64,000 bases of DNA, taken from IMG/VR virus record IMGVR_UViG_3300009011_000001, positions 184,575-248,574 of that record; one strand, written 5' to 3'. A program made the translations under genes and the position numbers. Every line of letters starts with the position of its first letter. The stretch's first letter is position 1. Origin of the DNA: a virus. The notes under the pieces were generated by a model, which was given only the letters and a program-made list of their open reading frames with translations, had not been told where the DNA came from and did no database searches. Shown piece by piece: positions 1 to 64,000 of the stretch.

Positions 1-364
1 ATTTGTCATCTTCGGGGATATCGACCATCGACATCGTCTGTCCTTTAAGGTGGTGGGTGCAGTCACCAAGGAAGATGAGGTTTCCATCCCGGATGAAGAA
101 ATGGCAGGTATAAGGCCGGGGTTCGATCTTCCCTCCTGTCATCAGAATGTCGCGTTCTTCATCGGTGATTCTTGCAGTTCCGTTGATTAACAGACTAGGC
201 GAAAACGTAGGTTCTTTGACGCACATGTTCCAGCCCCAAGAGGCCTGCTTGTTATCCGGATGTTCCAGATACACGTTGTGCATCAGTTTGCAGCCAGGGC
301 AATAGAACGACAATGTGTAGCTGTTTATTTGAAGCAAGATAGGCGACAGTTCTTTTATACTCAT
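1..364 (-). CDS. DUF6527-like small zinc-type protein (3' end cut by the window)
   Basis: This frame is open from an ATG at 364 to the window edge, so the C-terminus is missing (121 codons seen). Near the N-terminus it has CPGC followed by MHNVY. A later stretch reads PTFSPSLLING, and near the edge YTCHFFIRDGNLIFLGDCTH is followed by GQT. This order of a CxxC pair, a W-x-W stretch, PTFSPS and a Cys/His-rich FxRDGxxxFLxDCTHxLxGQT block is what I know from the phage and plasmid family DUF6527, sometimes mislabelled ammonia monooxygenase. The cysteines and histidines suggest a bound metal. No function is established, and I infer none. It starts only 29 bases from the divergent acetyltransferase gene. 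Confidence 0.7.
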   Translation of the reverse strand, partial: MSIKELSPILLQINSYTLSFYCPGCKLMHNVYLEHPDNKQASWGWNMCVKEPTFSPSLLINGTARITDEERDILMTGGKIEPRPYTCHFFIRDGNLIFLGDCTHHLKGQTMSMVDIPEDDK

Positions 365-393
365 GATTGCTATGTCCCAGAGAGGAGATCGTA

Positions 394-822
394 ATGGATA
401 ACAAGGCTGAAGCAAAAAGGCTGATTGAACTTGCACTAAAAGACCCACGGCTTGGACGACCAGCTCTGACGGCAGATATCAACCAACTGGAATGGATCTA
501 CCTCGAAGGCAAACCAGTCGGCTTCTTCACCCCTAAGCTTGAACCAGATGGACGATACAGAACCGGCACCATCTTTATTGAACCATCTCACCGTGGTAAA
601 GGATTAGCTACAGATGTAGTAAAGAAGTATTTTGACGACGGTGATAAACCGGGCCGTGCTTGGATTGAACCCAGTAATCTGGCTAGCCAAACTATCTTCA
701 AACGAGCAGGCTTTTATAAGTCTGGTCGCGTCACTAACTCGAAAGCAACATCACGAATGTTTGAAGAATGGGTGAACAAACCTATCCCTCCTCTTGTGAG
801 TCGACCAGTGTTAGGTTGGTGA
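394..822 (+). CDS. GNAT-family N-acetyltransferase
   Basis: A 142-residue protein with the GNAT acetyl-CoA binding signature: a beta strand IFIEPS leads into HRGKGLATDVVKKYF (R67-G-K-G-L-A, motif A), then WIEPSNLASQTIFKRAGF (motif B, residues 90-107). The family transfers acetyl groups from acetyl-CoA to amines of small molecules or proteins; the substrate cannot be read from sequence. I chose the ATG at 394 because AGAGGAG lies just upstream; an earlier in-frame ATG at 367 lacks such a site. It is followed by the structured RNA at 853-1068. Jumbo phages often carry GNATs, sometimes to modify host proteins, but that role here is inference. Confidence 0.8.
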   Translation: MDNKAEAKRLIELALKDPRLGRPALTADINQLEWIYLEGKPVGFFTPKLEPDGRYRTGTIFIEPSHRGKGLATDVVKKYFDDGDKPGRAWIEPSNLASQTIFKRAGFYKSGRVTNSKATSRMFEEWVNKPIPPLVSRPVLGW

Positions 823-852
823 TAAGTTACATTATATGTGTAGACAGATCAC

Positions 853-1068
853 GCCCATCCATCCTGCTCCTGGATGGGCTACTTGTGGTCAGGACATTCC
901 CCCTGACCGATGGTCATTGCCATTCCTGGTCGTGTGGCAGTGACTGCTAAGTATCACTTAGCCTACAGGGCAATCGTCGTGGGAGTGGATTGCTCTGTAG
1001 GGTGTGTGGTGTGTGGCGATGGTGGTGAGCGGAAAGCATAGGGCGGAGCGCAAGCTCCGCCTTTATGC
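853..1068 (+). ncRNA. Candidate structured RNA, copy A (five hairpins plus terminator)
   Basis: The 328-base gap after the acetyltransferase gene is almost entirely foldable. Consecutive hairpins are: 853-861 with 871-879 (9 bp); 887-893 with 902-908 (7 bp); 913-922 with 935-944 (10 bp, one wobble); 946-952 with 956-962 (7 bp); 963-975 with 988-1000 (13 bp, one wobble). A terminator-like hairpin at 1036-1068 closes the unit. The same order of elements recurs at 4528-4733 with conserved loop and linker sequence but different stem bases, which argues for selection on RNA structure. It lies 82 bases before the next gene, so it could be a separate small RNA or a 5' leader. I do not recognise the family. 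Confidence 0.55.
1036..1068 (+). terminator. Hairpin terminator
   Basis: GGCGGAGC at 1042-1049 pairs with GCTCCGCC at 1054-1061 around a GCAA loop; flanking GCATA and TATGC extend the stem. It closes structured RNA copy A. The 3' side reads CTTTATGCCG rather than a long T-run. Confidence 0.6.
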
Positions 1069-1130
1069 CGTTATAGTTCGATTTAAAAAACTCTCAGTAA
1101 TACATACTGGAACTGACTACACACCACCCT

Positions 1131-1144
1131 GTCCTTTGGAGGAC
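1131..1144 (+). promoter_or_regulatory. Shine-Dalgarno hairpin, copy 1
   Basis: GTCCTTTGGAGGAC forms a 5-bp stem (GTCCT with AGGAC) and a TTGG loop, with the Shine-Dalgarno GGAGG inside the hairpin. The ATG at 1151 follows six bases later. This is one of seven copies in the window, all directly upstream of a + strand start codon. Confidence 0.75.
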
Positions 1145-1150
1145 TTAGTA

Positions 1151-1489
1151 ATGCAAAAAGCAGATCTCTTGCTCGTCGTGGTTTATGTTGGCTTTATTCT
1201 CTATCGCCAGCATCGTCAGTTCAGCACCCTGCTGTCGCAATCGGTGGGCGGTTGGGCAGGACTCAAGTTCGCCGCTTCAATGCTTTCGGCGTTGTTCTAC
1301 ACGAGCATGGCTAACAACTCGCACTACAGGAACGGGTTCTTAGCATCGTTTATCACCACGCCGATTGTGCTCTACTCCATCGGGTTCCATTACACCCTTG
1401 GGGCTAACCTCTTTTTCGCTGCTGAGTCGACGGCGTTTTTCGTAGCCGGCTGGCATCTTGTCCGCAAACACCAGATGAACACTTTCTGA
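1151..1489 (+). CDS. Small multi-pass membrane protein
   Basis: A 112-residue hydrophobic protein with about three likely membrane segments: LLLVVVYVGFILY near the N-terminus, FAASMLSALFYTSMA in the middle, and a longer stretch from ITTPIVLYSIGF to FVAGWHLV. It ends in a basic tail. The start at 1151 is fixed by the hairpin-type ribosome binding site at 1131-1144; longer in-frame readings would run through the terminator at 1036-1068. It heads a tight run of four small genes, three with an N-terminal membrane segment. I recognise no family; an envelope-associated accessory role is only inferred from topology. Confidence 0.7.
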   Translation: MQKADLLLVVVYVGFILYRQHRQFSTLLSQSVGGWAGLKFAASMLSALFYTSMANNSHYRNGFLASFITTPIVLYSIGFHYTLGANLFFAAESTAFFVAGWHLVRKHQMNTF

Positions 1490-1499
1490 GGATTTCACT

Positions 1500-1862
1500 A
1501 TGTTAGTTTTCGTTCGTAATCCGTGGGTCCAAGGCATTGCCACCGCATCGGGCATTGCCGCAACGTTGGCTGTGGCTAGCTACTTCATTCTGAAGAGCGA
1601 GAAGAAAATTGCATCTGAGCCATCGCCGGTTTCTGAAGCAGACCGCAAGCAACGCGCTGAACTCGAGGGGAACATCAAACATCTCCTCCACCTCATGTCT
1701 AAGCAACGTGAGAAGCGTCCGATGTTCCTCACCAGTGAGCAGGCTCTCAGGGTCCGCTACCTGACCAACAAGATTTCGTATAGCTACGTCAACATACCGA
1801 TGCTGGAAGAAATCCAGATCGAAATCAAAAACATTTACGACAGTGCTGAAAAACGCACTTAA
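1500..1862 (+). CDS. Hypothetical protein with an N-terminal membrane anchor
   Basis: A 120-residue protein with one membrane segment near the N-terminus (GIATASGIAATLAVASYFIL, about residues 12-31), then a charged, mostly helical domain rich in Lys, Arg and Glu. GAGGA precedes the ATG at 1500. Its layout closely resembles the next gene (anchor plus helical domain), so the two may be diverged copies or partners. No known family recognised. Confidence 0.7.
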   Translation: MLVFVRNPWVQGIATASGIAATLAVASYFILKSEKKIASEPSPVSEADRKQRAELEGNIKHLLHLMSKQREKRPMFLTSEQALRVRYLTNKISYSYVNIPMLEEIQIEIKNIYDSAEKRT

Positions 1863-1872
1863 AGGAATTGCC

Positions 1873-2205
1873 ATGTCAGTAGAAGCTGCTATCCGCATTG
1901 CGTGTGGTACTGTCTGCGTTGCCGCAGGTCTGTACGGTACTTACAAGTTCTGCAAGTTCTTCAACAGCGTTTCACGCAAACTCCAGATTGTTCAACGGAT
2001 CCAGACCAACGTTGAACAGCTGCACGTCGGCGACGCTGCTCTTGAAGGAGACCAGCTTCGTCAATTCATGATGGAGTTGGAATCGGTAAAGGATGTCCTG
2101 GAGCAGATCCAATTGGACTTCAGTTCCATTACCGAGAACGATCTTCTCAATGCCCTGAACACGTCCACCAAAATGTTCGTAACCTACGGTATCGCTAAGG
2201 AGTGA
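1873..2205 (+). CDS. Hypothetical membrane-anchored helical protein
   Basis: A 110-residue protein. The N-terminal half-segment IRIACGTVCVAAGLYGTYKF can span a membrane; the rest is predicted helical with many Glu, Gln and Leu residues, compatible with a coiled coil. AAGGA stands just before the ATG at 1873. It sits 10 bases after the previous anchored protein and overlaps the translation signal of the next gene. Function unknown. Confidence 0.7.
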   Translation: MSVEAAIRIACGTVCVAAGLYGTYKFCKFFNSVSRKLQIVQRIQTNVEQLHVGDAALEGDQLRQFMMELESVKDVLEQIQLDFSSITENDLLNALNTSTKMFVTYGIAKE

Positions 2206-2207
2206 GC

Positions 2208-2609
2208 ATGAGCAGTGTTAATGCAAGCGATCTTGAACAGCTGGCTATCATCGAAGCATTGATTGATAGCCAGGCTTCCCGTAACCAACCCAGCGGTGGA
2301 AACATCACCGCTGCTCGCTTTACTTGGGCCGGCGTCTTCGTAAATCCCTCGAAGAAAGAGTACGCGTTCAAGATCTACACGAAACCTGAAGACGATCCAC
2401 GTCCTGGGTGGTTGTACACGATCAACGAACACCGTCTCTCTGACGGCAAGGTCTTATCGACCGAAGTATCTGTAGGTGGTCTGTTGCCCTTGGTTAAGGA
2501 CAACGAGGTCATCGACATGATAAAAGCATTCAACGTAGACAGAAAAGGGTCGGTGTTGGTATCCGACCTTTGGGATCTGGAAACCGGTAAACACTACCCG
2601 ATGGTTTAG
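2208..2609 (+). CDS. Hypothetical protein, possible distant single-domain relative of the structural paralogue family
   Basis: A 133-residue protein. I chose the ATG at 2208 over a GTG at 2202 because AAGGA is six bases upstream. The stretch ITAARFTWAGVFV resembles FTEASFTWAGLPVV in the paralogue encoded at 17275-17820, and the layout (IEALID at the start, then a beta-rich part) fits the first domain of that family. The match is short, so relationship is tentative. It is the last gene before a strong terminator. Confidence 0.6.
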   Translation: MSSVNASDLEQLAIIEALIDSQASRNQPSGGNITAARFTWAGVFVNPSKKEYAFKIYTKPEDDPRPGWLYTINEHRLSDGKVLSTEVSVGGLLPLVKDNEVIDMIKAFNVDRKGSVLVSDLWDLETGKHYPMV

Positions 2610-2624
2610 CAGCCATTGGTAACT

Positions 2625-2660
2625 GCTGTGGGGAAACCCACAGCGGCACTCCTTTTTATT
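2625..2660 (+). terminator. Intrinsic terminator
   Basis: GCTGTGGG at 2625-2632 pairs perfectly with CCCACAGC at 2637-2644 around a GAAA tetraloop, followed by CCTTTTTATTTT. It ends the operon of small genes starting at 1151. Confidence 0.8.
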
Positions 2661-2705
2661 TTCTACAAATACACCCTTTCTTATAAGTTCCTGGAGCGCA
2701 CTTAA

Positions 2706-3470
2706 ATGAAGTACCTTCACCCGGAAGATGCGGAAAGAATCGAGATCCTGAAAAACAAAAGCGATCGGGAGCTGGTTCCTGCAGAGTTGTTGATTAAACG
2801 TGTGATCAATTTCGACCACACTTACGAATACAGTGATGACATCAATGTCTATCACACCTGGTCTGCCAAAGAAAAAGAACTGCGCCAAGACCTGCTGGAA
2901 AGTGACTTGATCAATGCGGAGGTGAAAGCCCTCGCACTCAAGGCACTCAAGAATACAGTCAGTCACGAACCACTGCAGCAGTTGGTCGACCGGTATCCGA
3001 ACATCAAGTACGAGCACTACGGTCCAACTGGCTTCACCAAACTTCTCGAAGAAAAAGGTGATGAATACACCGAGCGCGCAATTGAGACGCTACGAGAACT
3101 TGGAAGTCTGATTGATGAATTACCTCCGGCATTATATCCGGGTTGGTTCATCATGACTCCGGCGACGCCGCACCAGAAGATCATGCGCGACTACGCAAGA
3201 AGTGACACCGGCCGCGATTCGTGGTACGGGTACGCATTACCGAAACCGCTCCACGATCGCATCTGGAACTTCTTCGACAAATGCATGTTCCAGAAAGAAG
3301 GTTGGAAAACCATTGTTGAAACCTACGAGTTGGCGAGAGCCAAATCTGCAGGCGTAAACTATGGTCTCCAGTACAACGTATCTGATGACGCACCGGCTAA
3401 ATACACCGGTACTCCAGCAGCTTGGTTGTACGTCCATGGGCCTGGTAAAGTCTACAGGTTCTACGTCTAA
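2706..3470 (+). CDS. Hypothetical protein, 254 aa
   Basis: A soluble, charged protein without a motif I recognise. The first two thirds are helical and rich in Glu and Lys; the C-terminal third is aromatic, with several Tyr and Trp residues (for example WYGYALPK and AAWLYVHGPGKVYRFYV). The ATG at 2706 follows a CTGGAG ribosome binding site. It lies alone between two terminators (2625-2660 and 3477-3518), so it is probably transcribed from its own promoter. No membrane segment. Confidence 0.65.
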   Translation: MKYLHPEDAERIEILKNKSDRELVPAELLIKRVINFDHTYEYSDDINVYHTWSAKEKELRQDLLESDLINAEVKALALKALKNTVSHEPLQQLVDRYPNIKYEHYGPTGFTKLLEEKGDEYTERAIETLRELGSLIDELPPALYPGWFIMTPATPHQKIMRDYARSDTGRDSWYGYALPKPLHDRIWNFFDKCMFQKEGWKTIVETYELARAKSAGVNYGLQYNVSDDAPAKYTGTPAAWLYVHGPGKVYRFYV

Positions 3471-3476
3471 GCACAG

Positions 3477-3518
3477 GCCCACGGTTCGCCGTGGGTTTGC
3501 TTACCTTCTTTTTTTTTG
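3477..3518 (+). terminator. Intrinsic terminator
   Basis: GCCCACGG at 3477-3484 pairs with CCGTGGGT at 3489-3496 (one wobble) around a TTCG tetraloop; a run of nine T residues follows at 3509-3517. It ends the single-gene unit 2706-3470. Confidence 0.8.
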
Positions 3519-3784
3519 TTTGTAGTGGCAAAATAATACTACTATGTAACACGAGCTCTTTCACAAAACTTAAAGCGAGTCATTATAGTAAGTCGTTTAC
3601 GGACGACAGCTCCCTGCTGACAAGCAAACTTACAGACGGAAGTCTGACCTGGGGTTTTGTTCATCGAACATTGCCTGCCTTGTAGATGGCGCGATAGGCG
3701 AAGTAAAGCGCTCAAAGGACTCTTTGTTTTTTATCGGCTTTGAAAACGATGAGCGACATCTATTCGGCTTAACAAAAGAAATGA
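3519..3784 (+). other. Non-coding interval with weak hairpins, no gene seen
   Basis: About 265 bases with no credible reading frame. Visible elements are CAGAC (3633-3637) with GTCTG (3642-3646) around a GGAA loop, and CAAAG (3713-3717) with CTTTG (3722-3726) followed by TTTTTTAT, which could be a weak terminator. CGATA at 3692 could pair with TATCG at 3732. The interval is bounded by two strong terminators, so a small untranslated transcript is possible. It does not share sequence with the two-copy structured RNA. Confidence 0.35.
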
Positions 3785-3816
3785 CATAGAGGCAGGGCGC
3801 ACGCCCTGCCTCTATG
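3785..3816 (+). terminator. Long CATA...TATG hairpin
   Basis: A perfect inverted repeat of 15 bases (3785-3799 with 3802-3816) with the outer CATAG/CTATG pair shared by many hairpins in this window. It precedes the gene at 3860. Confidence 0.65.
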
Positions 3817-3859
3817 CTGTGTGTATGCATGCACTCCAAATCAAAACAGGTAATAAGAA

Positions 3860-4489
3860 ATGAAACTTTGGGACTGGCTAACAGGCAGAAACACAGCGGC
3901 AGTAATTCCGGCAAGTTCTAAGGTGGAAGAAGTTCCAACCGAGAACTATGTACCTAACCCCATCCGTCTGGTCGTGGTGAGTCTTCCTCCAGACATGTCG
4001 CCTGATCTTGCCAATGCTTTTACGGCAATGGCGGAACAGAGCGTCAGTAAAATCGGCGGCTTCGGCGGCGTATCGTGGGCTGATCCAAAAGGCGTTAAGA
4101 AGGGCGACGTACCGCTCAAGTACAAACGCACTCACCAGCCTTACATCGTCATCCGTGAGATCAAAGGGAAGGTCTACGAGACCACCTTGAACGTCGTGAT
4201 CGATCAGTTCCTGAACAACCGTACTCTGAACGACATTGGCCAATCTGGTATCAATGTGTTTGCCTATGAGTACGATGAAAGCAGTAACGACATCATCGAC
4301 GCGTGGTGGCTGCCATCTGTCTTCTACGGTCGTTCCGAAGTGGACGGTCGTCAGGATGCTCGGTTGATCTACCTCGATATCTTCGGTGAGGTTCGTGAAG
4401 GCGAGGAGTACAAACGCATTGCCCAAGAGGTCCATGCACACCGGCTTATCAAGTCGGATCTTGCCTTGGCCCTTACCGCTACTTTGTAA
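3860..4489 (+). CDS. Hypothetical protein, 209 aa, paralogue of the gene at 5437
   Basis: A soluble protein of unknown function. Its central stretch INVFAYEYDESSNDIIDAWW aligns with FDLLAYELSEDQTTVIDAWK in the protein at 5437-6123, followed in both by an aromatic loop, so the two look like diverged copies. The N-terminus carries WDWLTGR and a linker rich in Pro, Val and Glu before the folded part. ATG at 3860 follows GGTAATAAGAA; the ribosome binding site is weak. It is followed by structured RNA copy B. Confidence 0.65.
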   Translation: MKLWDWLTGRNTAAVIPASSKVEEVPTENYVPNPIRLVVVSLPPDMSPDLANAFTAMAEQSVSKIGGFGGVSWADPKGVKKGDVPLKYKRTHQPYIVIREIKGKVYETTLNVVIDQFLNNRTLNDIGQSGINVFAYEYDESSNDIIDAWWLPSVFYGRSEVDGRQDARLIYLDIFGEVREGEEYKRIAQEVHAHRLIKSDLALALTATL

Positions 4490-4527
4490 CATCTTACTTC
4501 TCGTACCTATAATTTGAAAAGAAACTT

Positions 4528-4733
4528 CTCTCCAGGGCAAATGAAGAGAGTCTTCGACCACCTGATCCTGGAAGGTCGAATCGGGCGATGGGTGTGGTCA
4601 ATGCTCGGCGGTGCATTGACTTCACAAAGGACAGTTAGGCGTGTAGAGCTTAGCCGTCAGCCACCTACGGGCATAGGTGGTTGGTGGATGGGCGTTGCAC
4701 TCCTGGGGCGGTACTGGCGCCCGACGGGGCGCC
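4528..4733 (+). ncRNA. Candidate structured RNA, copy B
   Basis: The 313-base gap between genes folds like 853-1068. Hairpins: 4528-4532 with 4546-4550; 4553-4559 with 4574-4580 (TTCGACC/GGTCGAA); 4597-4604 with 4613-4620 (8 bp); 4634-4640 with 4648-4654 (7 bp, two wobbles); 4659-4667 with 4674-4682 (9 bp, one wobble); terminator-like 4716-4733. Against copy A, the segment CCTGATCCTGGA (4561-4572) matches CCTGCTCCTGGA (863-874) at 11 of 12 bases, CTTAGCC recurs at the same relative place, and stems are kept by compensating changes. Copy A has one extra hairpin (887-908). A short frame through this region cannot be coding given the structure. Confidence 0.55.
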
Positions 4734-4740
4734 TTTTATG
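4716..4740 (+). terminator. Hairpin terminator
   Basis: GGCGCCC at 4716-4722 pairs with GGGCGCC at 4727-4733, followed by TTTTATGCCGC. It closes structured RNA copy B, as the hairpin at 1036-1068 closes copy A. Confidence 0.65.
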
Positions 4741-4802
4741 CCGCAATAGTATGAAGATCCCATGTTGAGATCTTTGTTCTACCAATCGCCGAGGATATAT
4801 CC

Positions 4803-5327
4803 ATGAAGGTCAATATCACGCTGACGCCACTGGCTAACGTATTGGCGGCTATCAACGCTGCTAACACCGCAACCAGCACCAACATCACCGAGTCGCAAGT
4901 TACTGCGGCTGCTCCAACCACCGCTGCCGGTACCGGCGGTCGTAACACCAGCGTTGTTCTGACCGGTATCGATGGTCAGGGCATCGAAGGTTCCCGTACC
5001 TTCTCGTACACCCGTCAATCTCTGGCTTCTGGTGCCGTGGCCTCCACCGCTCCTGCCAGCGTTCTGGTCGCTGAAGGCGACAATCAGGCTGCTTCGGTAA
5101 CCAAGGTTGCCACCGCTCTGGGCCTGTTGGCTTCGGAATTTGACGCCAGTGCCTACACCGCACCGGTCGACCAAACCACTCCTGGTACCGTGACCATCAC
5201 CGCAAAAACCAGCAGCTTGCTGTACGTCGGCAGCCGCGTTGTTCCTCTGAACTTCGCTGACGAAGACGTAGCCTTCGCTACCGTGGCTCCGGTGACTGAC
5301 GCCGACGGCTTCGACCCTGAAGCCTAA
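4803..5327 (+). CDS. Structural paralogue family protein, two-domain form
   Basis: A 174-residue beta-rich, Ala/Thr/Val-rich protein. It shows the family pattern: a short helix LANVLAAINAAN, then RNTSVVLTGIDGQGIEGSRT and YTRQSL (domain 1), then a second domain ending in TVTITAKTSSLLYVGSRVVP. Its end FATVAPVTDADGFDPEA is nearly identical to the end of the protein at 6648-7193 on the other strand, so these two are close paralogues. The sequence is rich in GCT/ACC/GTT codons, suggesting high expression. I infer a virion surface or tail component; the family resembles what I recall as DUF7941 in jumbo phages, unverified. Confidence 0.65.
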   Translation: MKVNITLTPLANVLAAINAANTATSTNITESQVTAAAPTTAAGTGGRNTSVVLTGIDGQGIEGSRTFSYTRQSLASGAVASTAPASVLVAEGDNQAASVTKVATALGLLASEFDASAYTAPVDQTTPGTVTITAKTSSLLYVGSRVVPLNFADEDVAFATVAPVTDADGFDPEA

Positions 5328-5335
5328 GTAACAAA

Positions 5336-5365
5336 CATAGGGCGGGGCTTCGGCCTCGCTTTATG
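5336..5365 (+). terminator. Hairpin terminator
   Basis: GCGGGGC (5342-5348) pairs with GCCTCGC (5353-5359, one wobble) around a TTCG tetraloop, with outer CATA/TATG at 5336-5339 and 5362-5365. It follows the structural gene at 4803-5327. Confidence 0.6.
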
Positions 5366-5436
5366 CCGCAAGGTAACTAACTACAGAAAGCGGGTATCAG
5401 ATAGTAACCACAAACCCAAAAGCCCCTGGAGTAGTT

Positions 5437-6123
5437 ATGTCTATCAATCAAGAAAAAGCTCGCCCTTACGTTCCTGGTGTTATCGTTGTAAAGATCGTCA
5501 AGGTGCCGGAAATCCTGACAAAAAACGAAGTGCTACACAAAGCTTTCGTCAACCTTTTCGAAAACCAGTCCAGAAACATCGGTAGTTTCAATACTGCTAG
5601 TTATCTGCAACCAGTCGAATTGATGGCGGCGCTGCCAAAGCTCGTTACTGAAGATGGTCAGGAGACCGGGCTGGATATCGAAATCCCCGAATTGAAAAAC
5701 AAAGCGACCAGTCGCTTGCTCAGGGCAATCACCAAACTTTGCTTCGTTGGCCGCACGCCAACCGAAGTGAAACAGGATGGTTTCGATCTCCTCGCATACG
5801 AACTGTCAGAAGATCAAACCACCGTTATCGACGCCTGGAAGTTCACAGGGTTTACCTTCCCGAACGCGCTGCCCCACAGCAGCGATTACGACTCCAACAT
5901 GGCTTTCAACCCTGATGCTCCGGCAAGCATCAAGGTGCCGGTGATTGACAAGGATCTCGATTACAGCACCCTCAACCTGATCGGCAACATGCACAACAAC
6001 GACAATGTCCTGTTCGAAGCCATGAAGCAATTCGTGTTCGAACTCAAAAAGTACGGTAAAGACACCTCTGTCGTCGAAAACGACTTGGCGAACCTTCAGG
6101 GCGCTGGCAAGAAAGATGCGTGA
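5437..6123 (+). CDS. Hypothetical protein, 228 aa, paralogue of the gene at 3860
   Basis: A soluble protein of unknown function. Residues around FDLLAYELSEDQTTVIDAWK correspond to the same block in the 3860 gene. The C-terminus is helical and charged. The ATG at 5437 follows CCCCTGGAG. The stop overlaps the start of the next gene (ATGCGTGA), so the two are translationally coupled. Confidence 0.65.
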   Translation: MSINQEKARPYVPGVIVVKIVKVPEILTKNEVLHKAFVNLFENQSRNIGSFNTASYLQPVELMAALPKLVTEDGQETGLDIEIPELKNKATSRLLRAITKLCFVGRTPTEVKQDGFDLLAYELSEDQTTVIDAWKFTGFTFPNALPHSSDYDSNMAFNPDAPASIKVPVIDKDLDYSTLNLIGNMHNNDNVLFEAMKQFVFELKKYGKDTSVVENDLANLQGAGKKDA

Positions 6124-6607
6124 GTATCGCGTCAATCTCGTCGGCCTGAACGTCAGCAAGCTTGGCACGCCAATGCAGCCAGACGAACGCTGGGCCTCAG
6201 CAGCAAAAGCAGCGATCGAGTTAGGTAGCGCGATCATCGATCCTGCTGACTACAGCTACATGACGGTTGAAGAAATCGTTGAGTGTTTGATTGACTTCGA
6301 TTGGCAAAGAAAAGTCGGTATTGCGTATAAAGACAATATCGAAACCGCTCAGAAGTTGTTCGAACTCCTGAAGAAAGTAGATGGTGACGTAGAGCTCACC
6401 GTCCTCTTTACACCGACCGAAGGCATTTCCGAAGCCCACATCGCTGGCGTACTTAACGTCTGCCGTATTGATAGCTTCTCGGTTGAAAAACTGCTGGGTG
6501 AAGAAACAGGTATTCTGTACCTCAGTTTTGATTACGCCTCAGCAGGTGCGGCTGCGCAGTTGTTTGCAGCAGAAGTTGAAGAAGTTCTCAACACAGTCGT
6601 GCAATAA
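6116..6607 (+). CDS. Hypothetical protein, 163 aa
   Basis: A soluble, acidic protein with alternating helix and strand character and no motif I recognise. It starts inside the end of the previous gene (8-base overlap), which suggests the two products act together. It is the last gene of the + block; a long two-sided hairpin follows immediately. Confidence 0.65.
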   Translation: MREYRVNLVGLNVSKLGTPMQPDERWASAAKAAIELGSAIIDPADYSYMTVEEIVECLIDFDWQRKVGIAYKDNIETAQKLFELLKKVDGDVELTVLFTPTEGISEAHIAGVLNVCRIDSFSVEKLLGEETGILYLSFDYASAGAAAQLFAAEVEEVLNTVVQ

Positions 6608-6608
6608 G

Positions 6609-6647
6609 CAGCATACACCCCGGCCATTGCGGCCGGGGTGTATGCTG
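6609..6647. terminator. Bidirectional terminator hairpin
   Basis: A perfect 17-bp inverted repeat, 6609-6625 with 6631-6647, loop ATTGC. It fills the gap between convergent genes ending at 6607 and 6648. The outer part is CAGCATA/TATGCTG. Confidence 0.8.
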
Positions 6648-7193
6648 TCATGCTGGATCGAAACCAAGAGCATCGGTAACCGGAGCCACCGTTGCAAATG
6701 GAATTGGGGCATTGATGATGACCTGAGTCCCGTTCACGTAATAGAACGAGGTAGGTTTGATCTTCAATGTAATCTGCCCACCCGGCGCAGCTATGGTACT
6801 GTTGATGACATCTCGTTGCTCAAGAGCCAAACCGAACTTCGTGTTGATCGCCGACAAGGCTGAGAACACATCCGCATAATTCCCCGAAAGAGTCATGTCC
6901 TTCCCTTGGAACGGAACGGCAATATCTACTCGGTTATAGCGGAAGGTATACGTTCCCTTATAGCCCTTGCCGGCAACCGCGGTCATGAGCACAGTAGTGT
7001 TGAACAGCGTATCGCCAGAACTAACGGTGAGACCGCTGAACGTCACTTGGTTGGCCTGAATCGAAGTCCCTTGCTCTTTGTTAACTGCAGCAAGAATACC
7101 GACTGACCCAGCAACCGAGAACGGCGGCAGGTTGCTCAGGCCGTACATGGCCCACACATCCGCAGAACGGATTACAAACTTTGGGTTCGCCAT
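6648..7193 (-). CDS. Structural paralogue family protein, two-domain form
   Basis: A 181-residue protein. Family landmarks: VGILAAVNKEQG, IQANQVTFSGLTV, NTTVLMTAVAGKGYKGTYTF, YNRVDI for domain 1; INTKFGLALEQRDVI, ITLKIKPTSFYYVNGTQVII for domain 2. The end PFATVAPVTDALGFDPA matches the protein at 4803-5327. Its N-terminal VWAMYGLSNLP resembles HAMYGLDLP of the neighbouring lectin-like protein, suggesting a shared targeting or docking segment. It is the last gene of a 12-kb - strand block and is probably a virion component. Confidence 0.65.
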   Translation of the reverse strand: MANPKFVIRSADVWAMYGLSNLPPFSVAGSVGILAAVNKEQGTSIQANQVTFSGLTVSSGDTLFNTTVLMTAVAGKGYKGTYTFRYNRVDIAVPFQGKDMTLSGNYADVFSALSAINTKFGLALEQRDVINSTIAAPGGQITLKIKPTSFYYVNGTQVIINAPIPFATVAPVTDALGFDPA

Positions 7194-7196
7194 GAC

Positions 7197-8291
7197 TTAC
7201 ACCTTAGGTTTGAGTTTGACGGTCAGACCAGCCAAGTTCGGCTGATACCACGGATTTCCAGCTGGCGTTTTAGGCGCAGAGAAGATCCGATCGTAGAACG
7301 TCTGAGCCGCCACCATAGGCGTAGTGGCGTCTGGCGTTTCTACACCACCTACAGTCAACGAGACGCCAAGGTTCCCTGTCGTTGCAGCAGTAACAGCCGA
7401 TCGACCTTTAACGTGCACACCGTTGATGACAGCGTTCTGAGGAATGGCAGATGCGTTATAGGTAATCGACGCAGGAGTCATTGCATCATCAGTAGTCAGC
7501 GTGGGTGTTGCGATACCTGTCGATGGGTTGCTGTAACCCGTCTTCAGTACGGACGTAGCATCACCAGCACTTGCAGTCCAGGTAGGAGCAGACACAGCAG
7601 ACACAGGCACCTTTTCAACAATCTGCGGTCCAAGGAACTGAGCCAGTTCACCACTCTCCCATTCGACGCAAAAGAAGTCACGCCAGAAGAATGTGTGGGT
7701 TTGGCCTTGCGTAATGTTGTACTGAGCATTGTGCCCAATGCCAACGCATACGCTCGTACCGCCAGGGCTTGCCGATACCGCAGTCGCCATCCAAGCCGGC
7801 ATAATGAGGTCGCTGAGTGGCTTACCGTCCACACGACGCTTAACCGTGTTGGTTGCAAAGTTGAGGTTGAACTCAACGTAGTACGGTTTATCGAACACAA
7901 AGCCCGGAATGTCTGCCTTGGTTACGATGTCGAACATGTTGGTGATTTCAATGACCGACGTCAAATGCACAAGACCGTTACCGGTGTAGGTCGAGCTCGG
8001 TTTTACCCTCACGCCAAACCAAAGGTTCGATGTAGGACCAACCGATGGCACCATCTCCTTAATGTCTGCAGACATCCGAAAACGGTAGTTACCGTAGTTG
8101 TATTGACCAGCACTAACGTCCATCCTCACCCACTTATCCGTGAAGATACTGACGGCCAAGTTGATTTCAGTGTTGACAATATACGTTTGCCACGGGCCGT
8201 TTGGGAACCGGGTTTGAAGAGGTGCAAGCGCACCAGCACCAGATGCGTTCGTGGTCGGGAGGTCCAAACCGTACATCGCATGAACTTTCAT
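7197..8291 (-). CDS. Lectin-like (concanavalin-fold type) virion protein 1
   Basis: A 364-residue beta-rich protein. It shares its plan with the proteins at 8991 and 9971: a short N-terminal AxxGxD segment (HAMYGLDLP), a jelly-roll-like stretch with NLWFGVRVKPSSTYTG, YYVEFNLNFATNTVKRRVDG and FFWRDFFCVEW, a LGPQ turn, then a C-terminal domain with WTASAGDATSVL and NGVHVKGRS. Strand order and the vN-G motif resemble concanavalin/laminin-G folds, which often bind glycans; this is inference. It lies 3 bases upstream of the 6648-7193 gene, in one operon. Confidence 0.6.
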   Translation of the reverse strand: MKVHAMYGLDLPTTNASGAGALAPLQTRFPNGPWQTYIVNTEINLAVSIFTDKWVRMDVSAGQYNYGNYRFRMSADIKEMVPSVGPTSNLWFGVRVKPSSTYTGNGLVHLTSVIEITNMFDIVTKADIPGFVFDKPYYVEFNLNFATNTVKRRVDGKPLSDLIMPAWMATAVSASPGGTSVCVGIGHNAQYNITQGQTHTFFWRDFFCVEWESGELAQFLGPQIVEKVPVSAVSAPTWTASAGDATSVLKTGYSNPSTGIATPTLTTDDAMTPASITYNASAIPQNAVINGVHVKGRSAVTAATTGNLGVSLTVGGVETPDATTPMVAAQTFYDRIFSAPKTPAGNPWYQPNLAGLTVKLKPKV

Positions 8292-8302
8292 GGTTTGGCT
8301 CC

Positions 8303-8980
8303 TTACGACCAGAGGATCGTATCAGTTTTGAACTGCGATGCAAGCGTAGGTGTGAAGCCTACTTGACAAGTATCGCCTGGCGTGAAGAAGTAGCTAGTAC
8401 TAGCAGCCGTGATCGTCACCTCAGGTGATCCCGCCGCGATGGGTTCGTCGATAATATCTGCTGTGGTGAGGGTCATCCCGGTAGCTGCGTTGATCGCCGG
8501 AATCAGCGCTTGGGTCGTCGCAGCATTTCCGATCACCACACCTGCCAGACTACCCATGCGGGCAAGACCCGTACGGTTGTAGTAGAAGTACATCGACCCC
8601 GACAACTGAGCAGCGGGCAATGCAGTCAGCAGCGCCCGTGAGTTGTAAATCTGATTAGGGTCGTTATACGCCTCTACTGCACCTAACGAGAAATGGGTGG
8701 CAGGCCGAACGGTCTTACTAACGGCCAGGATCATGTTCATCAGACCGGTCTTGCCATCCACGCCTTTTGGCAGCGCGACGTTATACGCCATCGCATAGCC
8801 GTTGAACGTTTTCATTGCCAAACTGTTAGGCGGCACGCCCATCACGTAGCCTTGAAACCTTCTCAAAGCAAGTTGTGCCGGCGGGGTAGTCAGTGCGTAG
8901 CCGTGAATCTCGGCTACGTTGACCGGTGTTGCCAAGCGGGTCAGGGCATATCCCTGAATACTTGCGGCATTAATTGGCAT
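8303..8980 (-). CDS. Structural paralogue with four N-terminal 17-residue repeats
   Basis: A 225-residue protein. The first 64 residues hold four repeats with GY at residues 10, 27, 44 and 61, an exact period of 17 (IQGYALTR, IHGYALTT, FQGYVMGV, FNGYAMAY). The rest follows the two-domain plan of the paralogue family: GLMNMILAVSK, YFYYNRTGLARM, then IPAINAATGMTLTTADIID and VTITAASTSYFFTPGD. The repeats are not seen in other family members and may form a small solenoid or a docking tail. Start ATG at 8980 has GAGGAGT upstream. Confidence 0.6.
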   Translation of the reverse strand: MPINAASIQGYALTRLATPVNVAEIHGYALTTPPAQLALRRFQGYVMGVPPNSLAMKTFNGYAMAYNVALPKGVDGKTGLMNMILAVSKTVRPATHFSLGAVEAYNDPNQIYNSRALLTALPAAQLSGSMYFYYNRTGLARMGSLAGVVIGNAATTQALIPAINAATGMTLTTADIIDEPIAAGSPEVTITAASTSYFFTPGDTCQVGFTPTLASQFKTDTILWS

Positions 8981-8990
8981 GGACTACTCC

Positions 8991-9953
8991 TCAAACATCA
9001 GGCGTCAGGATCAGATCCGTGCCGTCGATGTTAGAACTATTCCAATAAGCCCCACCAGGTGCTCTATGGAACACACCCAGGCCCAGGTTATAGCTGTAGT
9101 TGGTGATTGGACAAACCGGCGTCAGACCTGCAAGTTCAGTGCCGGCCAGAGAAAGCTTAGCCGCAGCCTTTGCCGTAGCCGCACCTGTTGAACGAGCACC
9201 CATTACAAGTTCGATCGCATTCACGATAACGCCACCCGGCAAGTTAGCCTTGAGGCTAGCAGCAACTGGAGCGTTTGTGGCCGATGTAGCAATGTTGGCT
9301 GTTGGGATAGCGCCCGGCTCGCTCAGTGCGTTGAGCAGTGTGGAACTTCCCGGAGTGGTGGTCCAATCCAAAGCCGATGCGGAATCCAGAGTGATCGGGT
9401 AAGCGACCTGAGGACCCAATGGGCCGATTGGCAAACCTTGCGCAGCACCCTGGTCGTCGCAGATGTAAATGTCGCGCCAGTCGTAGCGGCCATTGAGACT
9501 ACCCTTGACTTCAAGCCCCAACAGCATGCTGCGGGTGGATGGTGCGCTGGTATTGGCCTGCTTAACCCCATTCACCCAGCGTTCAACCACACCAGACGCG
9601 ATGTCGTAAGAGAACTCCAGATACGACGTCGTGCCGGTAACGCCTATCAGCGAATCGAGCATGACGTACGTGCCGCCGAAGTAGATGATGCCCGCACCAC
9701 CGCGGGCGTTCAGAGTGGATCGGCAGCGGATACCGATCCAGATCTTACTTACCGGAGATACCAAGTACGGATCAAGCGGAATGCTTGTCCGCTCAGCCCC
9801 CGATGCGGTTGCGTTACTGACCAGCCATCCATTGACGATCGTGTTTTGTGCCGACAAGTCAGCGCCGCGAGTCATACCGTGGCTGGCGTAATTGATCCAG
9901 CTCGTGTCGTTCTGCGGCAGGTGGTCGAAACCAATGATTGCTCTAACTGCCAT
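8991..9953 (-). CDS. Lectin-like virion protein 2
   Basis: A 320-residue paralogue of the 7197 and 9971 proteins. N-terminus MAVRAIIGFDHLP; central ISKIWIGIRCRST, YLEFSYDIASGVVERWVNG and DWRDIYICDDQ; then GPLGPQVAYPITLDSASALD and WTTTPGSSTLL before the C-terminal domain. The ATG at 9953 has GAGGAG eight bases upstream, so the longer upstream reading is rejected. The central motif is typical of jelly-roll lectin folds, so a carbohydrate-binding decoration or fibre role is possible but unproven. Confidence 0.6.
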   Translation of the reverse strand: MAVRAIIGFDHLPQNDTSWINYASHGMTRGADLSAQNTIVNGWLVSNATASGAERTSIPLDPYLVSPVSKIWIGIRCRSTLNARGGAGIIYFGGTYVMLDSLIGVTGTTSYLEFSYDIASGVVERWVNGVKQANTSAPSTRSMLLGLEVKGSLNGRYDWRDIYICDDQGAAQGLPIGPLGPQVAYPITLDSASALDWTTTPGSSTLLNALSEPGAIPTANIATSATNAPVAASLKANLPGGVIVNAIELVMGARSTGAATAKAAAKLSLAGTELAGLTPVCPITNYSYNLGLGVFHRAPGGAYWNSSNIDGTDLILTPDV

Positions 9954-9970
9954 GATGATAACTCCTCGTA

Positions 9971-11014
9971 TCAGGAAATAGTGTCTGGAGTCAATTTGAC
10001 CGCAGCGGTGTCTACCTTCACCGTATCCCACGCCGTACCGTCTGGGGCTTTGGGGTAGAGTCCAACCAGAGCCGATGTCAGAGTCGTAGGCAGGACCGGA
10101 TACTTGATCGGAGACGAGGAGCCGTTCAGCCCAACTTCGATCTTACTGGTAGTCGGGCCAACACCAACGCTATTGCCAACCATGTTGATTTGCACGCCAT
10201 TGATCTTGGTGCCGGATGGTGCGGTGGTGCGCAGACTCATGTCCAGTGGCAATTTGCTACCTGGAGAGTTGGCTGTCGTTGTTGCTGGAGGAAGTGCGAG
10301 CAGAGCGTCCAGCAAAGTGCCGGTTCCCGTACTCGTCGTCCATTCGACCCCGACAGCGGAATCGAGATACACAGGGTACATCTTCTGATCGCCCAGTGGA
10401 GCGACCATCCCGTCACCTGCTACGTCATCCAAGACGTAGATGTCGCGCACCGCGTAGCGACCACCTGGAGAGCTGGCCAGACGAATACCAATACAGCCAT
10501 TGCCAGCCGCCCATTGCGCCTTGATGGCCGCCGACATCGCTGGCGGGGTGTACGAAGAGAGCGAAGTGCCGTTAACCTTGGTGGCCACGGTGCCTGCAAC
10601 AAAGTCGTAGGTCATTTCGACGTAATACTCAGTACCAACGCCGCTAAGCCATGGCGCACCACCACTGCCTGCCAAGAACAGATAGCAGCTAAGGTCGTTC
10701 GGCGTGACGTTGGAGTTGAGGTGTACGATCGAGTGGGCGTTGGCATACACTGCCAGCGTCTTGATCCGCATGCCGATAGTCAGCTTGTTCGGATTGACAG
10801 GCACGTAACCGTTCATGCTGAAAGGTACGATCTGGTCCGACAAGTTGGTCATCGCGCTGATCCAACCATCTTGGTCGACGCAGACACGGCTGATGTTGGT
10901 GCCTACAGACAGACCTGGGTGGCCAAACGTAGTCCACCAGTCCGAGAACGTCGCGCCGACGGCTGGGTTGGTAGTCTTCAGCGCATTGTCAGTTCCGATA
11001 ATTGCACGAAGCAT
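9971..11014 (-). CDS. Lectin-like virion protein 3
   Basis: A 347-residue paralogue of the two previous proteins. It begins MLRAIIGTDNAL, has KLTIGMRIKTL, YYVEMTYDFVAGTVATKVNG, YAVRDIYVLDD, then APLGDQKMYPVYLDSAVGVE and WTTSTGTGTLL. The ATG at 11014 follows GAGGAG; an earlier frame extension overlaps the previous gene. Three such proteins in a row within the structural paralogue cluster suggest duplication of a surface-exposed component. Confidence 0.6.
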   Translation of the reverse strand: MLRAIIGTDNALKTTNPAVGATFSDWWTTFGHPGLSVGTNISRVCVDQDGWISAMTNLSDQIVPFSMNGYVPVNPNKLTIGMRIKTLAVYANAHSIVHLNSNVTPNDLSCYLFLAGSGGAPWLSGVGTEYYVEMTYDFVAGTVATKVNGTSLSSYTPPAMSAAIKAQWAAGNGCIGIRLASSPGGRYAVRDIYVLDDVAGDGMVAPLGDQKMYPVYLDSAVGVEWTTSTGTGTLLDALLALPPATTTANSPGSKLPLDMSLRTTAPSGTKINGVQINMVGNSVGVGPTTSKIEVGLNGSSSPIKYPVLPTTLTSALVGLYPKAPDGTAWDTVKVDTAAVKLTPDTIS

Positions 11015-11018
11015 GAGA

Positions 11019-11399
11019 TCACTCCTCAGCCGCAGGTGGTGTTTCTTCAACCGGATCTTCTTCTACTGCTGGATCATTCCAGCAGAGATAGATAGTTCCC
11101 ACTGGAGCCACAGAACGCTCCGGGAAGCGCAACCCGAGGGCGTACTTGTAATGACTGAACGTAGGCAGGTTCGGATGGTTAAGTTCGTTGTAGACGACCT
11201 CAGCGCCATTCAGGCTATATTCCACGTCCTGTTCGTTCAGGTTCCACTTGGCTTTGTCATCTTGCGGACCACACTCAGCCAAGATCTGTGCAATCAAACG
11301 CTGATCGGGTTCGTTCAACACACCAACCGGAACGTCGTGCATCAACTCGCCCAGTTCGGTAAAGTCGGCACGGATCAAATAGTTCGGCCAATCTTGCAT
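11019..11399 (-). CDS. Short member of the paralogue family (third domain only)
   Basis: A 126-residue protein equal to the C-terminal domain of the three-domain members: it has VVYNELNHPNLPTFSHYKYA followed by LGLRF and GTIYLCWNDP, matching VVSNGLNSASLPTNSAYKYV, LALRL and LSYLHYNDP in the 12884 gene. It ends in an acidic, Pro-rich tail. I chose the ATG at 11399, with GAGGA seven bases before it, over a TTG at 11405. It may be a fragment kept as a separate gene, or an ancestral single domain. Confidence 0.6.
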   Translation of the reverse strand: MQDWPNYLIRADFTELGELMHDVPVGVLNEPDQRLIAQILAECGPQDDKAKWNLNEQDVEYSLNGAEVVYNELNHPNLPTFSHYKYALGLRFPERSVAPVGTIYLCWNDPAVEEDPVEETPPAAEE

Positions 11400-11414
11400 A
11401 TTCAAATCCTCGAC

Positions 11415-11909
11415 TTAGAAGCCCAACAACTTGTCAGTGTTAAAGGCCGTTGTGATGTCTGGGTAACCGCCAAACTTCAAGGTTGCCGTTCCTGTCCAGC
11501 CAAGGCTGTTGGAAGTGGCTTCCAGAATGACGTTTACTTTGCCAGATACGGTGGCCGACGCATGCTCAACCAAATGAGCACTCGTGAACGGTACGTTGAT
11601 GTACCCAACCACGACAGGCAACCACGTAGCCAACGGAACACCGTCTGCGCAGATACAGCCAATCAGGTTGAAGTTCTCGAGCGGCTTAAGGTCAAGTCGG
11701 TCGTAAAAGAACGTCGTGAAACCAGAGACCAACGTCGTGGTATCGGAAGCCCGAACAGGAATAGCGGTGTTCTTCCCGTACTTGGTGATCTCGGCTGAAG
11801 TAGCAGGTCGTGGTGTACCGAAGACCAGATCGGAAGCGGTGAATGTAACGCCGCTTGCAGCATTGATCATCGCCACCAGGTCCGCCACGCTTGTTACGAA
11901 AATGCTCAT
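11415..11909 (-). CDS. Structural paralogue family protein, two-domain form
   Basis: A 164-residue protein with the family plan: LVAMINAASGVTFTASDLVF, KNTAIPVRASD and YDRLDLKPL in domain 1; LPVVVGYINVPFTSAHLVEH, VNVILEATSNSLGWTGTATL in domain 2. It stops where the three-domain members continue, and the next gene downstream (11019-11399) encodes exactly the missing third domain. Together they may be a split three-domain protein. Probable virion component. Confidence 0.6.
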   Translation of the reverse strand: MSIFVTSVADLVAMINAASGVTFTASDLVFGTPRPATSAEITKYGKNTAIPVRASDTTTLVSGFTTFFYDRLDLKPLENFNLIGCICADGVPLATWLPVVVGYINVPFTSAHLVEHASATVSGKVNVILEATSNSLGWTGTATLKFGGYPDITTAFNTDKLLGF

Positions 11910-11917
11910 GGCGACAC

Positions 11918-12826
11918 CTACACTTTGTATTGGAGGATAACCTTACCTGCGAACCAGCTGTTTGCCGCTGCCTGAATAACGACGGCAGTGTTGTACTTGG
12001 CAACGTTGGCTTCGGGTAAGGCAGCGGCCGGCAATGAGTAGCGGTACCAGGTGATGTTTACACAACCACCGGGCGTTGCAGCATCAGCGATCTGCCAGTT
12101 GTTATACGCGGTATTGACGTTCAGCCAATCAAGAATTTGCTGAAGTCCACTGTTCGCTCCGACGGTTGGGTTCCACACCGGCGGGATCGTCTGCAAGATT
12201 GCCGAAATAGCAGAGGCATCTTGAGCGTAGACGATGAACTCACCTTGAGGTTTGCGGCCCGGGGTTGTGAAATCATTACCACCCGGATAAAGACGCCCAG
12301 CCAGCGCACGGTTCGAGTCGGTGATCAACATGTTGAAAGGTCGAGGTCCGACAGTCCACGTCAACTGAACCGATCCCTTGTAGCACTGGCTAGTGGTCAC
12401 GACACTAACGGTCGTAGCCACACCCGACGAGAGCGCTGCCGTGTTTGCAATGTCGGAGGCAGGAATCTTGATACCGAATTTCTGAGCGAACGATGCCTTC
12501 CAAGTCGCCACTGGCAACTGGGTGGTGGCAAAGTAATCGTTCAGCGTTAACTTCATGTTGCGGTAGATCGTGCCGAGATCGATACGACGATACTTGACGG
12601 TCTGTTGACCGAGAACGGAACTACCGGGGGCAGCAGAGATCAGGATCGATGTGTCGTTCTTGTACGGATCGCCCGGCTGAACAGAGATCACCGCAGGGGC
12701 ACCGAATTGAACAGTCCCTTTTGGATAAACCGTTTTGAATCCAGGGTTGCTTGCTTCGATCAGATCGTAAAGAATGTCAATCTGATCGGCTTTGTAATCA
12801 GTTGCTGGCGTACCAGGATCAGCCAT
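11918..12826 (-). CDS. Structural paralogue family protein, three-domain form
   Basis: A 302-residue protein. Domain 1: ILYDLIEASNPGF, FGAPAVISV, NDTSILISAAPGSSVLGQQT, YRRIDL. Domain 2: FAQKFGIKIPASDIANTAAL and CYKGSVQLTWTVGPRPFNML, then RLYPGGNDF. Domain 3 has ILDWLNVNTAYNNWQIADA and GKVILQYKV at the end. The ATG at 12826 is preceded by GGAGATTA. The link YPGGNDF recurs as FPGGNDF in the 13771 gene. Probable virion component. Confidence 0.65.
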   Translation of the reverse strand: MADPGTPATDYKADQIDILYDLIEASNPGFKTVYPKGTVQFGAPAVISVQPGDPYKNDTSILISAAPGSSVLGQQTVKYRRIDLGTIYRNMKLTLNDYFATTQLPVATWKASFAQKFGIKIPASDIANTAALSSGVATTVSVVTTSQCYKGSVQLTWTVGPRPFNMLITDSNRALAGRLYPGGNDFTTPGRKPQGEFIVYAQDASAISAILQTIPPVWNPTVGANSGLQQILDWLNVNTAYNNWQIADAATPGGCVNITWYRYSLPAAALPEANVAKYNTAVVIQAAANSWFAGKVILQYKV

Positions 12827-12850
12827 GATTAATCTCCGAATGGATAAGTA

Positions 12851-12874
12851 GACGAGCACCTCGCGGTGCTCGTC
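12851..12874 (-). terminator. Hairpin between structural genes
   Basis: GACGAGCACC (12851-12860) pairs perfectly with GGTGCTCGTC (12865-12874), loop TCGC. It lies between the genes at 12884-13759 and 11918-12826 and may reduce read-through in the long - strand operon. Confidence 0.6.
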
Positions 12875-12883
12875 TATGCCCAC

Positions 12884-13759
12884 TTACGCGTTCGCGTCGA
12901 ACGGATCGTTGTAGTGGAGGTACGACAGACCAGCAGGAGTCAGAACCGTTGGATCCAGGCGCAGAGCCAACACGTACTTGTACGCGGAGTTCGTTGGCAA
13001 GGATGCCGAGTTCAGGCCGTTGCTTACGACGGTGGCGCCAGCCACGTTCCAGGCGGTAGTGCCTGGAGTGTTTACCCACAGCGCTTTGCCGTTGCCGGTA
13101 TCGACTGCCAGCAACATGTCGCGGATCGCATTCGCTTGGGTGGTGTTGAGAACACCCGGAGCAAGTGCGGACAGCGTGTTGAAGTAGCTGGTGAAGTCGT
13201 ACGGGTACAGATACATCAGAGCAAACGTATCGGTATCGTTGGCGGTTGGGTAGTTCAGACCATTCAGGTTGGTCACGGTCACCAACTGATCCAGCGGAGC
13301 AGCGCCCTTAGTGATCGTCAGAGTTGCTTGGCCGATCCAACCCAGGCTGCCAGTTTTGGCCTGCAGAATAGCAGTCTGAGTATTGTCACCGTTATCGGTG
13401 AGAGCATTGTCTTCCAGATCGTCGGTAGTGAACTGAATGCCAGTCCAGTAGGCCAACATCGGCAACAGGCTGTGCACGGACGTGATGTTGTACGCCGCGC
13501 ACTTGAAGCCCGGAAGGTTGGCCGCAGTCAAAGAAGCCAGGTTCAGACGGTCGTACGCGATCGGTCGACTACCCTGATACGCTCCGCCGGCTTTTGCAGT
13601 GATGCGCAAACCGGTGTTGAGAGTAGTCAGCTGACCTTGCCACGTTCCAGTGAGCACCTGAGGAGCACCGTAAGTGAAGTCGTTCGGCGTGAACGCCGTC
13701 GAGTTGGCCGCATTGAGAGCCAGCAACACATCGATGAGGGATTGATTCATGTACGACAT
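12884..13759 (-). CDS. Structural paralogue family protein, three-domain form
   Basis: A 291-residue protein with all three domains: VLLALNAANSTAFTPNDFTY and YDRLNLASL; LPMLAYWTGIQFTTDDLEDN and LGWIGQATLTITKGAAPLDQ; VTNLNGLNYPTANDTDTFAL; then a C-terminal domain ending LALRLDPTVLTPAGLSYLHY. The stretch VTNLNGLNYPT is identical in the 15530 gene. ATG at 13759 follows GAGGAT. Probable virion component. Confidence 0.65.
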   Translation of the reverse strand: MSYMNQSLIDVLLALNAANSTAFTPNDFTYGAPQVLTGTWQGQLTTLNTGLRITAKAGGAYQGSRPIAYDRLNLASLTAANLPGFKCAAYNITSVHSLLPMLAYWTGIQFTTDDLEDNALTDNGDNTQTAILQAKTGSLGWIGQATLTITKGAAPLDQLVTVTNLNGLNYPTANDTDTFALMYLYPYDFTSYFNTLSALAPGVLNTTQANAIRDMLLAVDTGNGKALWVNTPGTTAWNVAGATVVSNGLNSASLPTNSAYKYVLALRLDPTVLTPAGLSYLHYNDPFDANA

Positions 13760-13770
13760 CGATTCTATCC

Positions 13771-14721
13771 TCAGACGTTGTAGTGGATGTAGTGTTGACC
13801 AGCACCGCAACCTTTAGCGGTATCCGCATCAGGAATGGTCAGGATCAGCACGCGGTTGTAGTACTTGGAGTTAGCCAGCGGTGCAGAATCGATACCGGCT
13901 TGAGTACTCAAGTCTACTACGCGGCCAGCCCACGACTGGTAGGCGTACGCCGGTGCAGCGTTGGTTGGATAAACCAGGCCTTTACCGTATAGACGGTTGA
14001 GTTCGTCGATGAAGCGGTTGCCGAAGCCGACCACTGCGTCGCCGATACCTTCCCAGCCGTTCGGGTAGCTGTTCCACTTGACGCCGGAGTTGATGAATGC
14101 AGTCCAGTCGATACCGAACGCCATGTTGCTGACGACAACCGGGTGCGATGGGTTGCTGAAGTCGTTGCCACCAGGGAAACGACGAGCGGTCAGGTTGGTC
14201 ACGGTGATCATGGATTCCAGATCCTGAGGAGCCGACTTCCATTTCAATGCAAACGAACCGACGTAGCCGAGACTGGTAGCTTTTGCGTTCACGGTCACGG
14301 TGGTGGTGTAGAACCCACCTTCCTGAGTGTTGCCGCGCAGGATGTTGACATCCGCTACGTCGTCGGTGGTCAGGTTCAGACCGTGCTTGGCGTTGATCAG
14401 CGGCAGCAGGTTGTAAACGGTAAACACAATCGAGTTGCTTGCGCTTTGGTTTGCCGAGTACTTGTTCATCTGTACCAGCACACCGCGGAGCAACTTACTC
14501 AGATCGATACGGCGATAGTTCATCGGCTTACGGCCGATATAGTCGCCACCGACAGAGATAACCGCGATGGTGGTGTTGAGATCGGATCGGCCAGGGATCG
14601 TAGCCGTTACCGGATTGTCCAGCTTTGCATTCGCTGGTGTCAGCGCAACTGGAAGATCCGGGTTAGCGGCATTAATGAGGTCGTAGACCAGTTCTGGCGA
14701 TGGCTTGTTGTATAAAGGCAT
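13771..14721 (-). CDS. Structural paralogue family protein, three-domain form
   Basis: A 316-residue protein. Domain 1: LVYDLINAANPDLPVALTPA, LNTTIAVISVGGDYIGRKPM, YRRIDLSKLL. Domain 2: LINAKHGLNLTTDDVADVNI, VTVNAKATSLGYVGSFALKW. Linker VTNLTARRFPGGNDF. Domain 3 includes WTAFINSGVKWNSYPNGWEG and ends AGQHYIHYNV. One of the clearest full-length members, useful as a query for the whole family. Probable virion component. Confidence 0.65.
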   Translation of the reverse strand: MPLYNKPSPELVYDLINAANPDLPVALTPANAKLDNPVTATIPGRSDLNTTIAVISVGGDYIGRKPMNYRRIDLSKLLRGVLVQMNKYSANQSASNSIVFTVYNLLPLINAKHGLNLTTDDVADVNILRGNTQEGGFYTTTVTVNAKATSLGYVGSFALKWKSAPQDLESMITVTNLTARRFPGGNDFSNPSHPVVVSNMAFGIDWTAFINSGVKWNSYPNGWEGIGDAVVGFGNRFIDELNRLYGKGLVYPTNAAPAYAYQSWAGRVVDLSTQAGIDSAPLANSKYYNRVLILTIPDADTAKGCGAGQHYIHYNV

Positions 14722-14726
14722 CTTGG

Positions 14727-15521
14727 TTAAACCTCGTCAAGCAAGTTGTAATGGAAATACAAAGGGCCGAGGATCGATGAACTGACAACAGCCTGCTGAA
14801 CCACGACACGGTCGAAGTCCTTGTTGCAGTCGTCAATTGCAGAAGTCGGGTAGTCCACAATCGAACCTTGGAACCACGAAGGGATTCCCATGTACAGGCA
14901 GGCAGATTGCAAAGTGGTCCAGTCGGTATACGTCGCCGTGGCCGGATCAACCTTCAGTGCATCGCGCAGGCTCGTGAAGTCGATTCCCCACGTCAGCATC
15001 CTGCCAGATTTCTTGGCCAGAGCTGGATCGTCCGGATGCTTGAACAAATCAAGAAGGCGGATGTGGATGATCGATTCCAAAAGAGTCCGGCCGTACATCA
15101 ACTCGATTTCAACCGAGCCAATGAAGCCAAAACTTTCAGGCCGAGAAACGAGAGTCAGTGTCTTCGTCTCGTTCAGTTCCAGAGTGGGCGGCGTGAACGG
15201 TTCCAGATCTTCAGGAGTGATGAACAGACCCAACTGGCGGTTCACCATCTCGATCACCATTTCTGATGTAAACGGGACGGTGTTTCGCAGTTGAAGATCT
15301 TCCAGCGCTTCCGTCAGACTGATCCGTTTGTAGAGCAGGGTTTGCTGCCCAACATAAACGCGGCCAGGAACAGCCTCGATCGTGATAGCCGAGTTGAACT
15401 TCTCGTTCCCTTCGAGGACCACCGGTGCTTGAGGAGTGATGTTGATCAGCGAGAGCGGACGCTTGGGAACGTTCTTCTCGTTGGCTTCATTAAGAAGCCT
15501 TGTGATGCTGTTATCCATCAT
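14727..15521 (-). CDS. Structural paralogue family protein, three-domain form
   Basis: A 264-residue, more diverged member: FNSAITIEAVPGRVYVGQQT and YKRISLTEAL in domain 1; VNRQLGLFITPEDLEPFTPP and LTLVSRPESFGFIGSVEIEL in domain 2; then WGIDFTSLRDALKV and a C-terminus ending GPLYFHYNLLDEV. AAGGAGA precedes a double ATG at 15518/15521; either could be used. WGIDFT recurs in the 16372 gene. Confidence 0.65.
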   Translation of the reverse strand: MMDNSITRLLNEANEKNVPKRPLSLINITPQAPVVLEGNEKFNSAITIEAVPGRVYVGQQTLLYKRISLTEALEDLQLRNTVPFTSEMVIEMVNRQLGLFITPEDLEPFTPPTLELNETKTLTLVSRPESFGFIGSVEIELMYGRTLLESIIHIRLLDLFKHPDDPALAKKSGRMLTWGIDFTSLRDALKVDPATATYTDWTTLQSACLYMGIPSWFQGSIVDYPTSAIDDCNKDFDRVVVQQAVVSSSILGPLYFHYNLLDEV

Positions 15522-15529
15522 GTCTCTCC

Positions 15530-16360
15530 TTAATCAACCGGAGGCAGGTTGTAATGGAGGACCAACGAACCGCTGAGACCAACTGAGTTCGTTTCGTCCA
15601 GAGCGACGATCACGACAAACGCGTATTCTGGATTGACGTCATCACGCCCTTCGGTAGTGCCGGAGTATGTGATGTTAGCGCCCAGCAGACTGTAACGCTG
15701 AGCAGCAGTCGTTGACCACGAATCGCCAGTAATCGTTGCCAATACTTGACGAACGATTTCCAGATGCGCCGTGCCGGCAGCAACGCCAGACAGATCAGAC
15801 GACACTGGGCTGAAGTCACGCCAGTACGAATACGCTGCGGCGTACGGTTTGTCGATACGACCTGTCGGATAGTTCAACCCATTGAGGTTGGTTACCGTCA
15901 GGAAGTCCCCCAGAGGCCGCGCACCTTGCGTTACCGTGAAATCGATAGTGCCGATCCAGTTACGGCTCGTCGCCTTCGCAGTGAGGGTCACAGTGCCGTT
16001 GCCGTCCACTGTACCTGCTGGACCATCGACGAAATCGTCAGTGGTGAAGTTCAGGCCGTGTAACTGGTTCAGACGGTTGGCCACATCCATGATCGTTTCA
16101 AGGTTGTAGCCCTTGATGGAAGTGGAAATCAGAGTAGCGAGATCCGCAAGATCCAAACGTTTGTACTTGATCGGCACAGTGCCGTCGTAAGTACTTTGAA
16201 TGTCCTTTGCGGTGATGGTCATGCTGGTGTTTTCACCAGACGGTCCCGTGGGGATGACCACCGGATTACCGAACACGTATTCGGCTTCAACCAAATCTAC
16301 GTTATTCTGAGTCTTAATTGCCTCGAGAATTGCCTCGAGTGGCAGCTGATACAAAGCCAT
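15530..16360 (-). CDS. Structural paralogue family protein, three-domain form
   Basis: A 276-residue protein: ILEAIKTQNNVDLVEAEYVF, ENTSMTITAKDIQSTYDGTV, YKRLDLADL (domain 1); LNQLHGLNFTTDDFVDGPAG, LTAKATSRNWIGTIDFTVTQ (domain 2); FLTVTNLNGLNYPTGRIDKP as linker; third domain ending SGSLVLHYNLPPVD. Closest to the 12884 protein by eye. Probable virion component. Confidence 0.65.
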   Translation of the reverse strand: MALYQLPLEAILEAIKTQNNVDLVEAEYVFGNPVVIPTGPSGENTSMTITAKDIQSTYDGTVPIKYKRLDLADLATLISTSIKGYNLETIMDVANRLNQLHGLNFTTDDFVDGPAGTVDGNGTVTLTAKATSRNWIGTIDFTVTQGARPLGDFLTVTNLNGLNYPTGRIDKPYAAAYSYWRDFSPVSSDLSGVAAGTAHLEIVRQVLATITGDSWSTTAAQRYSLLGANITYSGTTEGRDDVNPEYAFVVIVALDETNSVGLSGSLVLHYNLPPVD

Positions 16361-16371
16361 AAACGAAGCCT

Positions 16372-17178
16372 CTACGACCGGTTGAAGTGGAAGTACGCAT
16401 CGCCGTTATACGTCGCGGCATTTACGTCCTTTTGAATGATGACGTGCGAATACGCTTTGTTGGCCCGAGGCACGTCTTTTGTAGCCTGAAGGAATACCTT
16501 CATGTCCGCGCCGCTTGTACCGACGGGGAAGTCAGGAAAACCGTTACGGGTCATGATGTCTTTGACCTTGGTTGGGTTGAGCCAGCCTTGGCCGTAAACC
16601 TGCAGATCTTTTTGATCGTCAGTGAAGTCGATGCCCCACGTATCCATGGACAGCGAGTGCTTCCCGGCAACAACAGGATCTGGGAACTTCAGCACATTCA
16701 GGGTGGTATTCGGAATCATGCTCACCAGCGTCGGACGAACCCGAACAAACTGAATGATGATGCGGCCTTCATACGCCAGAGAATTCGGCGAGATAACGAA
16801 CTGAAGGTTAGCCTGCTCATTACCGCCCAGCCAAACAATCGACTGATCGATAATGTCTTCTGGCTGCAGATTCAAGCCAGTCTTCTGGTTAACGATTGGG
16901 AGCAACCGCACCAGACTGTTTTGCCCAACCTCACGCATCAATGGGCGAATGTCCCGGAAGATGACAGACAGGTTGAGACGACGATATTCGAATTTAGCGT
17001 AGCCTTCGTACTCTTCGTTGTCGTACATCGTGACAACTGGGAGATGCGTCAGACCACCTGCAACAGGCTTGGGCTTGCCGTAATACAGATCACCTACATC
17101 GAGGGGTACGGGTAAATCGTTGTTGGCATTGATAAGATCTACCAATGCTTTTTCGGATGTTCCTTTTAGAAGGAGCAT
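16372..17178 (-). CDS. Structural paralogue family protein, three-domain form
   Basis: A 268-residue protein: KALVDLINANNDLPVPLDVG, YRRLNLSVI (domain 1); VNQKTGLNLQPEDIIDQSIV, SLAYEGRIIIQFVRVRPTLV (domain 2); DTWGIDFTDD and a C-terminus ending NGDAYFHFNRS. ATG at 17178 follows AGGAG. It follows the strong hairpin at 17216-17257, so it may start a separate transcript or lie downstream of an attenuator. Confidence 0.65.
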   Translation of the reverse strand: MLLLKGTSEKALVDLINANNDLPVPLDVGDLYYGKPKPVAGGLTHLPVVTMYDNEEYEGYAKFEYRRLNLSVIFRDIRPLMREVGQNSLVRLLPIVNQKTGLNLQPEDIIDQSIVWLGGNEQANLQFVISPNSLAYEGRIIIQFVRVRPTLVSMIPNTTLNVLKFPDPVVAGKHSLSMDTWGIDFTDDQKDLQVYGQGWLNPTKVKDIMTRNGFPDFPVGTSGADMKVFLQATKDVPRANKAYSHVIIQKDVNAATYNGDAYFHFNRS

Positions 17179-17215
17179 GAAGTATCTCCTGGGTGAGCCA
17201 CTTACCGACATAGGT

Positions 17216-17257
17216 GTGCAGATGAGGATGAGGCAAAAACCCCATCCTCATCTGCAC
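17216..17257 (-). terminator. Long hairpin between structural genes
   Basis: A perfect 15-bp inverted repeat, 17216-17230 with 17243-17257, in the gap between the genes at 17275 and 16372. It lacks a clear T-run and could act as a terminator or as a processing site. Confidence 0.6.
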
Positions 17258-17274
17258 GGGGTATCGCTGCAGCC

Positions 17275-17820
17275 TTAAACGAGAGGAGGAGCGGCGTAAG
17301 TCAGGCCGTCCATTTCGACGTCAGGGATCGCGACAGCCAGATCGATGTCTTCGGCTTTCACGGTGATCGTGATGGAGCCAGTGAAGATCAGCGAGTCAGC
17401 TTTGACGACGATTTGAACGTCATGCTCTTCGTTCAGGGTGCCGGTGAACTCAGGCAGGTCGGCGTCGACGAAGTCGTCGGTAGTCAGGTTGACTTTCAGA
17501 CGGCTGTTGAATTCAGGGATCAGGTCGGCGATCTTGGTGGAGTCGCCAATGCTGAAGACCAGGTCGCGATCGCCGCCGGAGGCAATGAATGCCGCACCGA
17601 CGTCGGTGCCCAGGTGTGGACGAACGTAGCGAATAACGCGATCGTTCTTATAGCCCGAACCAGGAGCAGCGGTCAGAGTGAGGCTGGTGTTTTTGCCAGT
17701 TGCTTCAACAACAGGAAGACCCGCCCAGGTGAAAGAAGCCTCGGTGAAGCCTTTGCCAGTCTTGGCATTGACCATATCGAGAATAATCTGCTTGGGCGCT
17801 TTGGTTAAATCGTTGGCCAT
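17275..17820 (-). CDS. Structural paralogue family protein, two-domain form
   Basis: A 181-residue protein: IILDMVNAKTGKGFTEASFT, KNTSLTLTAAPGSGYKNDRV (domain 1); FNSRLKVNLTTDDFVDADLP, VKADSLIFTGSITITVKAED (domain 2); C-terminal tail VAIPDVEMDGLTYAAPPLV. The tail recurs in the 17922 gene (VAIPDPVLDGLVYEAPPLDD) and in the 38444 gene, marking a subgroup. GC-rich codon use suggests high expression. Probable virion component. Confidence 0.65.
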   Translation of the reverse strand: MANDLTKAPKQIILDMVNAKTGKGFTEASFTWAGLPVVEATGKNTSLTLTAAPGSGYKNDRVIRYVRPHLGTDVGAAFIASGGDRDLVFSIGDSTKIADLIPEFNSRLKVNLTTDDFVDADLPEFTGTLNEEHDVQIVVKADSLIFTGSITITVKAEDIDLAVAIPDVEMDGLTYAAPPLV

Positions 17821-17885
17821 GGAAGTAGCTCCGAGGGTGGCGTAAGGAAACAGTTAAACGTGACACATAGAATTGAAGGTTAAAA

Positions 17886-17918
17886 CATACAGGGAGTGGC
17901 AATGCCACTCCCTGTATG
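17886..17918 (-). terminator. CATA...TATG hairpin
   Basis: A perfect 15-bp inverted repeat (17886-17900 with 17904-17918) in the gap between the genes at 17922 and 17275, with the outer CATACAGG/CCTGTATG pair. Confidence 0.65.
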
Positions 17919-17921
17919 CTA

Positions 17922-18461
17922 TCAGTCGTCTAATGGCGGTGCTTCATAGACCAGGCCGTCCAGCACAGGGTCTGGAATTGCAACTACCAAATCGTTGTCT
18001 GCCCGCTTGAGCTTGACAAGCAAGTTGCCGAGATAGACCATCGAAATCGGCAATACCTGGATCTGCACATCAACGCTGACATCGTCCTCGCCCAACACGG
18101 GAAGTCCGGAATCGATGATGCGATCAGGTTTGAGGTTGATGCTCAGCCGTTCGTTAAGCTCAGGAAGTAAATCACTGATCTTTAACTTGCCGTCAGGATC
18201 AAAGTTCAGATCCGTGACGCCGACCTCTACAAACTCGGTCAGAGGAATACGGTTGTAATAAAAGCTTTGACTGCCTCGATACATGAAGCCAGGTCGGGCA
18301 GTACCTACCAGCAACGTGTTACGATCGATTTCCTCGGTGGGTACGAAGACGTTAGGATTACCGAAGGTAATCATCACGTTGCTTAGAGGTTTGTTGTTGT
18401 TCCAGCGACGGATCAGATCGATCACTACATCAATTTCGTCGCGAGTATAATCCGTGGCCAT
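17922..18461 (-). CDS. Structural paralogue family protein, two-domain form
   Basis: A 179-residue protein: DVVIDLIRRWNNN, ITFGNPNVFVPTEEIDRNTL, FYYNRIPLTEFVE (domain 1); LPELNERLSINLKPDRIIDS, SMVYLGNLLVKLKRADNDLV (domain 2); tail AIPDPVLDGLVYEAPPLDD. Same subgroup as the 17275 and 38444 proteins. Probable virion component. Confidence 0.65.
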   Translation of the reverse strand: MATDYTRDEIDVVIDLIRRWNNNKPLSNVMITFGNPNVFVPTEEIDRNTLLVGTARPGFMYRGSQSFYYNRIPLTEFVEVGVTDLNFDPDGKLKISDLLPELNERLSINLKPDRIIDSGLPVLGEDDVSVDVQIQVLPISMVYLGNLLVKLKRADNDLVVAIPDPVLDGLVYEAPPLDD

Positions 18462-18479
18462 ACTGAAGATCTCGTGAGG

Positions 18480-18974
18480 TTAGGATCGATCCAATCCGTT
18501 GAGGATATTGTTCGGGAACGCGACTGACAATTCCTCGAGTTCTTGTTCGACCAGATAGACAGTCAATGTGCCTATCCAGACTAAACAATTACCCACTACA
18601 GTAATCGTACAGACGTTCTCGTCAATGATGAATGTCTCGACTTCACTGGCGTAAAGAATGAAGTTGTATTTTCGTCTCAGGGCATTGAGCACACCGGCGC
18701 CGATGATCTCCTTGACATCGACCGATACCTGCCCCACGCCAAGGTCTGTAAATGCTTGTTGCATATCCAGACGTTTGTAATGATAGTCGTAAGAACCTTC
18801 GACGTCCTTGGCGTGAGCAGTCACGCGGATCATCGTGTTGTTGCCGTTCTCAAACTCCCCAGCAGTTGGGCCAGAGAAGGTCAGGTCCTTTCTTGCAAGC
18901 GTTACATTGTGCTGCTCCAGGTAGCTCTGGTTTGCCGACACGATAAGGTCTGTCAGCATTTCTTCATTAGTCAT
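18480..18974 (-). CDS. Structural paralogue family protein, shortened C-terminus
   Basis: A 164-residue member: LTDLIVSANQSYLEQHNVTL, NNTMIRVTAHAKDVEGSYDY, YKRLDMQQAF (domain 1); LRRKYNFILYASEVETFIID, CLVWIGTLTVYLVEQELEEL (domain 2). It ends at FPNNILNGLDRS, the same NNILNGL that the 38444 protein carries before its extra IPxPxMDGLTY tail, so this copy looks truncated. It is the first gene of the - strand block. Confidence 0.65.
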   Translation of the reverse strand: MTNEEMLTDLIVSANQSYLEQHNVTLARKDLTFSGPTAGEFENGNNTMIRVTAHAKDVEGSYDYHYKRLDMQQAFTDLGVGQVSVDVKEIIGAGVLNALRRKYNFILYASEVETFIIDENVCTITVVGNCLVWIGTLTVYLVEQELEELSVAFPNNILNGLDRS

Positions 18975-19020
18975 GGGACATACCTGGGGAAGGTTAGAGG
19001 TACATAAAGATCATGGATTT

Positions 19021-19040
19021 AACTTTCTTTCAGTCACACA
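19021..19040 (+). promoter_or_regulatory. Shared upstream sequence (promoter or leader element)
   Basis: The 20 bases AACTTTCTTTCAGTCACACA (and the following T) are identical at 62595-62615, in both cases 23-26 bases before a Shine-Dalgarno hairpin gene. The core AGTCACACAT also occurs at 46281-46290 upstream of the gene at 46388. A phage promoter or a shared 5' leader is likely; sequence alone cannot decide. Confidence 0.5.
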
Positions 19041-19063
19041 TAACTCACATGAATCAAACCAAA

Positions 19064-19077
19064 GTCCTTAGGAGGAC
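19064..19077 (+). promoter_or_regulatory. Shine-Dalgarno hairpin, copy 2
   Basis: GTCCTTAGGAGGAC: stem GTCCT/AGGAC, loop TAGG, ATG three bases later at 19081. Confidence 0.75.
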
Positions 19078-19080
19078 ATA

Positions 19081-19317
19081 ATGGTTAAGAAGCCAAACCA
19101 ACGCGTACTGAAGATTGTTCTTGCTGAAATCGATAAGCTGGGTACTGCGGTCAAGAAATTGATCGACATTGCTCAACCGACTTTCAACCAAGAGCTGGAT
19201 TACATTGCCAGCAATCTGTACCGTTACGACGAAGCCGAGCAATCGAGCTTTATCCGCCGCCGAATTATCGGTCGGTATCACCAGAACTATCTGCGCCAAT
19301 CTCCGGAGGTCGCATGA
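19081..19317 (+). CDS. Hypothetical small basic protein, 78 aa
   Basis: A helical, charged protein with no recognised motif. It opens the accessory cluster 19-25 kb and is placed behind the shared upstream element and the Shine-Dalgarno hairpin. Its end overlaps the start of the next gene by four bases (ATGA), indicating coupled translation. Basic and small, it could bind nucleic acid or a host protein, but nothing specific shows this. Confidence 0.65.
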   Translation: MVKKPNQRVLKIVLAEIDKLGTAVKKLIDIAQPTFNQELDYIASNLYRYDEAEQSSFIRRRIIGRYHQNYLRQSPEVA

Positions 19318-19820
19318 CAAATCGACCAACGCACCATGACGCAGGCAAGCAACTTATTCGCGTCGGCAAAGACTTGTCTAACATGTCTAGCCACGAGCTT
19401 GTAACCAACCCGGATACAAAGCTCAAGGTTGCTTACATCCGCAACCTAGCGGATCAAGTGGAAGGGTTTCGGTTAAACCCGAATCACATTCCCGCTCGGA
19501 GCGAAGCATTAGGCGATGGATATCACATCCACCGTCGAAAAGCGTTCGATGCAAAAGTTACATACGAAGCCGTCACCAACATACCGGAAATGATCCACTG
19601 GCTGGATTACGTGTTGCGGGAGATGGAATACGAAGTAGCCGAACGGGCAGTTTTTCGCAACGCCTGGATTGAACAGGGCGGTGCTACTAACTGGGCGAAG
19701 ATTAAAAACTTTGCTGATTTCGATCGTCGGCAAACGATGGGCGTTGCCTTAACAACTATTCTTCGAATAGATCTGTGGGCAGCCCACACAGCACAAACGG
19801 TCTATAAAGACCCGCAGTAA
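19314..19820 (+). CDS. Hypothetical protein, 168 aa
   Basis: A helical soluble protein beginning MTNRPTHHDAGKQLIRVGKD, with no known motif. Paired with the previous gene by an ATGA overlap. The second half has several Trp and Arg residues (WLDYVLREMEYEVAERAVFR). Unknown function; position suggests an early accessory gene. Confidence 0.65.
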   Translation: MTNRPTHHDAGKQLIRVGKDLSNMSSHELVTNPDTKLKVAYIRNLADQVEGFRLNPNHIPARSEALGDGYHIHRRKAFDAKVTYEAVTNIPEMIHWLDYVLREMEYEVAERAVFRNAWIEQGGATNWAKIKNFADFDRRQTMGVALTTILRIDLWAAHTAQTVYKDPQ

Positions 19821-19829
19821 ACAAACCCT

Positions 19830-19843
19830 GTCCTTAGGAGGAC
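19830..19843 (+). promoter_or_regulatory. Shine-Dalgarno hairpin, copy 3
   Basis: GTCCTTAGGAGGAC: stem GTCCT/AGGAC, loop TAGG, ATG six bases later at 19850. Confidence 0.75.
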
Positions 19844-19849
19844 TTAGCA

Positions 19850-20236
19850 ATGACTGCATCTTTTCTCGAAACACTGCGTTTTGTTCCTGAGCTTCCTGAC
19901 CTGCTTCCGCCTCAGTACCATCAACACGGTGCAGAGCAAAGCGAGTTCTCGGAAGAGTTCGGCCTGAACTTTACCCGCATGCCAATGAAAGGCATGTACC
20001 TCTTGGTCTCGAAGAAACGTGATCTCGTGATTACGTTCTCGACACTGATGTTTGAGGAGACGGGCCGTAACTCGGTCGCTTTCTATCGGGCGTCTTTTGC
20101 CGACTTTAAGAAAGCGTTTGTGCGTAAGGAGCACACTGACCTGTTCATCCATGTCGAAGACATGGATGCAAGTCTGATGTTCCCTGGCCTTCGCATCGCT
20201 GAGATCATGAAAGAACATCTCAACTTTGCCGTTTAA
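19850..20236 (+). CDS. Hypothetical protein, 128 aa
   Basis: A soluble protein with mixed helix and strand, no family recognised. It lies between two Shine-Dalgarno hairpin sites, so it and its neighbours may share translational control. Confidence 0.65.
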   Translation: MTASFLETLRFVPELPDLLPPQYHQHGAEQSEFSEEFGLNFTRMPMKGMYLLVSKKRDLVITFSTLMFEETGRNSVAFYRASFADFKKAFVRKEHTDLFIHVEDMDASLMFPGLRIAEIMKEHLNFAV

Positions 20237-20244
20237 ACATCCTT

Positions 20245-20258
20245 GTCCTTTGGAGGAC
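20245..20258 (+). promoter_or_regulatory. Shine-Dalgarno hairpin, copy 4
   Basis: GTCCTTTGGAGGAC: stem GTCCT/AGGAC, loop TTGG, ATG two bases after it at 20261. It decides the start of the next gene against an upstream in-frame codon at 20243. Confidence 0.75.
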
Positions 20259-20260
20259 TT

Positions 20261-20746
20261 ATGGATCATTTAACTTACAACAAGTCCGAAGAGAAATTCA
20301 TAGAACGTTTTGATTACGTTTCTGGGATTCGCTCTTACGGCAGCATTCCCGAACTCACGGCTATTCGTTTGGCCCGTGAATCAGAAATGCCGGAACAAGC
20401 TCGTTCTGTCTTCGACCCTCGCTTCGAGACGGCCTACATCAACGAGTATGGTGAGCCACGCATCATCGTAGCCGGAAGCAGAGGTCATGTGATCTTTGGC
20501 CGTGATGGTTCTGTGTACGTGTCGATGGAGTATTCTCAAACGTCGGTCTTCTTAAACAGGCCGGCTTTGATCATCGAACTCATAGAGCATGCATTCTACG
20601 GTGGCCATTCTCTGAATGGCATCACGGAAATGCTCGACTCGCAGTTAATGACCCCGAATCAAGCCTTCTCGGATATTCGGTGGTTCGTCAACCGGCATGA
20701 GCAATTGTGCCTGATGCAGAACTGGTCAACAACTGTTGGCAGATAG
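20261..20746 (+). CDS. Hypothetical protein, 161 aa, first of a tandem pair
   Basis: Its C-terminal part ALIIELIEHAFYGGHSLNGI followed by TEMLDSQL aligns with ELVINLLEYAFYSGNPLFGL and IEALDKQI in the next gene, so the two are tandem duplicates. The N-terminal half includes IIVAGSRGHVIFGRDGSVYV, a beta hairpin-like stretch matched by CVIAAGHAGDVMF downstream. Function unknown. Confidence 0.65.
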   Translation: MDHLTYNKSEEKFIERFDYVSGIRSYGSIPELTAIRLARESEMPEQARSVFDPRFETAYINEYGEPRIIVAGSRGHVIFGRDGSVYVSMEYSQTSVFLNRPALIIELIEHAFYGGHSLNGITEMLDSQLMTPNQAFSDIRWFVNRHEQLCLMQNWSTTVGR

Positions 20747-20754
20747 GGGCAGTC

Positions 20755-21207
20755 ATGAAGAAACAACTAGGTTTCAGTAAAACGAAGAATGCCTTCGATC
20801 AGGTTGTTTGGAACACACGCGTGTTCAGCGACTTGGGTCGAATCTCCAATCAGGAAGCTATTGGTCGAGCCTATCAATCTACTCAGGTTGAGATCGGCCG
20901 TAAGTTTGCCTGGTTTGGCGAGAACGGCGCTTGCGTTATCGCTGCCGGTCATGCCGGCGATGTCATGTTCGACAAAACGTTGGACGTGCAGTTGTCTGAA
21001 ACGTACAAAGATTCGGAGGTCTTCAAGCAGGAACCCGAGTTAGTAATCAACCTGCTTGAATATGCTTTCTATTCAGGGAATCCTTTATTCGGTCTTATCG
21101 AGGCACTGGATAAACAAATCCTGAATAGAGAGTCGGCTGAAGAAGGAGTCAAGTATTTCCGCTCCATCTTCAAAACCCTTGCAAACATCACCGATACCTC
21201 TCACTAA
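20755..21207 (+). CDS. Hypothetical protein, 150 aa, second of a tandem pair
   Basis: Paralogue of the preceding gene (see shared blocks there), with a different N-terminus beginning MKKQLGFSKTKNAFDQVVWN. It starts 8 bases after its neighbour. I use the ATG at 20755; an upstream in-frame codon lies within the previous gene. Function unknown. Confidence 0.65.
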   Translation: MKKQLGFSKTKNAFDQVVWNTRVFSDLGRISNQEAIGRAYQSTQVEIGRKFAWFGENGACVIAAGHAGDVMFDKTLDVQLSETYKDSEVFKQEPELVINLLEYAFYSGNPLFGLIEALDKQILNRESAEEGVKYFRSIFKTLANITDTSH

Positions 21208-21223
21208 GGTTCTGGAGAAAAAC

Positions 21224-21583
21224 ATGAGCCAAGTAAAAATCAAGGTTGACGATAACGACCTGGTGCTGTACATCAACCCTGACGAACGTCCGGCCGGTCT
21301 GCCTAAAGTAGGCACTGTTCCTGTCGTTATCAAACCTGGCTCCATGCGCGAGCTGGTGCAAGTCAGCGGTAACATTCGCGTTTACGACAATAAGCGCGAT
21401 CGCGCAGCTTTCGAACAAGAGCTGCGTCAACAAGTCGAACGTCCGTACATCCTGTATCGACTGTTCGGCGAACTGGGCGAAAACCCAACCACCAACAAAC
21501 TGAACCCATCCATCCACAGCCGCAAACAACGTGGCTGGTTGCGACCGGGCGAAGTTCCAGCAAACACTCCGGCTAGCGCCTAA
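21224..21583 (+). CDS. Hypothetical protein, 119 aa
   Basis: A small, charged protein with a beta-rich first half and an Arg/Pro/Ser-rich, likely disordered end. TTCTGGAG precedes the ATG. Codon use is GC-rich and regular, like the capsid gene, suggesting strong expression. No family recognised. Confidence 0.6.
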   Translation: MSQVKIKVDDNDLVLYINPDERPAGLPKVGTVPVVIKPGSMRELVQVSGNIRVYDNKRDRAAFEQELRQQVERPYILYRLFGELGENPTTNKLNPSIHSRKQRGWLRPGEVPANTPASA

Positions 21584-21592
21584 GGAAGCTTC

Positions 21593-21790
21593 ATGCTCAT
21601 TGGACTGATTGTTTTGTTCGCACTCAACTCCGCACTCGCCTACTTCTTGCTATACGGGCGGGTGTGGTGGAAAAGTGGCAACCGTCTGTTCTCTGTGGGA
21701 TGGACGGTTGTTGTTTCTTTAATCCTGGTCTTCTGTGAGATCAAGATGTTTGCCGTACCCTTAGCTGCACTGAAGTACCTGTTCCGCTAA
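21593..21790 (+). CDS. Small two-segment membrane protein
   Basis: 65 residues with two hydrophobic segments (LIVLFALNSALAYFLL near the N-terminus, VGWTVVVSLILVF in the second half) joined by a short basic loop. It starts 10 bases after the previous gene with AAGGAAG upstream. Could be a holin-like or other envelope protein, but the endolysin lies far away, so I do not assign holin. Confidence 0.6.
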   Translation: MLIGLIVLFALNSALAYFLLYGRVWWKSGNRLFSVGWTVVVSLILVFCEIKMFAVPLAALKYLFR

Positions 21791-21812
21791 TCGTTTGTTC
21801 TTTTATTTTACT

Positions 21813-21826
21813 GTCCTTTGGAGGAC
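21813..21826 (+). promoter_or_regulatory. Shine-Dalgarno hairpin, copy 5
   Basis: GTCCTTTGGAGGAC: stem GTCCT/AGGAC, loop TTGG, ATG at 21832. Confidence 0.75.
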
Positions 21827-21831
21827 TTGCA

Positions 21832-22374
21832 ATGCGCGTTTACAAACTCAAAGCCCGCAAAATTGTTGTTAGCGAAAATGGTGTCAGTAAAGTACTCAAC
21901 CTGCCATGTGGTGTGAGCTACAGTGAAGAAGGCGAGCGTTTCTACGCTGGCGTCATCAACGAGGAAACCAACGGTTGGGCAACCCGCAGTTGGTCAATCA
22001 AGAAACATGGTGCGATCAGCGCGTTCGAACAGGCCGTAGCGACTCGGGAAGAGTCGCTGTCGTTCCTGCTCACCAAGCGGATGCTTCCACGTATTCGCAA
22101 CACTTACAACATCCGTGTTGTAAACGGTCTGCATGTAGTGCGCGATCCACTGAACAAGTGCTATCGCATGTTCGCTACGGCAGAGTCGGCTCAGGCGTTC
22201 AACAAAGCTATCACCGCTGAATGGATCAATGCTAATAGGTTCAGCAAGATCACAATGATCCAACCCTACATCAACATCAACGATACCTGGAGCGAGCGTC
22301 GCCCCAGTGTACTGCTGTCGTTGAAAGGGTCTGAAATCCTCAGTGGTGCCACATCTAACTACGGACCTCATTAA
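21832..22374 (+). CDS. Possible AP2/ERF-type DNA-binding protein
   Basis: A 180-residue protein. Residues about 26-74 read CGVSYSEEGERFYAGVINEE, then NGWATRSWSIKKHGAISAFE, then QAVATREE. This fits the AP2 pattern: a GVsY strand, an aromatic-A strand, a strand ending in sFSikkhG, then a helix with A..A...R. AP2 domains bind DNA and in phages often occur with homing endonucleases or as stand-alone proteins. No nuclease motif is visible in the rest. It lies in the accessory cluster behind a Shine-Dalgarno hairpin. A transcription-related role is inference. Confidence 0.5.
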   Translation: MRVYKLKARKIVVSENGVSKVLNLPCGVSYSEEGERFYAGVINEETNGWATRSWSIKKHGAISAFEQAVATREESLSFLLTKRMLPRIRNTYNIRVVNGLHVVRDPLNKCYRMFATAESAQAFNKAITAEWINANRFSKITMIQPYININDTWSERRPSVLLSLKGSEILSGATSNYGPH

Positions 22375-22376
22375 TC

Positions 22377-22526
22377 ATGATCCCTACAGACGATGAGCTT
22401 GACCGCCGCGCCCATGAACGCCACATGCAGGCTATCCGTAATAAGCTGATTAATGGCTTTAAGTTGATAGTCGTCATCGGCCTTGTTGTCCTCGCGATTC
22501 AAGCTGTGCGAGGGTTTAGCCAATGA
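22377..22526 (+). CDS. Tiny membrane protein, 49 aa
   Basis: ATG at 22377 opens a 49-residue frame: a charged start (DDELDRRAHERHMQAIRNK) and a hydrophobic segment LIVVIGLVVLAIQAV near the C-terminus. It overlaps the next gene by four bases (ATGA). A single membrane span with a charged cytoplasmic part; unknown function. Confidence 0.55.
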   Translation: MIPTDDELDRRAHERHMQAIRNKLINGFKLIVVIGLVVLAIQAVRGFSQ

Positions 22527-22723
22527 TCAAAAAGAACGAATGGTCCGACGTCTACATCTGGGCGCTTGCCGCATTCTTCGTTCTTGCGTTAAATCTGACG
22601 GTGGCTTTCAATAAGCCATCGAAGGAAGAAGAAGCGTGCTCCAATAACTCTCTTCGTACTGAAGCAATGGTCTTGGCTAACACCAACATCATCTCGCATC
22701 ACTACGGCTGCTTTAACGGCTAA
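22523..22723 (+). CDS. Small single-span membrane protein, 66 aa
   Basis: One hydrophobic segment (VYIWALAAFFVLALNLTVAF) after a short basic start, then a polar C-terminal part with two cysteines. Coupled to the preceding 49-residue protein by an ATGA overlap, so the two may form a membrane complex. It could be compared with spanin pairs, but there is no lipobox, so I leave it unassigned. Confidence 0.55.
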   Translation: MIKKNEWSDVYIWALAAFFVLALNLTVAFNKPSKEEEACSNNSLRTEAMVLANTNIISHHYGCFNG

Positions 22724-22732
22724 CGCTCTGAG

Positions 22733-22750
22733 CCGGGGGTTCGCCCCCGG
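22733..22750 (+). terminator. Hairpin terminator
   Basis: CCGGGGG (22733-22739) pairs with CCCCCGG (22744-22750) around a TTCG tetraloop, followed by TGTTATGCCG. Confidence 0.65.
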
Positions 22751-22775
22751 TGTTATGCCGCAAACTTATTTTTAG

Positions 22776-22789
22776 GTCCTTAGGAGGAC
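22776..22789 (+). promoter_or_regulatory. Shine-Dalgarno hairpin, copy 6
   Basis: GTCCTTAGGAGGAC: stem GTCCT/AGGAC, loop TAGG, ATG at 22793. Confidence 0.75.
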
Positions 22790-22792
22790 GGA

Positions 22793-23158
22793 ATGAAAAC
22801 TCCAAGTTTCTTTGATCAGCTCGATGCACACCTGGAAGAAATCTTCGGCAAGTCTGGGGCTGCAGCCAGAACGCGAGCGGCTGCTGCGGCAATCAAAGAC
22901 CCAACTGTCTTTGACGATACTCGCCTGAACAACCTCCAGACTACCATCAAAGTTCTGATTGAAGACCACCAGGACGAGCTGGAGGTGCTTAAGGCACCGA
23001 TCAGCTACATCGGTGAGGATGGAACATGGCGGGTCACCAATCTGCCTGTGGCGGTCTTGAATGAAGTGTTTGCTCAAGAACTGAGCGCAACAGATTCGCT
23101 GGCGATGGTCATCGGGCTGTACACCGAAGATCTCGAAAAGAAATTCAAAGCCAAATAA
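22793..23158 (+). CDS. Hypothetical protein, 121 aa
   Basis: A soluble, mainly helical acidic protein with an Ala-rich segment (GAAARTRAAAAAIKD). No family recognised. It directly precedes the large 23183 gene, with 24 bases between, and the two probably share a transcript. Confidence 0.6.
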   Translation: MKTPSFFDQLDAHLEEIFGKSGAAARTRAAAAAIKDPTVFDDTRLNNLQTTIKVLIEDHQDELEVLKAPISYIGEDGTWRVTNLPVAVLNEVFAQELSATDSLAMVIGLYTEDLEKKFKAK

Positions 23159-23182
23159 CTATTCCAAGGGGAATGTAGAAAT

Positions 23183-25060
23183 ATGAAAGCTTTTAAAGAC
23201 GCACTGAAATCGTTCAAGCGCAAAGCTCTGATCCCAACCATCAAGCTGCGCAATCAAGTACGCGAGACAGTCTTCGCGAAAGAACTCGAAGAACTTCGAT
23301 CTCTCGACCTGGAATCGAAACAAGGGTTGGTGCGCAGGGCGGTCCGTGTCGTTCGCACTCCTGGTCTCGAAACACCAGACGGTATCGATGTGGTCAATGA
23401 GCCAGGTGTCGCCATCTCGGTTAAAGGGGACGGGGAAATAAAAGAAGCTCTTAAACCGCAAACAGCTCTTCGGGATTTGTTACATCTTGGCCGACCGTCC
23501 AACATCGACCACCTGCTCCGTCATCCGGGCTCGTTTACCGGCGGAGTTCCACGCGGTTTTGACCGCGGTTTTGAAATTCGCGATGGCGTGCTCAAGACTG
23601 AAAGCTTCGGATGCAATTGCAAAGAACGCAGCGCGGAGTTAGGTCTCCCTGGCCTGCAATGCGTTCTTTGCACGCCGTCAGCAGCTCGCCAGGAAATGCA
23701 CAATGGGACGATACATGTGAAAGGCATATTCGCGCAGGGTGAAACTGCAAGGCGCATCCTCACTGGTGTCGAACTCGACGGCAAAGAGGGAGTGGTTGAG
23801 GAACCTGTCGACATTGAAGTCGCCGGTCTGGCCATCGCTCTGCGTAACGGTCGTTACATTGCGGACAGTACCGAGGTGCCTCTTACCCCGCGTTACGATA
23901 ACCGTAACACGATGGCGGCCATCCATGCCATTGCTAACGCTGTAAGCTGCAAAGAAACTTTGTCCTTTGCGTTAAAGTTTCCTGACGGTTACGATGGCAG
24001 CGATGAGTTCCTCATCAAGGTTACGGCGCCATACTTGCCTATGGGCGGGGCACTCGGCGCCGATCTGAACATGATCTCCAACGACATCCGCCATGTCGGC
24101 TACGTGCCAAATTCGATTATCGGCAAGAACTCTTTCAGTCCGGGCTTCATTGCGTTCGCCACAGCGATGGCGCACACGCTGAACGAGGAGGGTACTCACT
24201 ACAAGTACTCTCTGGTTAAGGTTCTGCATGAGAAAGTTCGCCTGGAACACGAGGCTGACGTCCTTGAGAAATTCAAGGAAAGTCTCAGAAACATCGCAAC
24301 CATGCTGGAATACGGTGACGATCTGAACTTCGAAGTCATCGGTAAGCCGATGCTTGGACTCACCGGTTATCGCGCAAAGGTCGAGTTCATTTCTGACCAA
24401 CCGTGCCTGCGCATGTTCGAAGCACTCCAGCCTGCCATCTTCCAGGGCGAATGGATCGACTTCAACGAAGTCGGCCGCATCGAGCAAAAACTCATCAATA
24501 AGAAGGAGGACGAGAAACTCGCCCAGCAGAAAACGATTCCAAACACGACTCGATTGAGCAATGCGTTCGACGATCCTAACCAGGTTGTACCGGATGATTT
24601 TGTAAAACCAGATGCGTTTGTAAGGGATGTGCCTTTGACCATTTCGCCAAAGGTTTTGGTCGAGGCGCGCTGGAAACACATTCATGGTGTCAAAGAGAAA
24701 GCTCTGAAAGCGATGCTTGACGGAGCCTTCCCAGAATCCGCCATTATTGGCGAGATTGAGTTCGCCATCCATGAATCGACTCTGGCGATGAAACATCGTG
24801 AGAAAGATGCAAAGGTTGTTCAGTTCCCGCTGGCTTATGAAGCAGCGTACATGATGTTTGCCGAAGAGCTACTGGAAGAGATTCTGAATCGCCCACACTT
24901 CCCGTTCCCCGTGAAAGCTTTCATCCAACACAGCCACCCGCTATCCCACAACCTCGGTGTCGTTTCTGCGGTGCTTCCAATCCTTAGCGAGATCGCCAAG
25001 AAGAAAGGGCGCATTCACCTCGTCAGCCGAGAGCTTTTCGAACATCCTGTTCTGAAGTGA
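23183..25060 (+). CDS. Large hypothetical protein, 625 aa, with a cysteine cluster
   Basis: I do not recognise this protein. It starts with a basic helical region, then around residues 145-165 has CNC and, about 15 residues later, CVLC, a spacing that could bind zinc. The middle is a mixed alpha/beta domain with long charged helices (KVRLEHEADVLEKFKESLRN). The C-terminal part has HSHPLSHNLGVVSAVLPILS. No nucleotide-binding loop or polymerase motif is visible. It is the last gene of the + block and ends at a two-sided terminator. A large enzyme or shell protein are both conceivable. Confidence 0.6.
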   Translation: MKAFKDALKSFKRKALIPTIKLRNQVRETVFAKELEELRSLDLESKQGLVRRAVRVVRTPGLETPDGIDVVNEPGVAISVKGDGEIKEALKPQTALRDLLHLGRPSNIDHLLRHPGSFTGGVPRGFDRGFEIRDGVLKTESFGCNCKERSAELGLPGLQCVLCTPSAARQEMHNGTIHVKGIFAQGETARRILTGVELDGKEGVVEEPVDIEVAGLAIALRNGRYIADSTEVPLTPRYDNRNTMAAIHAIANAVSCKETLSFALKFPDGYDGSDEFLIKVTAPYLPMGGALGADLNMISNDIRHVGYVPNSIIGKNSFSPGFIAFATAMAHTLNEEGTHYKYSLVKVLHEKVRLEHEADVLEKFKESLRNIATMLEYGDDLNFEVIGKPMLGLTGYRAKVEFISDQPCLRMFEALQPAIFQGEWIDFNEVGRIEQKLINKKEDEKLAQQKTIPNTTRLSNAFDDPNQVVPDDFVKPDAFVRDVPLTISPKVLVEARWKHIHGVKEKALKAMLDGAFPESAIIGEIEFAIHESTLAMKHREKDAKVVQFPLAYEAAYMMFAEELLEEILNRPHFPFPVKAFIQHSHPLSHNLGVVSAVLPILSEIAKKKGRIHLVSRELFEHPVLK

Positions 25061-25069
25061 CCGTAACGA

Positions 25070-25117
25070 CATACAGCCAGCCCTTGCGGGCTGGCTGTAT
25101 GCTTGTTCTTTTTTTTT
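25070..25117. terminator. Bidirectional terminator
   Basis: A perfect 14-bp inverted repeat (25070-25083 with 25088-25101), loop TTGC, followed on the + strand by nine T residues at 25109-25117. It separates convergent genes ending at 25060 and 25121. Confidence 0.85.
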
Positions 25118-25120
25118 GTC

Positions 25121-26668
25121 TTACTCGCCAAAATCATCGAAGTCACGACCGGCCTCACCGCCAGCAAGACGACCACCTACTTTCTTGTAGGAGTAATCAT
25201 GCTCAGTGCCCATGTCGTATTTGAAACCAATCATCGGCAGCTCAAGGAACCGCAAAGCAAATTGTTTATGGTCTTCGTTCGTTGCACCCAGTTTACGGTG
25301 TTTTCCCCACTGGTATTGTTGCCAGGTGATGCCGGCATGTACGCGTTTATCAATGAAGTACTCAAAGTCGAATTCGGTGTCAAGCTTCTTACAGCCCTCG
25401 TAGAAGCCTTTACCTACCAGACGTGGGAGATACTCGTCAGGATACATCCGCGCCTCTTCCTTGGCCTGTGTAGACAGCTGGTGGGCCGTATAATGGAAGA
25501 TGTTGTTCGGGGATGTGTAATGACGGACGTAACGGTGCACGCCTTGGACTTCGTCACCTGCGGTCTGAACAGGAATGCCTTGCTTACCCAAAAGGTTAGC
25601 GTAGTCCAAACCAGCCGAGATGATTTCGTAGCCTTCCTCGATGTAACCGCGAAGAGAATCGATGTAGTCGGTGTACGGTTCGCCACCAGTGAACTCCTGG
25701 AACTTGACTTTGAACCCACGCTCCTGCAAACGATCACGAACATACGTGGCCAGTTCAAGTGGAGGAATGCCACGAATATCGATCGGACGTTCCCAATTGA
25801 ACTCTTGCTGCTTGAGCATGATGTACACTTTCTGATACACAAGTTCAAGCTTATCTTCGATCGTCGTATAGACGTGAAGAGGAATCTTGGTCTCGTCGAA
25901 CAGAACGGGTTCGTTATAGATGCACATCGAGATCAGGAAGTCAAGAAGGTTACCCGACTTGTTACGGCCTGGAAGCGCACTGACGTTCAACCACTCACCG
26001 CGTCTGAAACCTTCTTGGTCGCCAGTCATGCGGTTTACAGCTTTGATGGCATGCTTGAGGATGGATCTAGGGTCGATCGCTGTCTGAGCAAGGTTGAAGA
26101 CCGCAGCCATCGATTCAAGGTCATCGACGTCAATCGATCGTGCGATAGCAGCTGCCCGCTTCTTATCGCCCAACGAAAGATTCTGAAGCTTCATTACCAG
26201 GTCGTTACGGAAGTCTTGAAGGTTCTTGATGTTCTCCTTCTCGAATGCCAAACGACGACTAGCTTTACGAACAAGTTCCTCGAACTCTTTGACCGCCGCA
26301 AACGACATCAATTCGTGAGTAAATTCTTCGTACTTATCTTTTGCTGCTTGTGCATCATCAATCAGCAGCAAAGTCTTGCAAAATAGATCATATAGACGAT
26401 CGTTATCTCCCGTGGCGATGCGCACACGGGTCATTAGGTCATCCAGCTCAATCGGTTTTTCTGACCCACGCTGCTTAAGCCAGATCAACAATGCCCGTAG
26501 CTTGAGGAGAGACGACTTCTCCGTATTGACCAGCTGACGCTCATCGGAAATCTGAACGTGAGATACCGCGTTTTCTAATACGTTATGAAGCGCATCTTCG
26601 TTGATACTGCAGTGGCTAGCGTAATACGCCGCGCCAATAGCTTTAGCTAAGAGTAGCTTGATTTCCAT
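25121..26668 (-). CDS. DnaB-like helicase relative (RecA-fold)
   Basis: A 515-residue protein. The N-terminal third is helical. At about 223-245, FRRGEWLNVSALPGRNKSGN lines up with the DnaB P-loop region (RRGE...ARPSMGKT): Lys237-Ser238 are kept, while the preceding Gly is Asn. At 347-360, YEIISAGLDYANLL fits Walker B (vviiDYLqL), and at 388-407 NNIFHYTAHQLSTQAKEEAR fits DnaB motif H4 with its QLS. So the fold looks like the hexameric replicative helicase, possibly with altered ATP binding. It stands alone on its strand, divergent to the gene at 26705 by 36 bases. It may unwind DNA at the phage fork or act as a loader-like partner. Confidence 0.6.
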   Translation of the reverse strand: MEIKLLLAKAIGAAYYASHCSINEDALHNVLENAVSHVQISDERQLVNTEKSSLLKLRALLIWLKQRGSEKPIELDDLMTRVRIATGDNDRLYDLFCKTLLLIDDAQAAKDKYEEFTHELMSFAAVKEFEELVRKASRRLAFEKENIKNLQDFRNDLVMKLQNLSLGDKKRAAAIARSIDVDDLESMAAVFNLAQTAIDPRSILKHAIKAVNRMTGDQEGFRRGEWLNVSALPGRNKSGNLLDFLISMCIYNEPVLFDETKIPLHVYTTIEDKLELVYQKVYIMLKQQEFNWERPIDIRGIPPLELATYVRDRLQERGFKVKFQEFTGGEPYTDYIDSLRGYIEEGYEIISAGLDYANLLGKQGIPVQTAGDEVQGVHRYVRHYTSPNNIFHYTAHQLSTQAKEEARMYPDEYLPRLVGKGFYEGCKKLDTEFDFEYFIDKRVHAGITWQQYQWGKHRKLGATNEDHKQFALRFLELPMIGFKYDMGTEHDYSYKKVGGRLAGGEAGRDFDDFGE

Positions 26669-26704
26669 ACCGCCTCACAGAAGGCTTTTAACAGGGTTCA
26701 CGAA

Positions 26705-27262
26705 ATGGACAAACCCATTGAACTGCGGTTCATTCCACTGTGGTTAAGTAAGGTGGTGTCGTACTACAACACCGACCCAAAAGAATTCGAGAGCATAGTA
26801 TCGAGCCACGATCAAAAGCTCTTTAAAGTGGCAAATCACCTGCTCCGTTCAAAGCTTAAGCTGATGGGTATCAATGATTATGTTTTCCCGGCCGCTGACC
26901 TGGAAGACCCCTTCGATACCGATGATGCGCTCTTTGCATTGTTCGGCAATAACGAAGATCGCCACAAGCTGGCTGATTTTGTGCTCAGTCATTTCGTCAT
27001 TGTTCCAGATAAGTATGATGGCATCCTGCTGATTCAAAAGCCTGCAGGTGAGCCTGAAAAAGATTTGGTCTATGAGTTGCTGTCCGCCCTGGCTACTTAC
27101 CGGGGTAAGGATATCGCTTATGCCTCTGACCTGTTCAGAGAATATCTGGTTGCCGTGAATAAAAACAACGGCCGACCAGCGACCGCCAAAGAATTTCATG
27201 AGCGTCTTAAGGAACGGCTGAAGAAACAAGCCAGCGGTGACGAGAACGACGCCAAGGACTAA
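26705..27262 (+). CDS. Hypothetical protein, 185 aa
   Basis: A soluble, helical protein with a very charged C-terminus (ERLKERLKKQASGDENDAKD). No motif recognised. Divergent from the helicase-like gene with 36 bases between start codons, so the two may share control; it also sits just before the capsid gene. Confidence 0.6.
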   Translation: MDKPIELRFIPLWLSKVVSYYNTDPKEFESIVSSHDQKLFKVANHLLRSKLKLMGINDYVFPAADLEDPFDTDDALFALFGNNEDRHKLADFVLSHFVIVPDKYDGILLIQKPAGEPEKDLVYELLSALATYRGKDIAYASDLFREYLVAVNKNNGRPATAKEFHERLKERLKKQASGDENDAKD

Positions 27263-27301
27263 GTTGTAAATGTGTTATGTGTAAAACGCCCCGCGGGTCG
27301 T

Positions 27302-27362
27302 AGGGTTGCCTTTGGTAGTCGACTACTTTAGGGACGGGCGCAATCCTAAAACAAAGCTTTGT
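27302..27362. other. Palindrome-rich leader before the capsid gene
   Basis: The 139-base gap before the capsid start holds AGGGTTGC (27302-27309) pairing with GCAATCCT (27340-27347, one wobble), the exact 12-base palindrome GTAGTCGACTAC (27315-27326) inside it, and a second exact 12-base palindrome ACAAAGCTTTGT (27351-27362). Perfect palindromes can be protein binding sites or RNA hairpins in a 5' leader. The function is unknown; proximity to the most strongly expressed type of phage gene suggests regulation. Confidence 0.45.
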
Positions 27363-27401
27363 AAAAATACGGCTATCTGGTAGCTATTTGGAGCATCAAG
27401 C

Positions 27402-29684
27402 ATGAGTCTTATCCGCATCAATAAGGAACAGTACAAAACTCGTTCCGGCCTGGACGTATCCGCGATCCAGTCTCACGTCAATGCCGGCGGCGCGTACAGC
27501 GTTGAAGGTAAAGACCTGGTCCTGTCGCTGAAAGACGGCAGCTTCGAAAGCAAAGCGAACCTGGGCACCATCGCTGACCGCCTGAAGGGCGTTCTGAGCC
27601 TGGAATCGGCCAAGCCTGCTGGCGACGCTCCTGACTACGGCGCGGCTAGCCGTCAAGCTGGTCTGGCCATGGCTTCGATGATCATGGCGTTCGGTGCTTC
27701 GCCTGCCGAATACATGCGTCAACAAGTTTCGTTCGAACAGAAGGCCATGCCTGAAGGTTCGACCATCGCCAACGCCACCGGCCTGGAACACGACTCGATC
27801 ACCGAGTTCTACTCCAAGGAATCGTTCGACAACCAAAACCTGGTTGACGCCCTGTTCCTGTCCGTCGGCGTGAACTACAAGATCGCTCGCCAGGGCCCTG
27901 CAATGGACATGATGTATCGTCCGCTGCCGATGACCCCGGACCAAGGCGCTTTCGACATCGAAATCCCTTGCCTGTACGTTCAGAACAACGTCAAGCACAG
28001 CGCTGACGGCACCCCTTCGGATTTCGGTCTGCGCCGCGTTCTCGACGCCGCGATCGACCACGAAATCCTGAACGACAACGCCACTGCCATCATCCCTGGT
28101 TACAACGATACCACCAAGGATAACTTCGTCGACACCGCGATCGTCGCACCGTTTGACAAAGAAGAAGGCCGCCGCGTCGTCAAGACCTCCGCTCTGAAGG
28201 TCAACCGCACCATCCAGCTCTTCGGCCTGGGTAACGTCGACAACGTTCAACGCGTTGGTCAAGCCGACTACTCCGAAGCACTGGACCGCAACATCGGTGT
28301 TGCTACCGTGTTCCTGCGCCTGGGTTCCGACACCCTGGCCGTCGACACCCGCATGGCTCCGTACAGCCGCTTCTACAAAGGTCCAGAACAGGGCGGCCGT
28401 TCGGTCAAACTGTCCTTCCCAGTGACCCTGATGGAGCTGAACAAAGACAGCCTGAACTACCTCGGCGAAGATCTGACCACTGCGGTGTTCCAGACCATCA
28501 AAGACGGCAAGTACAACGTTCGTCTGAAGTTCACCCTGAACGGCGAAGGCGACGTAGAGCGTGGTACCGTCAACGTTTCTCCGACCAACGTCGAAGTAAT
28601 GTCGATCTACGACGAACTGGGCGCTCTGGTTTCGCTGACCGGCACCATCGGCGCTGGCATCGTCAGCGGCCTGCAGGCTCTGGTTGTTTCCGGCTGGTAC
28701 CCTGATGCCCGCCTGACCAACAGCAACCACCGTTACCTGGGTCTGCAACTGAACACCCGTCCGGTGCGTGAGCGTCTGCTCAGCCGTACTCGTGCTCCGT
28801 TCTTCGTTCCTTACCCACTGGGTGAAGAGCGCGACCAGACCATCCTGGACCAACTGACCTACGTTGTCGGCCAATACACCAACAACGAAGCCATCGGTAC
28901 CATGATCGGTTACCACGAGCGCACCATGCGTCTGTCGAACGGCGGCCTGCGTGGCAACCTGACCATGGGTGACTTCGAGCTGAACTCGAAGCCTATCGAA
29001 GGTATCAGCCGCTGGTTGATCAACCCGTACGTCGTCGAGCTGAACGTCGACTTCCGCAACGCGCAATCGACCGAAACCGCGAACAACGTCGAGAACGCCT
29101 GCGAAACTCTGTACAACGTTCTGCGTTCCGCTGCGTTCGACGGTCTGCAAGCTTCCAACTACGAAACCGTGTGCCGGTTCGTGGATGGCGGCGAGATCGC
29201 CAACAAGTGGCGCCTGGCTATCGTTACCAGCCCGAAAATCAAGCGTTTCCTCACCCTGCAAGGCGACAGCCGGACCCTGGGCGCGGATCTGCCATTCCAG
29301 CTGGAAAGCGATATCGACAACCGTATGGTTGGCAAGCTGTACATGGGTCTGGTGCGCGACGGCGACGGTTTCGACCCGATGTCGAACGGCATCATGCTGC
29401 TCACCCCGACGATGGTTACCACCATCACGGCGACCCGCGACAACTCGCCGCGTAAAGAAGCTGTGGTTCAACCGCGCTTCCAACACTACCAGATCCTCCC
29501 GTGGCTGATCAAAGTCAACGTGGCTGGTGTGGACGAACTGCTGGAAGAAACCCTACCTTTTCGTGTCGAAAACAAGCCGGTTACAACTTTCGGTGGTAGC
29601 GCCATCGGCGGCACTGGGACCGGTGGTTCCGGGACTCCGCCAGTAGGTGGTGACGACGACACCGGTGGTGGTACTCAGCCGTAA
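27402..29684 (+). CDS. Probable major capsid protein
   Basis: A 760-residue protein with highly regular, GC-rich codon use unlike its neighbours, as expected for the most abundant virion protein. Length is close to the phiKZ-type jumbo phage capsid protein, which I recall as about 750 residues and processed at the N-terminus. The first 100 residues look like a propeptide region; then ASRQAGLAMASMIMAFGASP and a long beta-rich HK97-like body. The C-terminus has a Gly/Thr-rich, low-complexity tail (GGSAIGGTGTGGSGTPPVGG). No protease was recognised next to it. A tail sheath is the main alternative by size, but the N-terminal region and position argue for capsid. Confidence 0.6.
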   Translation: MSLIRINKEQYKTRSGLDVSAIQSHVNAGGAYSVEGKDLVLSLKDGSFESKANLGTIADRLKGVLSLESAKPAGDAPDYGAASRQAGLAMASMIMAFGASPAEYMRQQVSFEQKAMPEGSTIANATGLEHDSITEFYSKESFDNQNLVDALFLSVGVNYKIARQGPAMDMMYRPLPMTPDQGAFDIEIPCLYVQNNVKHSADGTPSDFGLRRVLDAAIDHEILNDNATAIIPGYNDTTKDNFVDTAIVAPFDKEEGRRVVKTSALKVNRTIQLFGLGNVDNVQRVGQADYSEALDRNIGVATVFLRLGSDTLAVDTRMAPYSRFYKGPEQGGRSVKLSFPVTLMELNKDSLNYLGEDLTTAVFQTIKDGKYNVRLKFTLNGEGDVERGTVNVSPTNVEVMSIYDELGALVSLTGTIGAGIVSGLQALVVSGWYPDARLTNSNHRYLGLQLNTRPVRERLLSRTRAPFFVPYPLGEERDQTILDQLTYVVGQYTNNEAIGTMIGYHERTMRLSNGGLRGNLTMGDFELNSKPIEGISRWLINPYVVELNVDFRNAQSTETANNVENACETLYNVLRSAAFDGLQASNYETVCRFVDGGEIANKWRLAIVTSPKIKRFLTLQGDSRTLGADLPFQLESDIDNRMVGKLYMGLVRDGDGFDPMSNGIMLLTPTMVTTITATRDNSPRKEAVVQPRFQHYQILPWLIKVNVAGVDELLEETLPFRVENKPVTTFGGSAIGGTGTGGSGTPPVGGDDDTGGGTQP

Positions 29685-29707
29685 GGTTGGGTTGTAACAC
29701 TGCTTAA

Positions 29708-29738
29708 CATAGAGCCGGGCCTTGTGCCCGGCTCTATG
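29708..29738 (+). terminator. CATA...TATG hairpin after the capsid gene
   Basis: A perfect 13-bp inverted repeat (29708-29720 with 29726-29738), loop CTTGT, directly after the capsid gene. It probably sets capsid transcription apart from the next genes. Confidence 0.7.
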
Positions 29739-29879
29739 CTGTTTATGTCCATTTTCTAGTCTAAGCTTTTTTACTGATACATTATCTAATAGTACAGACT
29801 TTCTCTTTGTAGAGCGGAAAGCATTGTCGGAGGGGTGAAGATATTCCCCAGAGTAAAATTAAACTAGAGAGCATTACCT

Positions 29880-30995
29880 ATGACACTCACCGATCATCGG
29901 TTATCAGTGTTGGATTCATGTTCCTATAGTGCCCGCCATGGGAGTTTCATCCTCACGGATGATACTAACAGTAGCTATTCGAAACATGTGAGGTACATCA
30001 ACAATACCTCGCTGGAAATCGACTTCAAGGAGCGGTCTGGTGTAGTCGTATCCACCAAGCCGTCGCCGTATCAACAAACTCGGGTTCAGTCAATTGAAGT
30101 TGAAGTCGAGTGGCGCATGACGAACAGGTTGTTTAAAGAAACAGCCGATCGGTTAGCTATGGGTCATCCTGGTGATCCGCTTCTCAAAGTTGTGGTTCAT
30201 GCTTTCGACGATCGCGTACGTCGTAATGGCGATGAGACACAAACTTTCTCGATGACGCTTAACGTTAGCCTTCCACTGGATTCGCTCCGGGAAGCTGGCG
30301 GTAATCTGTATCTGGAAGAGCTGGATGTAACACTGGCGATGCCAATCATGCCAGGAGCGACGGCAATCAACCATCCGTTTGAGCCTCGCGAGCGAGTAAA
30401 GAAAGCCTTTGCAGGTGTCGTCCCGTTCGTCACCCCTGAGACTTTTCTGATCTCACTCAAAGCTGTGAACAACGATAATGTTGCAAAAAATCATGATCGT
30501 TTTATGCTGTTTGGTGGTCATGTGTATAAAGTCCCGGTTGAGCGCGATCTGCACAATCGGGATGGAATCCACGTTGTCCGAAGGCGGAATGCCGAGAGTG
30601 ACCCACCGGACGCTGGCGATGTCATTAAGGAGCATCTTACCTTCGAAGAAGCAGATAAGAGATTCCGGTTGTACGATAGTGTTGAAATGGCCCGCAAGAT
30701 GGGCGACCCGGAAGTGCACTTCAAGCTTGAATTAGCAGAAATGCAAAAGCAGCTGAAGATCGATGAGATTGCGCAGAAACGAGCAGACGCAGATGAGGCA
30801 GCAAGGCTTGCAGAAAGTCGGCAACGACTGGAACGCGAGCGATTACTTGCAGCTCAGCAGAAAGCTCAGGAAGACCTGGCAAAGGATAAGGTTAGAAACT
30901 TCTCCGATTGGATGGGTCTGTGCGGCAAGTTCTTGTTGGTAGCTCTAGGGGCGATAACTACGCTTGCGAAGTTAAGTACCTTAAAACCAGCATAA
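29880..30995 (+). CDS. Hypothetical protein with coiled coil and C-terminal membrane segment, 371 aa
   Basis: The first two thirds form a beta-rich soluble domain (for example SIEVEVEWRMTNRLFKETAD). Residues about 280-335 are a strongly charged helix (EMQKQLKIDEIAQKRADADE then AARLAESRQRLERERLLAAQ) that reads as a coiled coil, and the end FLLVALGAITTLAKLS is hydrophobic enough to be a membrane or bundle segment. The order resembles tail-anchored proteins. It follows the capsid gene in the + block. Function unknown; perhaps an assembly or virion-associated protein. Confidence 0.6.
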   Translation: MTLTDHRLSVLDSCSYSARHGSFILTDDTNSSYSKHVRYINNTSLEIDFKERSGVVVSTKPSPYQQTRVQSIEVEVEWRMTNRLFKETADRLAMGHPGDPLLKVVVHAFDDRVRRNGDETQTFSMTLNVSLPLDSLREAGGNLYLEELDVTLAMPIMPGATAINHPFEPRERVKKAFAGVVPFVTPETFLISLKAVNNDNVAKNHDRFMLFGGHVYKVPVERDLHNRDGIHVVRRRNAESDPPDAGDVIKEHLTFEEADKRFRLYDSVEMARKMGDPEVHFKLELAEMQKQLKIDEIAQKRADADEAARLAESRQRLERERLLAAQQKAQEDLAKDKVRNFSDWMGLCGKFLLVALGAITTLAKLSTLKPA

Positions 30996-31004
30996 AGGCC
31001 GAGT

Positions 31005-32648
31005 ATGGATATTGAGTGGTTCAATGAATTACAGGCTGACAGGCCAAAGTTCAATCAAAACGTCATTGACGGTTTGGCTTACAAGGAATTGCAACATGCT
31101 GAAAAGCGCGTGGACAACATCATCCATTGCGCAGAGCCGAGCTTTCCTGACAAGTTTGAGTTTTGGGAGTCAAAAGTCTGTGGACCACGGGAGACGTTCA
31201 ACGTCATTGCGGGCGGTCTGACAAAGTCCAACCGCATGCCGCCGACTATCGATCTGGCCGTCACCGATGTCAAGTTGGTGAAGTTCCAATTCGGTTTCGA
31301 TGGACGCGCTCTCTATCCGCGATACTTCTACATTCCGTACTCCCGCTTAGGCGGGTTCATGGGGATTGCAGGTAACCAGTTCCTGATCAGTGCCGTGCTG
31401 GCAGATCCATGCTTCAGCGTGGGTGTGGATCACGTCTTCCTCCGCGTGAACCGTGCACCGATGACTTTCAAACTCGTCGACACAACCATGCGGATCGATG
31501 GCGCTCTGACCAGCCGGGACATCCCCTACAGTTGGCTGCACCACAAAGGCGCCACTAACAAGACGTCGGAAAGTGATGTATTGCAGTTGGGGCATGTTGT
31601 TACGACACTACCGCATTATTTGTTCTGCAAATACGGTCTGAAGGAAGCTTTCAAGAAGTTCTGTAAGGTCGACGTCATCATTCAACATGAAGACGATCCG
31701 GTAGATTCGAAAAACTACGTGGTCTTCTCCAGTCAGAAAGTCAACAAGCCTCGCACTCTGAAAATGAAGGCGGAGCTGTACAAGTTGATTGCTTCTCCAT
31801 TGGTGCTACTCGTGCCACGGAAGCAGCACACTGAACTGGTCACGCAGTTTGCAAGCGCTTTCTTTTACATCGTGGACCATTTCCCTCAGGCGTTGGATAT
31901 CGATGACCTGATGGGTGATGAACTCTGGAAGGTGTGGTTGGGGTACGTGTTGTTCGGGGACCAGCTGGGCCGCCACAAGCTTGTAGAGAACGTGGAGAAC
32001 CATTTGGTCAGGGGTATCGACGAGTATGTCGATCATGACTGCCGACAGATGCTGTACGACGAAGAAGATTTGGTCATCAACGATATTTACGAGTTGTTCA
32101 TTTACTTGATCAATAACATCAAGCGAATGATTCAGAACAACGAGAAAGATATCGCGAGCATGTTCGGCAAACGACTGATGGTAGCGCCGTATGTATTGCG
32201 CGACATCACCAGTCAGGTAATGCGCTGTCTGTTCGAGATCACCAATAACCGGAAGAAAGTTCTCAAATACGACGACTATAACAAGATCCTTGGTAAATTC
32301 TTCAGGCACACAGAAGTGTTCAACCTGCGGAAGACCAACGAGAAACGGTTCATGTCCTCGGTTTCAACCCCCGGCGATAACCTCCTCTTCAAGCTGACGA
32401 CCAAAATCGTTAAGCAAGCGCACACGTCTGGTAGCAAGAAAGCTCCATCCGTAAACGTAAACGACCCTTCAAGCTGGTTGCACTACTCGGCTCTTGAAGC
32501 GGGTAACTTTGGTCTGCTGCCGAAACACGGCCCGCTGGCTAGCAACACGCTTAATCCGACTGTACAGTTGGATGAGAACAACACCATCGTAGAGAAGGAA
32601 CATTTGAAAGCCACGAACGCTTATGTAAATTCCGTAATTCATCGTTAA
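31005..32648 (+). CDS. Hypothetical protein, 547 aa, probably virion or assembly related
   Basis: A large soluble protein without recognised motif, mixing beta-rich first half (FDGRALYPRYFYIPYSRLGG) with a helical second half. It starts 9 bases after the preceding gene and is followed 24 bases later by the 32673 gene, so the three form a unit downstream of the capsid gene. I cannot tell whether it is structural or enzymatic. Confidence 0.6.
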   Translation: MDIEWFNELQADRPKFNQNVIDGLAYKELQHAEKRVDNIIHCAEPSFPDKFEFWESKVCGPRETFNVIAGGLTKSNRMPPTIDLAVTDVKLVKFQFGFDGRALYPRYFYIPYSRLGGFMGIAGNQFLISAVLADPCFSVGVDHVFLRVNRAPMTFKLVDTTMRIDGALTSRDIPYSWLHHKGATNKTSESDVLQLGHVVTTLPHYLFCKYGLKEAFKKFCKVDVIIQHEDDPVDSKNYVVFSSQKVNKPRTLKMKAELYKLIASPLVLLVPRKQHTELVTQFASAFFYIVDHFPQALDIDDLMGDELWKVWLGYVLFGDQLGRHKLVENVENHLVRGIDEYVDHDCRQMLYDEEDLVINDIYELFIYLINNIKRMIQNNEKDIASMFGKRLMVAPYVLRDITSQVMRCLFEITNNRKKVLKYDDYNKILGKFFRHTEVFNLRKTNEKRFMSSVSTPGDNLLFKLTTKIVKQAHTSGSKKAPSVNVNDPSSWLHYSALEAGNFGLLPKHGPLASNTLNPTVQLDENNTIVEKEHLKATNAYVNSVIHR

Positions 32649-32672
32649 AACCGCCCAACACCTGGAGTGCCT

Positions 32673-34547
32673 ATGTTTAATAGTGAGGGAGACCGTCGGC
32701 TAACCGACTACGTCTTCAAGGGTTGCGCTGAAGTCATCGACAAGTTGGCGAGGCAGAATGACCTCCGCTACAAGTACGCCGACATCATGGCCGCAAACCG
32801 TTGGGTAAACCGCGACATGGATGGTTTGGTTAACGCCATCGTAGGTGCCCTGCCTGTTCTCGAGAAGCAGCTTGCCCGAGCCAATGATCGATTGCAGGAT
32901 TGGATTGACAATGCCATTGCGATGATGGTTGATGGTCACTTTGCAGGTGTCGTCCTGAAAAGCTCTGCTGCCGACAGTCTCGACAATCAGACCTTTCAGG
33001 AAATGAAGCGTGAAGCAAACGCATTCATCGACATCTGCAATGATCGGGGAGGCGGCGGCCGAGGCTACGATCGTGGTGGGGATTACGGCGGCAGTAGCTA
33101 TGGTCGCGGTACTTCCGACATCGGTCAGATCGCTACCGGCTATGGTCATCAGCGGAATGGTGGTGGCGGAGCAGCTGGTCTTGATGACGGTTGGTCTGCG
33201 ATTGCCAAAGCTGCAACCACCGGTCTCGACGAACCCCGTGAAGAACCACGTCGTGAGGAGCCAGCTCGTCGCGCAGATCCACTGCCGAACGAAACTCCTC
33301 TGGCATACCGCGAGCCTGAAGTTCCACTGACCGCCATCGAAGGCCCTGATTACACCAAGGCCGATCCGTGGAAAGAGTTTTGGCAACAAGGCGAGCACTG
33401 GCAAGTCGCGCACCACAGCAAGTGGAAGCTGACCGAAGCCCTGGACGGCGAAATCCGTAAAGGCATCGAGCTGGTCCCGCGGTATTACGACATCAACACT
33501 CATCTCAAATATTACGTCATGAATCAAAGCGGCGAAGTCCGCGAGGAGTTAATCGAAGTGAACGACGACAACAAGTATCAGGCTCACCAATTGCGTTCCA
33601 CTCAAGAAAGCGACTTCAAGCCACCTGTTCGCAGCGCCGGCATGTCCCTGAACCCTCGCGCCAACAAGCCGCTGGAAGATGACATAGCTGCTGACGTCCT
33701 CGACGATGCTCCGGTTCCTGACCTGGTAGCGATGCTCAGCGCCGTAAACGAAGAGCAAATGATCTCCGACACCGAGCCAGCGCTGATCACCGACAGCATG
33801 GCAGCAGCCGTATTCAGCAGCCGAGCCAAAATGCTCAGCGCCGGTGCGGTCAACCGTGTTGAACTGTCGGTCATGCGTACCCCGGTGGTGATCCGTGACC
33901 TGGAACAAGTCGAGCTGATCAACCGTGTCTTCGAAAGCCCGACTCTGCTGGCTGCTGCGAACGCAATGAACGACCTGAAAGGGCAGTTCGAACCGAATCT
34001 GTGGTTCGTGCTGAACCGCCGGATCACCGAGAAGCTGCAACACGCTACTCGTTACGCGTTCCAGTACAACGGCCTGACCGACGCGGTGAACTTCGCCGAT
34101 CACTTCGAGAAGATCATCAACCACGTCGCTGGCAAGCGCGGCCAAGAATGGGCAGCTGCTTACGCCGGTCGGGCGAAATACGTTCTGGCAACGGCATGTG
34201 GCCACCTGAACCCCGATGATTTGTCTGACGGCCTGTCCGGTCTGGGCAGTCCTGAAAACATCAACGCAGTCGTCTTCGCCGACTATCAGGTAATCGTCTC
34301 TCTCGATTACACCCTCGATCAGATTGGCCTGGGCAAAGCTCTGGTCCAAAACGAAATGGGGCTCGCAGTAACTCAGACGGACCATCCGAAACTTCATGCT
34401 GCGCTCCTGCGCGTCTACAAGAAGCTGGATGAGTTCTACTCCGCCGTACAAGTCCGCGTCGTGATTTCGACTTCGGATAATCGGTTGGTTGAAATCGTGC
34501 CGTATAGCGCCAAGACTTCGTCCTTCGTGCTGGCATTGCTCTCCTAA
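32673..34547 (+). CDS. Large protein with an Arg-Gly-Tyr-rich linker, 624 aa
   Basis: The N-terminal 120 residues are helical. Residues about 122-175 are low complexity and rich in Gly, Arg and Tyr (DRGGGGRGYDRGGDYGGSSY), like RGG segments that bind RNA or promote phase separation. A Pro/Glu/Arg-rich stretch follows, then a folded C-terminal half. The GC-rich codon use of the second half resembles the capsid gene, suggesting high expression. I chose the ATG at 32673, with CTGGAG upstream, over a GTG at 32667. Function unknown; the linker is unusual for a phage virion protein. Confidence 0.6.
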   Translation: MFNSEGDRRLTDYVFKGCAEVIDKLARQNDLRYKYADIMAANRWVNRDMDGLVNAIVGALPVLEKQLARANDRLQDWIDNAIAMMVDGHFAGVVLKSSAADSLDNQTFQEMKREANAFIDICNDRGGGGRGYDRGGDYGGSSYGRGTSDIGQIATGYGHQRNGGGGAAGLDDGWSAIAKAATTGLDEPREEPRREEPARRADPLPNETPLAYREPEVPLTAIEGPDYTKADPWKEFWQQGEHWQVAHHSKWKLTEALDGEIRKGIELVPRYYDINTHLKYYVMNQSGEVREELIEVNDDNKYQAHQLRSTQESDFKPPVRSAGMSLNPRANKPLEDDIAADVLDDAPVPDLVAMLSAVNEEQMISDTEPALITDSMAAAVFSSRAKMLSAGAVNRVELSVMRTPVVIRDLEQVELINRVFESPTLLAAANAMNDLKGQFEPNLWFVLNRRITEKLQHATRYAFQYNGLTDAVNFADHFEKIINHVAGKRGQEWAAAYAGRAKYVLATACGHLNPDDLSDGLSGLGSPENINAVVFADYQVIVSLDYTLDQIGLGKALVQNEMGLAVTQTDHPKLHAALLRVYKKLDEFYSAVQVRVVISTSDNRLVEIVPYSAKTSSFVLALLS

Positions 34548-34642
34548 CCGACTTCCGCTCTACAAAGCCCGAAGTCGAAAGTAACATCAACACCGCATGG
34601 CGCGGTGCAGGTCGAGTCCGTAGTCACTAATGTGATTACGGC

Positions 34643-34679
34643 CGCCTGCGGGGTAAAACCTGCAGGCGTGTTTTTTTTT
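34643..34679 (+). terminator. Intrinsic terminator
   Basis: CGCCTGC (34643-34649) pairs with GCAGGCG (34662-34668), followed shortly by ten T residues. It ends the 29880-34547 unit. Confidence 0.8.
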
Positions 34680-34694
34680 GTCGAGGAGGCAGTA

Positions 34695-35330
34695 ATGAGC
34701 ATCATCGAACAATTGGCTTTCCATGGTGGTTCTTCCGATTCGTTTGAGGCTGCAAAGGTCGAGTACGAAATCGAGATCTACCTTGAAGGTTTCGACATCG
34801 AAGAGATCAAGGCTAGCGCCGCGTCTTACGAGGTTCAGGAACAATGGGGTATCTACGTTCCCAAGACTGATCAAAACGCCTCAGGCGGCTCTATGCGCGT
34901 TCGTAGAACCGATACTGAAGGTGGCGAGAGCAAGTTTGAGAACACCACCAAGCTTGAGCGTCCAGGTCAAGGCAAACCGGAGCATGAAACCGATGCCCAT
35001 CCTGACCTGTTCGAGATGTACAAGCTGCTGGCCGACCAAGGTCTGATCAAGACCCGCTACAACGTCCCAGCCACTTTGCAGGACGGTACTGAATACACCC
35101 TTGAAGTGGACGTGTTCTACAACAAGAAAGGTGAGTTGGTTCCGTGGTGTAAGATTGATGCTGAGTTCCCTGAAGGTTCCGAGGTTAAGTTGACCAAGGA
35201 AGACATCCCCTTCAGCTACAGCGATATCATCATCTGCACCCCTGAGCAGAAAGGCGAAGACAAAGGTTTGGCCAAGCGTATTGGTGAACTGTACGTCAAG
35301 TATTTCCGTTCACCGAACGTCCACGTTTAA
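34695..35330 (+). CDS. CYTH-like phosphohydrolase domain protein
   Basis: A 211-residue protein whose conserved charged residues follow the CYTH (triphosphate tunnel) order: KVEYEIEIYL near residue 21 (E-x-E), MRVRR at 67-71, TTKLE near 84-88, IKTRYNVP at 118-125, YTLEVDVF at 134-141 and KIDAEFPEG at 153-161. CYTH enzymes hydrolyse triphosphates or act as adenylate cyclases in an eight-stranded tunnel; the usual Lys of the ExExK motif is not present here. ATG at 34695 follows a strong GAGGAGG. It is between two terminators, so expressed alone. Possible role in phage control of host nucleotide signals is inference. Confidence 0.6.
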   Translation: MSIIEQLAFHGGSSDSFEAAKVEYEIEIYLEGFDIEEIKASAASYEVQEQWGIYVPKTDQNASGGSMRVRRTDTEGGESKFENTTKLERPGQGKPEHETDAHPDLFEMYKLLADQGLIKTRYNVPATLQDGTEYTLEVDVFYNKKGELVPWCKIDAEFPEGSEVKLTKEDIPFSYSDIIICTPEQKGEDKGLAKRIGELYVKYFRSPNVHV

Positions 35331-35339
35331 TGCAGACAG

Positions 35340-35372
35340 CATAGACCCCGGCCACTGCGGCCGGGGTCTATG
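35340..35372. terminator. Bidirectional terminator hairpin
   Basis: A perfect 14-bp inverted repeat (35340-35353 with 35359-35372), loop ACTGC, between convergent genes ending at 35330 and 35400. Confidence 0.8.
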
Positions 35373-35399
35373 TCGTTTATAGCGTCATACCCAACGGTA

Positions 35400-35795
35400 T
35401 CAGGTACCGGTCACCAGCGACGCCAACAGCTTCAACATCTCAATGATGTCTGCTGAAGCACTACCCTTCAATGCCATGATGACAACAACGGCCGTAAACA
35501 CTGCACCTACACCACCAAGCATAATCTGGTGGTAAGTAACAGGGTTCATTGGACCTGTGGCAGGGAGAGGCGTTACAACATTGACATTACCAAGATTGGA
35601 ACCGTAGATCATTTCCTTGACACTAGGCTCCAACGTTTCAATGGCGTCCAGAATTTCCTTTGCCTCTGCGGTGAGTGGGTCCAACTGGTTTGCCTGAGGA
35701 AGGAACCCGTTGATAAGACTCACCAACGCACCTTCCCACGGGAAACCCACCGCCGGGTTCTTCGCCATCAACGCTACGGCGTCTCTAACGTTCAT
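35400..35795 (-). CDS. Hypothetical protein with a C-terminal membrane segment, 131 aa
   Basis: The first 90 residues are soluble and acidic; then MLGGVGAVFTAVVVIMALKG is a clear membrane span, followed by an amphipathic end (DIIEMLKLLASLVTG). This single-span, N-out or N-in layout could be a holin-like or an anchored protein. It is the last gene of the - block after RuvC. I do not assign function. Confidence 0.6.
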   Translation of the reverse strand: MNVRDAVALMAKNPAVGFPWEGALVSLINGFLPQANQLDPLTAEAKEILDAIETLEPSVKEMIYGSNLGNVNVVTPLPATGPMNPVTYHQIMLGGVGAVFTAVVVIMALKGSASADIIEMLKLLASLVTGT

Positions 35796-35819
35796 GAGAA
35801 CCCCCGGATATTGATTTTA

Positions 35820-36461
35820 CTATCTGCCTTGAAGTACAGAAAACTTTTCCATCTTTCCATCTTTATACCAGAACGCATTTAAGCTCGCGTGAGTTCCCTC
35901 GGCATGAGCTACAGCAATGGCATCAACCGCGTGCTCGTCAAGGTCGTCAAGAACCAACCCATTATCGAGAACAATATCCCTATTTATTTTTATCATCTCA
36001 CGGATGTGTTCTTTGCTATTCCCGTATTGGCCAACTGGGCAAACTGCCTTCTTAGCACTACCGGGAGAAATCCTGCTGAACTCAAGCGTGGTGCAATAGT
36101 CAAATGAAACCGAAGACAAATTGTCAATAGCGGTTGTTAACGCAGCAAATGAGTGCGCATGTAAATGTTGGAACGGGGCCTCACAGCCGATTACATCAGG
36201 GTCAAATTCGTTGAGCACCTCCCAAAACCAGGTTGCGATGACATCCAGTCGTGCTTGCATCTTCCCTCGTGCGTCAAGCTTCCCTTCATGACGCGTATAC
36301 GCAGTACGACTGGCGGTTAGTGTTTCAGCATGAACCACGGTAGACAGCCCCGTGACGAGGTGATGATCGACCACGGCAATACCGACAGTATCGGTACCGT
36401 TGTCGACACCCAATACGCGGTAAATGAGTTTTTCTTCCGTAAGATCGATCATGACACTCAT
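35820..36461 (-). CDS. RuvC-like Holliday junction resolvase
   Basis: A 213-residue RNase H-fold nuclease. The first strand YRVLGVDNGTDTVGIAVVD carries the first catalytic Asp, IGCEAPFQHL supplies the Glu after the third strand, and LDDLDEHAVDAIAVAHAEG at the C-terminus gives the last Asp residues, the order of RuvC. Such enzymes cut branched DNA during recombination and before packaging. The start at 36461 has AAGGGGG upstream; a second ATG lies at 36452. It sits in a block of structural genes, suggesting late expression for resolving packaging substrates. Confidence 0.75.
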   Translation of the reverse strand: MSVMIDLTEEKLIYRVLGVDNGTDTVGIAVVDHHLVTGLSTVVHAETLTASRTAYTRHEGKLDARGKMQARLDVIATWFWEVLNEFDPDVIGCEAPFQHLHAHSFAALTTAIDNLSSVSFDYCTTLEFSRISPGSAKKAVCPVGQYGNSKEHIREMIKINRDIVLDNGLVLDDLDEHAVDAIAVAHAEGTHASLNAFWYKDGKMEKFSVLQGR

Positions 36462-36489
36462 GCGCCCCCTTTCAGAGGCGCAACTCCAT

Positions 36490-37374
36490 TTAAGGTGTAG
36501 GCGGAATGGTTTTCAGAGTCGGGATCGAAGCAGTACCCAACAGAGGAACCTGGTTACCCACGTCGAAGCGGATGGTCAGGTTCTGGTCGTTCATGTACAC
36601 AGCTTTGTAGTCGGCTGCGAACGCGTAGACCTGGGTGCAGATGGATTCGTTGAAGTTCACAGTGCCCTGAGTGGAGGTCACTTGAATTACGCGGTCGGTA
36701 CCGGTGCAGAGACCGAACTCGGAGATGATCGCATAACGCTCGTCACCGCCATTCATGATCTTGGAGACGTTGACGTATTCGGCCACGTCGTTTTCGCTCA
36801 TGACCACTTCGAGAATGGCTTTAACAGCAATCTTCACATCGCTGGTGGTGACAGCGCCGGCTACCGGCAGAGTGATCGGATCAGGATAGAGGTTGGTCGT
36901 ATCCGGAACGAACGGCTCCTCTTTCACCTGGCCATTTTCAGTGGTGATCTTCACCATGGTCACGTTCACATCATCCGGATCGATGTCGACACGCAGACCG
37001 TAGTAGGCGAAGTAATTCACGTTCGCGACGGTGATCTGTTTGCGCAGAGCGTAACGCTGACGCTGTTCCAAAGGAATGTCGTCGTCGATGGTACGCATGC
37101 AGAATGGCACTGGGCCAAACAGCGAGGCGTCGGTCGCCATGTGGTTCTGCGGACTGGTCAGAGCAATGCCCTTGTTGCCAGTAACACCGATGTGGCCTTC
37201 GTTACCAGCGATGAGGATGCCCATGCGGAACTTGTCGGTCGCAGTCGGCGCCGCCGAAGGTTCAATGTCCAGACGCTCGTTCATCGTCGAGTGGTTGTCG
37301 ATGACCGGAAGTTTGCCCAGCAGCATGTGAATCAGAATCTTGGCGCCATACGCCGTAGCTTGTACCGTATTCAT
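36490..37374 (-). CDS. Probable virion structural protein, 294 aa
   Basis: A beta-rich protein with GC-rich regular codon use, which suggests abundance. It begins MNTVQATAYGAKILIHMLLG and contains FRMGILIAGNEGHIGVTGNK and VTSTQGTVNFNESICTQVYA. No known family recognised. It lies between RuvC and the first of three more structural paralogues. A tail tube or similar abundant component is possible by size and codon use. Confidence 0.55.
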   Translation of the reverse strand: MNTVQATAYGAKILIHMLLGKLPVIDNHSTMNERLDIEPSAAPTATDKFRMGILIAGNEGHIGVTGNKGIALTSPQNHMATDASLFGPVPFCMRTIDDDIPLEQRQRYALRKQITVANVNYFAYYGLRVDIDPDDVNVTMVKITTENGQVKEEPFVPDTTNLYPDPITLPVAGAVTTSDVKIAVKAILEVVMSENDVAEYVNVSKIMNGGDERYAIISEFGLCTGTDRVIQVTSTQGTVNFNESICTQVYAFAADYKAVYMNDQNLTIRFDVGNQVPLLGTASIPTLKTIPPTP

Positions 37375-37383
37375 GGAGAACCC

Positions 37384-38424
37384 TTAATGACTGAAGAGTG
37401 GGAGGACCGAGGACTGGTTGAAAGGATTGTTGCCGGGCACTTTACTGCTGGCGTACTTATAACCAATCTTGATAATGCCTGTCAGGTTGTTGCACGCATC
37501 GCCCAGCTCAAGTGCTAAAACCCAGTTGTAACCGGCGTTCTCCAGCGATTGATCTTTCGATACAAAACCGTTGTAGAGAACCTTCGCACCAAAGAGGTTG
37601 AAGGGGGCGACTTCAAGAACGGCCACCCATTTATCGCCGGTCAAAATCGACAGAATCTCTGGCAGATAAGGGGCGATGCTGATCTGCCCACCGACTGGCA
37701 CGCTATTCAGCAGACCTTGCACGGCATGCCGCTGCGCGAGATCCGGAAACTGCTCACGGCTTACATAGAGTTCGCCTTTAGGGATCAGCAGATCCACAGG
37801 CGGAAGGTCCATGTTACCGTCGGTGTAGAACTCACGCAGATCCAACAGCGAATCAATCGGATTACCAAAGCTCTGGATTGCTCGGCGCGTCTGCACTTGG
37901 ACTTCGCCAAAGAAGATCAGGTGCGTCTGCTTAAACGTAAGCTTGTAGTTGCGGTTATCCAGATAGCCAGGCGGTGGCATCTCGATCGGTGGTTGTGGTT
38001 CTTCATCCTCGCCCTCAAAAGCAGGGATGTCGGTAACCGGTGTGATGTCGGGGAACGATTGGCTGATCAGTTCGAGCGTGATGAACTCAGGCTCAATGAA
38101 GAGGCCGTATTGCTCAAAGATCGCGTTACAGATATCGACGTCGGTGTAACCAGCAACGTAGATACTGATCGGCTGACCCCGCAAGAAGAGCGAAGGCTCA
38201 ACCCGCATGTAGGCCATGATCTCCTTCTCATCCGACCAGCCCATTTCTGGCGCAAAGCTGACCTCGATTTCAGTGAGACCAGTTTCGTCCATCGTGCTAG
38301 GATTACCGAAGACCAATTGGTCTGGTCTCAGAGCACGGTTGTTGTGCTCGTTGATGTAATCCACCAACAAGTCTTTACTCTTCTTTCCAAACCGGCCCAA
38401 TCGTGAATCTCGCCGATGTTGCAT
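37384..38424 (-). CDS. Structural paralogue family protein, long form
   Basis: A 346-residue member, separated by 19 kb from the main cluster. Domain 1: LLVDYINEHNNRALRPDQLV, FGNPSTMDETGLTEIEVSFA, YMRVEPSLFL. Domain 2: FEQYGLFIEPEFITLELISQ, with a Pro/Glu-rich insertion (EGEDEEPQPPIEMPPPG), then LIFFGEVQVQTRRAI. Domain 3: ISIAPYLPEILSILTGDKWV, LFGAKVLYNGFVSKDQSLEN, WVLALELGD. The insertion is unique among the members seen. Probable virion component. Confidence 0.65.
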   Translation of the reverse strand: MQHRRDSRLGRFGKKSKDLLVDYINEHNNRALRPDQLVFGNPSTMDETGLTEIEVSFAPEMGWSDEKEIMAYMRVEPSLFLRGQPISIYVAGYTDVDICNAIFEQYGLFIEPEFITLELISQSFPDITPVTDIPAFEGEDEEPQPPIEMPPPGYLDNRNYKLTFKQTHLIFFGEVQVQTRRAIQSFGNPIDSLLDLREFYTDGNMDLPPVDLLIPKGELYVSREQFPDLAQRHAVQGLLNSVPVGGQISIAPYLPEILSILTGDKWVAVLEVAPFNLFGAKVLYNGFVSKDQSLENAGYNWVLALELGDACNNLTGIIKIGYKYASSKVPGNNPFNQSSVLPLFSH

Positions 38425-38443
38425 TACTTATCCCTCGACGTGG

Positions 38444-39022
38444 TTACTCAGCGGAATACGTCAAACCGTCCATGGACGGATTCGGAATGACGACACTGAG
38501 AGGCACGTCTTGACCGAAGTCAGGCGCCCACAGGCCGTTGAGAATGTTGTTTGAAAATGCCTCGGCCAGCTCCAATGTTTCAGCCGGTTCTTCCAGCATT
38601 ACTGTCGTTTCGCCTACCCACCTCAACGAACTAGCTTTGGCCTTGAGCTGAAAGCTCGGGCCTTCCACTAAAGCGTTTTCGAAATCATCGTCGGTGATCA
38701 CTAACCCTGAGGCAAGCGCGAGATTGTTCATCACGCCCCGAACAGTGACAGGGGGTGAGACTTCTAACGACATGCCTGCAAAGTAGTCCGCCACATGAAT
38801 CCGGTGGTAACGGTACTTCATCGACCCGGTGTAACGAGTCTCGATGTATTCGTCAATCGAATCATGCGCAGTGAAAGTGACTTCTGTAACTGTCTCGTCA
38901 ATGGCAACGGGAGCACTTACCGAGACGCCCTGAGGCATCATTCGCAGATTGAGGTGGTTGTTGGCCAGAATCAGCAATGCCACGGCTGGATCGTATTTCA
39001 ATAACCGTAGCGTGTCAGACAT
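38444..39022 (-). CDS. Structural paralogue family protein, two-domain form with double tail
   Basis: A 192-residue member: VALLILANNHLNLRMM, VTFTAHDSIDEYIETRYTGS, YRYHRIHVADYF (domain 1); LASGLVITDDDFENALVEGP, ASSLRWVGETTVMLEEPAET (domain 2); tail FSNNILNGLWAPDF then VVIPNPSMDGLTYSAE. It joins both tail types found separately in the 18480 and 17275/17922 proteins. ATG at 39022 preferred over TTG at 39034. Confidence 0.6.
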   Translation of the reverse strand: MSDTLRLLKYDPAVALLILANNHLNLRMMPQGVSVSAPVAIDETVTEVTFTAHDSIDEYIETRYTGSMKYRYHRIHVADYFAGMSLEVSPPVTVRGVMNNLALASGLVITDDDFENALVEGPSFQLKAKASSLRWVGETTVMLEEPAETLELAEAFSNNILNGLWAPDFGQDVPLSVVIPNPSMDGLTYSAE

Positions 39023-39042
39023 GGTGTTATCCAATTAAAGGC

Positions 39043-39996
39043 TTAGACCGTTCGGTTGTACTCAACCAGAATCGAACCGACATAAGCTAATGAGTTACTG
39101 TGAAAGTTCACAGCTACCTTTTGCTTGCTGTTCAAAGCTTGATTTGGCATCAGCTCAGGCATGATGTCGGCTGCAGTGATCGTACATCCCATTAAGCCGG
39201 ATAGAGGCCCTGCAAGCTGAGCGGTGTTCGAAAGTGCAGGTCCTGCGATCTTCAGAGCGTTACGGAAGGTCTTCGGAAAGCTACGGCGCTGGTACGTTGC
39301 GTAGAACGAACCCACGTAAGGGAAACCATTGAAGGTCAGCAGCACTCGCGTGTTGTCGCCGTCATGGTCCGGCCCCATCTGTTCAGGCAAACCAATCGTC
39401 ACCATGTTCGCCAATACAGCTTTAGGCAGACCAGGGTTAGACAGGTTCAAGTGCATGATCAGATCGCCCAACACAGTCGAGGATTTGAAGTTCGACGTGA
39501 AGGACAGCGTGTACGTCTTGTTTCGAACCAGCGTTGTGATTTCCAGAGCCTGACCACTGATCGTCATCGTCATCGAACCGATCCAACGATACGATTCTTC
39601 AGCAGCCAAAATCTCTGCAGCGCCCAGCTGCGTATAAACAGCTGGGACTACATCGTCATCGTCCAGCACGATTTCTCGTGGGCTGAACAAGGCTCTCAAC
39701 AGATCGGAAGAACCAGTTGGCAGTTGGCTGGGCAGCGAGGTGTTCATTCCCTGAACAAAGCTACCCAGATCCAGTCTGTCGTATTCGAACATGAAACCGC
39801 CAGTGCGGTCCCACAGTTCCACCGGCGCTCGCTTCTTGTCGATGGTGGCAAAGATCTGAGTACGAAGACCCCCGAGCGACACAGGCTTGTCGATCTTCAG
39901 ATGGATGGCCTTCAATGGCGCTCGTACTTGTTCTTGGATCTGTGCCCTGACTGCATCGAGCGGGTGCATTTTCAATAACGTTTCCGGTGCGATCAT
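39043..39996 (-). CDS. Structural paralogue family protein, diverged
   Basis: A 317-residue member that seems to repeat the first-domain type: GGFMFEYDRLDLGSFVQG, YRWIGSMTMTISG, then a second unit with NTRVLLTFNGFPYVGSFYAT and YQRRSFPKTF, and an end with MGCTITAADIMPELMPNQAL and SLAYVGSILVEYNRTV. The usual N-terminal helix is diverged. Probable virion component. Confidence 0.55.
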   Translation of the reverse strand: MIAPETLLKMHPLDAVRAQIQEQVRAPLKAIHLKIDKPVSLGGLRTQIFATIDKKRAPVELWDRTGGFMFEYDRLDLGSFVQGMNTSLPSQLPTGSSDLLRALFSPREIVLDDDDVVPAVYTQLGAAEILAAEESYRWIGSMTMTISGQALEITTLVRNKTYTLSFTSNFKSSTVLGDLIMHLNLSNPGLPKAVLANMVTIGLPEQMGPDHDGDNTRVLLTFNGFPYVGSFYATYQRRSFPKTFRNALKIAGPALSNTAQLAGPLSGLMGCTITAADIMPELMPNQALNSKQKVAVNFHSNSLAYVGSILVEYNRTV

Positions 39997-40012
39997 CTCG
40001 CCTCCCTTTTAC

Positions 40013-42316
40013 TTACAGGCCAAGAAAAGCAAGCCTGCGATTATTCGTCAAGGCGTCATAACCACTGAGCTGCGATCCAATAACCAGATCAGACAAGTCT
40101 TTCGGCACCATCGGACTGTAACCACCAATGCCATCCTGAGTCAGCGTCGACAAGTCGACAATGTCATCAGGAATAACACGGAACACCGGCATCGGGTTTT
40201 CAATCGGCTGGAAGGTTTCGACCATGCCGAGATACCTGACATTGACAAAGGCCGGAATTTCAACCATGTGTTCCGACGTCGAGGACGATAGACGGAAGTA
40301 AGGCGTAGAAACCGGGATCTCCATCGTCGTTACGTGATCTTCCTCAATGTTGAGGATGGTCGGCAACGGGTTTTCGATGTCGATGGTTTGCTCTGTCTTG
40401 ATATCTGGTAGAGACAGCTTAGGGAACTTGCCGTCGATGATCTTGATCGGACTGTCGTTAATCTGAGCAATAAACTGCACAGAGTAAGAGGACAATGCTT
40501 CCATGATCCGAATCATCGCCGCGTGAATGTCCCGCATGCGGAGCGTGACACCCAAGTCAGCACCTGTGGCTATCTTGAGGATCTCGTTCGCCATCGCGGT
40601 GAACTCAACCTGCCCCATCGAGCTGATGTCGATGCCAACTTCTTCAAACCACTCGTCGTACGTCTTCGGAGCACCCAGGTCAATGCGAACGTCCTGGTAG
40701 CAGCGATCGATCATTGCGTGCAGCGTACCTTCGGTTTTGTAGTCGCCTTGGTAGTGGCGCATGTCACGCAGAGCCAGCATGTTTTTGTGGATCTCGATGC
40801 AGGTCTCACGGAACGATTCGATACTGACGTAAGAGGTGATCGGAACCTGCTTATCCAAGATGTAATCAATGAAGTAATCAGGAACACGACGCTCCGTGCC
40901 CATGCCGCGCAGTTCTTCAAACGTAGGCAGCGTCAAGCCGGTGTAAGGACGACTGCCCGCAAGTTTCGCAGGAGTCATTCGAACTACACGGTTAGCGCCC
41001 AAGACTGGTAGGTACGGCAGCTTTTGGTTATTGGCTGCGTTGTAGGCATAAAGGAAGAAGATGAAAGCATTTTCCATGGAGAGCTTGTAGACGTCTCCAT
41101 TGGAAGGGTTTGTCACAGCAACAATCGATTTGTACAGACCAAAGTGCGAGAAATAAATCCAGTGGTTCAGCAACACATCGGACAGCGTGAACGGCTCTGC
41201 GTCGGTACGGTCAACGACGTTGGATTCAAGCACTTTGGTTTTGAGGCCAATGAACTTGCTATTGATCGCCCGCTTGGTGTAATCGATAACCACGTCATCG
41301 CGAACGATTGGGTTGTCGCGAGCCTCACCCAATTCCATGTCCAGCATCTGACCTACGTCTTTGGTCGCATCGCCCGCTGCGGCGTCAATGCCGTTGAGCG
41401 TGTAGCGATTGAGTTTGACGTAAGGCGTGAGGTTCTGAACTAGATCCTCGTAATCGTGATCGACACGATAGCCAGACAGGTTGTAGCCACGGTCAGTCAG
41501 GATATGATCCGTGACCAACTCGAGAATCTCCTGACGGCCCAGGTTGCGGTTCAGATACTTGATGTTGCGATACAGCCACAACTTCTGCTTCTGAGTCATG
41601 TAGTCGAATTCTTTACCGACTGCACTAAACGAAAGCAGGTATTGACGAATGTGGTAGCTGTGCGCCTGATCGGTGCGGCAGGCTGCTTTACGGATGTTGA
41701 TGATCCACGGCACGATGCGGGTTTGCAGTACCATGAACAGACCGGGGTAGAAGTACGGTTCAAACAACGTGTAGTCGATGTTGTAGAAGCGAACAAAATA
41801 ACGGAAGATCCGGTCTTGCAATTCGGAGATCAGGCGCTGCTCACCGGCCTCGACCAACGTCTTATCGTAAAATAAGATAGTATGGTCATCAGCCGTAAGG
41901 GCTGACTCTATGTCGATTGGGTTTACAATCCCTTTAATCAGAGCAATCTGATCGGGGTACGCCTTAAGAAGGTCGTTGTAAAACTTTGTGCCATAGACGT
42001 ACTGGCGTTTTGTACCGCGGTGGACCTTGAGGTTCTCCACGGTGAAATCGATCACTTCCTCAGTGTCGAGCGAGATTACCTGCATCCGGGACTGAGTACC
42101 ACCAGACAATGCTTTAATCTGATCGATGTCACGTTGGTGGTACTGACCCGAAAGGTTCAGGTAATACTTCCACGAGTAAGGATCGTCCGGATCGACTTTG
42201 TAACCGAGTGTCTGCAGCAGCGTATTAACGGCTGAAACCTCGTACTCGCTTTTGATAATCAGCGTTGCCGCCAAACTCAAAATGCTTTTGATATAGAGCC
42301 GATAATAGGCGTTCAT
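40013..42316 (-). CDS. Large probable virion protein, 767 aa
   Basis: A large mainly helical protein with many Tyr and Arg residues and no motif I recognise. Its C-terminal 150 residues are beta-rich (for example VTTMEIPVSTPYFRLSSSTS). It is the first gene of the - block and divergent from the portal gene with 33 bases between starts. Size and context suggest a tail or baseplate component. Confidence 0.6.
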   Translation of the reverse strand: MNAYYRLYIKSILSLAATLIIKSEYEVSAVNTLLQTLGYKVDPDDPYSWKYYLNLSGQYHQRDIDQIKALSGGTQSRMQVISLDTEEVIDFTVENLKVHRGTKRQYVYGTKFYNDLLKAYPDQIALIKGIVNPIDIESALTADDHTILFYDKTLVEAGEQRLISELQDRIFRYFVRFYNIDYTLFEPYFYPGLFMVLQTRIVPWIINIRKAACRTDQAHSYHIRQYLLSFSAVGKEFDYMTQKQKLWLYRNIKYLNRNLGRQEILELVTDHILTDRGYNLSGYRVDHDYEDLVQNLTPYVKLNRYTLNGIDAAAGDATKDVGQMLDMELGEARDNPIVRDDVVIDYTKRAINSKFIGLKTKVLESNVVDRTDAEPFTLSDVLLNHWIYFSHFGLYKSIVAVTNPSNGDVYKLSMENAFIFFLYAYNAANNQKLPYLPVLGANRVVRMTPAKLAGSRPYTGLTLPTFEELRGMGTERRVPDYFIDYILDKQVPITSYVSIESFRETCIEIHKNMLALRDMRHYQGDYKTEGTLHAMIDRCYQDVRIDLGAPKTYDEWFEEVGIDISSMGQVEFTAMANEILKIATGADLGVTLRMRDIHAAMIRIMEALSSYSVQFIAQINDSPIKIIDGKFPKLSLPDIKTEQTIDIENPLPTILNIEEDHVTTMEIPVSTPYFRLSSSTSEHMVEIPAFVNVRYLGMVETFQPIENPMPVFRVIPDDIVDLSTLTQDGIGGYSPMVPKDLSDLVIGSQLSGYDALTNNRRLAFLGL

Positions 42317-42349
42317 GGTTTAATACCTGATCTTTTAGGAGAGCAGTTG

Positions 42350-45172
42350 ATGGAAAACGAAAATGGACGTGGATCCTCTCGCGTCGAACGATTCAAAGAC
42401 ATCTCGGAGGCTGACCAACGGGTTGTCGACCGGCTGACTGCTGACCGAATGAATCCTCGCCGGACTGGCGGTCGGGATGTTGATACTGCCGCACTGAACG
42501 CTGTCTTCAGACGGACGCTACGCGAAACCACGGACATTGCAAACATCTTCAAAATCATGCCTGACCTTAACCTCCCTCGGGAGATTTTGATCAGTGCGGT
42601 TGTGGCACCAGGGGATCTTGCAACCACCAGCCTGCTCTTTAAGAACAACTGCGGTAACGACACACCTCTGACCGGGGCCATGGTCGACCTGCTTTACGAT
42701 CACTTCGTAAACGAACAAAAGATTGAGCGTAAAGTCGCCAGCTGGATCGACGACGCTTTGATCATGTCGGGCTCTCACCCAATCATGATTCTGCCTGAAG
42801 CTTCTATCGACCGTCTTGTTCGAGGCGAAGATTCTCAGGCATCGATGGAATCCGTCAACCATTTCGGTGGCGAATGGGAGAACAAGTGGTTCAAACCTAA
42901 GGGCATTTTCGGCCTGCAGGTAACCGGCCAAACCGATAACCACTACATGAGCCTTGAGTCTGCTCGCACCCGGGTAAATACCCAAGAGATGCTGGACTAC
43001 CATACCATCAAGGTTGCGACTCCGCAGAAGACGCAACTCAAGCTACCTATCCGGGTAACTGACAACTTGGTGGCGTTGCGGACTCCAGCCGTCCAGAAGG
43101 TCCGTGCAGCTCGCGCACTGGAAAGTGTGTACGGAACACCGGAACTCGAATCGCGTCGCCGTGCTCGCCGTCAGAAGGAGCACAACGAAGACGTTGCGAA
43201 TGGCCTTAACCCTAAGGACCGTAAACGCAAGAAGACAGATCAGCAGATCGGCGATCAGGCCGTCTTCAATCGTTTCTTCCGTGCTCCACAAAAGGCATCG
43301 AAGAACCGTCTGGAAGTTATCCCGACGTTGAAGCAAGTAGGTGGCAAGACTGTCGGTCACCCGCTGGTCTATCACCTTGCTGCTGAATCGGTAATGCCGG
43401 TCTTCGTTCCAGGTGACCCAACTAACCACTTGGCGTACATCGTTGCGCTGGGCGGTAATGGCTATCCGGTCTCGTTTACTTCGGCACTGGACTTCTACGA
43501 CGACATCCGTAAAGGCACTGTGTCTGGTGCGGATCAGGTAGGTTCGGCTTCTCAAGTAGCTGGCGAACTCCTGAACATGTCGAAGGAGACTGTCGAAGGC
43601 GGTATCGCTAACGCAAGCGATGCAGTGATCGATCGTCTGGCCAGCATGCACGGTGACATGATTGAAAGCGACATCATCTCCCGTTTGAAATCGGGTATGT
43701 TGGGTGGCGACTTCGAGCTGTCCCGTACTGACCACATCGACCGCATGCTGATGGCGCGCACCTGCCGTAACCAGCTGACCACCCTGCTCTACGTTCCTGC
43801 AGAGCTGATGGTTTACTGGGCCTACGACTACAACGAGTACGGCATCGGCCGTTCGATTCTGGAAGACGCCAAGACTCTGGCTGCACAACGTGCTGCCGTG
43901 ATCATGGCTTCCGTTATCGGCATGACCCGTAACGCGATCCCTGGCAAGAACATCAAGCTGACCCTGGATGAAAGCGACCGCGATCCTGTTGCGGCTGCGA
44001 CCTTCATGGCCAGCGAAGCCATGGCGTTGGCGTTCAACCAGTTCCCTCTGGGCATCAGTTCCCCTCAGAGTCTGGCTGAGCAACTGCAGATGTCTGCGTT
44101 CTCTCTGTCGGTAACGGGCAACCCTCGTTATCCAACTGTGGAGACCGAGATCACTGCAGCTGAAAGCTCCTACAAGCCCGTTGACACCGACTTCCTGCAG
44201 CAGCTGCGTGCTGACCTGGTTCGTGTGTTCAGCCTGACACCAGAGATGGTAGACGGCGTTAACCAGGCTGACTTCGCCACCAGCATTGTTCGTCAGTCGG
44301 TGATGTTGCTCAAACGTGTGATGGTACTGCAGGGTGACACCAACCCTCAGATCTCTGACTACGTGCGTATCTTTACTCTGAACTCCGGTCTGCTCATCGA
44401 TTCGCTGATGGACCTGATTGAAGAGAACCACGAGCACATCCCTGAAGAGTTCTCTGACGATCCTGAAGGCTTCCTGGAACGTTTCATGAACCAACTGACG
44501 GTGAGTCTGCCGGAAGTGGTGACTGACTCGATGAGCAAGCAGATCGAGATCTTCAAGGAATACGAAGAGAACCTCGACGAGCTGCTCGCTGCCTACATCA
44601 AGGAAGAGTACTTCGACGGCTACATGGACGAAATTACTCAGGCTGGTCTGGAAAGTGCCAAAGCTGCGTGGAAAGGTCGCGAGCTTCGCCGCTGGATGCG
44701 TGAACGCGGCCTGTTCCGTGAACTGGATATCTTCGGCAGCGATGAAGAAGGTAGTCCACTGTTCAAACTCGGTGAGGAAATGGCCGGCTACTCCAAGTCG
44801 GTTATGGCAGCTCTCAGCGAGTACGCCAAGAAGGCAGCTATCGGCGCAGCCAAACGTAAAGGCGATGTCAAGAAATTGGCAGAGCTTGATGCTAAGGCTA
44901 AAGAAGCTCTGGCAGCTGGCGGTATGGAAACTGAGCAAGAGGAAGGTGAGCTTGGTGCTCCAACCGATCTCAATGATGGGCTCGACAATGATGCAGCGAA
45001 TGACCAAACCGATCCGCTGAACGATGGCGGTGACGATCTGAATCCACCGGAGCTTGATGCGCCGACGGACGATGACGCTGCACCAAAGGATGAGAACTCG
45101 GATAACAAAGACAACGCTGATAAGGACCTCAGTCCCGACACCAGCGATGACCTGAGTCCTCCGACAGTCTAA
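42350..45172 (+). CDS. Probable portal protein
   Basis: A 940-residue protein. The central part has the look of a phage portal: ALTTLLYVPAELMVYWAYDY-like segment after MLMARTCRNQ, YGIGRSILEDAKTLAAQRAA, a long helical stem, and LADLVRVFSLTPEMVDG-like sequence typical of portal clips followed by helices. The last 130 residues are acidic and disordered (Asp, Asn, Pro rich), consistent with a DNA- or scaffold-interacting tail. Portals form the dodecameric channel for DNA entry. I start at the ATG at 42350 rather than the TTG before it. The assignment rests on pattern and length, so moderate confidence. Confidence 0.6.
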   Translation: MENENGRGSSRVERFKDISEADQRVVDRLTADRMNPRRTGGRDVDTAALNAVFRRTLRETTDIANIFKIMPDLNLPREILISAVVAPGDLATTSLLFKNNCGNDTPLTGAMVDLLYDHFVNEQKIERKVASWIDDALIMSGSHPIMILPEASIDRLVRGEDSQASMESVNHFGGEWENKWFKPKGIFGLQVTGQTDNHYMSLESARTRVNTQEMLDYHTIKVATPQKTQLKLPIRVTDNLVALRTPAVQKVRAARALESVYGTPELESRRRARRQKEHNEDVANGLNPKDRKRKKTDQQIGDQAVFNRFFRAPQKASKNRLEVIPTLKQVGGKTVGHPLVYHLAAESVMPVFVPGDPTNHLAYIVALGGNGYPVSFTSALDFYDDIRKGTVSGADQVGSASQVAGELLNMSKETVEGGIANASDAVIDRLASMHGDMIESDIISRLKSGMLGGDFELSRTDHIDRMLMARTCRNQLTTLLYVPAELMVYWAYDYNEYGIGRSILEDAKTLAAQRAAVIMASVIGMTRNAIPGKNIKLTLDESDRDPVAAATFMASEAMALAFNQFPLGISSPQSLAEQLQMSAFSLSVTGNPRYPTVETEITAAESSYKPVDTDFLQQLRADLVRVFSLTPEMVDGVNQADFATSIVRQSVMLLKRVMVLQGDTNPQISDYVRIFTLNSGLLIDSLMDLIEENHEHIPEEFSDDPEGFLERFMNQLTVSLPEVVTDSMSKQIEIFKEYEENLDELLAAYIKEEYFDGYMDEITQAGLESAKAAWKGRELRRWMRERGLFRELDIFGSDEEGSPLFKLGEEMAGYSKSVMAALSEYAKKAAIGAAKRKGDVKKLAELDAKAKEALAAGGMETEQEEGELGAPTDLNDGLDNDAANDQTDPLNDGGDDLNPPELDAPTDDDAAPKDENSDNKDNADKDLSPDTSDDLSPPTV

Positions 45173-45178
45173 GTGTTT

Positions 45179-45202
45179 ACGGATGGGTTTCGGCCCATCC
45201 GT
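45179..45202 (+). terminator. Hairpin terminator after the portal gene
   Basis: ACGGATGGG (45179-45187) pairs with CCCATCCGT (45194-45202), loop TTTCGG, followed by TTATGCTG. Confidence 0.7.
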
Positions 45203-45296
45203 TTATGCTGTTGTATTTACTTACTTTTTGGTTATGTATATCTATGTGCAATCGACTCGTTCGGCTCTGGGTAGGGCTTCTATATTTAAATATAAA
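45203..45296. other. Interval between two terminators
   Basis: About 95 AT-rich bases lie between two terminator hairpins, without a reading frame. It contains the palindrome TATATTTAAATATA (45281-45294). A short transcript or a promoter for the next gene could lie here; nothing more is visible. Confidence 0.35.
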
Positions 45297-45317
45297 GGGC
45301 AGGGGGTAACCCTGCCT
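45297..45317 (+). terminator. Hairpin terminator
   Basis: GGGCAGGG (45297-45304) pairs with CCCTGCCT (45310-45317, one wobble), followed by CTATGCTG. The 3' arm matches the hairpin at 3785-3816. Confidence 0.6.
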
Positions 45318-45422
45318 CTATGCTGTAAAGTAACAAACGACAAAGGTTAGTGATGTAATGTCTAGGAGTAAGTCCTGAAGGCATCTTAGGCGAATTCCAT
45401 CTATCTAATCGGAATAACAACC

Positions 45423-46226
45423 ATGAGCAAAGTAGAACTGAGTCCAGCAGTACGCAGCATGATCAACGCACCATCGGGAACGCTGATCTTCGATAATCCA
45501 TTCGAGAACAGTCATTTTGTAATCAAGTCTGTCGATCAGCACAATCCAATCGAAAGCATTCCAAACTTTGGGCTTATCGTAATTGATAAGAATACCCATC
45601 GATCCTATCACTGCGTGTTTCGTGTATTTGAACGTCGTGTGGATTGGAGAGACATCCATCTCTCAAAAGCAATCATGGCGACCGTAGAAGAATTCAAAGA
45701 GTATCTCCTCAAGCACGGTTATACTTACGAGGAGTACTGCTTCGATCCAAAGCACCACATCTCAACTCTCCAGCGCAGTCATCAACTGGCCGGACTCCTG
45801 CGTTCTTTGACAGGTACTTTGGATTTCAATGTCCGCAGCAAATTCGCCTCACCGAAGAACAACAAGCTTTTTGATCTTTATCTGAGCTATGACAAACTGG
45901 TCCGTGCCTATAAAGCCAGCACCATCGGCACGTTTAGCCACACGCTTGACCCAACCCGTGCTGGCGTCTGCTGCCCTAAAGGCATCGTCACGTATCGTGG
46001 CGAAGACTACGTGTTCTACTTCGATTCTGATTCCCGGGTCGATCTCAGTCAGTATGCCAACGACACCCACATGCGCATGGACATCATGAACAAGTTCGAA
46101 GAGAACTGGGCGTTCAGTCGCGATGTAATCAAGTGGGAGTTCTTCTCGAAAGAGTTCCTCGAGATGAGTCTTGTGGATGCCTACAAGAATCGCTACAAGT
46201 TTCTTCCGAAGGTAGCAGAAGAATAA
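45423..46226 (+). CDS. Hypothetical protein, 267 aa
   Basis: A soluble protein with mixed helix and strand and many aromatic residues, no motif recognised. It is flanked by terminators at 45297 and 46235 and thus expressed alone. The ATG at 45423 has a weak ribosome binding site (GGAATAACAACC). Confidence 0.6.
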   Translation: MSKVELSPAVRSMINAPSGTLIFDNPFENSHFVIKSVDQHNPIESIPNFGLIVIDKNTHRSYHCVFRVFERRVDWRDIHLSKAIMATVEEFKEYLLKHGYTYEEYCFDPKHHISTLQRSHQLAGLLRSLTGTLDFNVRSKFASPKNNKLFDLYLSYDKLVRAYKASTIGTFSHTLDPTRAGVCCPKGIVTYRGEDYVFYFDSDSRVDLSQYANDTHMRMDIMNKFEENWAFSRDVIKWEFFSKEFLEMSLVDAYKNRYKFLPKVAEE

Positions 46227-46234
46227 GCGATACG

Positions 46235-46256
46235 CACACCGGCTACGGCCGGTGTG
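46235..46256 (+). terminator. Hairpin terminator
   Basis: CACACCGGC (46235-46243) pairs with GCCGGTGTG (46248-46256), loop TACG, followed by TTATGCTG. Confidence 0.7.
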
Positions 46257-46280
46257 TTATGCTGTATTGAACAAAAAGAT

Positions 46281-46292
46281 AGTCACACATTG
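46281..46292 (+). promoter_or_regulatory. Shared upstream core
   Basis: AGTCACACATTG is identical to 62606-62617, part of the longer element shared by 19021 and 62595. It lies between a terminator and the gene at 46388, a place where a promoter is expected. Confidence 0.4.
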
Positions 46293-46387
46293 TAGTCTCG
46301 ATGTACACCTGACGAAGGTTATCATCAAACCCTAAAACTACGATCTGACGAGAACACACACTCTAGGATCAGCACAAGGAAAGAACA

Positions 46388-48307
46388 ATGTCTATTGACA
46401 ACAAGTACGCTACAACTGTTATCGATGGTCTGGAAGTTACCATCCATTCCCTCTACAACCTCGTTGGCGGTAAGAAAGATCTCTTCACCTGCATGTTGCC
46501 GATGGAATTCGATTGCCGGACTGCGGAAGGCAAACCTTACGCCGGCGGGTCCATCAAGACCACTGAAATCACCGAGGGGATGGAGAAGTACGCCATCCAA
46601 AGCCGAGTCGAAAGTCCGTATTTCCGCAGGGCTTTGCTTATGTGGATTTCCGGACTGACTCCAGCTTCTGAAAGAAAGCGTCTGATGCCTAACATCCAAG
46701 ACATGGACGCAATCATTTATCAGTTGGCTCACGCTATCCGCACGAACGACGAAGACGATCTTCGCCATGGCCGGCTCTACGGCCAGAACCAGCATATGTT
46801 CGCCAAGCTGGAATTAAATAGCGCCTGGTCGCTGGCGATGTACAACGTTCGACCAGAAACATCCGAGATCCCCAACGACTTCAACATCAGAGAAGAAGAT
46901 GGGCCTTGGGGGACCTGGACGATTCGTACTGGTGGTCTGCGTGACAATATCGAAGGTACGTTCCAGTTGGTTCACAAGCGCGTAGTGACCACGCAAGTGG
47001 CATCTGCCCGAATTCCGTTCGACTACACCGGTCGAATTGCCTATGCCGATCAGATCGAACTCAATCGTTGGTTACGCGACGAGTTCTTCAAACGCTGGGG
47101 TCGTCTGTTGTCGCCTACAGTCATGGAAACTCTGAAGTTCAAATTCGACGAGAATTGCATTGACGTCAGAAAAGCTCCGGTGGCTAAAGCAATAAATGCG
47201 CCTGGGTTCATTAACCCTCGTACCTGCTCGGTGATTGAAGAACTGGCGCCACTCATGTGGATGGTGACGGACGACCTGATTTGCCGCATTGATAAAATTA
47301 CAGACTGCCGAGGCGTTCGGCCAGGACTGTACCACATTGACGCAACAGACGAAGCTGGAAAGAAGGTTCATTTTGGGGTCGGCGGTCCTGACATTGTCGC
47401 CGATAAAGATCTGCAACGTCCGATTTACGAGTTCTCGCAAATCACCATCGATTCGCACCTGGCCAATGTGGGGTTAGAAGCGCACACGCGTCTCGACCGT
47501 CCAGTGCCTAAACATCCTCGGGCTATCCGTCATGTCGAAGAACTCACTCCGGGTACTTTGATCTGGCTGGATTCGCAATCGCACGAGGTTGAGAAGTACG
47601 AAGGTGTCGGTTGCCCAGATGACAATATCTGGCGTGTCCACGCTAGAACTGCCAAGAACATGGCACGTTCTTTCTACACCGGCAACTCCGAAAAGTTTAC
47701 TGCAGAGCAAGCGGCAGACGTTTACTACTACGGTGAAATTGTAGTCGATGGCGATGTAGCTGGAATATTCGTTCAGGACATGCGAGACATCGTGGCTGGT
47801 CGCGAACTACTTCTCGATGGTGAGTGGTGTGTCGTTGATCTTGTCGATCGCGAAAACCTGAATGAAGATGGGCCTGTATTGCGTCAAGTGTTTGTGGTTC
47901 GTCCCGATGGTACCACGCGCCCAATCGTCGTTGGCGATAACGCTCGTGTGCAACACGGTAAATCGAATGGCTACGATCTCAGTAGTCTGATGTACCGCCC
48001 GGCCAAACTTGCCGAAGAGGTTCGTCTCGTTGCTCTTGACAACATTGAACAACTGAAAATTGAGCAAAAGATCTGGATCGACACGGTGCCTTACAAAGTA
48101 GCGCGCTGGACTCGAACCAAGGATAATGCTCCAGGCGCTGGCGACGCCTGGGCGGTAACGCTCAAAGATGTCAGCGGCGACTTCATTGATATCGTTGTTG
48201 GCAATGGCGACCTTAGCGTGTACAAAAACTGCAAGACCTTCACGTTTGGTCAAATCGGGGTCGAATACACTCCGGTGAAGATCAACAAAGAGTTTGGCGA
48301 AGGCTAA
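46388..48307 (+). CDS. Large hypothetical protein, 639 aa
   Basis: I do not recognise this protein. The first half is mixed alpha/beta; the second half looks like repeated small beta barrels (TPGTLIWLDSQSHEVEKYEG, RELLLDGEWCVVDLVDRENL, EQKIWIDTVPYKVARWTRTK), each resembling an SH3-like unit of about 60-80 residues. No enzyme motif seen. It is preceded by the shared AGTCACACATTG element and ends at a two-sided terminator. Confidence 0.6.
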   Translation: MSIDNKYATTVIDGLEVTIHSLYNLVGGKKDLFTCMLPMEFDCRTAEGKPYAGGSIKTTEITEGMEKYAIQSRVESPYFRRALLMWISGLTPASERKRLMPNIQDMDAIIYQLAHAIRTNDEDDLRHGRLYGQNQHMFAKLELNSAWSLAMYNVRPETSEIPNDFNIREEDGPWGTWTIRTGGLRDNIEGTFQLVHKRVVTTQVASARIPFDYTGRIAYADQIELNRWLRDEFFKRWGRLLSPTVMETLKFKFDENCIDVRKAPVAKAINAPGFINPRTCSVIEELAPLMWMVTDDLICRIDKITDCRGVRPGLYHIDATDEAGKKVHFGVGGPDIVADKDLQRPIYEFSQITIDSHLANVGLEAHTRLDRPVPKHPRAIRHVEELTPGTLIWLDSQSHEVEKYEGVGCPDDNIWRVHARTAKNMARSFYTGNSEKFTAEQAADVYYYGEIVVDGDVAGIFVQDMRDIVAGRELLLDGEWCVVDLVDRENLNEDGPVLRQVFVVRPDGTTRPIVVGDNARVQHGKSNGYDLSSLMYRPAKLAEEVRLVALDNIEQLKIEQKIWIDTVPYKVARWTRTKDNAPGAGDAWAVTLKDVSGDFIDIVVGNGDLSVYKNCKTFTFGQIGVEYTPVKINKEFGEG

Positions 48308-48316
48308 CTAAGACAG

Positions 48317-48363
48317 CATACAGCCCGGCATTACGCCGGGCTGTATGTCTGCTTCTTTTTTTT
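48317..48363. terminator. Bidirectional terminator
   Basis: A perfect 13-bp inverted repeat (48317-48329 with 48335-48347), loop ATTAC, followed by eight T residues at 48356-48363. It separates convergent genes ending at 48307 and 48365. Confidence 0.85.
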
Positions 48364-48364
48364 G

Positions 48365-49102
48365 TCAGAAGTTCCTGACGTTGTTACCGATGAAGCCTTC
48401 GACCAGCAGGTTGGTTACGCGGTGGCAGCACTCAACACGCTGAATGGTGCCATCGGCGTTCATGTCCAGACCAGCATTCTGCGAGTAGGAAGTCGGCGAC
48501 TTGTCTTTGGACCACAGAACGAAGTCATCCGGCTTGCCAACGCCCGCAGGCCACAGGATCGACATGTACAGGTCACCCAGGTTGTTCACCTTACCGGCGT
48601 ACGGCGTGAAATACTTCTCGACGTATTCCAGTTGTTCCAGCACAGTCATCCGACCCAGACGTGCACACGCCTCGATACCAGCCTTCTTGCGCTGGTCGCT
48701 GGACATTGCCTGGATCTGTGCGGCCGTGTTGAAGTACACGATGGCGGTAGGCGGGATGAACTGAATCAGACCAGTAGCGCCGATGCTGTTCGTTTGAGCA
48801 GGACTGAAGGAACGACCCGTCTCGAAAGCCATGCAACCCATCACCCACTGAAGAGCCACTGCTGGCCAACGCAGGTTTGCAACCATCTGCTTGACGCGAG
48901 CGATCTCGGCGTCTTTGAACTTGTTGCCCCATGCCAGCTTGGTTACACCAAACGGTTTGGCAGCCTGCATGGACGAATTGAGCAAGCCTTCGAGAGCCAC
49001 TCGGGAACCATTGCCCCAAGCACCATCGATGCCCAGTGAGTAGAAACCCAAGGTCTTGAGCCAAGTCTGGGTTTGCATCACGGTACTTTTCTGATCAGCC
49101 AT
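48365..49102 (-). CDS. Endolysin: peptidoglycan-binding plus transglycosylase domain
   Basis: A 245-residue lytic enzyme. Residues about 10-45 form a small peptidoglycan-binding domain (LKTLGFYSLGIDGAWGNGSR). The catalytic domain follows: WVMGCMAFETGRSFSP gives Glu94, the expected catalytic acid of lysozyme-fold lytic transglycosylases, and NSIGATGLIQFIPPTA is the SLT-type G-x-x-GLxQF motif. The same order is known for the phiKZ endolysin. No signal peptide, so release needs a holin or the enzyme acts in the virion; it lies in the tail fibre block, so a virion-associated lysin is also possible. Confidence 0.8.
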   Translation of the reverse strand: MADQKSTVMQTQTWLKTLGFYSLGIDGAWGNGSRVALEGLLNSSMQAAKPFGVTKLAWGNKFKDAEIARVKQMVANLRWPAVALQWVMGCMAFETGRSFSPAQTNSIGATGLIQFIPPTAIVYFNTAAQIQAMSSDQRKKAGIEACARLGRMTVLEQLEYVEKYFTPYAGKVNNLGDLYMSILWPAGVGKPDDFVLWSKDKSPTSYSQNAGLDMNADGTIQRVECCHRVTNLLVEGFIGNNVRNF

Positions 49103-49111
49103 TTTGCGCCT

Positions 49112-49735
49112 CTATTTCACTTTGAGAATGTTGAGTGCAATACGAACAGGGTCAAACTCGCCAACAGGCAAGGCGTCCTCGTCGATGTGCAGAAGCTCGC
49201 CATCCTTTTTGTAGTCGATGCCCAACAGTGCCGATGTGCGCGTCAAAGGCGCACCTGCAACAGCGTTGAACGTTGCGGTCAGCTCTACATCTTCCAGCCC
49301 GCACCACGACCCCATGGTTTTGACAAACACCTTCGCTTGATCGAACACGTTCTCGATCTCGGACCCTTCCAGCTTTGCGCCGTTCTCGCCGTGGTACCAC
49401 TTGAGGAAACTGTCGGTCGCCCAGTATTCCACCAAGATCGGTTCAAGGGCAGGGCCGCGCACCAGACGGTCAAACCACTCAGTGCCATCGGGAGCTTTCA
49501 AAAGCGTCCCTGAAGCGTATTCCTGAGCCGTTGTCGGCATTTGGCTGTACTGCATGACCTGATACTCCAAAACGCCCACAGCGGCGTTTGGGCCCCGTGA
49601 AACGTAACGAGCGGCGTGAATCCGCGCAGGTTTTGGAGCGTCTGGATAATGGATCAGAAACAAGCCACGATCCAGACCTTGATAAGGGTTGCTGGTTTGT
49701 ACGTTGACTGGCAACTCGGGTACAGGCTGAGACAT
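49112..49735 (-). CDS. Probable tail or baseplate protein, 207 aa
   Basis: A soluble protein with beta-rich character, beginning MSQPVPELPVNVQTSNPYQG and ending DPVRIALNILKVK. No family recognised. It lies between the endolysin and the fibre genes in one - strand unit with short gaps, so a tail role is inferred from context. Confidence 0.55.
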   Translation of the reverse strand: MSQPVPELPVNVQTSNPYQGLDRGLFLIHYPDAPKPARIHAARYVSRGPNAAVGVLEYQVMQYSQMPTTAQEYASGTLLKAPDGTEWFDRLVRGPALEPILVEYWATDSFLKWYHGENGAKLEGSEIENVFDQAKVFVKTMGSWCGLEDVELTATFNAVAGAPLTRTSALLGIDYKKDGELLHIDEDALPVGEFDPVRIALNILKVK

Positions 49736-49750
49736 GAAAGACTCCAGAGA

Positions 49751-50488
49751 TTAAAGTGGACGCCACGCCGCAGACAGTCGGGTCGGGTTGTCGTAAGTGC
49801 CGCCCACGTAAGGGATAGCCGAACCAACAGCGTTCAGAGTCAGACGGAATGTTTCGATCCGCCAAACTGCGAAGAACTGTTTAGCGACGATGCCCGCTCC
49901 GTTTGTAGTGGCTTGACCAATGAACATGACCGATTCCGATTCAGGAGGCGAGTCAGCCCGCGCCTGATACGAAATATAACCAAACTGAATCCGCGCATAG
50001 ATGTTGAACGTCTTGTTTGCGGGAGCTGGGTCTGCAGCTGCGAGGTTAAGGGTCTGAGGCGGCATTCGGAAATAAGTACCACCAAGCGACACCTTAAAAT
50101 AGGAGCCACACGTTAAAACCCACCCATTCGCAGTCCACGCAGCATCCACTTGGGCATTCGTCAATTCATCGATGACGCCGTAGGTGGAGATGGGGAGTAC
50201 GGAGTTAGGGACCTTCTGAGCAAGACGCGCATTGATCGTTGCAACCGAATACGAGTCTTGCGTTTCGATGGTCTCTTGGTGTGGGTTGTCCTGACGGGCA
50301 ATGTGCGCCGCCAAGTCATCCCGAGCAGGTTTAAGCAAAGCAGTCCAATCGTAGGTCACGATCAGATCTGCGTCGTCCGCCTCGTTTGCGTTCTGCTTGT
50401 CCTTCGTCAAGAGGCGGATGATCTCTCGATGGTAGTCGCCGAAGAACTTCATGGCCAAGCGATACTTGGCCGTAATAGGACCTGACAT
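49751..50488 (-). CDS. Tail fibre protein, small, with shared C-terminal domain
   Basis: A 245-residue fibre-like protein. The N-terminal helical part ends in HIARQDNPHQETIE, a D/N-NPH motif common in phage tail fibres. The C-terminal 90 residues (NKTFNIYARIQFGYISYQAR, FIGQATTNGAGI, GSAIPYVGGTYDNPTRLSAA) match the end of the 969-residue fibre at 51196. ATG at 50488 follows AAGGGGA. Confidence 0.65.
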   Translation of the reverse strand: MSGPITAKYRLAMKFFGDYHREIIRLLTKDKQNANEADDADLIVTYDWTALLKPARDDLAAHIARQDNPHQETIETQDSYSVATINARLAQKVPNSVLPISTYGVIDELTNAQVDAAWTANGWVLTCGSYFKVSLGGTYFRMPPQTLNLAAADPAPANKTFNIYARIQFGYISYQARADSPPESESVMFIGQATTNGAGIVAKQFFAVWRIETFRLTLNAVGSAIPYVGGTYDNPTRLSAAWRPL

Positions 50489-50499
50489 TTCCAATCCCC

Positions 50500-51192
50500 T
50501 TAGCTGAACCAGCCTGGCAAGATGTGACCCGGTGCAGCCTGAGTTCCCGTAGACACAGGAATAGACTGACCGTGAACATCGTAAGACAGACGGGCTGGGC
50601 CGAGTTTGACGCATGGGGTCAGGCTGACCGTGTAGGCACCAACCGATCCCGTGATGATCGCAGCCAAACAAACGGTCTCGCTTTCGGTATCGTTAGTTGC
50701 GATCACGAAAGTGGTTAGTCGGTTTGGCTGTTTGCCAGTTGTCGAGAACTTGATGTAAACCCGCGTTGCAACAGGAATGGTGAGGACCTGTGCTGCGTAG
50801 TTCACTTTACGGCCGTAGAAGATGATCGAGCCCGCAGCGATCGTGATCTGGTTACCCGCGATGCTGTAACTGATCGCCCGATAACGACTGAGAGGCACGG
50901 CATCTTTAGGGAAGTAGTTAGCCGCCAAGTTGCCGTACGTTTCAGTTGTCATCCCGCCCAATTGAGCAAGGGTGTTTTTGTGCGGGTTGTTCGGATCGTT
51001 CTCGTGCTTCTGAACCTCACCCCGGATGATGGCGATGAGGTCAGCCAAACTGTAGCCGTTGATCTTGGACGAGTTCAATGCGTGCCTGACGTCAACCGCA
51101 GACTGAACGAGCAGCCTTTTGATCTGCACCATGTACGCATCGAACTGGTTGACAAGCTCTTGAGAAATTTCTTCCTCTGTTGGATCTGCCAT
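50500..51192 (-). CDS. Tail fibre protein, small, with shared C-terminal domain
   Basis: A 230-residue paralogue of its neighbours: helical start, KHENDPNNPHKNTLAQLGGM as the NPH motif, then beta-rich region (RVYIKFSTTGKQPNRL) and a C-terminal end HGQSIPVSTGTQAAPGHILP matching the GSAIPxxxGTxxxPxxL pattern of the other two. Probably part of the same fibre or of alternative fibres. Confidence 0.65.
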   Translation of the reverse strand: MADPTEEEISQELVNQFDAYMVQIKRLLVQSAVDVRHALNSSKINGYSLADLIAIIRGEVQKHENDPNNPHKNTLAQLGGMTTETYGNLAANYFPKDAVPLSRYRAISYSIAGNQITIAAGSIIFYGRKVNYAAQVLTIPVATRVYIKFSTTGKQPNRLTTFVIATNDTESETVCLAAIITGSVGAYTVSLTPCVKLGPARLSYDVHGQSIPVSTGTQAAPGHILPGWFS

Positions 51193-51195
51193 GGG

Positions 51196-54105
51196 TTAGC
51201 TCCAGTTGAGGCGACCAGGACTGTTTGGAGTACCGGAGGTGAGAGGGATAGCCGAACCTTGCGACACACGACCCAGTTCCATTCCGCCGATGGCAACACG
51301 CTTCTCAACAGCAACGACGTTGATCCCCTCACCGTTGGTGGTGAAGTAGCCCAAGTAGAGCGCCGAATCTGCAGCAGGTGTTGCTGCTGACATTGGTACT
51401 ACCTGATAGGAAATCACACCGCTGCGTTTAACCAGCCAGACGTAGAAGGTTTTGTTACCATCCGTTGCCGGATTGAGTTCATACGTGGTCTGGTCGATCT
51501 GCGTGTAGCTGCCGTCAACCATGCACGGCGTTGGGTCGGAGAAATACACCGTCCACGCACTCACCGTCTTTTGAGAAATAATGACGATGGAGGTGTTGAC
51601 GTTGGTCAGTCGGTCATACAGCTGGTTGGTTGTAAACGCTGGGAAGTCTGACGTCGCCGCCAAAGTACCCAGCATTTTACTTCCGCAGTCAATTTGGCCA
51701 CGAGTGAACTCAGACGTCAGTACCATGAACAGGCCACGGTTGGGGAAGTTAACCCAACCCATTGGGGCAACGGTCCAATAGTCCCAGAACGACGACCCCT
51801 TAAATGCCCAGGTACCGTTGTAGGTCAGCATGTGCAACGACTTCTCGGTGTCGCCAGTGATTGTCATCACGATGCTTGGGCAAATACCCAGCACGAAACC
51901 GCCGTTTACTCGCCGGAACGCACTTTGGCCAGTTTCTTCATGCGGGCCAAGAGTAATGGCAGTGGTACCTGGACCATCCTGAATCTGCTGGACAAAACTA
52001 CCGGTCACAAGAGCCGCAGCATTCAGAGACTGCCGGTTGCCGGACGTGATGTTCACGCTATAGACAAAGCTGTAAACGCTGCGGTTAGCCGCGATGTACT
52101 GGCCAAAGACGAAGCACGGCAAATCGCCGTAGCGCTGAGGCAGATTGATTTCAAACATCATCGGCTGCGCTGCACCGCCCCAAAGTGCAATGCCTCGGGC
52201 CGCAAGGTTATTTCTGATCTGGTTGTACAGATCGTCCATGCACGCTTGCGTGGTGAAGATGCCACCACTGGTGTTCATGTCACGGTCGATATTGCCGCCC
52301 TTGATCCATTGACCGGTGCCGTAGGTGAAACGTCCAGCATGACACATGTAGCCACTAGGGTCGGATTCATTGACCATAGCGATCGTCGTAACTTCAGGTT
52401 TGCCCAACGAAGCCAACGTAACCCGGTTCAGCGTTGGTGCGAAACCACGGAAAGCAAAATTCCCAGTAACCGACGAGTACTGAAAGTTCGGTTCTCCGAC
52501 CAATTGCGATCGGACGCCGTAGCGACCATACGCACCATTCAGAGGCTTGATGTAGTTCCGGCAGACGATAACGTCCTCGCCGACGTTACCTGGGGCACTG
52601 AACGATACAGTCAGCGCACTACCGTGCCGGCCAGATACGTTGATGCCGCTATCAGTCGGTAGCGTGTCCGTACGCATATCGAGCCAGTCTTTCGGATCCA
52701 TGGTGGGTGGGCCAGGGAGTCGATAGAGTACGCGGTTCGAGAAATACGTCGTAGTGCCCCAATACCACGTCTGATTGAACTTTGTGGTGTAGAAGCTGTT
52801 ACAAGCCTGCCCACCAAAGAAGTTGATCCAAGACCGACCAGTGGTCGTTGGTCTCGCTGGAGCATCGCTCAGGACAAATGCCGAACCCGTGTAGTTACTC
52901 ACGAGTTTGGTGTTGTGGTACTTCGCAACGTCGATGACTTTGCTATCAGGAATCTCGAAAGTGAATGCACCGAGATAACCAATTTCCTGAATCACACCGT
53001 CGGTTGGTGCCAACTGCCAGTAAATCTGGTGAGTAAACAGCACTCGACCATCTTCACGGACCATCGTCATCCGACCAGGGGACGAAGCTGCAGGAATGTG
53101 GTTCGTGTGCGGCTGACCTACACGAATGAATGCGTCGTCGATGTTGTCGAAGATCTGAAGATCGTCACGAACAACTACACCCGCACCGCCGCGGTTGATC
53201 GTCCAACCGGTTACGCGCTCGACACCACTGAAGCTACCGGCGATGATGTTCGCCACAGGCATGCGCCAGACGCGATAACCCATTACGCCGATGGCGTCGA
53301 GGTTACAGAAGAAATAAGCCCAACCGTTTTTGATGTAGCCAGTCGGCACACCAAGCAACGACGAAGTCCACACCGGATGGAACACAACCTGGAAGATACT
53401 TCCCATCGGAACAAAGATACCGGTGTGCTTAGTCTGGTCCATGGTGTTGTTCGTGATCGACACGAAATAACCGGTTTGAACCAAGGTAGCCTTATCCACA
53501 ACGGTGCCGATGATCAAATCCTGAGTGCTGTTCAGGATGGCAAACGGTTTCATGCCCGCTGGGATGTAAGCTGGCGAGTACTGTACGTTTGACATGATCA
53601 GTTTGTTGAGATCTTCCGTCATGGCGTTGCGAAGATAGGCGTAGAACAAACCGGCAGTGTCACCGTCTGTACCGCTTCGCAGAATCATCAGCGTGCCGTT
53701 GTCTTCCAACATCATCGCAACATAACCCCAAGGAGTTGTGTTACTGCCCGATTCAAACGAACCAGTTACCGCTGGCGGAAGGAACTCACGGTCACCGTAG
53801 AACGAGAGAGGGATGTCGCTCTCTACGTCCAACAGCTGATCGAAGTTGTATTCAAACTGCGCCTTGGTGTAAGTGCCCAAGGTTTCAACGTTTACATCGT
53901 GAACGCCTTTACCCAACTGGCTGGTGTGTTTGGTCACCTCGTTACGAAGCGTTGCGATGACCTGAGGTGGGGTGAGGTTTTCGAGTTTGTCTGCAACGTC
54001 CGCGTGTGGCGATCGACCCGTTGCCTTGTTCAGTGCGATGACCAATTCATTTTTGAAATCGGTCATCCGCGCTTTAATCGTGGCGATGGTGGTATTAACC
54101 GACAT
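51196..54105 (-). CDS. Long tail fibre protein, 969 aa
   Basis: The largest protein of the tail module. N-terminus helical (NTTIATIKARMTDFKNELVI), then VTKHTSQLGKGVHDVNVETL in place of the NPH motif, a long beta-rich shaft or propeller with many Gly, Asn, Thr and aromatic residues, and a C-terminal domain shared with the two small fibres (NKTFYVWLVKRSGVISYQVV, YLGYFTTNGEGI, GSAIPLTSGTPNSPGRLNWS). Fibres attach to the baseplate and recognise host surface sugars or proteins. Shared C-termini suggest a common tip or trimerisation domain. Confidence 0.7.
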   Translation of the reverse strand: MSVNTTIATIKARMTDFKNELVIALNKATGRSPHADVADKLENLTPPQVIATLRNEVTKHTSQLGKGVHDVNVETLGTYTKAQFEYNFDQLLDVESDIPLSFYGDREFLPPAVTGSFESGSNTTPWGYVAMMLEDNGTLMILRSGTDGDTAGLFYAYLRNAMTEDLNKLIMSNVQYSPAYIPAGMKPFAILNSTQDLIIGTVVDKATLVQTGYFVSITNNTMDQTKHTGIFVPMGSIFQVVFHPVWTSSLLGVPTGYIKNGWAYFFCNLDAIGVMGYRVWRMPVANIIAGSFSGVERVTGWTINRGGAGVVVRDDLQIFDNIDDAFIRVGQPHTNHIPAASSPGRMTMVREDGRVLFTHQIYWQLAPTDGVIQEIGYLGAFTFEIPDSKVIDVAKYHNTKLVSNYTGSAFVLSDAPARPTTTGRSWINFFGGQACNSFYTTKFNQTWYWGTTTYFSNRVLYRLPGPPTMDPKDWLDMRTDTLPTDSGINVSGRHGSALTVSFSAPGNVGEDVIVCRNYIKPLNGAYGRYGVRSQLVGEPNFQYSSVTGNFAFRGFAPTLNRVTLASLGKPEVTTIAMVNESDPSGYMCHAGRFTYGTGQWIKGGNIDRDMNTSGGIFTTQACMDDLYNQIRNNLAARGIALWGGAAQPMMFEINLPQRYGDLPCFVFGQYIAANRSVYSFVYSVNITSGNRQSLNAAALVTGSFVQQIQDGPGTTAITLGPHEETGQSAFRRVNGGFVLGICPSIVMTITGDTEKSLHMLTYNGTWAFKGSSFWDYWTVAPMGWVNFPNRGLFMVLTSEFTRGQIDCGSKMLGTLAATSDFPAFTTNQLYDRLTNVNTSIVIISQKTVSAWTVYFSDPTPCMVDGSYTQIDQTTYELNPATDGNKTFYVWLVKRSGVISYQVVPMSAATPAADSALYLGYFTTNGEGINVVAVEKRVAIGGMELGRVSQGSAIPLTSGTPNSPGRLNWS

Positions 54106-54127
54106 TACCTAAACTCCAGTTGATCGC

Positions 54128-54772
54128 TTATTGAATTGCAGCCAATTCTGCAGCGCCTGTCTGGAAGCACCCTGCGAGCTGCAGCGCGAAATTATCGAAC
54201 GCCTTGAACTTGTCGCGAATCTGCTGAATCAGCAATGCACGAGAAGCCATGTCGCCCTCACGGATCGCGGCTGCGATGTCGTAGTTCGACTCGATCAAAT
54301 ACTTCAGACCGTACAGATCGTAGATGTCGTGAAGGTGCGGTGCCGGTACAAACATCGACGGCACACCAACCAGATCGCCCCACGCCACTTGACGGTTGTC
54401 GTTCATCAGCGCTTCGAGCGCCTGCTTGATCGCGTAGTAGGAGTAGGAGAACTCGCCACCGACGTATTGGCAGGTGATCAGAATTTCAGTGCTGACATCA
54501 GGGTTGACGATTTGCACAGCTGTATAGACAGGCTGGCCAGCACGATCAACGGCTTCCTTGTATTTGTGGACAAGGCGATAGTCAGTGACCGGGACCAAGG
54601 TGCGGCCAGTAACTGCGTCAACGATAACAGCAGTGTTACCAAAGAACGGACCGTAGTCGGTGACAAAGATTCGGCCATTGCGAGTGCCGATCGTGTGCGC
54701 TTCACCATTGACCTTGTTGTCCGGGCTAGTGCCCAGCAAGTCCAACGGGTATTTGAAAATGGTATTCGCCAT
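54128..54772 (-). CDS. Baseplate or fibre-linker protein, 214 aa
   Basis: N-terminal KYPLDLLGTSPDNKVNGEAH and later HDIYDLYGLKYLIESNYDIA with AAIREGD correspond to YLYPLDITGRAATNKVVNE and HDITDVTGAKELIAANYDIS with AAIRERT in the 55541 protein, so both share a domain of about 180 residues. That domain may attach fibres to the baseplate. GC-rich codons suggest good expression. Confidence 0.6.
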   Translation of the reverse strand: MANTIFKYPLDLLGTSPDNKVNGEAHTIGTRNGRIFVTDYGPFFGNTAVIVDAVTGRTLVPVTDYRLVHKYKEAVDRAGQPVYTAVQIVNPDVSTEILITCQYVGGEFSYSYYAIKQALEALMNDNRQVAWGDLVGVPSMFVPAPHLHDIYDLYGLKYLIESNYDIAAAIREGDMASRALLIQQIRDKFKAFDNFALQLAGCFQTGAAELAAIQ

Positions 54773-54794
54773 GACGAGAACCTTTTAAAGAATG

Positions 54795-55544
54795 TTAGAC
54801 AGTAAGACCGAGAACGGCTCCGCGCTTGGTGAACTTGACTTTGGCAATCCCTACGATCGCACGACCAGACACCTGACCGGCTGCACCGTAGTTTGCAATC
54901 GGCCCAAGGTACGGACCACATGCTGGATAGTAAGTCGGCTTGCCATCCGGCCCTGTGACTGTACCGCCCTGCCACGAATGTCCGACGAAACCAGGAGTGC
55001 CGGGCGCGCCATCGAAACCGATATCGCCACCACGCCCGCCGGTGCCGCCCTTAGCACCAGAGTCGGCAGCCTGAGTACCAGCGATGCCATCTTGGGCATC
55101 GACAAAGACAGCACCTTGCATGCCAGCACCACGACCACCGGCACCGGCAGGCACGACTGTTCCGTAATTACAGGTCCAGTTGGCAAACCCACCGGTGGAG
55201 CCATTACCACCGTTACCGCCACGACCGCCGCCACCGGCGATGGTGCCTTGGTTATCGATGTCGGTGAGGAACCCTACGTTCAAGGCATCGCCCCCACCAG
55301 AGTTGCCAACGATCATTCCTTTATTGACAAGGAAGACGTGGCTATCGGTAGGAGCGCTGTCGAAGTTCAGGTTACCAACATGGACGCCTGGATAGACAGT
55401 CACAGTGACGATAGCTTTACGGGTCACGTTCAGTGCGGCCAAGGCAGTGGACATTTTCCAACCCGAGGCTGTGTCGACTTTGAAATCGACGTCTACCTTG
55501 ATGAACGTATCGGTTTGTGCCTGCTTCCTCAGCCCACTTCTCAT
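54795..55544 (-). CDS. Glycine-rich tip protein, possible adhesin
   Basis: A 249-residue protein. After a beta-rich first 100 residues comes a Gly-rich core: NQGTIAGGGGRGGNGGNGST, PAGAGGRGAGMQG, AKGGTGGRGGDIGFDGAPGT, HSWQGGTVTG. Such Gly-rich runs separated by short loops are known from the polyglycine sandwich of T4-like gp38 adhesins, where the loops bind the receptor. The start at 55544 overlaps the stop of the upstream gene (ATGA). Role as receptor-binding tip is inference, but composition and position in the fibre unit both fit. Confidence 0.6.
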   Translation of the reverse strand: MRSGLRKQAQTDTFIKVDVDFKVDTASGWKMSTALAALNVTRKAIVTVTVYPGVHVGNLNFDSAPTDSHVFLVNKGMIVGNSGGGDALNVGFLTDIDNQGTIAGGGGRGGNGGNGSTGGFANWTCNYGTVVPAGAGGRGAGMQGAVFVDAQDGIAGTQAADSGAKGGTGGRGGDIGFDGAPGTPGFVGHSWQGGTVTGPDGKPTYYPACGPYLGPIANYGAAGQVSGRAIVGIAKVKFTKRGAVLGLTV

Positions 55545-56506
55545 GTCATGCTCCGAATAGGCGTTACGTCGATGTGATCGCTGAACAGAGCCAGAACCAG
55601 TTTGTCGATACCGCCAGTGGTCAACGCCTTGTCGCCATACGGCCAACGAGTGCCAGCCGGGAACGTCATGGCAAAGTTACCGCCATTGGTCAGCATGATC
55701 TCGATGTAACGTGCAGCATCCGGCAGGCTTGGGCGGTTGGTGAAAACGAAGTTGATCGGACCAGTCGCTTGGAAACGGAAGACTTCCGCAGCCAAGCAGT
55801 CAATGGACACCGTACCGGTCACGCTGGTAACGGGTTTAACTTTCTCGAACGGTTGAGATTCGAGGATCTGATCGACCTGATCGCGGGTGTAGTACTCTTC
55901 CAGCAGGATCGGAGGATTATCCAGCCAGTCCTGAGTCCGTTCACGGATAGCAGCAGAGATGTCGTAGTTAGCAGCGATCAGCTCTTTTGCACCAGTGACG
56001 TCAGTGATGTCATGGTCATGCGGCAACGGCGGGAAGACGTTTGGCTTGTCGCTGACTTCTTCGTACGACAGAGTACGAGGGTCTGCCAAACGGTTCGAGA
56101 TGATCTCGAGGATCTTGTTCTCGTTGATGGTCCATTCGCCACCAAGAGTCTGGTATTCGACGAACTCAACCTGACCGGCCAAAGTCCGATCGTAGAACAT
56201 GATCGAACCCCAGATACCACCGCGAGTACCTTCGGTTTCGTACGTGGCGCCAATGAACTTATGACCGACAGTCCAGTCAGTCCCGCGGTTCAGAATCCGC
56301 CCAGTGGTGATGTGTTTAAGCACCACACTGTCACGGTAGAACGGCGCAGCGAAAGGCATGATGTAGTGAAAAGTGATTTCACCGTCCATCTCTTCTGGAG
56401 GTGGTGGTGGATTGAGCGTTTGTCTCTCGTTGACCACCTTGTTGGTGGCTGCCCGACCAGTGATATCAAGCGGGTACAGATAGTCGGTGACGTCTTCGCC
56501 AGCCAT
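55541..56506 (-). CDS. Baseplate or fibre-linker protein, 321 aa
   Basis: Shares its N-terminal two thirds with the 54128 protein (see shared blocks there). The remaining C-terminal part, from about residue 225 (SVTGTVSIDCLAAEVFRFQA to LALFSDHIDVTPIRSMT), is a compact beta domain, which resembles the small fibre-associated domain FTNRP...AxYxExxLxNGG common in phage tail proteins. It is the first gene of the - block and its stop overlaps the next start. Confidence 0.6.
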   Translation of the reverse strand: MAGEDVTDYLYPLDITGRAATNKVVNERQTLNPPPPPEEMDGEITFHYIMPFAAPFYRDSVVLKHITTGRILNRGTDWTVGHKFIGATYETEGTRGGIWGSIMFYDRTLAGQVEFVEYQTLGGEWTINENKILEIISNRLADPRTLSYEEVSDKPNVFPPLPHDHDITDVTGAKELIAANYDISAAIRERTQDWLDNPPILLEEYYTRDQVDQILESQPFEKVKPVTSVTGTVSIDCLAAEVFRFQATGPINFVFTNRPSLPDAARYIEIMLTNGGNFAMTFPAGTRWPYGDKALTTGGIDKLVLALFSDHIDVTPIRSMT

Positions 56507-56585
56507 CGTTGAGTCTCCATTGAAAATATGGGTCTCTGCGCCGGTTAGACGCTGAGCATATTATTTTTTGACAAGGTAGGTACAT

Positions 56586-57854
56586 ATGTACAGCTGTGTA
56601 AAAGCGTACACCCGGTCCAACGTACCCGGCTCCAGATTTAAGGAACGCCTCATCGGTCCAGAAGACGGAACCGTGCGTTCTTTCCTGGAGGGTGCGCAGT
56701 GCCATTTGGTGCTGACTAACAGTGCCACCGAAGATACTTATTTGCTGAACCTTGAAGATGCAGCAGATTTGATCTACCGCACAGACCCGAGTTTCACCGT
56801 AGATCAGTGGCTGACCTCTCTGGGAGACCTCACTCTACCAACGACTACCATCGACCCCACGAAGTTCGGCATTAAGAAGAAGGTTGTCAAATACAACGAC
56901 CTCATCAATGCCGGCTACGATCCCCAATTGGCTCACCCGTGGATCGGTGATGGAAACGAGTTGCCTGAATCCGAGCTGACCGACATCAAGATCTACAAGG
57001 ATCTCGGCGACTACGAAAAGATCTACCGCAACTGTCTCTTCACAGCAAACGGTTTGATCCACATCGCTGACTATTCGACAGCCAGCATTCGTGTCACTGA
57101 CGCCGGTCGCTCCGTGCGCATCGCCAATGCAAACCAACTCGGCATCATCAGCTTCCAGCAGCTGGGTCAGCTGACCTTCATTCCTATCAAACGTGAGATG
57201 ATCAAACCACTCACCGCCGGTGGGAAGTTGAAGGACGGCTTCAGCATCTCATTCGGTCCAGACGTCGATCTATCGAAGAAAGTCACGATGATGTCTCTGG
57301 GTGGCGTGCTCCATCACTCGAACCAGTATTACCGTCTACAGGGCGATAATTCGCTGGTGGTTGAGTGGTGGAATTTCCCACTGATGCGCCGTTACTTCGA
57401 TACCAAGGATCTGATGGACTGGTCGAAGTTTGAAGCACAGTTGGATCGTAACCCTCGCCACTTCGATACGCTGGACATGGCCAAAGCGATGTCTGATGAA
57501 GCTATCTTGGCATTCATGGAGTTCTCGCAGACCTTTGCGATTCTGCTTGATGCCGACAGCATGTACGTCAGCCTGGATGAAGTAGAACAAACTGATCTTC
57601 CTGGTCGTTATTACACCTACGCTCGTCCTGGCTACCCTCTTCTGCTTGACAACGGCTTCCTTGCCGAGTACATCGCCAAGCCAGAAAATGGAACGTGGGT
57701 GCTCTGCATCGACACCGGCTATAACTACAACTACTACGCAGAGCTTAAGAATCCTGTCGCTGACGACTACGCGCCGTCCGTGCCAGTGAGCAGCAAAGAG
57801 TTCCAATACTGCCGAGCTTGGCTGATGGAGCTTGGTAATGAATCGCTAGGGTGA
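56586..57854 (+). CDS. Probable virion structural protein, 422 aa
   Basis: A large beta-rich protein starting MYSCVKAYTRSNVPGSRFKE with many Tyr, Asp and Gly residues; no motif recognised. It stands alone on the + strand inside the tail block, opposite to fibre and spike genes, so a tail or baseplate role is inferred from context. The start follows GACAAGGTAGGTACAT. Confidence 0.55.
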   Translation: MYSCVKAYTRSNVPGSRFKERLIGPEDGTVRSFLEGAQCHLVLTNSATEDTYLLNLEDAADLIYRTDPSFTVDQWLTSLGDLTLPTTTIDPTKFGIKKKVVKYNDLINAGYDPQLAHPWIGDGNELPESELTDIKIYKDLGDYEKIYRNCLFTANGLIHIADYSTASIRVTDAGRSVRIANANQLGIISFQQLGQLTFIPIKREMIKPLTAGGKLKDGFSISFGPDVDLSKKVTMMSLGGVLHHSNQYYRLQGDNSLVVEWWNFPLMRRYFDTKDLMDWSKFEAQLDRNPRHFDTLDMAKAMSDEAILAFMEFSQTFAILLDADSMYVSLDEVEQTDLPGRYYTYARPGYPLLLDNGFLAEYIAKPENGTWVLCIDTGYNYNYYAELKNPVADDYAPSVPVSSKEFQYCRAWLMELGNESLG

Positions 57855-57856
57855 CA

Positions 57857-57892
57857 GCATACAGCCGGAGGCCGTAGCCTCCGGCTGTATGC
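57857..57892. terminator. Bidirectional terminator hairpin
   Basis: A perfect 16-bp inverted repeat (57857-57872 with 57877-57892), loop CGTA, between convergent genes ending at 57854 and 57897. Confidence 0.8.
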
Positions 57893-57896
57893 CATT

Positions 57897-58163
57897 TCAG
57901 TTACTGCAGTTGAACCAACCCTGACCATCGGTCTGGTGGCTGCAACTTGCCAGGTTGCCTGCGATGCAAACGGGGATGCCGTTGATCTTGAAGAAGGTCG
58001 AGCCTTGAACCATCTTGGCGCTTTGGTGGCTGCCGCTACCGTGTGGTGCAACATCATCGCCCAGCACAGCCACGAGAGCACCGATAGCCTTGCAGAAGGT
58101 TTGGCCACCACCACGCTGAACACCACCTGCGTTGTTCAGCCCTACTAATGCAACTCCGGGCAT
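57897..58163 (-). CDS. PAAR-type tail spike tip
   Basis: An 88-residue protein with the PAAR plan: MPGVALVGLN start, a Gly-rich turn, VAVLGDDVAPHGSGSH, then FFKINGIPVCIAGNLASCSH. His41, His46, Cys66, Cys74 and His76 are candidates for the bound metal at the sharp tip. PAAR proteins cap the trimeric spike of contractile tails and type VI secretion systems and pierce the outer membrane. It lies 9 bases downstream of the spike gene, as expected for partners. Confidence 0.75.
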   Translation of the reverse strand: MPGVALVGLNNAGGVQRGGGQTFCKAIGALVAVLGDDVAPHGSGSHQSAKMVQGSTFFKINGIPVCIAGNLASCSHQTDGQGWFNCSN

Positions 58164-58172
58164 GAGACCTCC

Positions 58173-59039
58173 TTACCCTTGTTTGACGTCCACAGTAGGC
58201 GACGTAATGCTGACGTTACCAGAGTTCGATTTATAGGTGCTGCCGCCACCGTCGATGAGAACGTCTGTACCGGCTTTCAACTTAAAGCTTTTGCCGATGT
58301 TGACTTCTCCATTATTGCCCGCGGTGATTTTCAGATCGCGGGCAATGTCAGCGATCAGATCCTGAGGGGCAAACATTTTGATGTCTTTCTGATCCAGCTT
58401 AAAAAACGTACCTTTGTTGTTCTGTGCATGGATCAAAGAAAGCTTACTGACCAAGTTGATAAAGTTACCGATATCATCCGTCAGATTAAATTCACCGTTC
58501 TTCGTGTCGAAATACATTTCATAAGCAAACGGTTCGCCATCGGACTTTGATGTAGCAAAAGCCAAACGCTTACTGTGTGTTGAGAACTCGATCCAATACA
58601 TGTTCTCGGGTTTGAGTTCAGTATCTCCCTCGTCCTGGGTGTTCGAGATACCGATGATGAGTGTCTCGAGTTTGAAGAGGTTGTGGTCAAGTCCCATGTC
58701 TCGCCAGTAATACTTGTCCTCGTCCGCTGCTTGCAGAATTTCCACGCGTACGCCGCGACGCACATCTGGAGGAGTCAATCGGTTACTGGTTGCTCCGGGC
58801 AGCCACGTAGCCTTAATGGTGTTGGCGCCCATGATGCCGCCTTTAACCACATTGTTGTCCTGGTCCTTTGTCTCGTACTCCATGACGCTGGCATTCTGGG
58901 TCATCTCACCATCGCGCATTCCGATCCACTCGGTTGGGATGATTTCGATATCCTTACAGATGCTGCCATCTTCATTGACGATTGGTTTGTTGGAATCGAC
59001 ACGGCCCTGTCCGACCGTTCTGAATACAGAAGCCTGCAT
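58173..59039 (-). CDS. Baseplate spike protein
   Basis: A 288-residue protein. I chose the ATG at 59039 (MQASVFRTVGQGRVDSNKPI); an in-frame codon at 59108 has no ribosome binding site and runs into the divergent gene. The middle is a beta barrel-like domain; the end is a repetitive beta-helix (DLKITAGNNGEVNIGKSFKL, GSTYKSNSGNVSITSPTVDV), the shape of gp5/VgrG-type needles. Adjacent PAAR gene supports a membrane-piercing spike. No lysozyme domain is seen here. Confidence 0.7.
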   Translation of the reverse strand: MQASVFRTVGQGRVDSNKPIVNEDGSICKDIEIIPTEWIGMRDGEMTQNASVMEYETKDQDNNVVKGGIMGANTIKATWLPGATSNRLTPPDVRRGVRVEILQAADEDKYYWRDMGLDHNLFKLETLIIGISNTQDEGDTELKPENMYWIEFSTHSKRLAFATSKSDGEPFAYEMYFDTKNGEFNLTDDIGNFINLVSKLSLIHAQNNKGTFFKLDQKDIKMFAPQDLIADIARDLKITAGNNGEVNIGKSFKLKAGTDVLIDGGGSTYKSNSGNVSITSPTVDVKQG

Positions 59040-59111
59040 GCCTGAATACCCGATTGATAAAAGTTCACGAAGGTCACCGATAATACAACGTAAACATACC
59101 GGGGACATTAA

Positions 59112-61547
59112 ATGTTCTTCGAAGAGATTGACTCTTTCAGATGTAACCGCACCTCTCTAAATGGAAAGGAGCGGATTGTTATTCGTCCTACCGCCAAGGC
59201 ACAAATGGTGCTTGGGACTAACGGTAGCGGTAAGACCAGTCTCATACAAATCGCGTTCTCGCCACTCCCTCCGGAAGCAAGCGACTTTGATGACGGCGGC
59301 TGGTTGATCCAGAAGGTTCACCACAAAGGTCATTTGTACCGTCTTGAAAACAGGCTCGATGGGAAATGGTCTTACGCCTTTCATATCGATGATGGCGAGA
59401 ACCTGAACAAGGGTCGTAACGTAACGGCTCAGCTGGAACTGATCAAGCAGCATCTGGGCTGGACTCGTGACCTGCACAACTTCCTGACTGGCAAGCTTCG
59501 TTTCACGAAGATGTCCACCGCACAGCGCCGTGACTGCATCGCGAACTTCTCCTCGGTTGATTTCGAGTACGCCTTCCGTAAGCACAAGGGTTTTCAGAAA
59601 GCCCACACTGCTGCGAAGAACGTTGAAGAATGGCTGCGTAACCAAGTTGGCTTTGCTCGCAAGGAAATGATTGAGCCGGCTGATCTTGCAGCCATGCGCG
59701 GAAAGGCTTTAGAGCTGCGTGAAACTCTGAAGCTGCTGATGAATGAACCTAAGCATTTTCTTGGCGATGAAGTTCAGTCAAAAGAGCAGATCCATCAGCT
59801 GATCGAAGATGTCAAGGCGGCCACGCGTGAGTTTGCCTACACCGATTATCCGGACAACCTTGATGCGAACAACCTTGAAGAACTGCACGAGATGTCAGCA
59901 GAACTCTTGGCGTCCGTTAACCAACTGACGGGTGAGCTGAAGGTACACGGTGAGAACCTCGACAAACTTCGTGGTCGTAAGGAGAAAGCCGATAGTCTGC
60001 TCTCCATGCCGGTCGATGACCTGAAAGCCGAATTGGCCGGATTGAAGGCAGAGCTTGATTCTGTGCCTAAGTCCATTACCGGTTTGCATGACAGCCTACT
60101 GATCCCAGCAAACGAGCCGATCGATGCGTTGCTTAACGTGGTCAATGATCTTCCGTCGGTTATGGCGTCTCGAGAAGAGGTTGAGCAGATCAATGAAAAG
60201 GTCTACGCCAAGAAACAACGCGTCGACAAGATCCACGGCCTACTCGAAGATATCGATCGGCAGATCATGCACATCCACCGTTGTGCCGAGGTCACCTGTC
60301 CGTCCTGTGCCACCATCTTTAAGCCAGGTATTGAAGCGGGTCGTTTGGAAGAACTGAACGCACGCTATCAGAATGGTCACAAGTTGTCGGGTACCGAACT
60401 TGCTGAACTGAACGATCTTAACGCAAAGCAGGGCGAGATCCGTGAGAACGTTCGCATCTACGGCCAGCTGGAGGCGATCAAGGAACGCAACCTGTCCAAG
60501 TACCCAGGTTTGTTTACCTATCTCGAACAAGCCGGCTGGACAAAGCTTGGCGCAGGTTTGGCAGTTTGCCTATCTGTCTATATTCGCGATGAGCAGGCAG
60601 CCCGTAAACGTGCAACGCTCACTCGCCGCATTGAGGAAATTGAGCATGTATTTGCTGATCTACGGGAAGAGGCACCTGAGCTGGCTGGAGTACGGAACGC
60701 TTATCTGGAAACTGAGTCAGAGTACAACCGAATCTTCCAAACTATCCAAGACCTTAAGCTACGCCGTCTACGTGTTGAAACGGTCATCCGCAACCACAGC
60801 GACTACGCAGAAAAGCTCTTGCGGTGCAACGAAGGTTACGAGAAAGTCAGACAGTCGTTAATCGATTACACCAACTATCAGGCTGACGTCATGGTAGAGG
60901 GTCTGATCAAGAAGACGCTTGAGACTCTGAGCATCCATGAGCAGGCCATTGCCGAGAACGAGTCTCACGAGACCACCCTCAAGGATCTGGAGAACAAGCA
61001 CGCCACTGCTTTGATTCGTCTGGAAGCTACTAAGAAGCTCGTAGACGCGCTTTGTCCGAAGAATGGTCTCATTGCCGAGCAGATCACTTTGCAGCTCTCA
61101 GGCATCGTCTCAGGCGTCAACAGCATGATACAGAGAGTGTGGGGCTATCCGCTTTACATGCGCCTCAATGTTGAAGTCGGAGATGAGTTGGGTTACAAGT
61201 TTCCGCTTGTGGTCGATAACAAGGAAAGGCCGGACGTTGCCAACGGCAGCGGTGCTAGCGTTGACATTATCGACATCGCTTGGGTGCTCACCGGTTACGT
61301 GTGCATGAACCTGACCGAGTACCCGCTCTGGATCGACGAGCTGGGTGCAACGTTCGACGAAGTTCACCGCCACAATCTGATTCCGCTCATGAAGGATCTG
61401 ATCGACAACGATCGGTATTCTCAGGTGCTGATCATCAGTCACAGTCTTGACGGTCAGACTGCATTCCCGAATTCAGAAACCATCATTCTGGATGACCGCA
61501 ACGTTAACTACCCCCACCATTACAATCGTCATGTGGAGTTCTCTTAA
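59112..61547 (+). CDS. SbcC/Rad50-like ATPase
   Basis: An 811-residue protein. Walker A LGTNGSGKTSLI at about residues 34-45; a central coiled coil rich in Glu, Leu and Lys; a zinc-hook motif CPSC at about 396-399 at its middle; and a C-terminal half with NGSGASVDIIDIAWVL in the signature position and YPLWIDELGATFDEVHRHNL as Walker B and D-loop (about 737-756). Rad50/SbcC/T4 gp46 proteins pair with an Mre11-type nuclease to process DNA ends. No such nuclease gene is in the window. ATP-binding head sequences are diverged from bacterial SbcC. Confidence 0.75.
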   Translation: MFFEEIDSFRCNRTSLNGKERIVIRPTAKAQMVLGTNGSGKTSLIQIAFSPLPPEASDFDDGGWLIQKVHHKGHLYRLENRLDGKWSYAFHIDDGENLNKGRNVTAQLELIKQHLGWTRDLHNFLTGKLRFTKMSTAQRRDCIANFSSVDFEYAFRKHKGFQKAHTAAKNVEEWLRNQVGFARKEMIEPADLAAMRGKALELRETLKLLMNEPKHFLGDEVQSKEQIHQLIEDVKAATREFAYTDYPDNLDANNLEELHEMSAELLASVNQLTGELKVHGENLDKLRGRKEKADSLLSMPVDDLKAELAGLKAELDSVPKSITGLHDSLLIPANEPIDALLNVVNDLPSVMASREEVEQINEKVYAKKQRVDKIHGLLEDIDRQIMHIHRCAEVTCPSCATIFKPGIEAGRLEELNARYQNGHKLSGTELAELNDLNAKQGEIRENVRIYGQLEAIKERNLSKYPGLFTYLEQAGWTKLGAGLAVCLSVYIRDEQAARKRATLTRRIEEIEHVFADLREEAPELAGVRNAYLETESEYNRIFQTIQDLKLRRLRVETVIRNHSDYAEKLLRCNEGYEKVRQSLIDYTNYQADVMVEGLIKKTLETLSIHEQAIAENESHETTLKDLENKHATALIRLEATKKLVDALCPKNGLIAEQITLQLSGIVSGVNSMIQRVWGYPLYMRLNVEVGDELGYKFPLVVDNKERPDVANGSGASVDIIDIAWVLTGYVCMNLTEYPLWIDELGATFDEVHRHNLIPLMKDLIDNDRYSQVLIISHSLDGQTAFPNSETIILDDRNVNYPHHYNRHVEFS

Positions 61548-62023
61548 TGGACAACAGAAAGCTGGTTGTGATTCCTCGATGGCAGCCTCATTTCAACCGA
61601 ATGATAGAAATCATGAATGAGCACCTCGATTTGCCAGAAGGTGAGCGGCTGTACTTAGCGCAGGTTCAAGTGTTCGGCAATTCGATTGTCCCGTTTGTCT
61701 TTAAGATGGAAGACTGGCAACTCACAGCCGGTCCGGTCGAGGGCTACCGGTACACCAATCTGGCCAAAGGGATTGATGAGGGTTTCGACTGTCTCGATCC
61801 TGTATTGGCCAACGATTTCTTCGACGGTCCTGTAACGATCTTCGATTACACCCCCACTGACCTGGAGCGGGAAATCGTCGAGAACAATCTCGTCAAGAAT
61901 ACCGTGCCGAACAATGCCTACAAGCCGGGACCTGAGCTTCATCGCATTGGCTCGACTCCATTAGGCGGGACTGACTATTCCAGCTCTTTCAAGAATAAAG
62001 GACCATGGGGACTTTCGTCATGA
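61547..62023 (+). CDS. Hypothetical protein, 158 aa, coupled to the SbcC-like gene
   Basis: A soluble protein with no recognised motif, starting within the stop of the SbcC-like gene (TAATG), so the two are translated together. The end is Gly/Ser-rich and likely disordered. It is too short and lacks the Asp/His motifs to be the Mre11 partner, but coupling suggests a linked role. Confidence 0.6.
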   Translation: MDNRKLVVIPRWQPHFNRMIEIMNEHLDLPEGERLYLAQVQVFGNSIVPFVFKMEDWQLTAGPVEGYRYTNLAKGIDEGFDCLDPVLANDFFDGPVTIFDYTPTDLEREIVENNLVKNTVPNNAYKPGPELHRIGSTPLGGTDYSSSFKNKGPWGLSS

Positions 62024-62193
62024 ATCCAGGCAACCTGTTGTGGTTTAGCATGCTGCTGGTCACATTGAGCATGGTTGCCGGATACGCTTATGCTCGTAAC
62101 TATCGACCTGAGCTTTTTACGGCTGCGGTTGTTCTGGCAAACATGGTGGTGGTCATCGGCCTTGGTATTTATTACTGGAAGAGTGCAGTGTAA
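62020..62193 (+). CDS. Tiny two-span membrane protein, 57 aa
   Basis: Two hydrophobic segments (LLWFSMLLVTLSMVAGYAYA and TAAVVLANMVVVIGLGIYYW) joined by RNYRPELF. Starts at the ATGA overlap with the previous stop. Its stop overlaps the start of a second two-span protein. Possible holin-like pair by size and topology, but not close to the endolysin. Confidence 0.55.
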   Translation: MNPGNLLWFSMLLVTLSMVAGYAYARNYRPELFTAAVVLANMVVVIGLGIYYWKSAV

Positions 62194-62366
62194 TGCACCT
62201 GGCCTATGTCTGGATCATCGCGCTCGGTCTGGCTTGCACATTCGTGGCAGGATGGCAGGCAGGCAAGTGGGGAATGAAACCTGGTGGTGTTCTAGCGTCT
62301 ATTGGAGTGATCCTTGCCATTGGTATAGCGGTCATTACGTGGAAGCTAGGAGTAGGTCATGTCTAA
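62193..62366 (+). CDS. Tiny two-span membrane protein, 57 aa, second of a pair
   Basis: ATG at 62193 (TAATG overlap) opens a 57-residue frame with two membrane segments: VWIIALGLACTFVAGW and VLASIGVILAIGIAVITW, joined by a short basic Gly-rich loop. Same size and layout as its neighbour, with little sequence identity. It overlaps the next gene by eight bases. Confidence 0.55.
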   Translation: MHLAYVWIIALGLACTFVAGWQAGKWGMKPGGVLASIGVILAIGIAVITWKLGVGHV

Positions 62367-62595
62367 TGGAGAATATGAATTCCCCGAGGAGGACTTCTTC
62401 GGGGTAGTCGAAGTTTCGACATTTCGCCATGGGAAGATGTACGTCAAGACTGAAGGTCAAAGTGTTGGCGTAAACATCCCTGATGACGAGCTTTGGGATA
62501 AACGTTTTAAGCGTGGCGATACATTGGAAGTTTACGTCGCACCTGATAACTTTACGCATTACCGGAAGTACGTCCCGCAACAATCCGACGAATAA
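62359..62595 (+). CDS. Hypothetical small acidic protein, 78 aa
   Basis: A small beta-rich protein: FFGVVEVSTFRHGKMYVKTE, then VGVNIPDDELWDKRFKRGDT and LEVYVAP, which looks like a single barrel of OB or SH3 type. No family recognised. Its stop codon lies at the start of the shared upstream element. Confidence 0.55.
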   Translation: MSNGEYEFPEEDFFGVVEVSTFRHGKMYVKTEGQSVGVNIPDDELWDKRFKRGDTLEVYVAPDNFTHYRKYVPQQSDE

Positions 62596-62614
62596 ACTTT
62601 CTTTCAGTCACACA
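62595..62614 (+). promoter_or_regulatory. Shared upstream sequence, second copy
   Basis: AACTTTCTTTCAGTCACACA, identical to 19021-19040, with a Shine-Dalgarno hairpin 26 bases downstream. See the entry at 19021. Confidence 0.5.
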
Positions 62615-62640
62615 TTGCTTAAGTGAGTACATCATTTAAA

Positions 62641-62654
62641 GTCCTCCGGAGGAC
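62641..62654 (+). promoter_or_regulatory. Shine-Dalgarno hairpin, copy 7
   Basis: GTCCTCCGGAGGAC, a perfect 14-base palindrome: stem GTCCT/AGGAC, CCGG in the loop position, ATG at 62660. The stem is unchanged although the centre differs from the other six copies. Confidence 0.75.
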
Positions 62655-62659
62655 ACGCA

Positions 62660-63073
62660 ATGCAATGCAACCGTAAAACTATCGAAGTCGAAATTGCTTT
62701 ATTGTTGAGCGCCACCAACATGCGTTACAAGGATGTAATCTTGGGCGTTGGTGCCAGCATGGTAATGGCAGGCGTTCGTGATTTGTCCCAGCACGTAGAC
62801 ATCAGCGTTCCAGCTGATGCTTACGAGCGGCTTGTAAAAGAAGGCTACCCCGTCAAGAAAACTGACGATGGTGAATGCATCGAGTATAACTCACTCGTGA
62901 CCATCTTCCGCGCCAAGCCTGCTCAGACCACTGAGATCAATGGCTTCTTGACACACACCCTGCGGTATCTTCATTCGTACAAGATTTTTCTGTCTGGTAA
63001 GCGCAACAGGAGCGTTGAAAACCGTGAGGACGACCTTGCGGATATTCGAAAGCTTGAAAGCATGATTTTCTAA
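62660..63073 (+). CDS. Nucleotidyltransferase-like protein with altered active site
   Basis: A 137-residue protein. VILGVGASMVMAGVRDLSQH then VDIS (about 26-49) fits the Pol-beta-type nucleotidyltransferase start (GGxAxxLxGxxRxTxDVD), and the end SYKIFLSGKRNRSVENREDD then LADIRKLE fits the K...R.KDxxDIxxL helix of AbiEii/MNT-type proteins. The first metal-binding Asp of the usual DxD is His45, so activity may be lost or changed. It sits behind both shared regulatory elements, like the accessory cluster genes. Relation to toxin-antitoxin nucleotidyltransferases is inference. Confidence 0.5.
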   Translation: MQCNRKTIEVEIALLLSATNMRYKDVILGVGASMVMAGVRDLSQHVDISVPADAYERLVKEGYPVKKTDDGECIEYNSLVTIFRAKPAQTTEINGFLTHTLRYLHSYKIFLSGKRNRSVENREDDLADIRKLESMIF

Positions 63074-63080
63074 GCAAGCA

Positions 63081-63133
63081 GCATACACCCCCGGCATTGA
63101 GCCGGGGGTGTATGCCTTTACTTCTTTTTTTTT
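63081..63133. terminator. Bidirectional terminator
   Basis: A perfect 15-bp inverted repeat (63081-63095 with 63101-63115), loop ATTGA, followed by nine T residues at 63125-63133. It separates convergent genes ending at 63073 and 63136. Confidence 0.85.
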
Positions 63134-63135
63134 GC

Positions 63136-63780
63136 TTAAGTACCGGGTGCAGTGCCTTGTAAATCGTCGATGATCTTTTGTTGTGCTTCAATCATCTCGA
63201 TCAGCTGGGCATTGCTTTGTTGCAGTGCAGCAATCTGATCACGAGCCTGCAGGAGCAACGCGTAGTCAGTCGTCCGGTTCTTGATTGCAGCGTAGCGTGC
63301 ATTCATGTTCTGGACGTACTGTTCTTGCGTGATGACATCTGCAGTCGGTGCAACGCAAAGCACGATCGTCGGAGCAACACCAGTGTCATCGGAGATGGCT
63401 TTGGCGTAAGCTTGTTGAGCACGCGTCAGATCGTAGGTATCAGGAAGCATACCCATGTCAGCAGCCATGACAACCCGAGAGTGCGGAACCACGCCCATAT
63501 TCGGGTAGGAGTCGATGTACGTGTCCGGCACGTATTTTGGCAACTCGGTATCCGAAAGGAGCGTGATGATCGCAGCGCCTTGAGCCTGATCATTCGCGTA
63601 ATCAACAGTCGACAGACCAACGGGTTCGTAAACAACCTTCATTGGATCAAGGCCACGCTTGAGCATGTCCTCGAAGGTTTGTTCAGCACCTACCCGATAG
63701 ATCACCGTGCCTGTAGCAACAAACGGAAGGCGGAGGGAGAAAAGACCCCGACTGCCCAGTGGTGGTGTCATGCGAGCCAT
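63136..63780 (-). CDS. Probable virion protein with a C-terminal coiled coil, 214 aa
   Basis: The first 150 residues are mixed and beta-rich (LPFVATGTVIYRVGAEQTFE); the end DYALLLQARDQIAALQQSNA followed by QLIEMIEAQQKIIDDLQG is a clear coiled coil, suited to oligomer formation. Regular codon use and position near another - strand gene suggest a structural role. No family recognised. Confidence 0.6.
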   Translation of the reverse strand: MARMTPPLGSRGLFSLRLPFVATGTVIYRVGAEQTFEDMLKRGLDPMKVVYEPVGLSTVDYANDQAQGAAIITLLSDTELPKYVPDTYIDSYPNMGVVPHSRVVMAADMGMLPDTYDLTRAQQAYAKAISDDTGVAPTIVLCVAPTADVITQEQYVQNMNARYAAIKNRTTDYALLLQARDQIAALQQSNAQLIEMIEAQQKIIDDLQGTAPGT

Positions 63781-63791
63781 CGGACCACCCC

Positions 63792-63998
63792 TTAGCCATC
63801 GGCCAGTTTGTTAACGCTGTACGCGGTCACGACCAGATAGAGGAACTTGTCGTAGCTCTTGGCCAGATAGACAATGCCGTTACGGATCACACGGTTAAAG
63901 CCGGCAGGAACGCCGGAGTTCACTGTCATCTCTTCAGCGTGCATCAACATCGGGTCGAGGATGGTGTTGATCCAGACACGAGTTTTTTGATTCATCAT
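63792..63998 (-). CDS. Hypothetical protein, 68 aa or longer
   Basis: A small protein with a basic, beta-rich end (NRVIRNGIVYLAKSYDKFLY). Two ATGs at 63998 and 63995 are close to the window edge; no ribosome binding site is visible, so the true start may lie outside. It lies 12 bases upstream of the 63136-63780 gene, in one unit. Confidence 0.5.
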   Translation of the reverse strand: MMNQKTRVWINTILDPMLMHAEEMTVNSGVPAGFNRVIRNGIVYLAKSYDKFLYLVVTAYSVNKLADG

Positions 63999-64000
63999 GC

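Follow-up and report, generated by a model that had tools for sequence, protein, structure and literature searches.

Only few noncoding RNAs (ncRNAs) have been described from phiKZ-like phages, and a 2025 review of nucleus-forming phages, searched as text, yielded no passage on ncRNAs (PMC12908238). For phiKZ itself, Grad-seq uncovered ncRNAs derived from the 3' UTR of PHIKZ298 (about 100 nt) and the 5' UTR of p40 (about 180 nt) (PMC8545117). The structured RNAs ROOL and GOLLD, which employ kissing loops, are found in both phages and prophages, and Rfam contains both families as well as OLE (PMC12286853). Here, we describe RNA A, an uncatalogued RNA gene of a giant phage of the nucleus-forming type and of ten uncultured relatives, whose product is probably a working RNA. 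RNA A and the phiKZ ncRNAs are alike in being structured giant-phage ncRNAs without assigned function, but the latter are UTR-derived and consist of two stem-loops, whereas RNA A combines a promoter motif of its own with five hairpins and a putative loop-loop contact, which sets them apart by description. With ROOL, GOLLD and OLE it shares that its structure was revealed by covariation. However, ROOL and GOLLD are much longer (659 nt for ROOL env-120, more than 800 nt for many GOLLD RNAs; PMC12286853) and often reside near tRNA islands, whereas ARAGORN detected neither tRNA nor tmRNA in the 64-kb window harboring RNA A. The Rfam models of ROOL, GOLLD and OLE matched neither this window nor eight loci carrying RNA A members. 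RNA A belongs to phages that separate transcription from translation, and it represents a concrete, testable RNA gene: its start site and the loops suited for mutation are predicted, and a model for searching is at hand.

The window, i.e. the stretch of 64,000 nucleotides analyzed here, comprises bases 184575-248574 of the 248,574-base virus record IMGVR_UViG_3300009011_000001. Its source phage was placed among the phiKZ-like jumbo phages on the basis of its major capsid protein, a DnaB-like helicase and phage polymerase genes; capsid identity to the closest named phage is 33.5%. Searches of named phages with the DNA of positions 780-5440 or with the protein of a gene neighboring the finding yielded no match, and two neighbor proteins used as bait in IMG/VR likewise remained without a match. 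Therefore, the major capsid protein was chosen as bait, which led to a close relative, G002 (IMGVR_UViG_3300034691_000040, 87% capsid identity), and to a further set of relatives with 53-58% capsid identity. Sampling of this clade is based on metagenomic contigs only, and no isolate belonging to it turned up among the named phages. The original prediction had pointed out two intergenic gaps that end in terminator-like hairpins and lie 69-82 bases ahead of a gene. Both gaps were found as described, the genes starting at 1151 (82 bases past the first gap) and 4803 (69 bases past the second), and the close relative carries both elements at the same places:

853-1068, plus strand: RNA A (copy A of the original prediction), intergenic gap with a five-hairpin core.
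4528-4733, plus strand: RNA B (copy B), hairpins at 4553-4580, 4597-4620 and 4634-4688, and a terminator-like hairpin at 4716-4733 followed by TTTTATG; folding z = -3.8, conserved in the close relative.

Folding of RNA A is more stable than that of dinucleotide-preserving shuffles (z = -6.4; none of 200 shuffles as good), and single-sequence folds of the family members yielded z values from -2.9 to -8.1. An alignment of nine distinct sequences supports all five hairpins of the core, and changes on both sides were observed at 36 of its 46 pairs:

853-879, plus strand: hairpin P1 (853-861 with 871-879, loop 862-870), double changes in 8 of 9 pairs.
887-908, plus strand: hairpin P2 (887-893 with 902-908, loop 894-901), double changes in 5 of 7 pairs.
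913-944, plus strand: hairpin P3 (913-922 with 935-944), double changes in 8 of 10 pairs.
946-962, plus strand: hairpin P4 (946-952 with 956-962), double changes in 3 of 7 pairs, pairing in 98% of the cells.
963-1000, plus strand: hairpin P5 (963-975 with 988-1000, loop 976-987), double changes in 12 of 13 pairs.

Pairing is possible in 97.1% of the alignment cells but drops to 31-45% when the partner is slid by 1-3 columns. Fitting of the alignment to the structure favors the latter, but the slid control lags behind by a very wide margin, and strong scores were also obtained for loci outside the training sets. None of 500 shuffles reached the alignment on any of five measures. In the close relative, many stem positions differ from RNA A of the source phage, and yet 45 of the 46 pairs are kept, several of them through changes on both sides. 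Two loops stand out by conserved sequence across the family, i.e. CUC in the loop of P1 and GG..GU in that of P3. The fewest double changes among the five hairpins occur in P4, and single-sequence folds indicated that this hairpin competes with an extended form of P5. Terminator-rich gaps fold to some degree anyway and the words shared between RNA A and RNA B match partly by chance, as would be expected if RNA A were merely structured-looking, GC-rich intergenic DNA without RNA function. The compensatory changes and co-varying loops (see below) contradict this explanation for RNA A, which leaves it with a practically negligible probability. Translation of RNA A was likewise rejected, since there is no open frame common to the members, in which the longest reading frame ending inside the RNA ranges from 15 to 66 codons.

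To trace the distribution of RNA A, we employed covariance models built from two sequences (R1: source phage and G002), from six sequences (R2) and from ten rows, nine of them distinct (R3); all E-values are rough, as the models were calibrated on short runs. R1 detected RNA A in four more records (E 1e-15 to 1e-6) and, with filters turned off, weaker candidates in three additional ones. Four loci outside the training set of R2 were confirmed by this model (E 9e-13 to 4e-8), and R3 recovered RNA A in G006 (E 1e-29), which had not been included in its training. The search of whole records with R1 overlooked members that direct search with the same model had found, and its negative results were therefore set aside. 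Altogether, RNA A is present in 11 IMG/VR records (G000, G002, G003, G004, G006, G007, G010, G011, G012, G013, G014). R2 and R3 yielded no RNA A match in the syntenic stretches of more distant records. When R3 was applied to whole records of this kind and to the named phages MW735835, LucasX and Goslar, no match at family level was obtained. Thus, at the sensitivity of these models, the family looks confined to one phiKZ-like clade. Rfam 15 (4227 models, gathering score) returned no match in the window or in the eight member loci, and a permissive Rfam search of positions 780-5440 gave weak microRNA matches only. A DNA pattern derived from hairpin P4 had no match in bacterial genomes; elsewhere it retrieved the close relative and five other contigs, which were discarded as they scored at noise level against the RNA A profile.

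For the first gap, the claim of a real structured RNA family outside the known classes is thus strongly supported: RNA A founds a family absent from Rfam. A lack of matches in related phages and stem changes that break pairing had been named as findings that would speak against it. What we observed are matches in 11 records and heavy covariation, with pairing kept by compensatory changes both in the close relative and across the family.

Inspection of the loops disclosed a further element, which had been overlooked in the original prediction:

895-987, plus strand: candidate loop-loop contact between the P2 loop (CAUUCCC, 895-901) and the P5 loop (GGGAGUG, 981-987), based on complementarity and a swap test.

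All members preserve complementarity between these two loops, while the sequences involved change: UUCCC faces GGGAA in the close relative, GCUCUC faces GAGAGC in L083 and L084, AUGUCCUC faces GGGGACAU in L087, and GUCCUC faces GAGGAC in L091, L088 and L089. L085 combines CCCCGG with CCGGGG, one base of each being part of a modeled stem. The best P2-P5 helix scored 17.67 for native combinations as compared to 11.35 when loops were swapped between members, and 1 of 5000 permutations was as good, the effective sample size being below nine since two member pairs are near-identical. Among 21 loop/linker combinations compared, none other came near. A contact between the P1 and P3 loops was also considered, but swapping gave no support.

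These complementary, co-varying loops would be compatible with pairing within one molecule or between molecules alike. In phi29, the pRNA is a phage RNA of a size comparable to RNA A that also carries complementary hairpin loops. Kissing loops, intermolecular ones included, stabilize ROOL and GOLLD multimers (PMC12286853). By analogy with the pRNA ring and the ROOL and GOLLD cages, RNA A could multimerize through 6-8 complementary bases in the P2 and P5 loops and serve virion assembly or another late step, and its gene is indeed located near virion structural genes. However, the complementarity as such fits both modes of pairing equally, a single loop pair was found, and RNA A, which comes from a phage group unrelated to phi29, has no Rfam match; a multimer is accordingly hypothetical and, in our view, unlikely.

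The surroundings of RNA A bear on how it is produced:

397-822, plus strand: GNAT acetyltransferase gene preceding RNA A (PHROG 1249, E 7.7e-6).
831-838, plus strand: late-type promoter motif ATTATATG, with TATG at 835-838; TATG present in 10 of 10 members inspected.
1036-1067, plus strand: terminator-like end, in which TTTATG follows a GC-rich hairpin.

TATG, mostly as TATTATATG, precedes the core by 12-41 bases in all ten members inspected. Late promoters of phiKZ consist of TATG with the G as +1 (PMC4666361). On the basis of this conserved motif, RNA A is predicted to be a late transcript starting at G838. A terminator-like end follows the core at a distance of 59-80 bases in 7 of 10 members. 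No terminator was detectable within 190 bases of the core in the remaining three (L088, L089 and L110), for which reason the transcript may be longer there. The acetyltransferase gene is the upstream neighbor in 7 of 9 members, whereas L088 and L089 carry the RNA without that gene. Downstream, the genes belong to different families among the members, while RNA A itself is kept.

The original prediction left the choice between a small RNA and a leader, and the conserved promoter motif and usual terminator argue for the former. A 5' leader or attenuator, in which the fold senses a signal and the terminator is conditional, would agree with the short distance of 82 bases to the next gene, with the terminator-like hairpin at the end and with the competition between P4 and the extended P5, as a switch would need. 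But a cis-regulatory leader would be expected to precede the same class of gene in most members, which is not what we observed, and the RNA has its own promoter motif directly ahead of it in all members inspected, which renders this explanation improbable. We also give little credence to RNA A being a 3'-UTR product of the acetyltransferase mRNA, perhaps regulating in trans once processed, as could be envisaged from the frequent linkage to this gene and from the precedent of the PHIKZ298 ncRNA, a 3'-UTR-derived RNA of about 100 bases (PMC8545117). L088 and L089 retain RNA A in the absence of the acetyltransferase gene, and in every member inspected the late-type promoter motif lies between the stop of the upstream gene and the RNA.

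Taken together, the promoter motif, the terminator, the changing downstream gene and the two members without the acetyltransferase speak for a standalone RNA rather than for a leader or for a product of a 3' UTR. We consider it likely that RNA A is a standalone ncRNA gene, whose product most plausibly is a late, trans-acting, docked five-hairpin RNA. The non-virion RNA polymerase of the phage would most likely initiate at the late TATG promoter, and the intrinsic terminator would release a transcript of roughly 230-280 bases. This RNA is predicted to fold into the five adjacent hairpins. Pairing of the P2 loop with the P5 loop over about 6-8 base pairs would dock them into a compact shape, in which the conserved CUC loop of P1 and GG..GU loop of P3 would stay free. 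RNA A would then most likely act in trans late in infection, offering these two free loops to a partner, be it a protein or an RNA.

The second gap also encodes a structured RNA, as RNA B has a conserved counterpart in the close relative, where 12 pairs are changed on both sides and the fold has a z value of -4.2. In the source phage, 1 of 200 dinucleotide-preserving shuffles folded as well as RNA B. Upstream of RNA B, the element TTAC...TATAAT takes the place of TATG. Similarity to the RNA A model is limited to one part:

4627-4688, plus strand: part of RNA B matching hairpins P4-P5 of the RNA A model (R3, 18.6 bits).

The original prediction regarded the two gaps as two copies of one RNA, in which an identical hairpin series recurs and conserved segments keep their order. 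The latter claim did not withstand comparison. The score of the alignment of RNA A with RNA B was reached by 53-73 of 500 shuffles under strict and by 4-13 under loose scoring; sequence similarity being marginal, relatives were needed to decide the question. Of the shared words, CCTGNTCCTGGA reads TCTTGCTCGCTGGA in RNA A and CCTAATCCTGTA in RNA B of the relative, CGATGG is lost and GGTCANTGC is changed in both, and CTTAGCC is retained in the relative's RNA A only. Since most words are not kept, they were rejected as evidence of a common family. Neither alignment nor folding revealed a counterpart of hairpin P2 in RNA B or in that of the relative, and no complementary loop equivalent to the P2-P5 contact was seen in RNA B by eye. 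The stem GTTAGGC/GCTTAGC, singled out in the original prediction, competes with a longer hairpin and has one broken pair in the relative.

For the idea of two copies, one of them strongly diverged, speaks that RNA B is the sole second match obtained with R3 at E up to 10 among the 248,574 bases of its own genome, which makes a distant, partial relationship plausible; that the relative's RNA B reaches 22.4 bits; and that both RNAs are hairpin series with a similar terminator end. However, the match is not full-length but restricted to hairpins 4 and 5, and a background match elsewhere attained 16.6 bits. We therefore regard common family membership as slightly doubtful. At most, RNA B can be regarded as a partial and divergent paralogue of RNA A, with which it possibly shares an ancestor through the P4-P5 part.

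A third ncRNA gene, which had not been listed in the original prediction, is located between RNA A and RNA B:

3546-3825 (about), plus strand: RNA C, with the boxA-like GCTCTTTCACAA at 3555-3566; conserved in L020 (the close relative), L083, L084, L085, L087 and L091.

RNA C (folding z = -3.9) is composed of a TATG start, a boxA-like GCTCTTTNACAA near the 5' end and a terminator-like end; in most members, the boxA-like element is followed by AGTAAG, a hairpin and CAGCTCCCT. We take GCTCTTTNACAA to resemble the boxA of bacterial rRNA, and RNA C shares it near its start with rRNA boxA and lambda nut boxA. In contrast to these, the element resides in a short ncRNA with its own terminator, and binding of NusB/S10 is putative. 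Strong transcription of lambda NutL RNA was reported to titrate Nus factors (PMC4807359), and judged by its sequence the element of RNA C could possibly act as a Nus-factor decoy or as an antitermination signal. The broader scenario of an island of three ncRNAs, in which RNA A multimerizes through the loops of hairpins 2 and 5 for virion assembly or a late step and RNA C provides such a decoy or antitermination signal, appears rather improbable to us. In IMG/VR, the RNA C pattern had 32 matches, 25 of which lack the boxA-like element; the seven that carry it comprise five records holding RNA A and two contigs that are identical around the site to one of these five, G010.

Between the structured RNAs A and B of the window lies a third, conserved non-coding RNA gene, RNA C, which is marked by TATG at its start, a boxA-like element close to its 5' end and an AGTAAG-hairpin-CAGCTCCCTG arrangement.

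3546-3825: RNA C
3555-3566: boxA-like element GCTCTTTCACAA of RNA C

When IMG/VR was searched by pattern, the boxA-like element accompanied every match within the RNA A-bearing clade and none of the 25 other matches. A long T tract with a terminal G (3508-3520) precedes RNA C, and the C loci of the relatives likewise possess it. In a more distant jumbo phage, a boxA-like TGCTCTTTTACAATTTAG is located a short distance 3' of TATAGTGTGTAGAG (L100:17174-17185); RNA C may have a remote equivalent at this site.

In three relatives, the gap preceding the 174-aa virion protein, which is occupied by B in the window, carries other structured intergenic DNA, and no B-like appearance was seen in these stretches:

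L083:6749-7035
L084:8997-9288
L087:12130-12599

The sequence TTTATGYYG occurs at 23 sites in the whole virus record, 19 of which are immediately 3' of a hairpin. Judged by sequence, these hairpin-associated sites are putative terminators that continue directly into a TATG late-promoter-like motif. Examples of TTTATGYYG sites in the window are:

1062-1070
4735-4743
5360-5368

In the subgroup of relative G006 the RNA A transcript may be different; a terminator was sought within 190 bases of the RNA A core in G006 and was not found. Directly 3' of this core, a second TATATG motif is present (L110:1668-1680).
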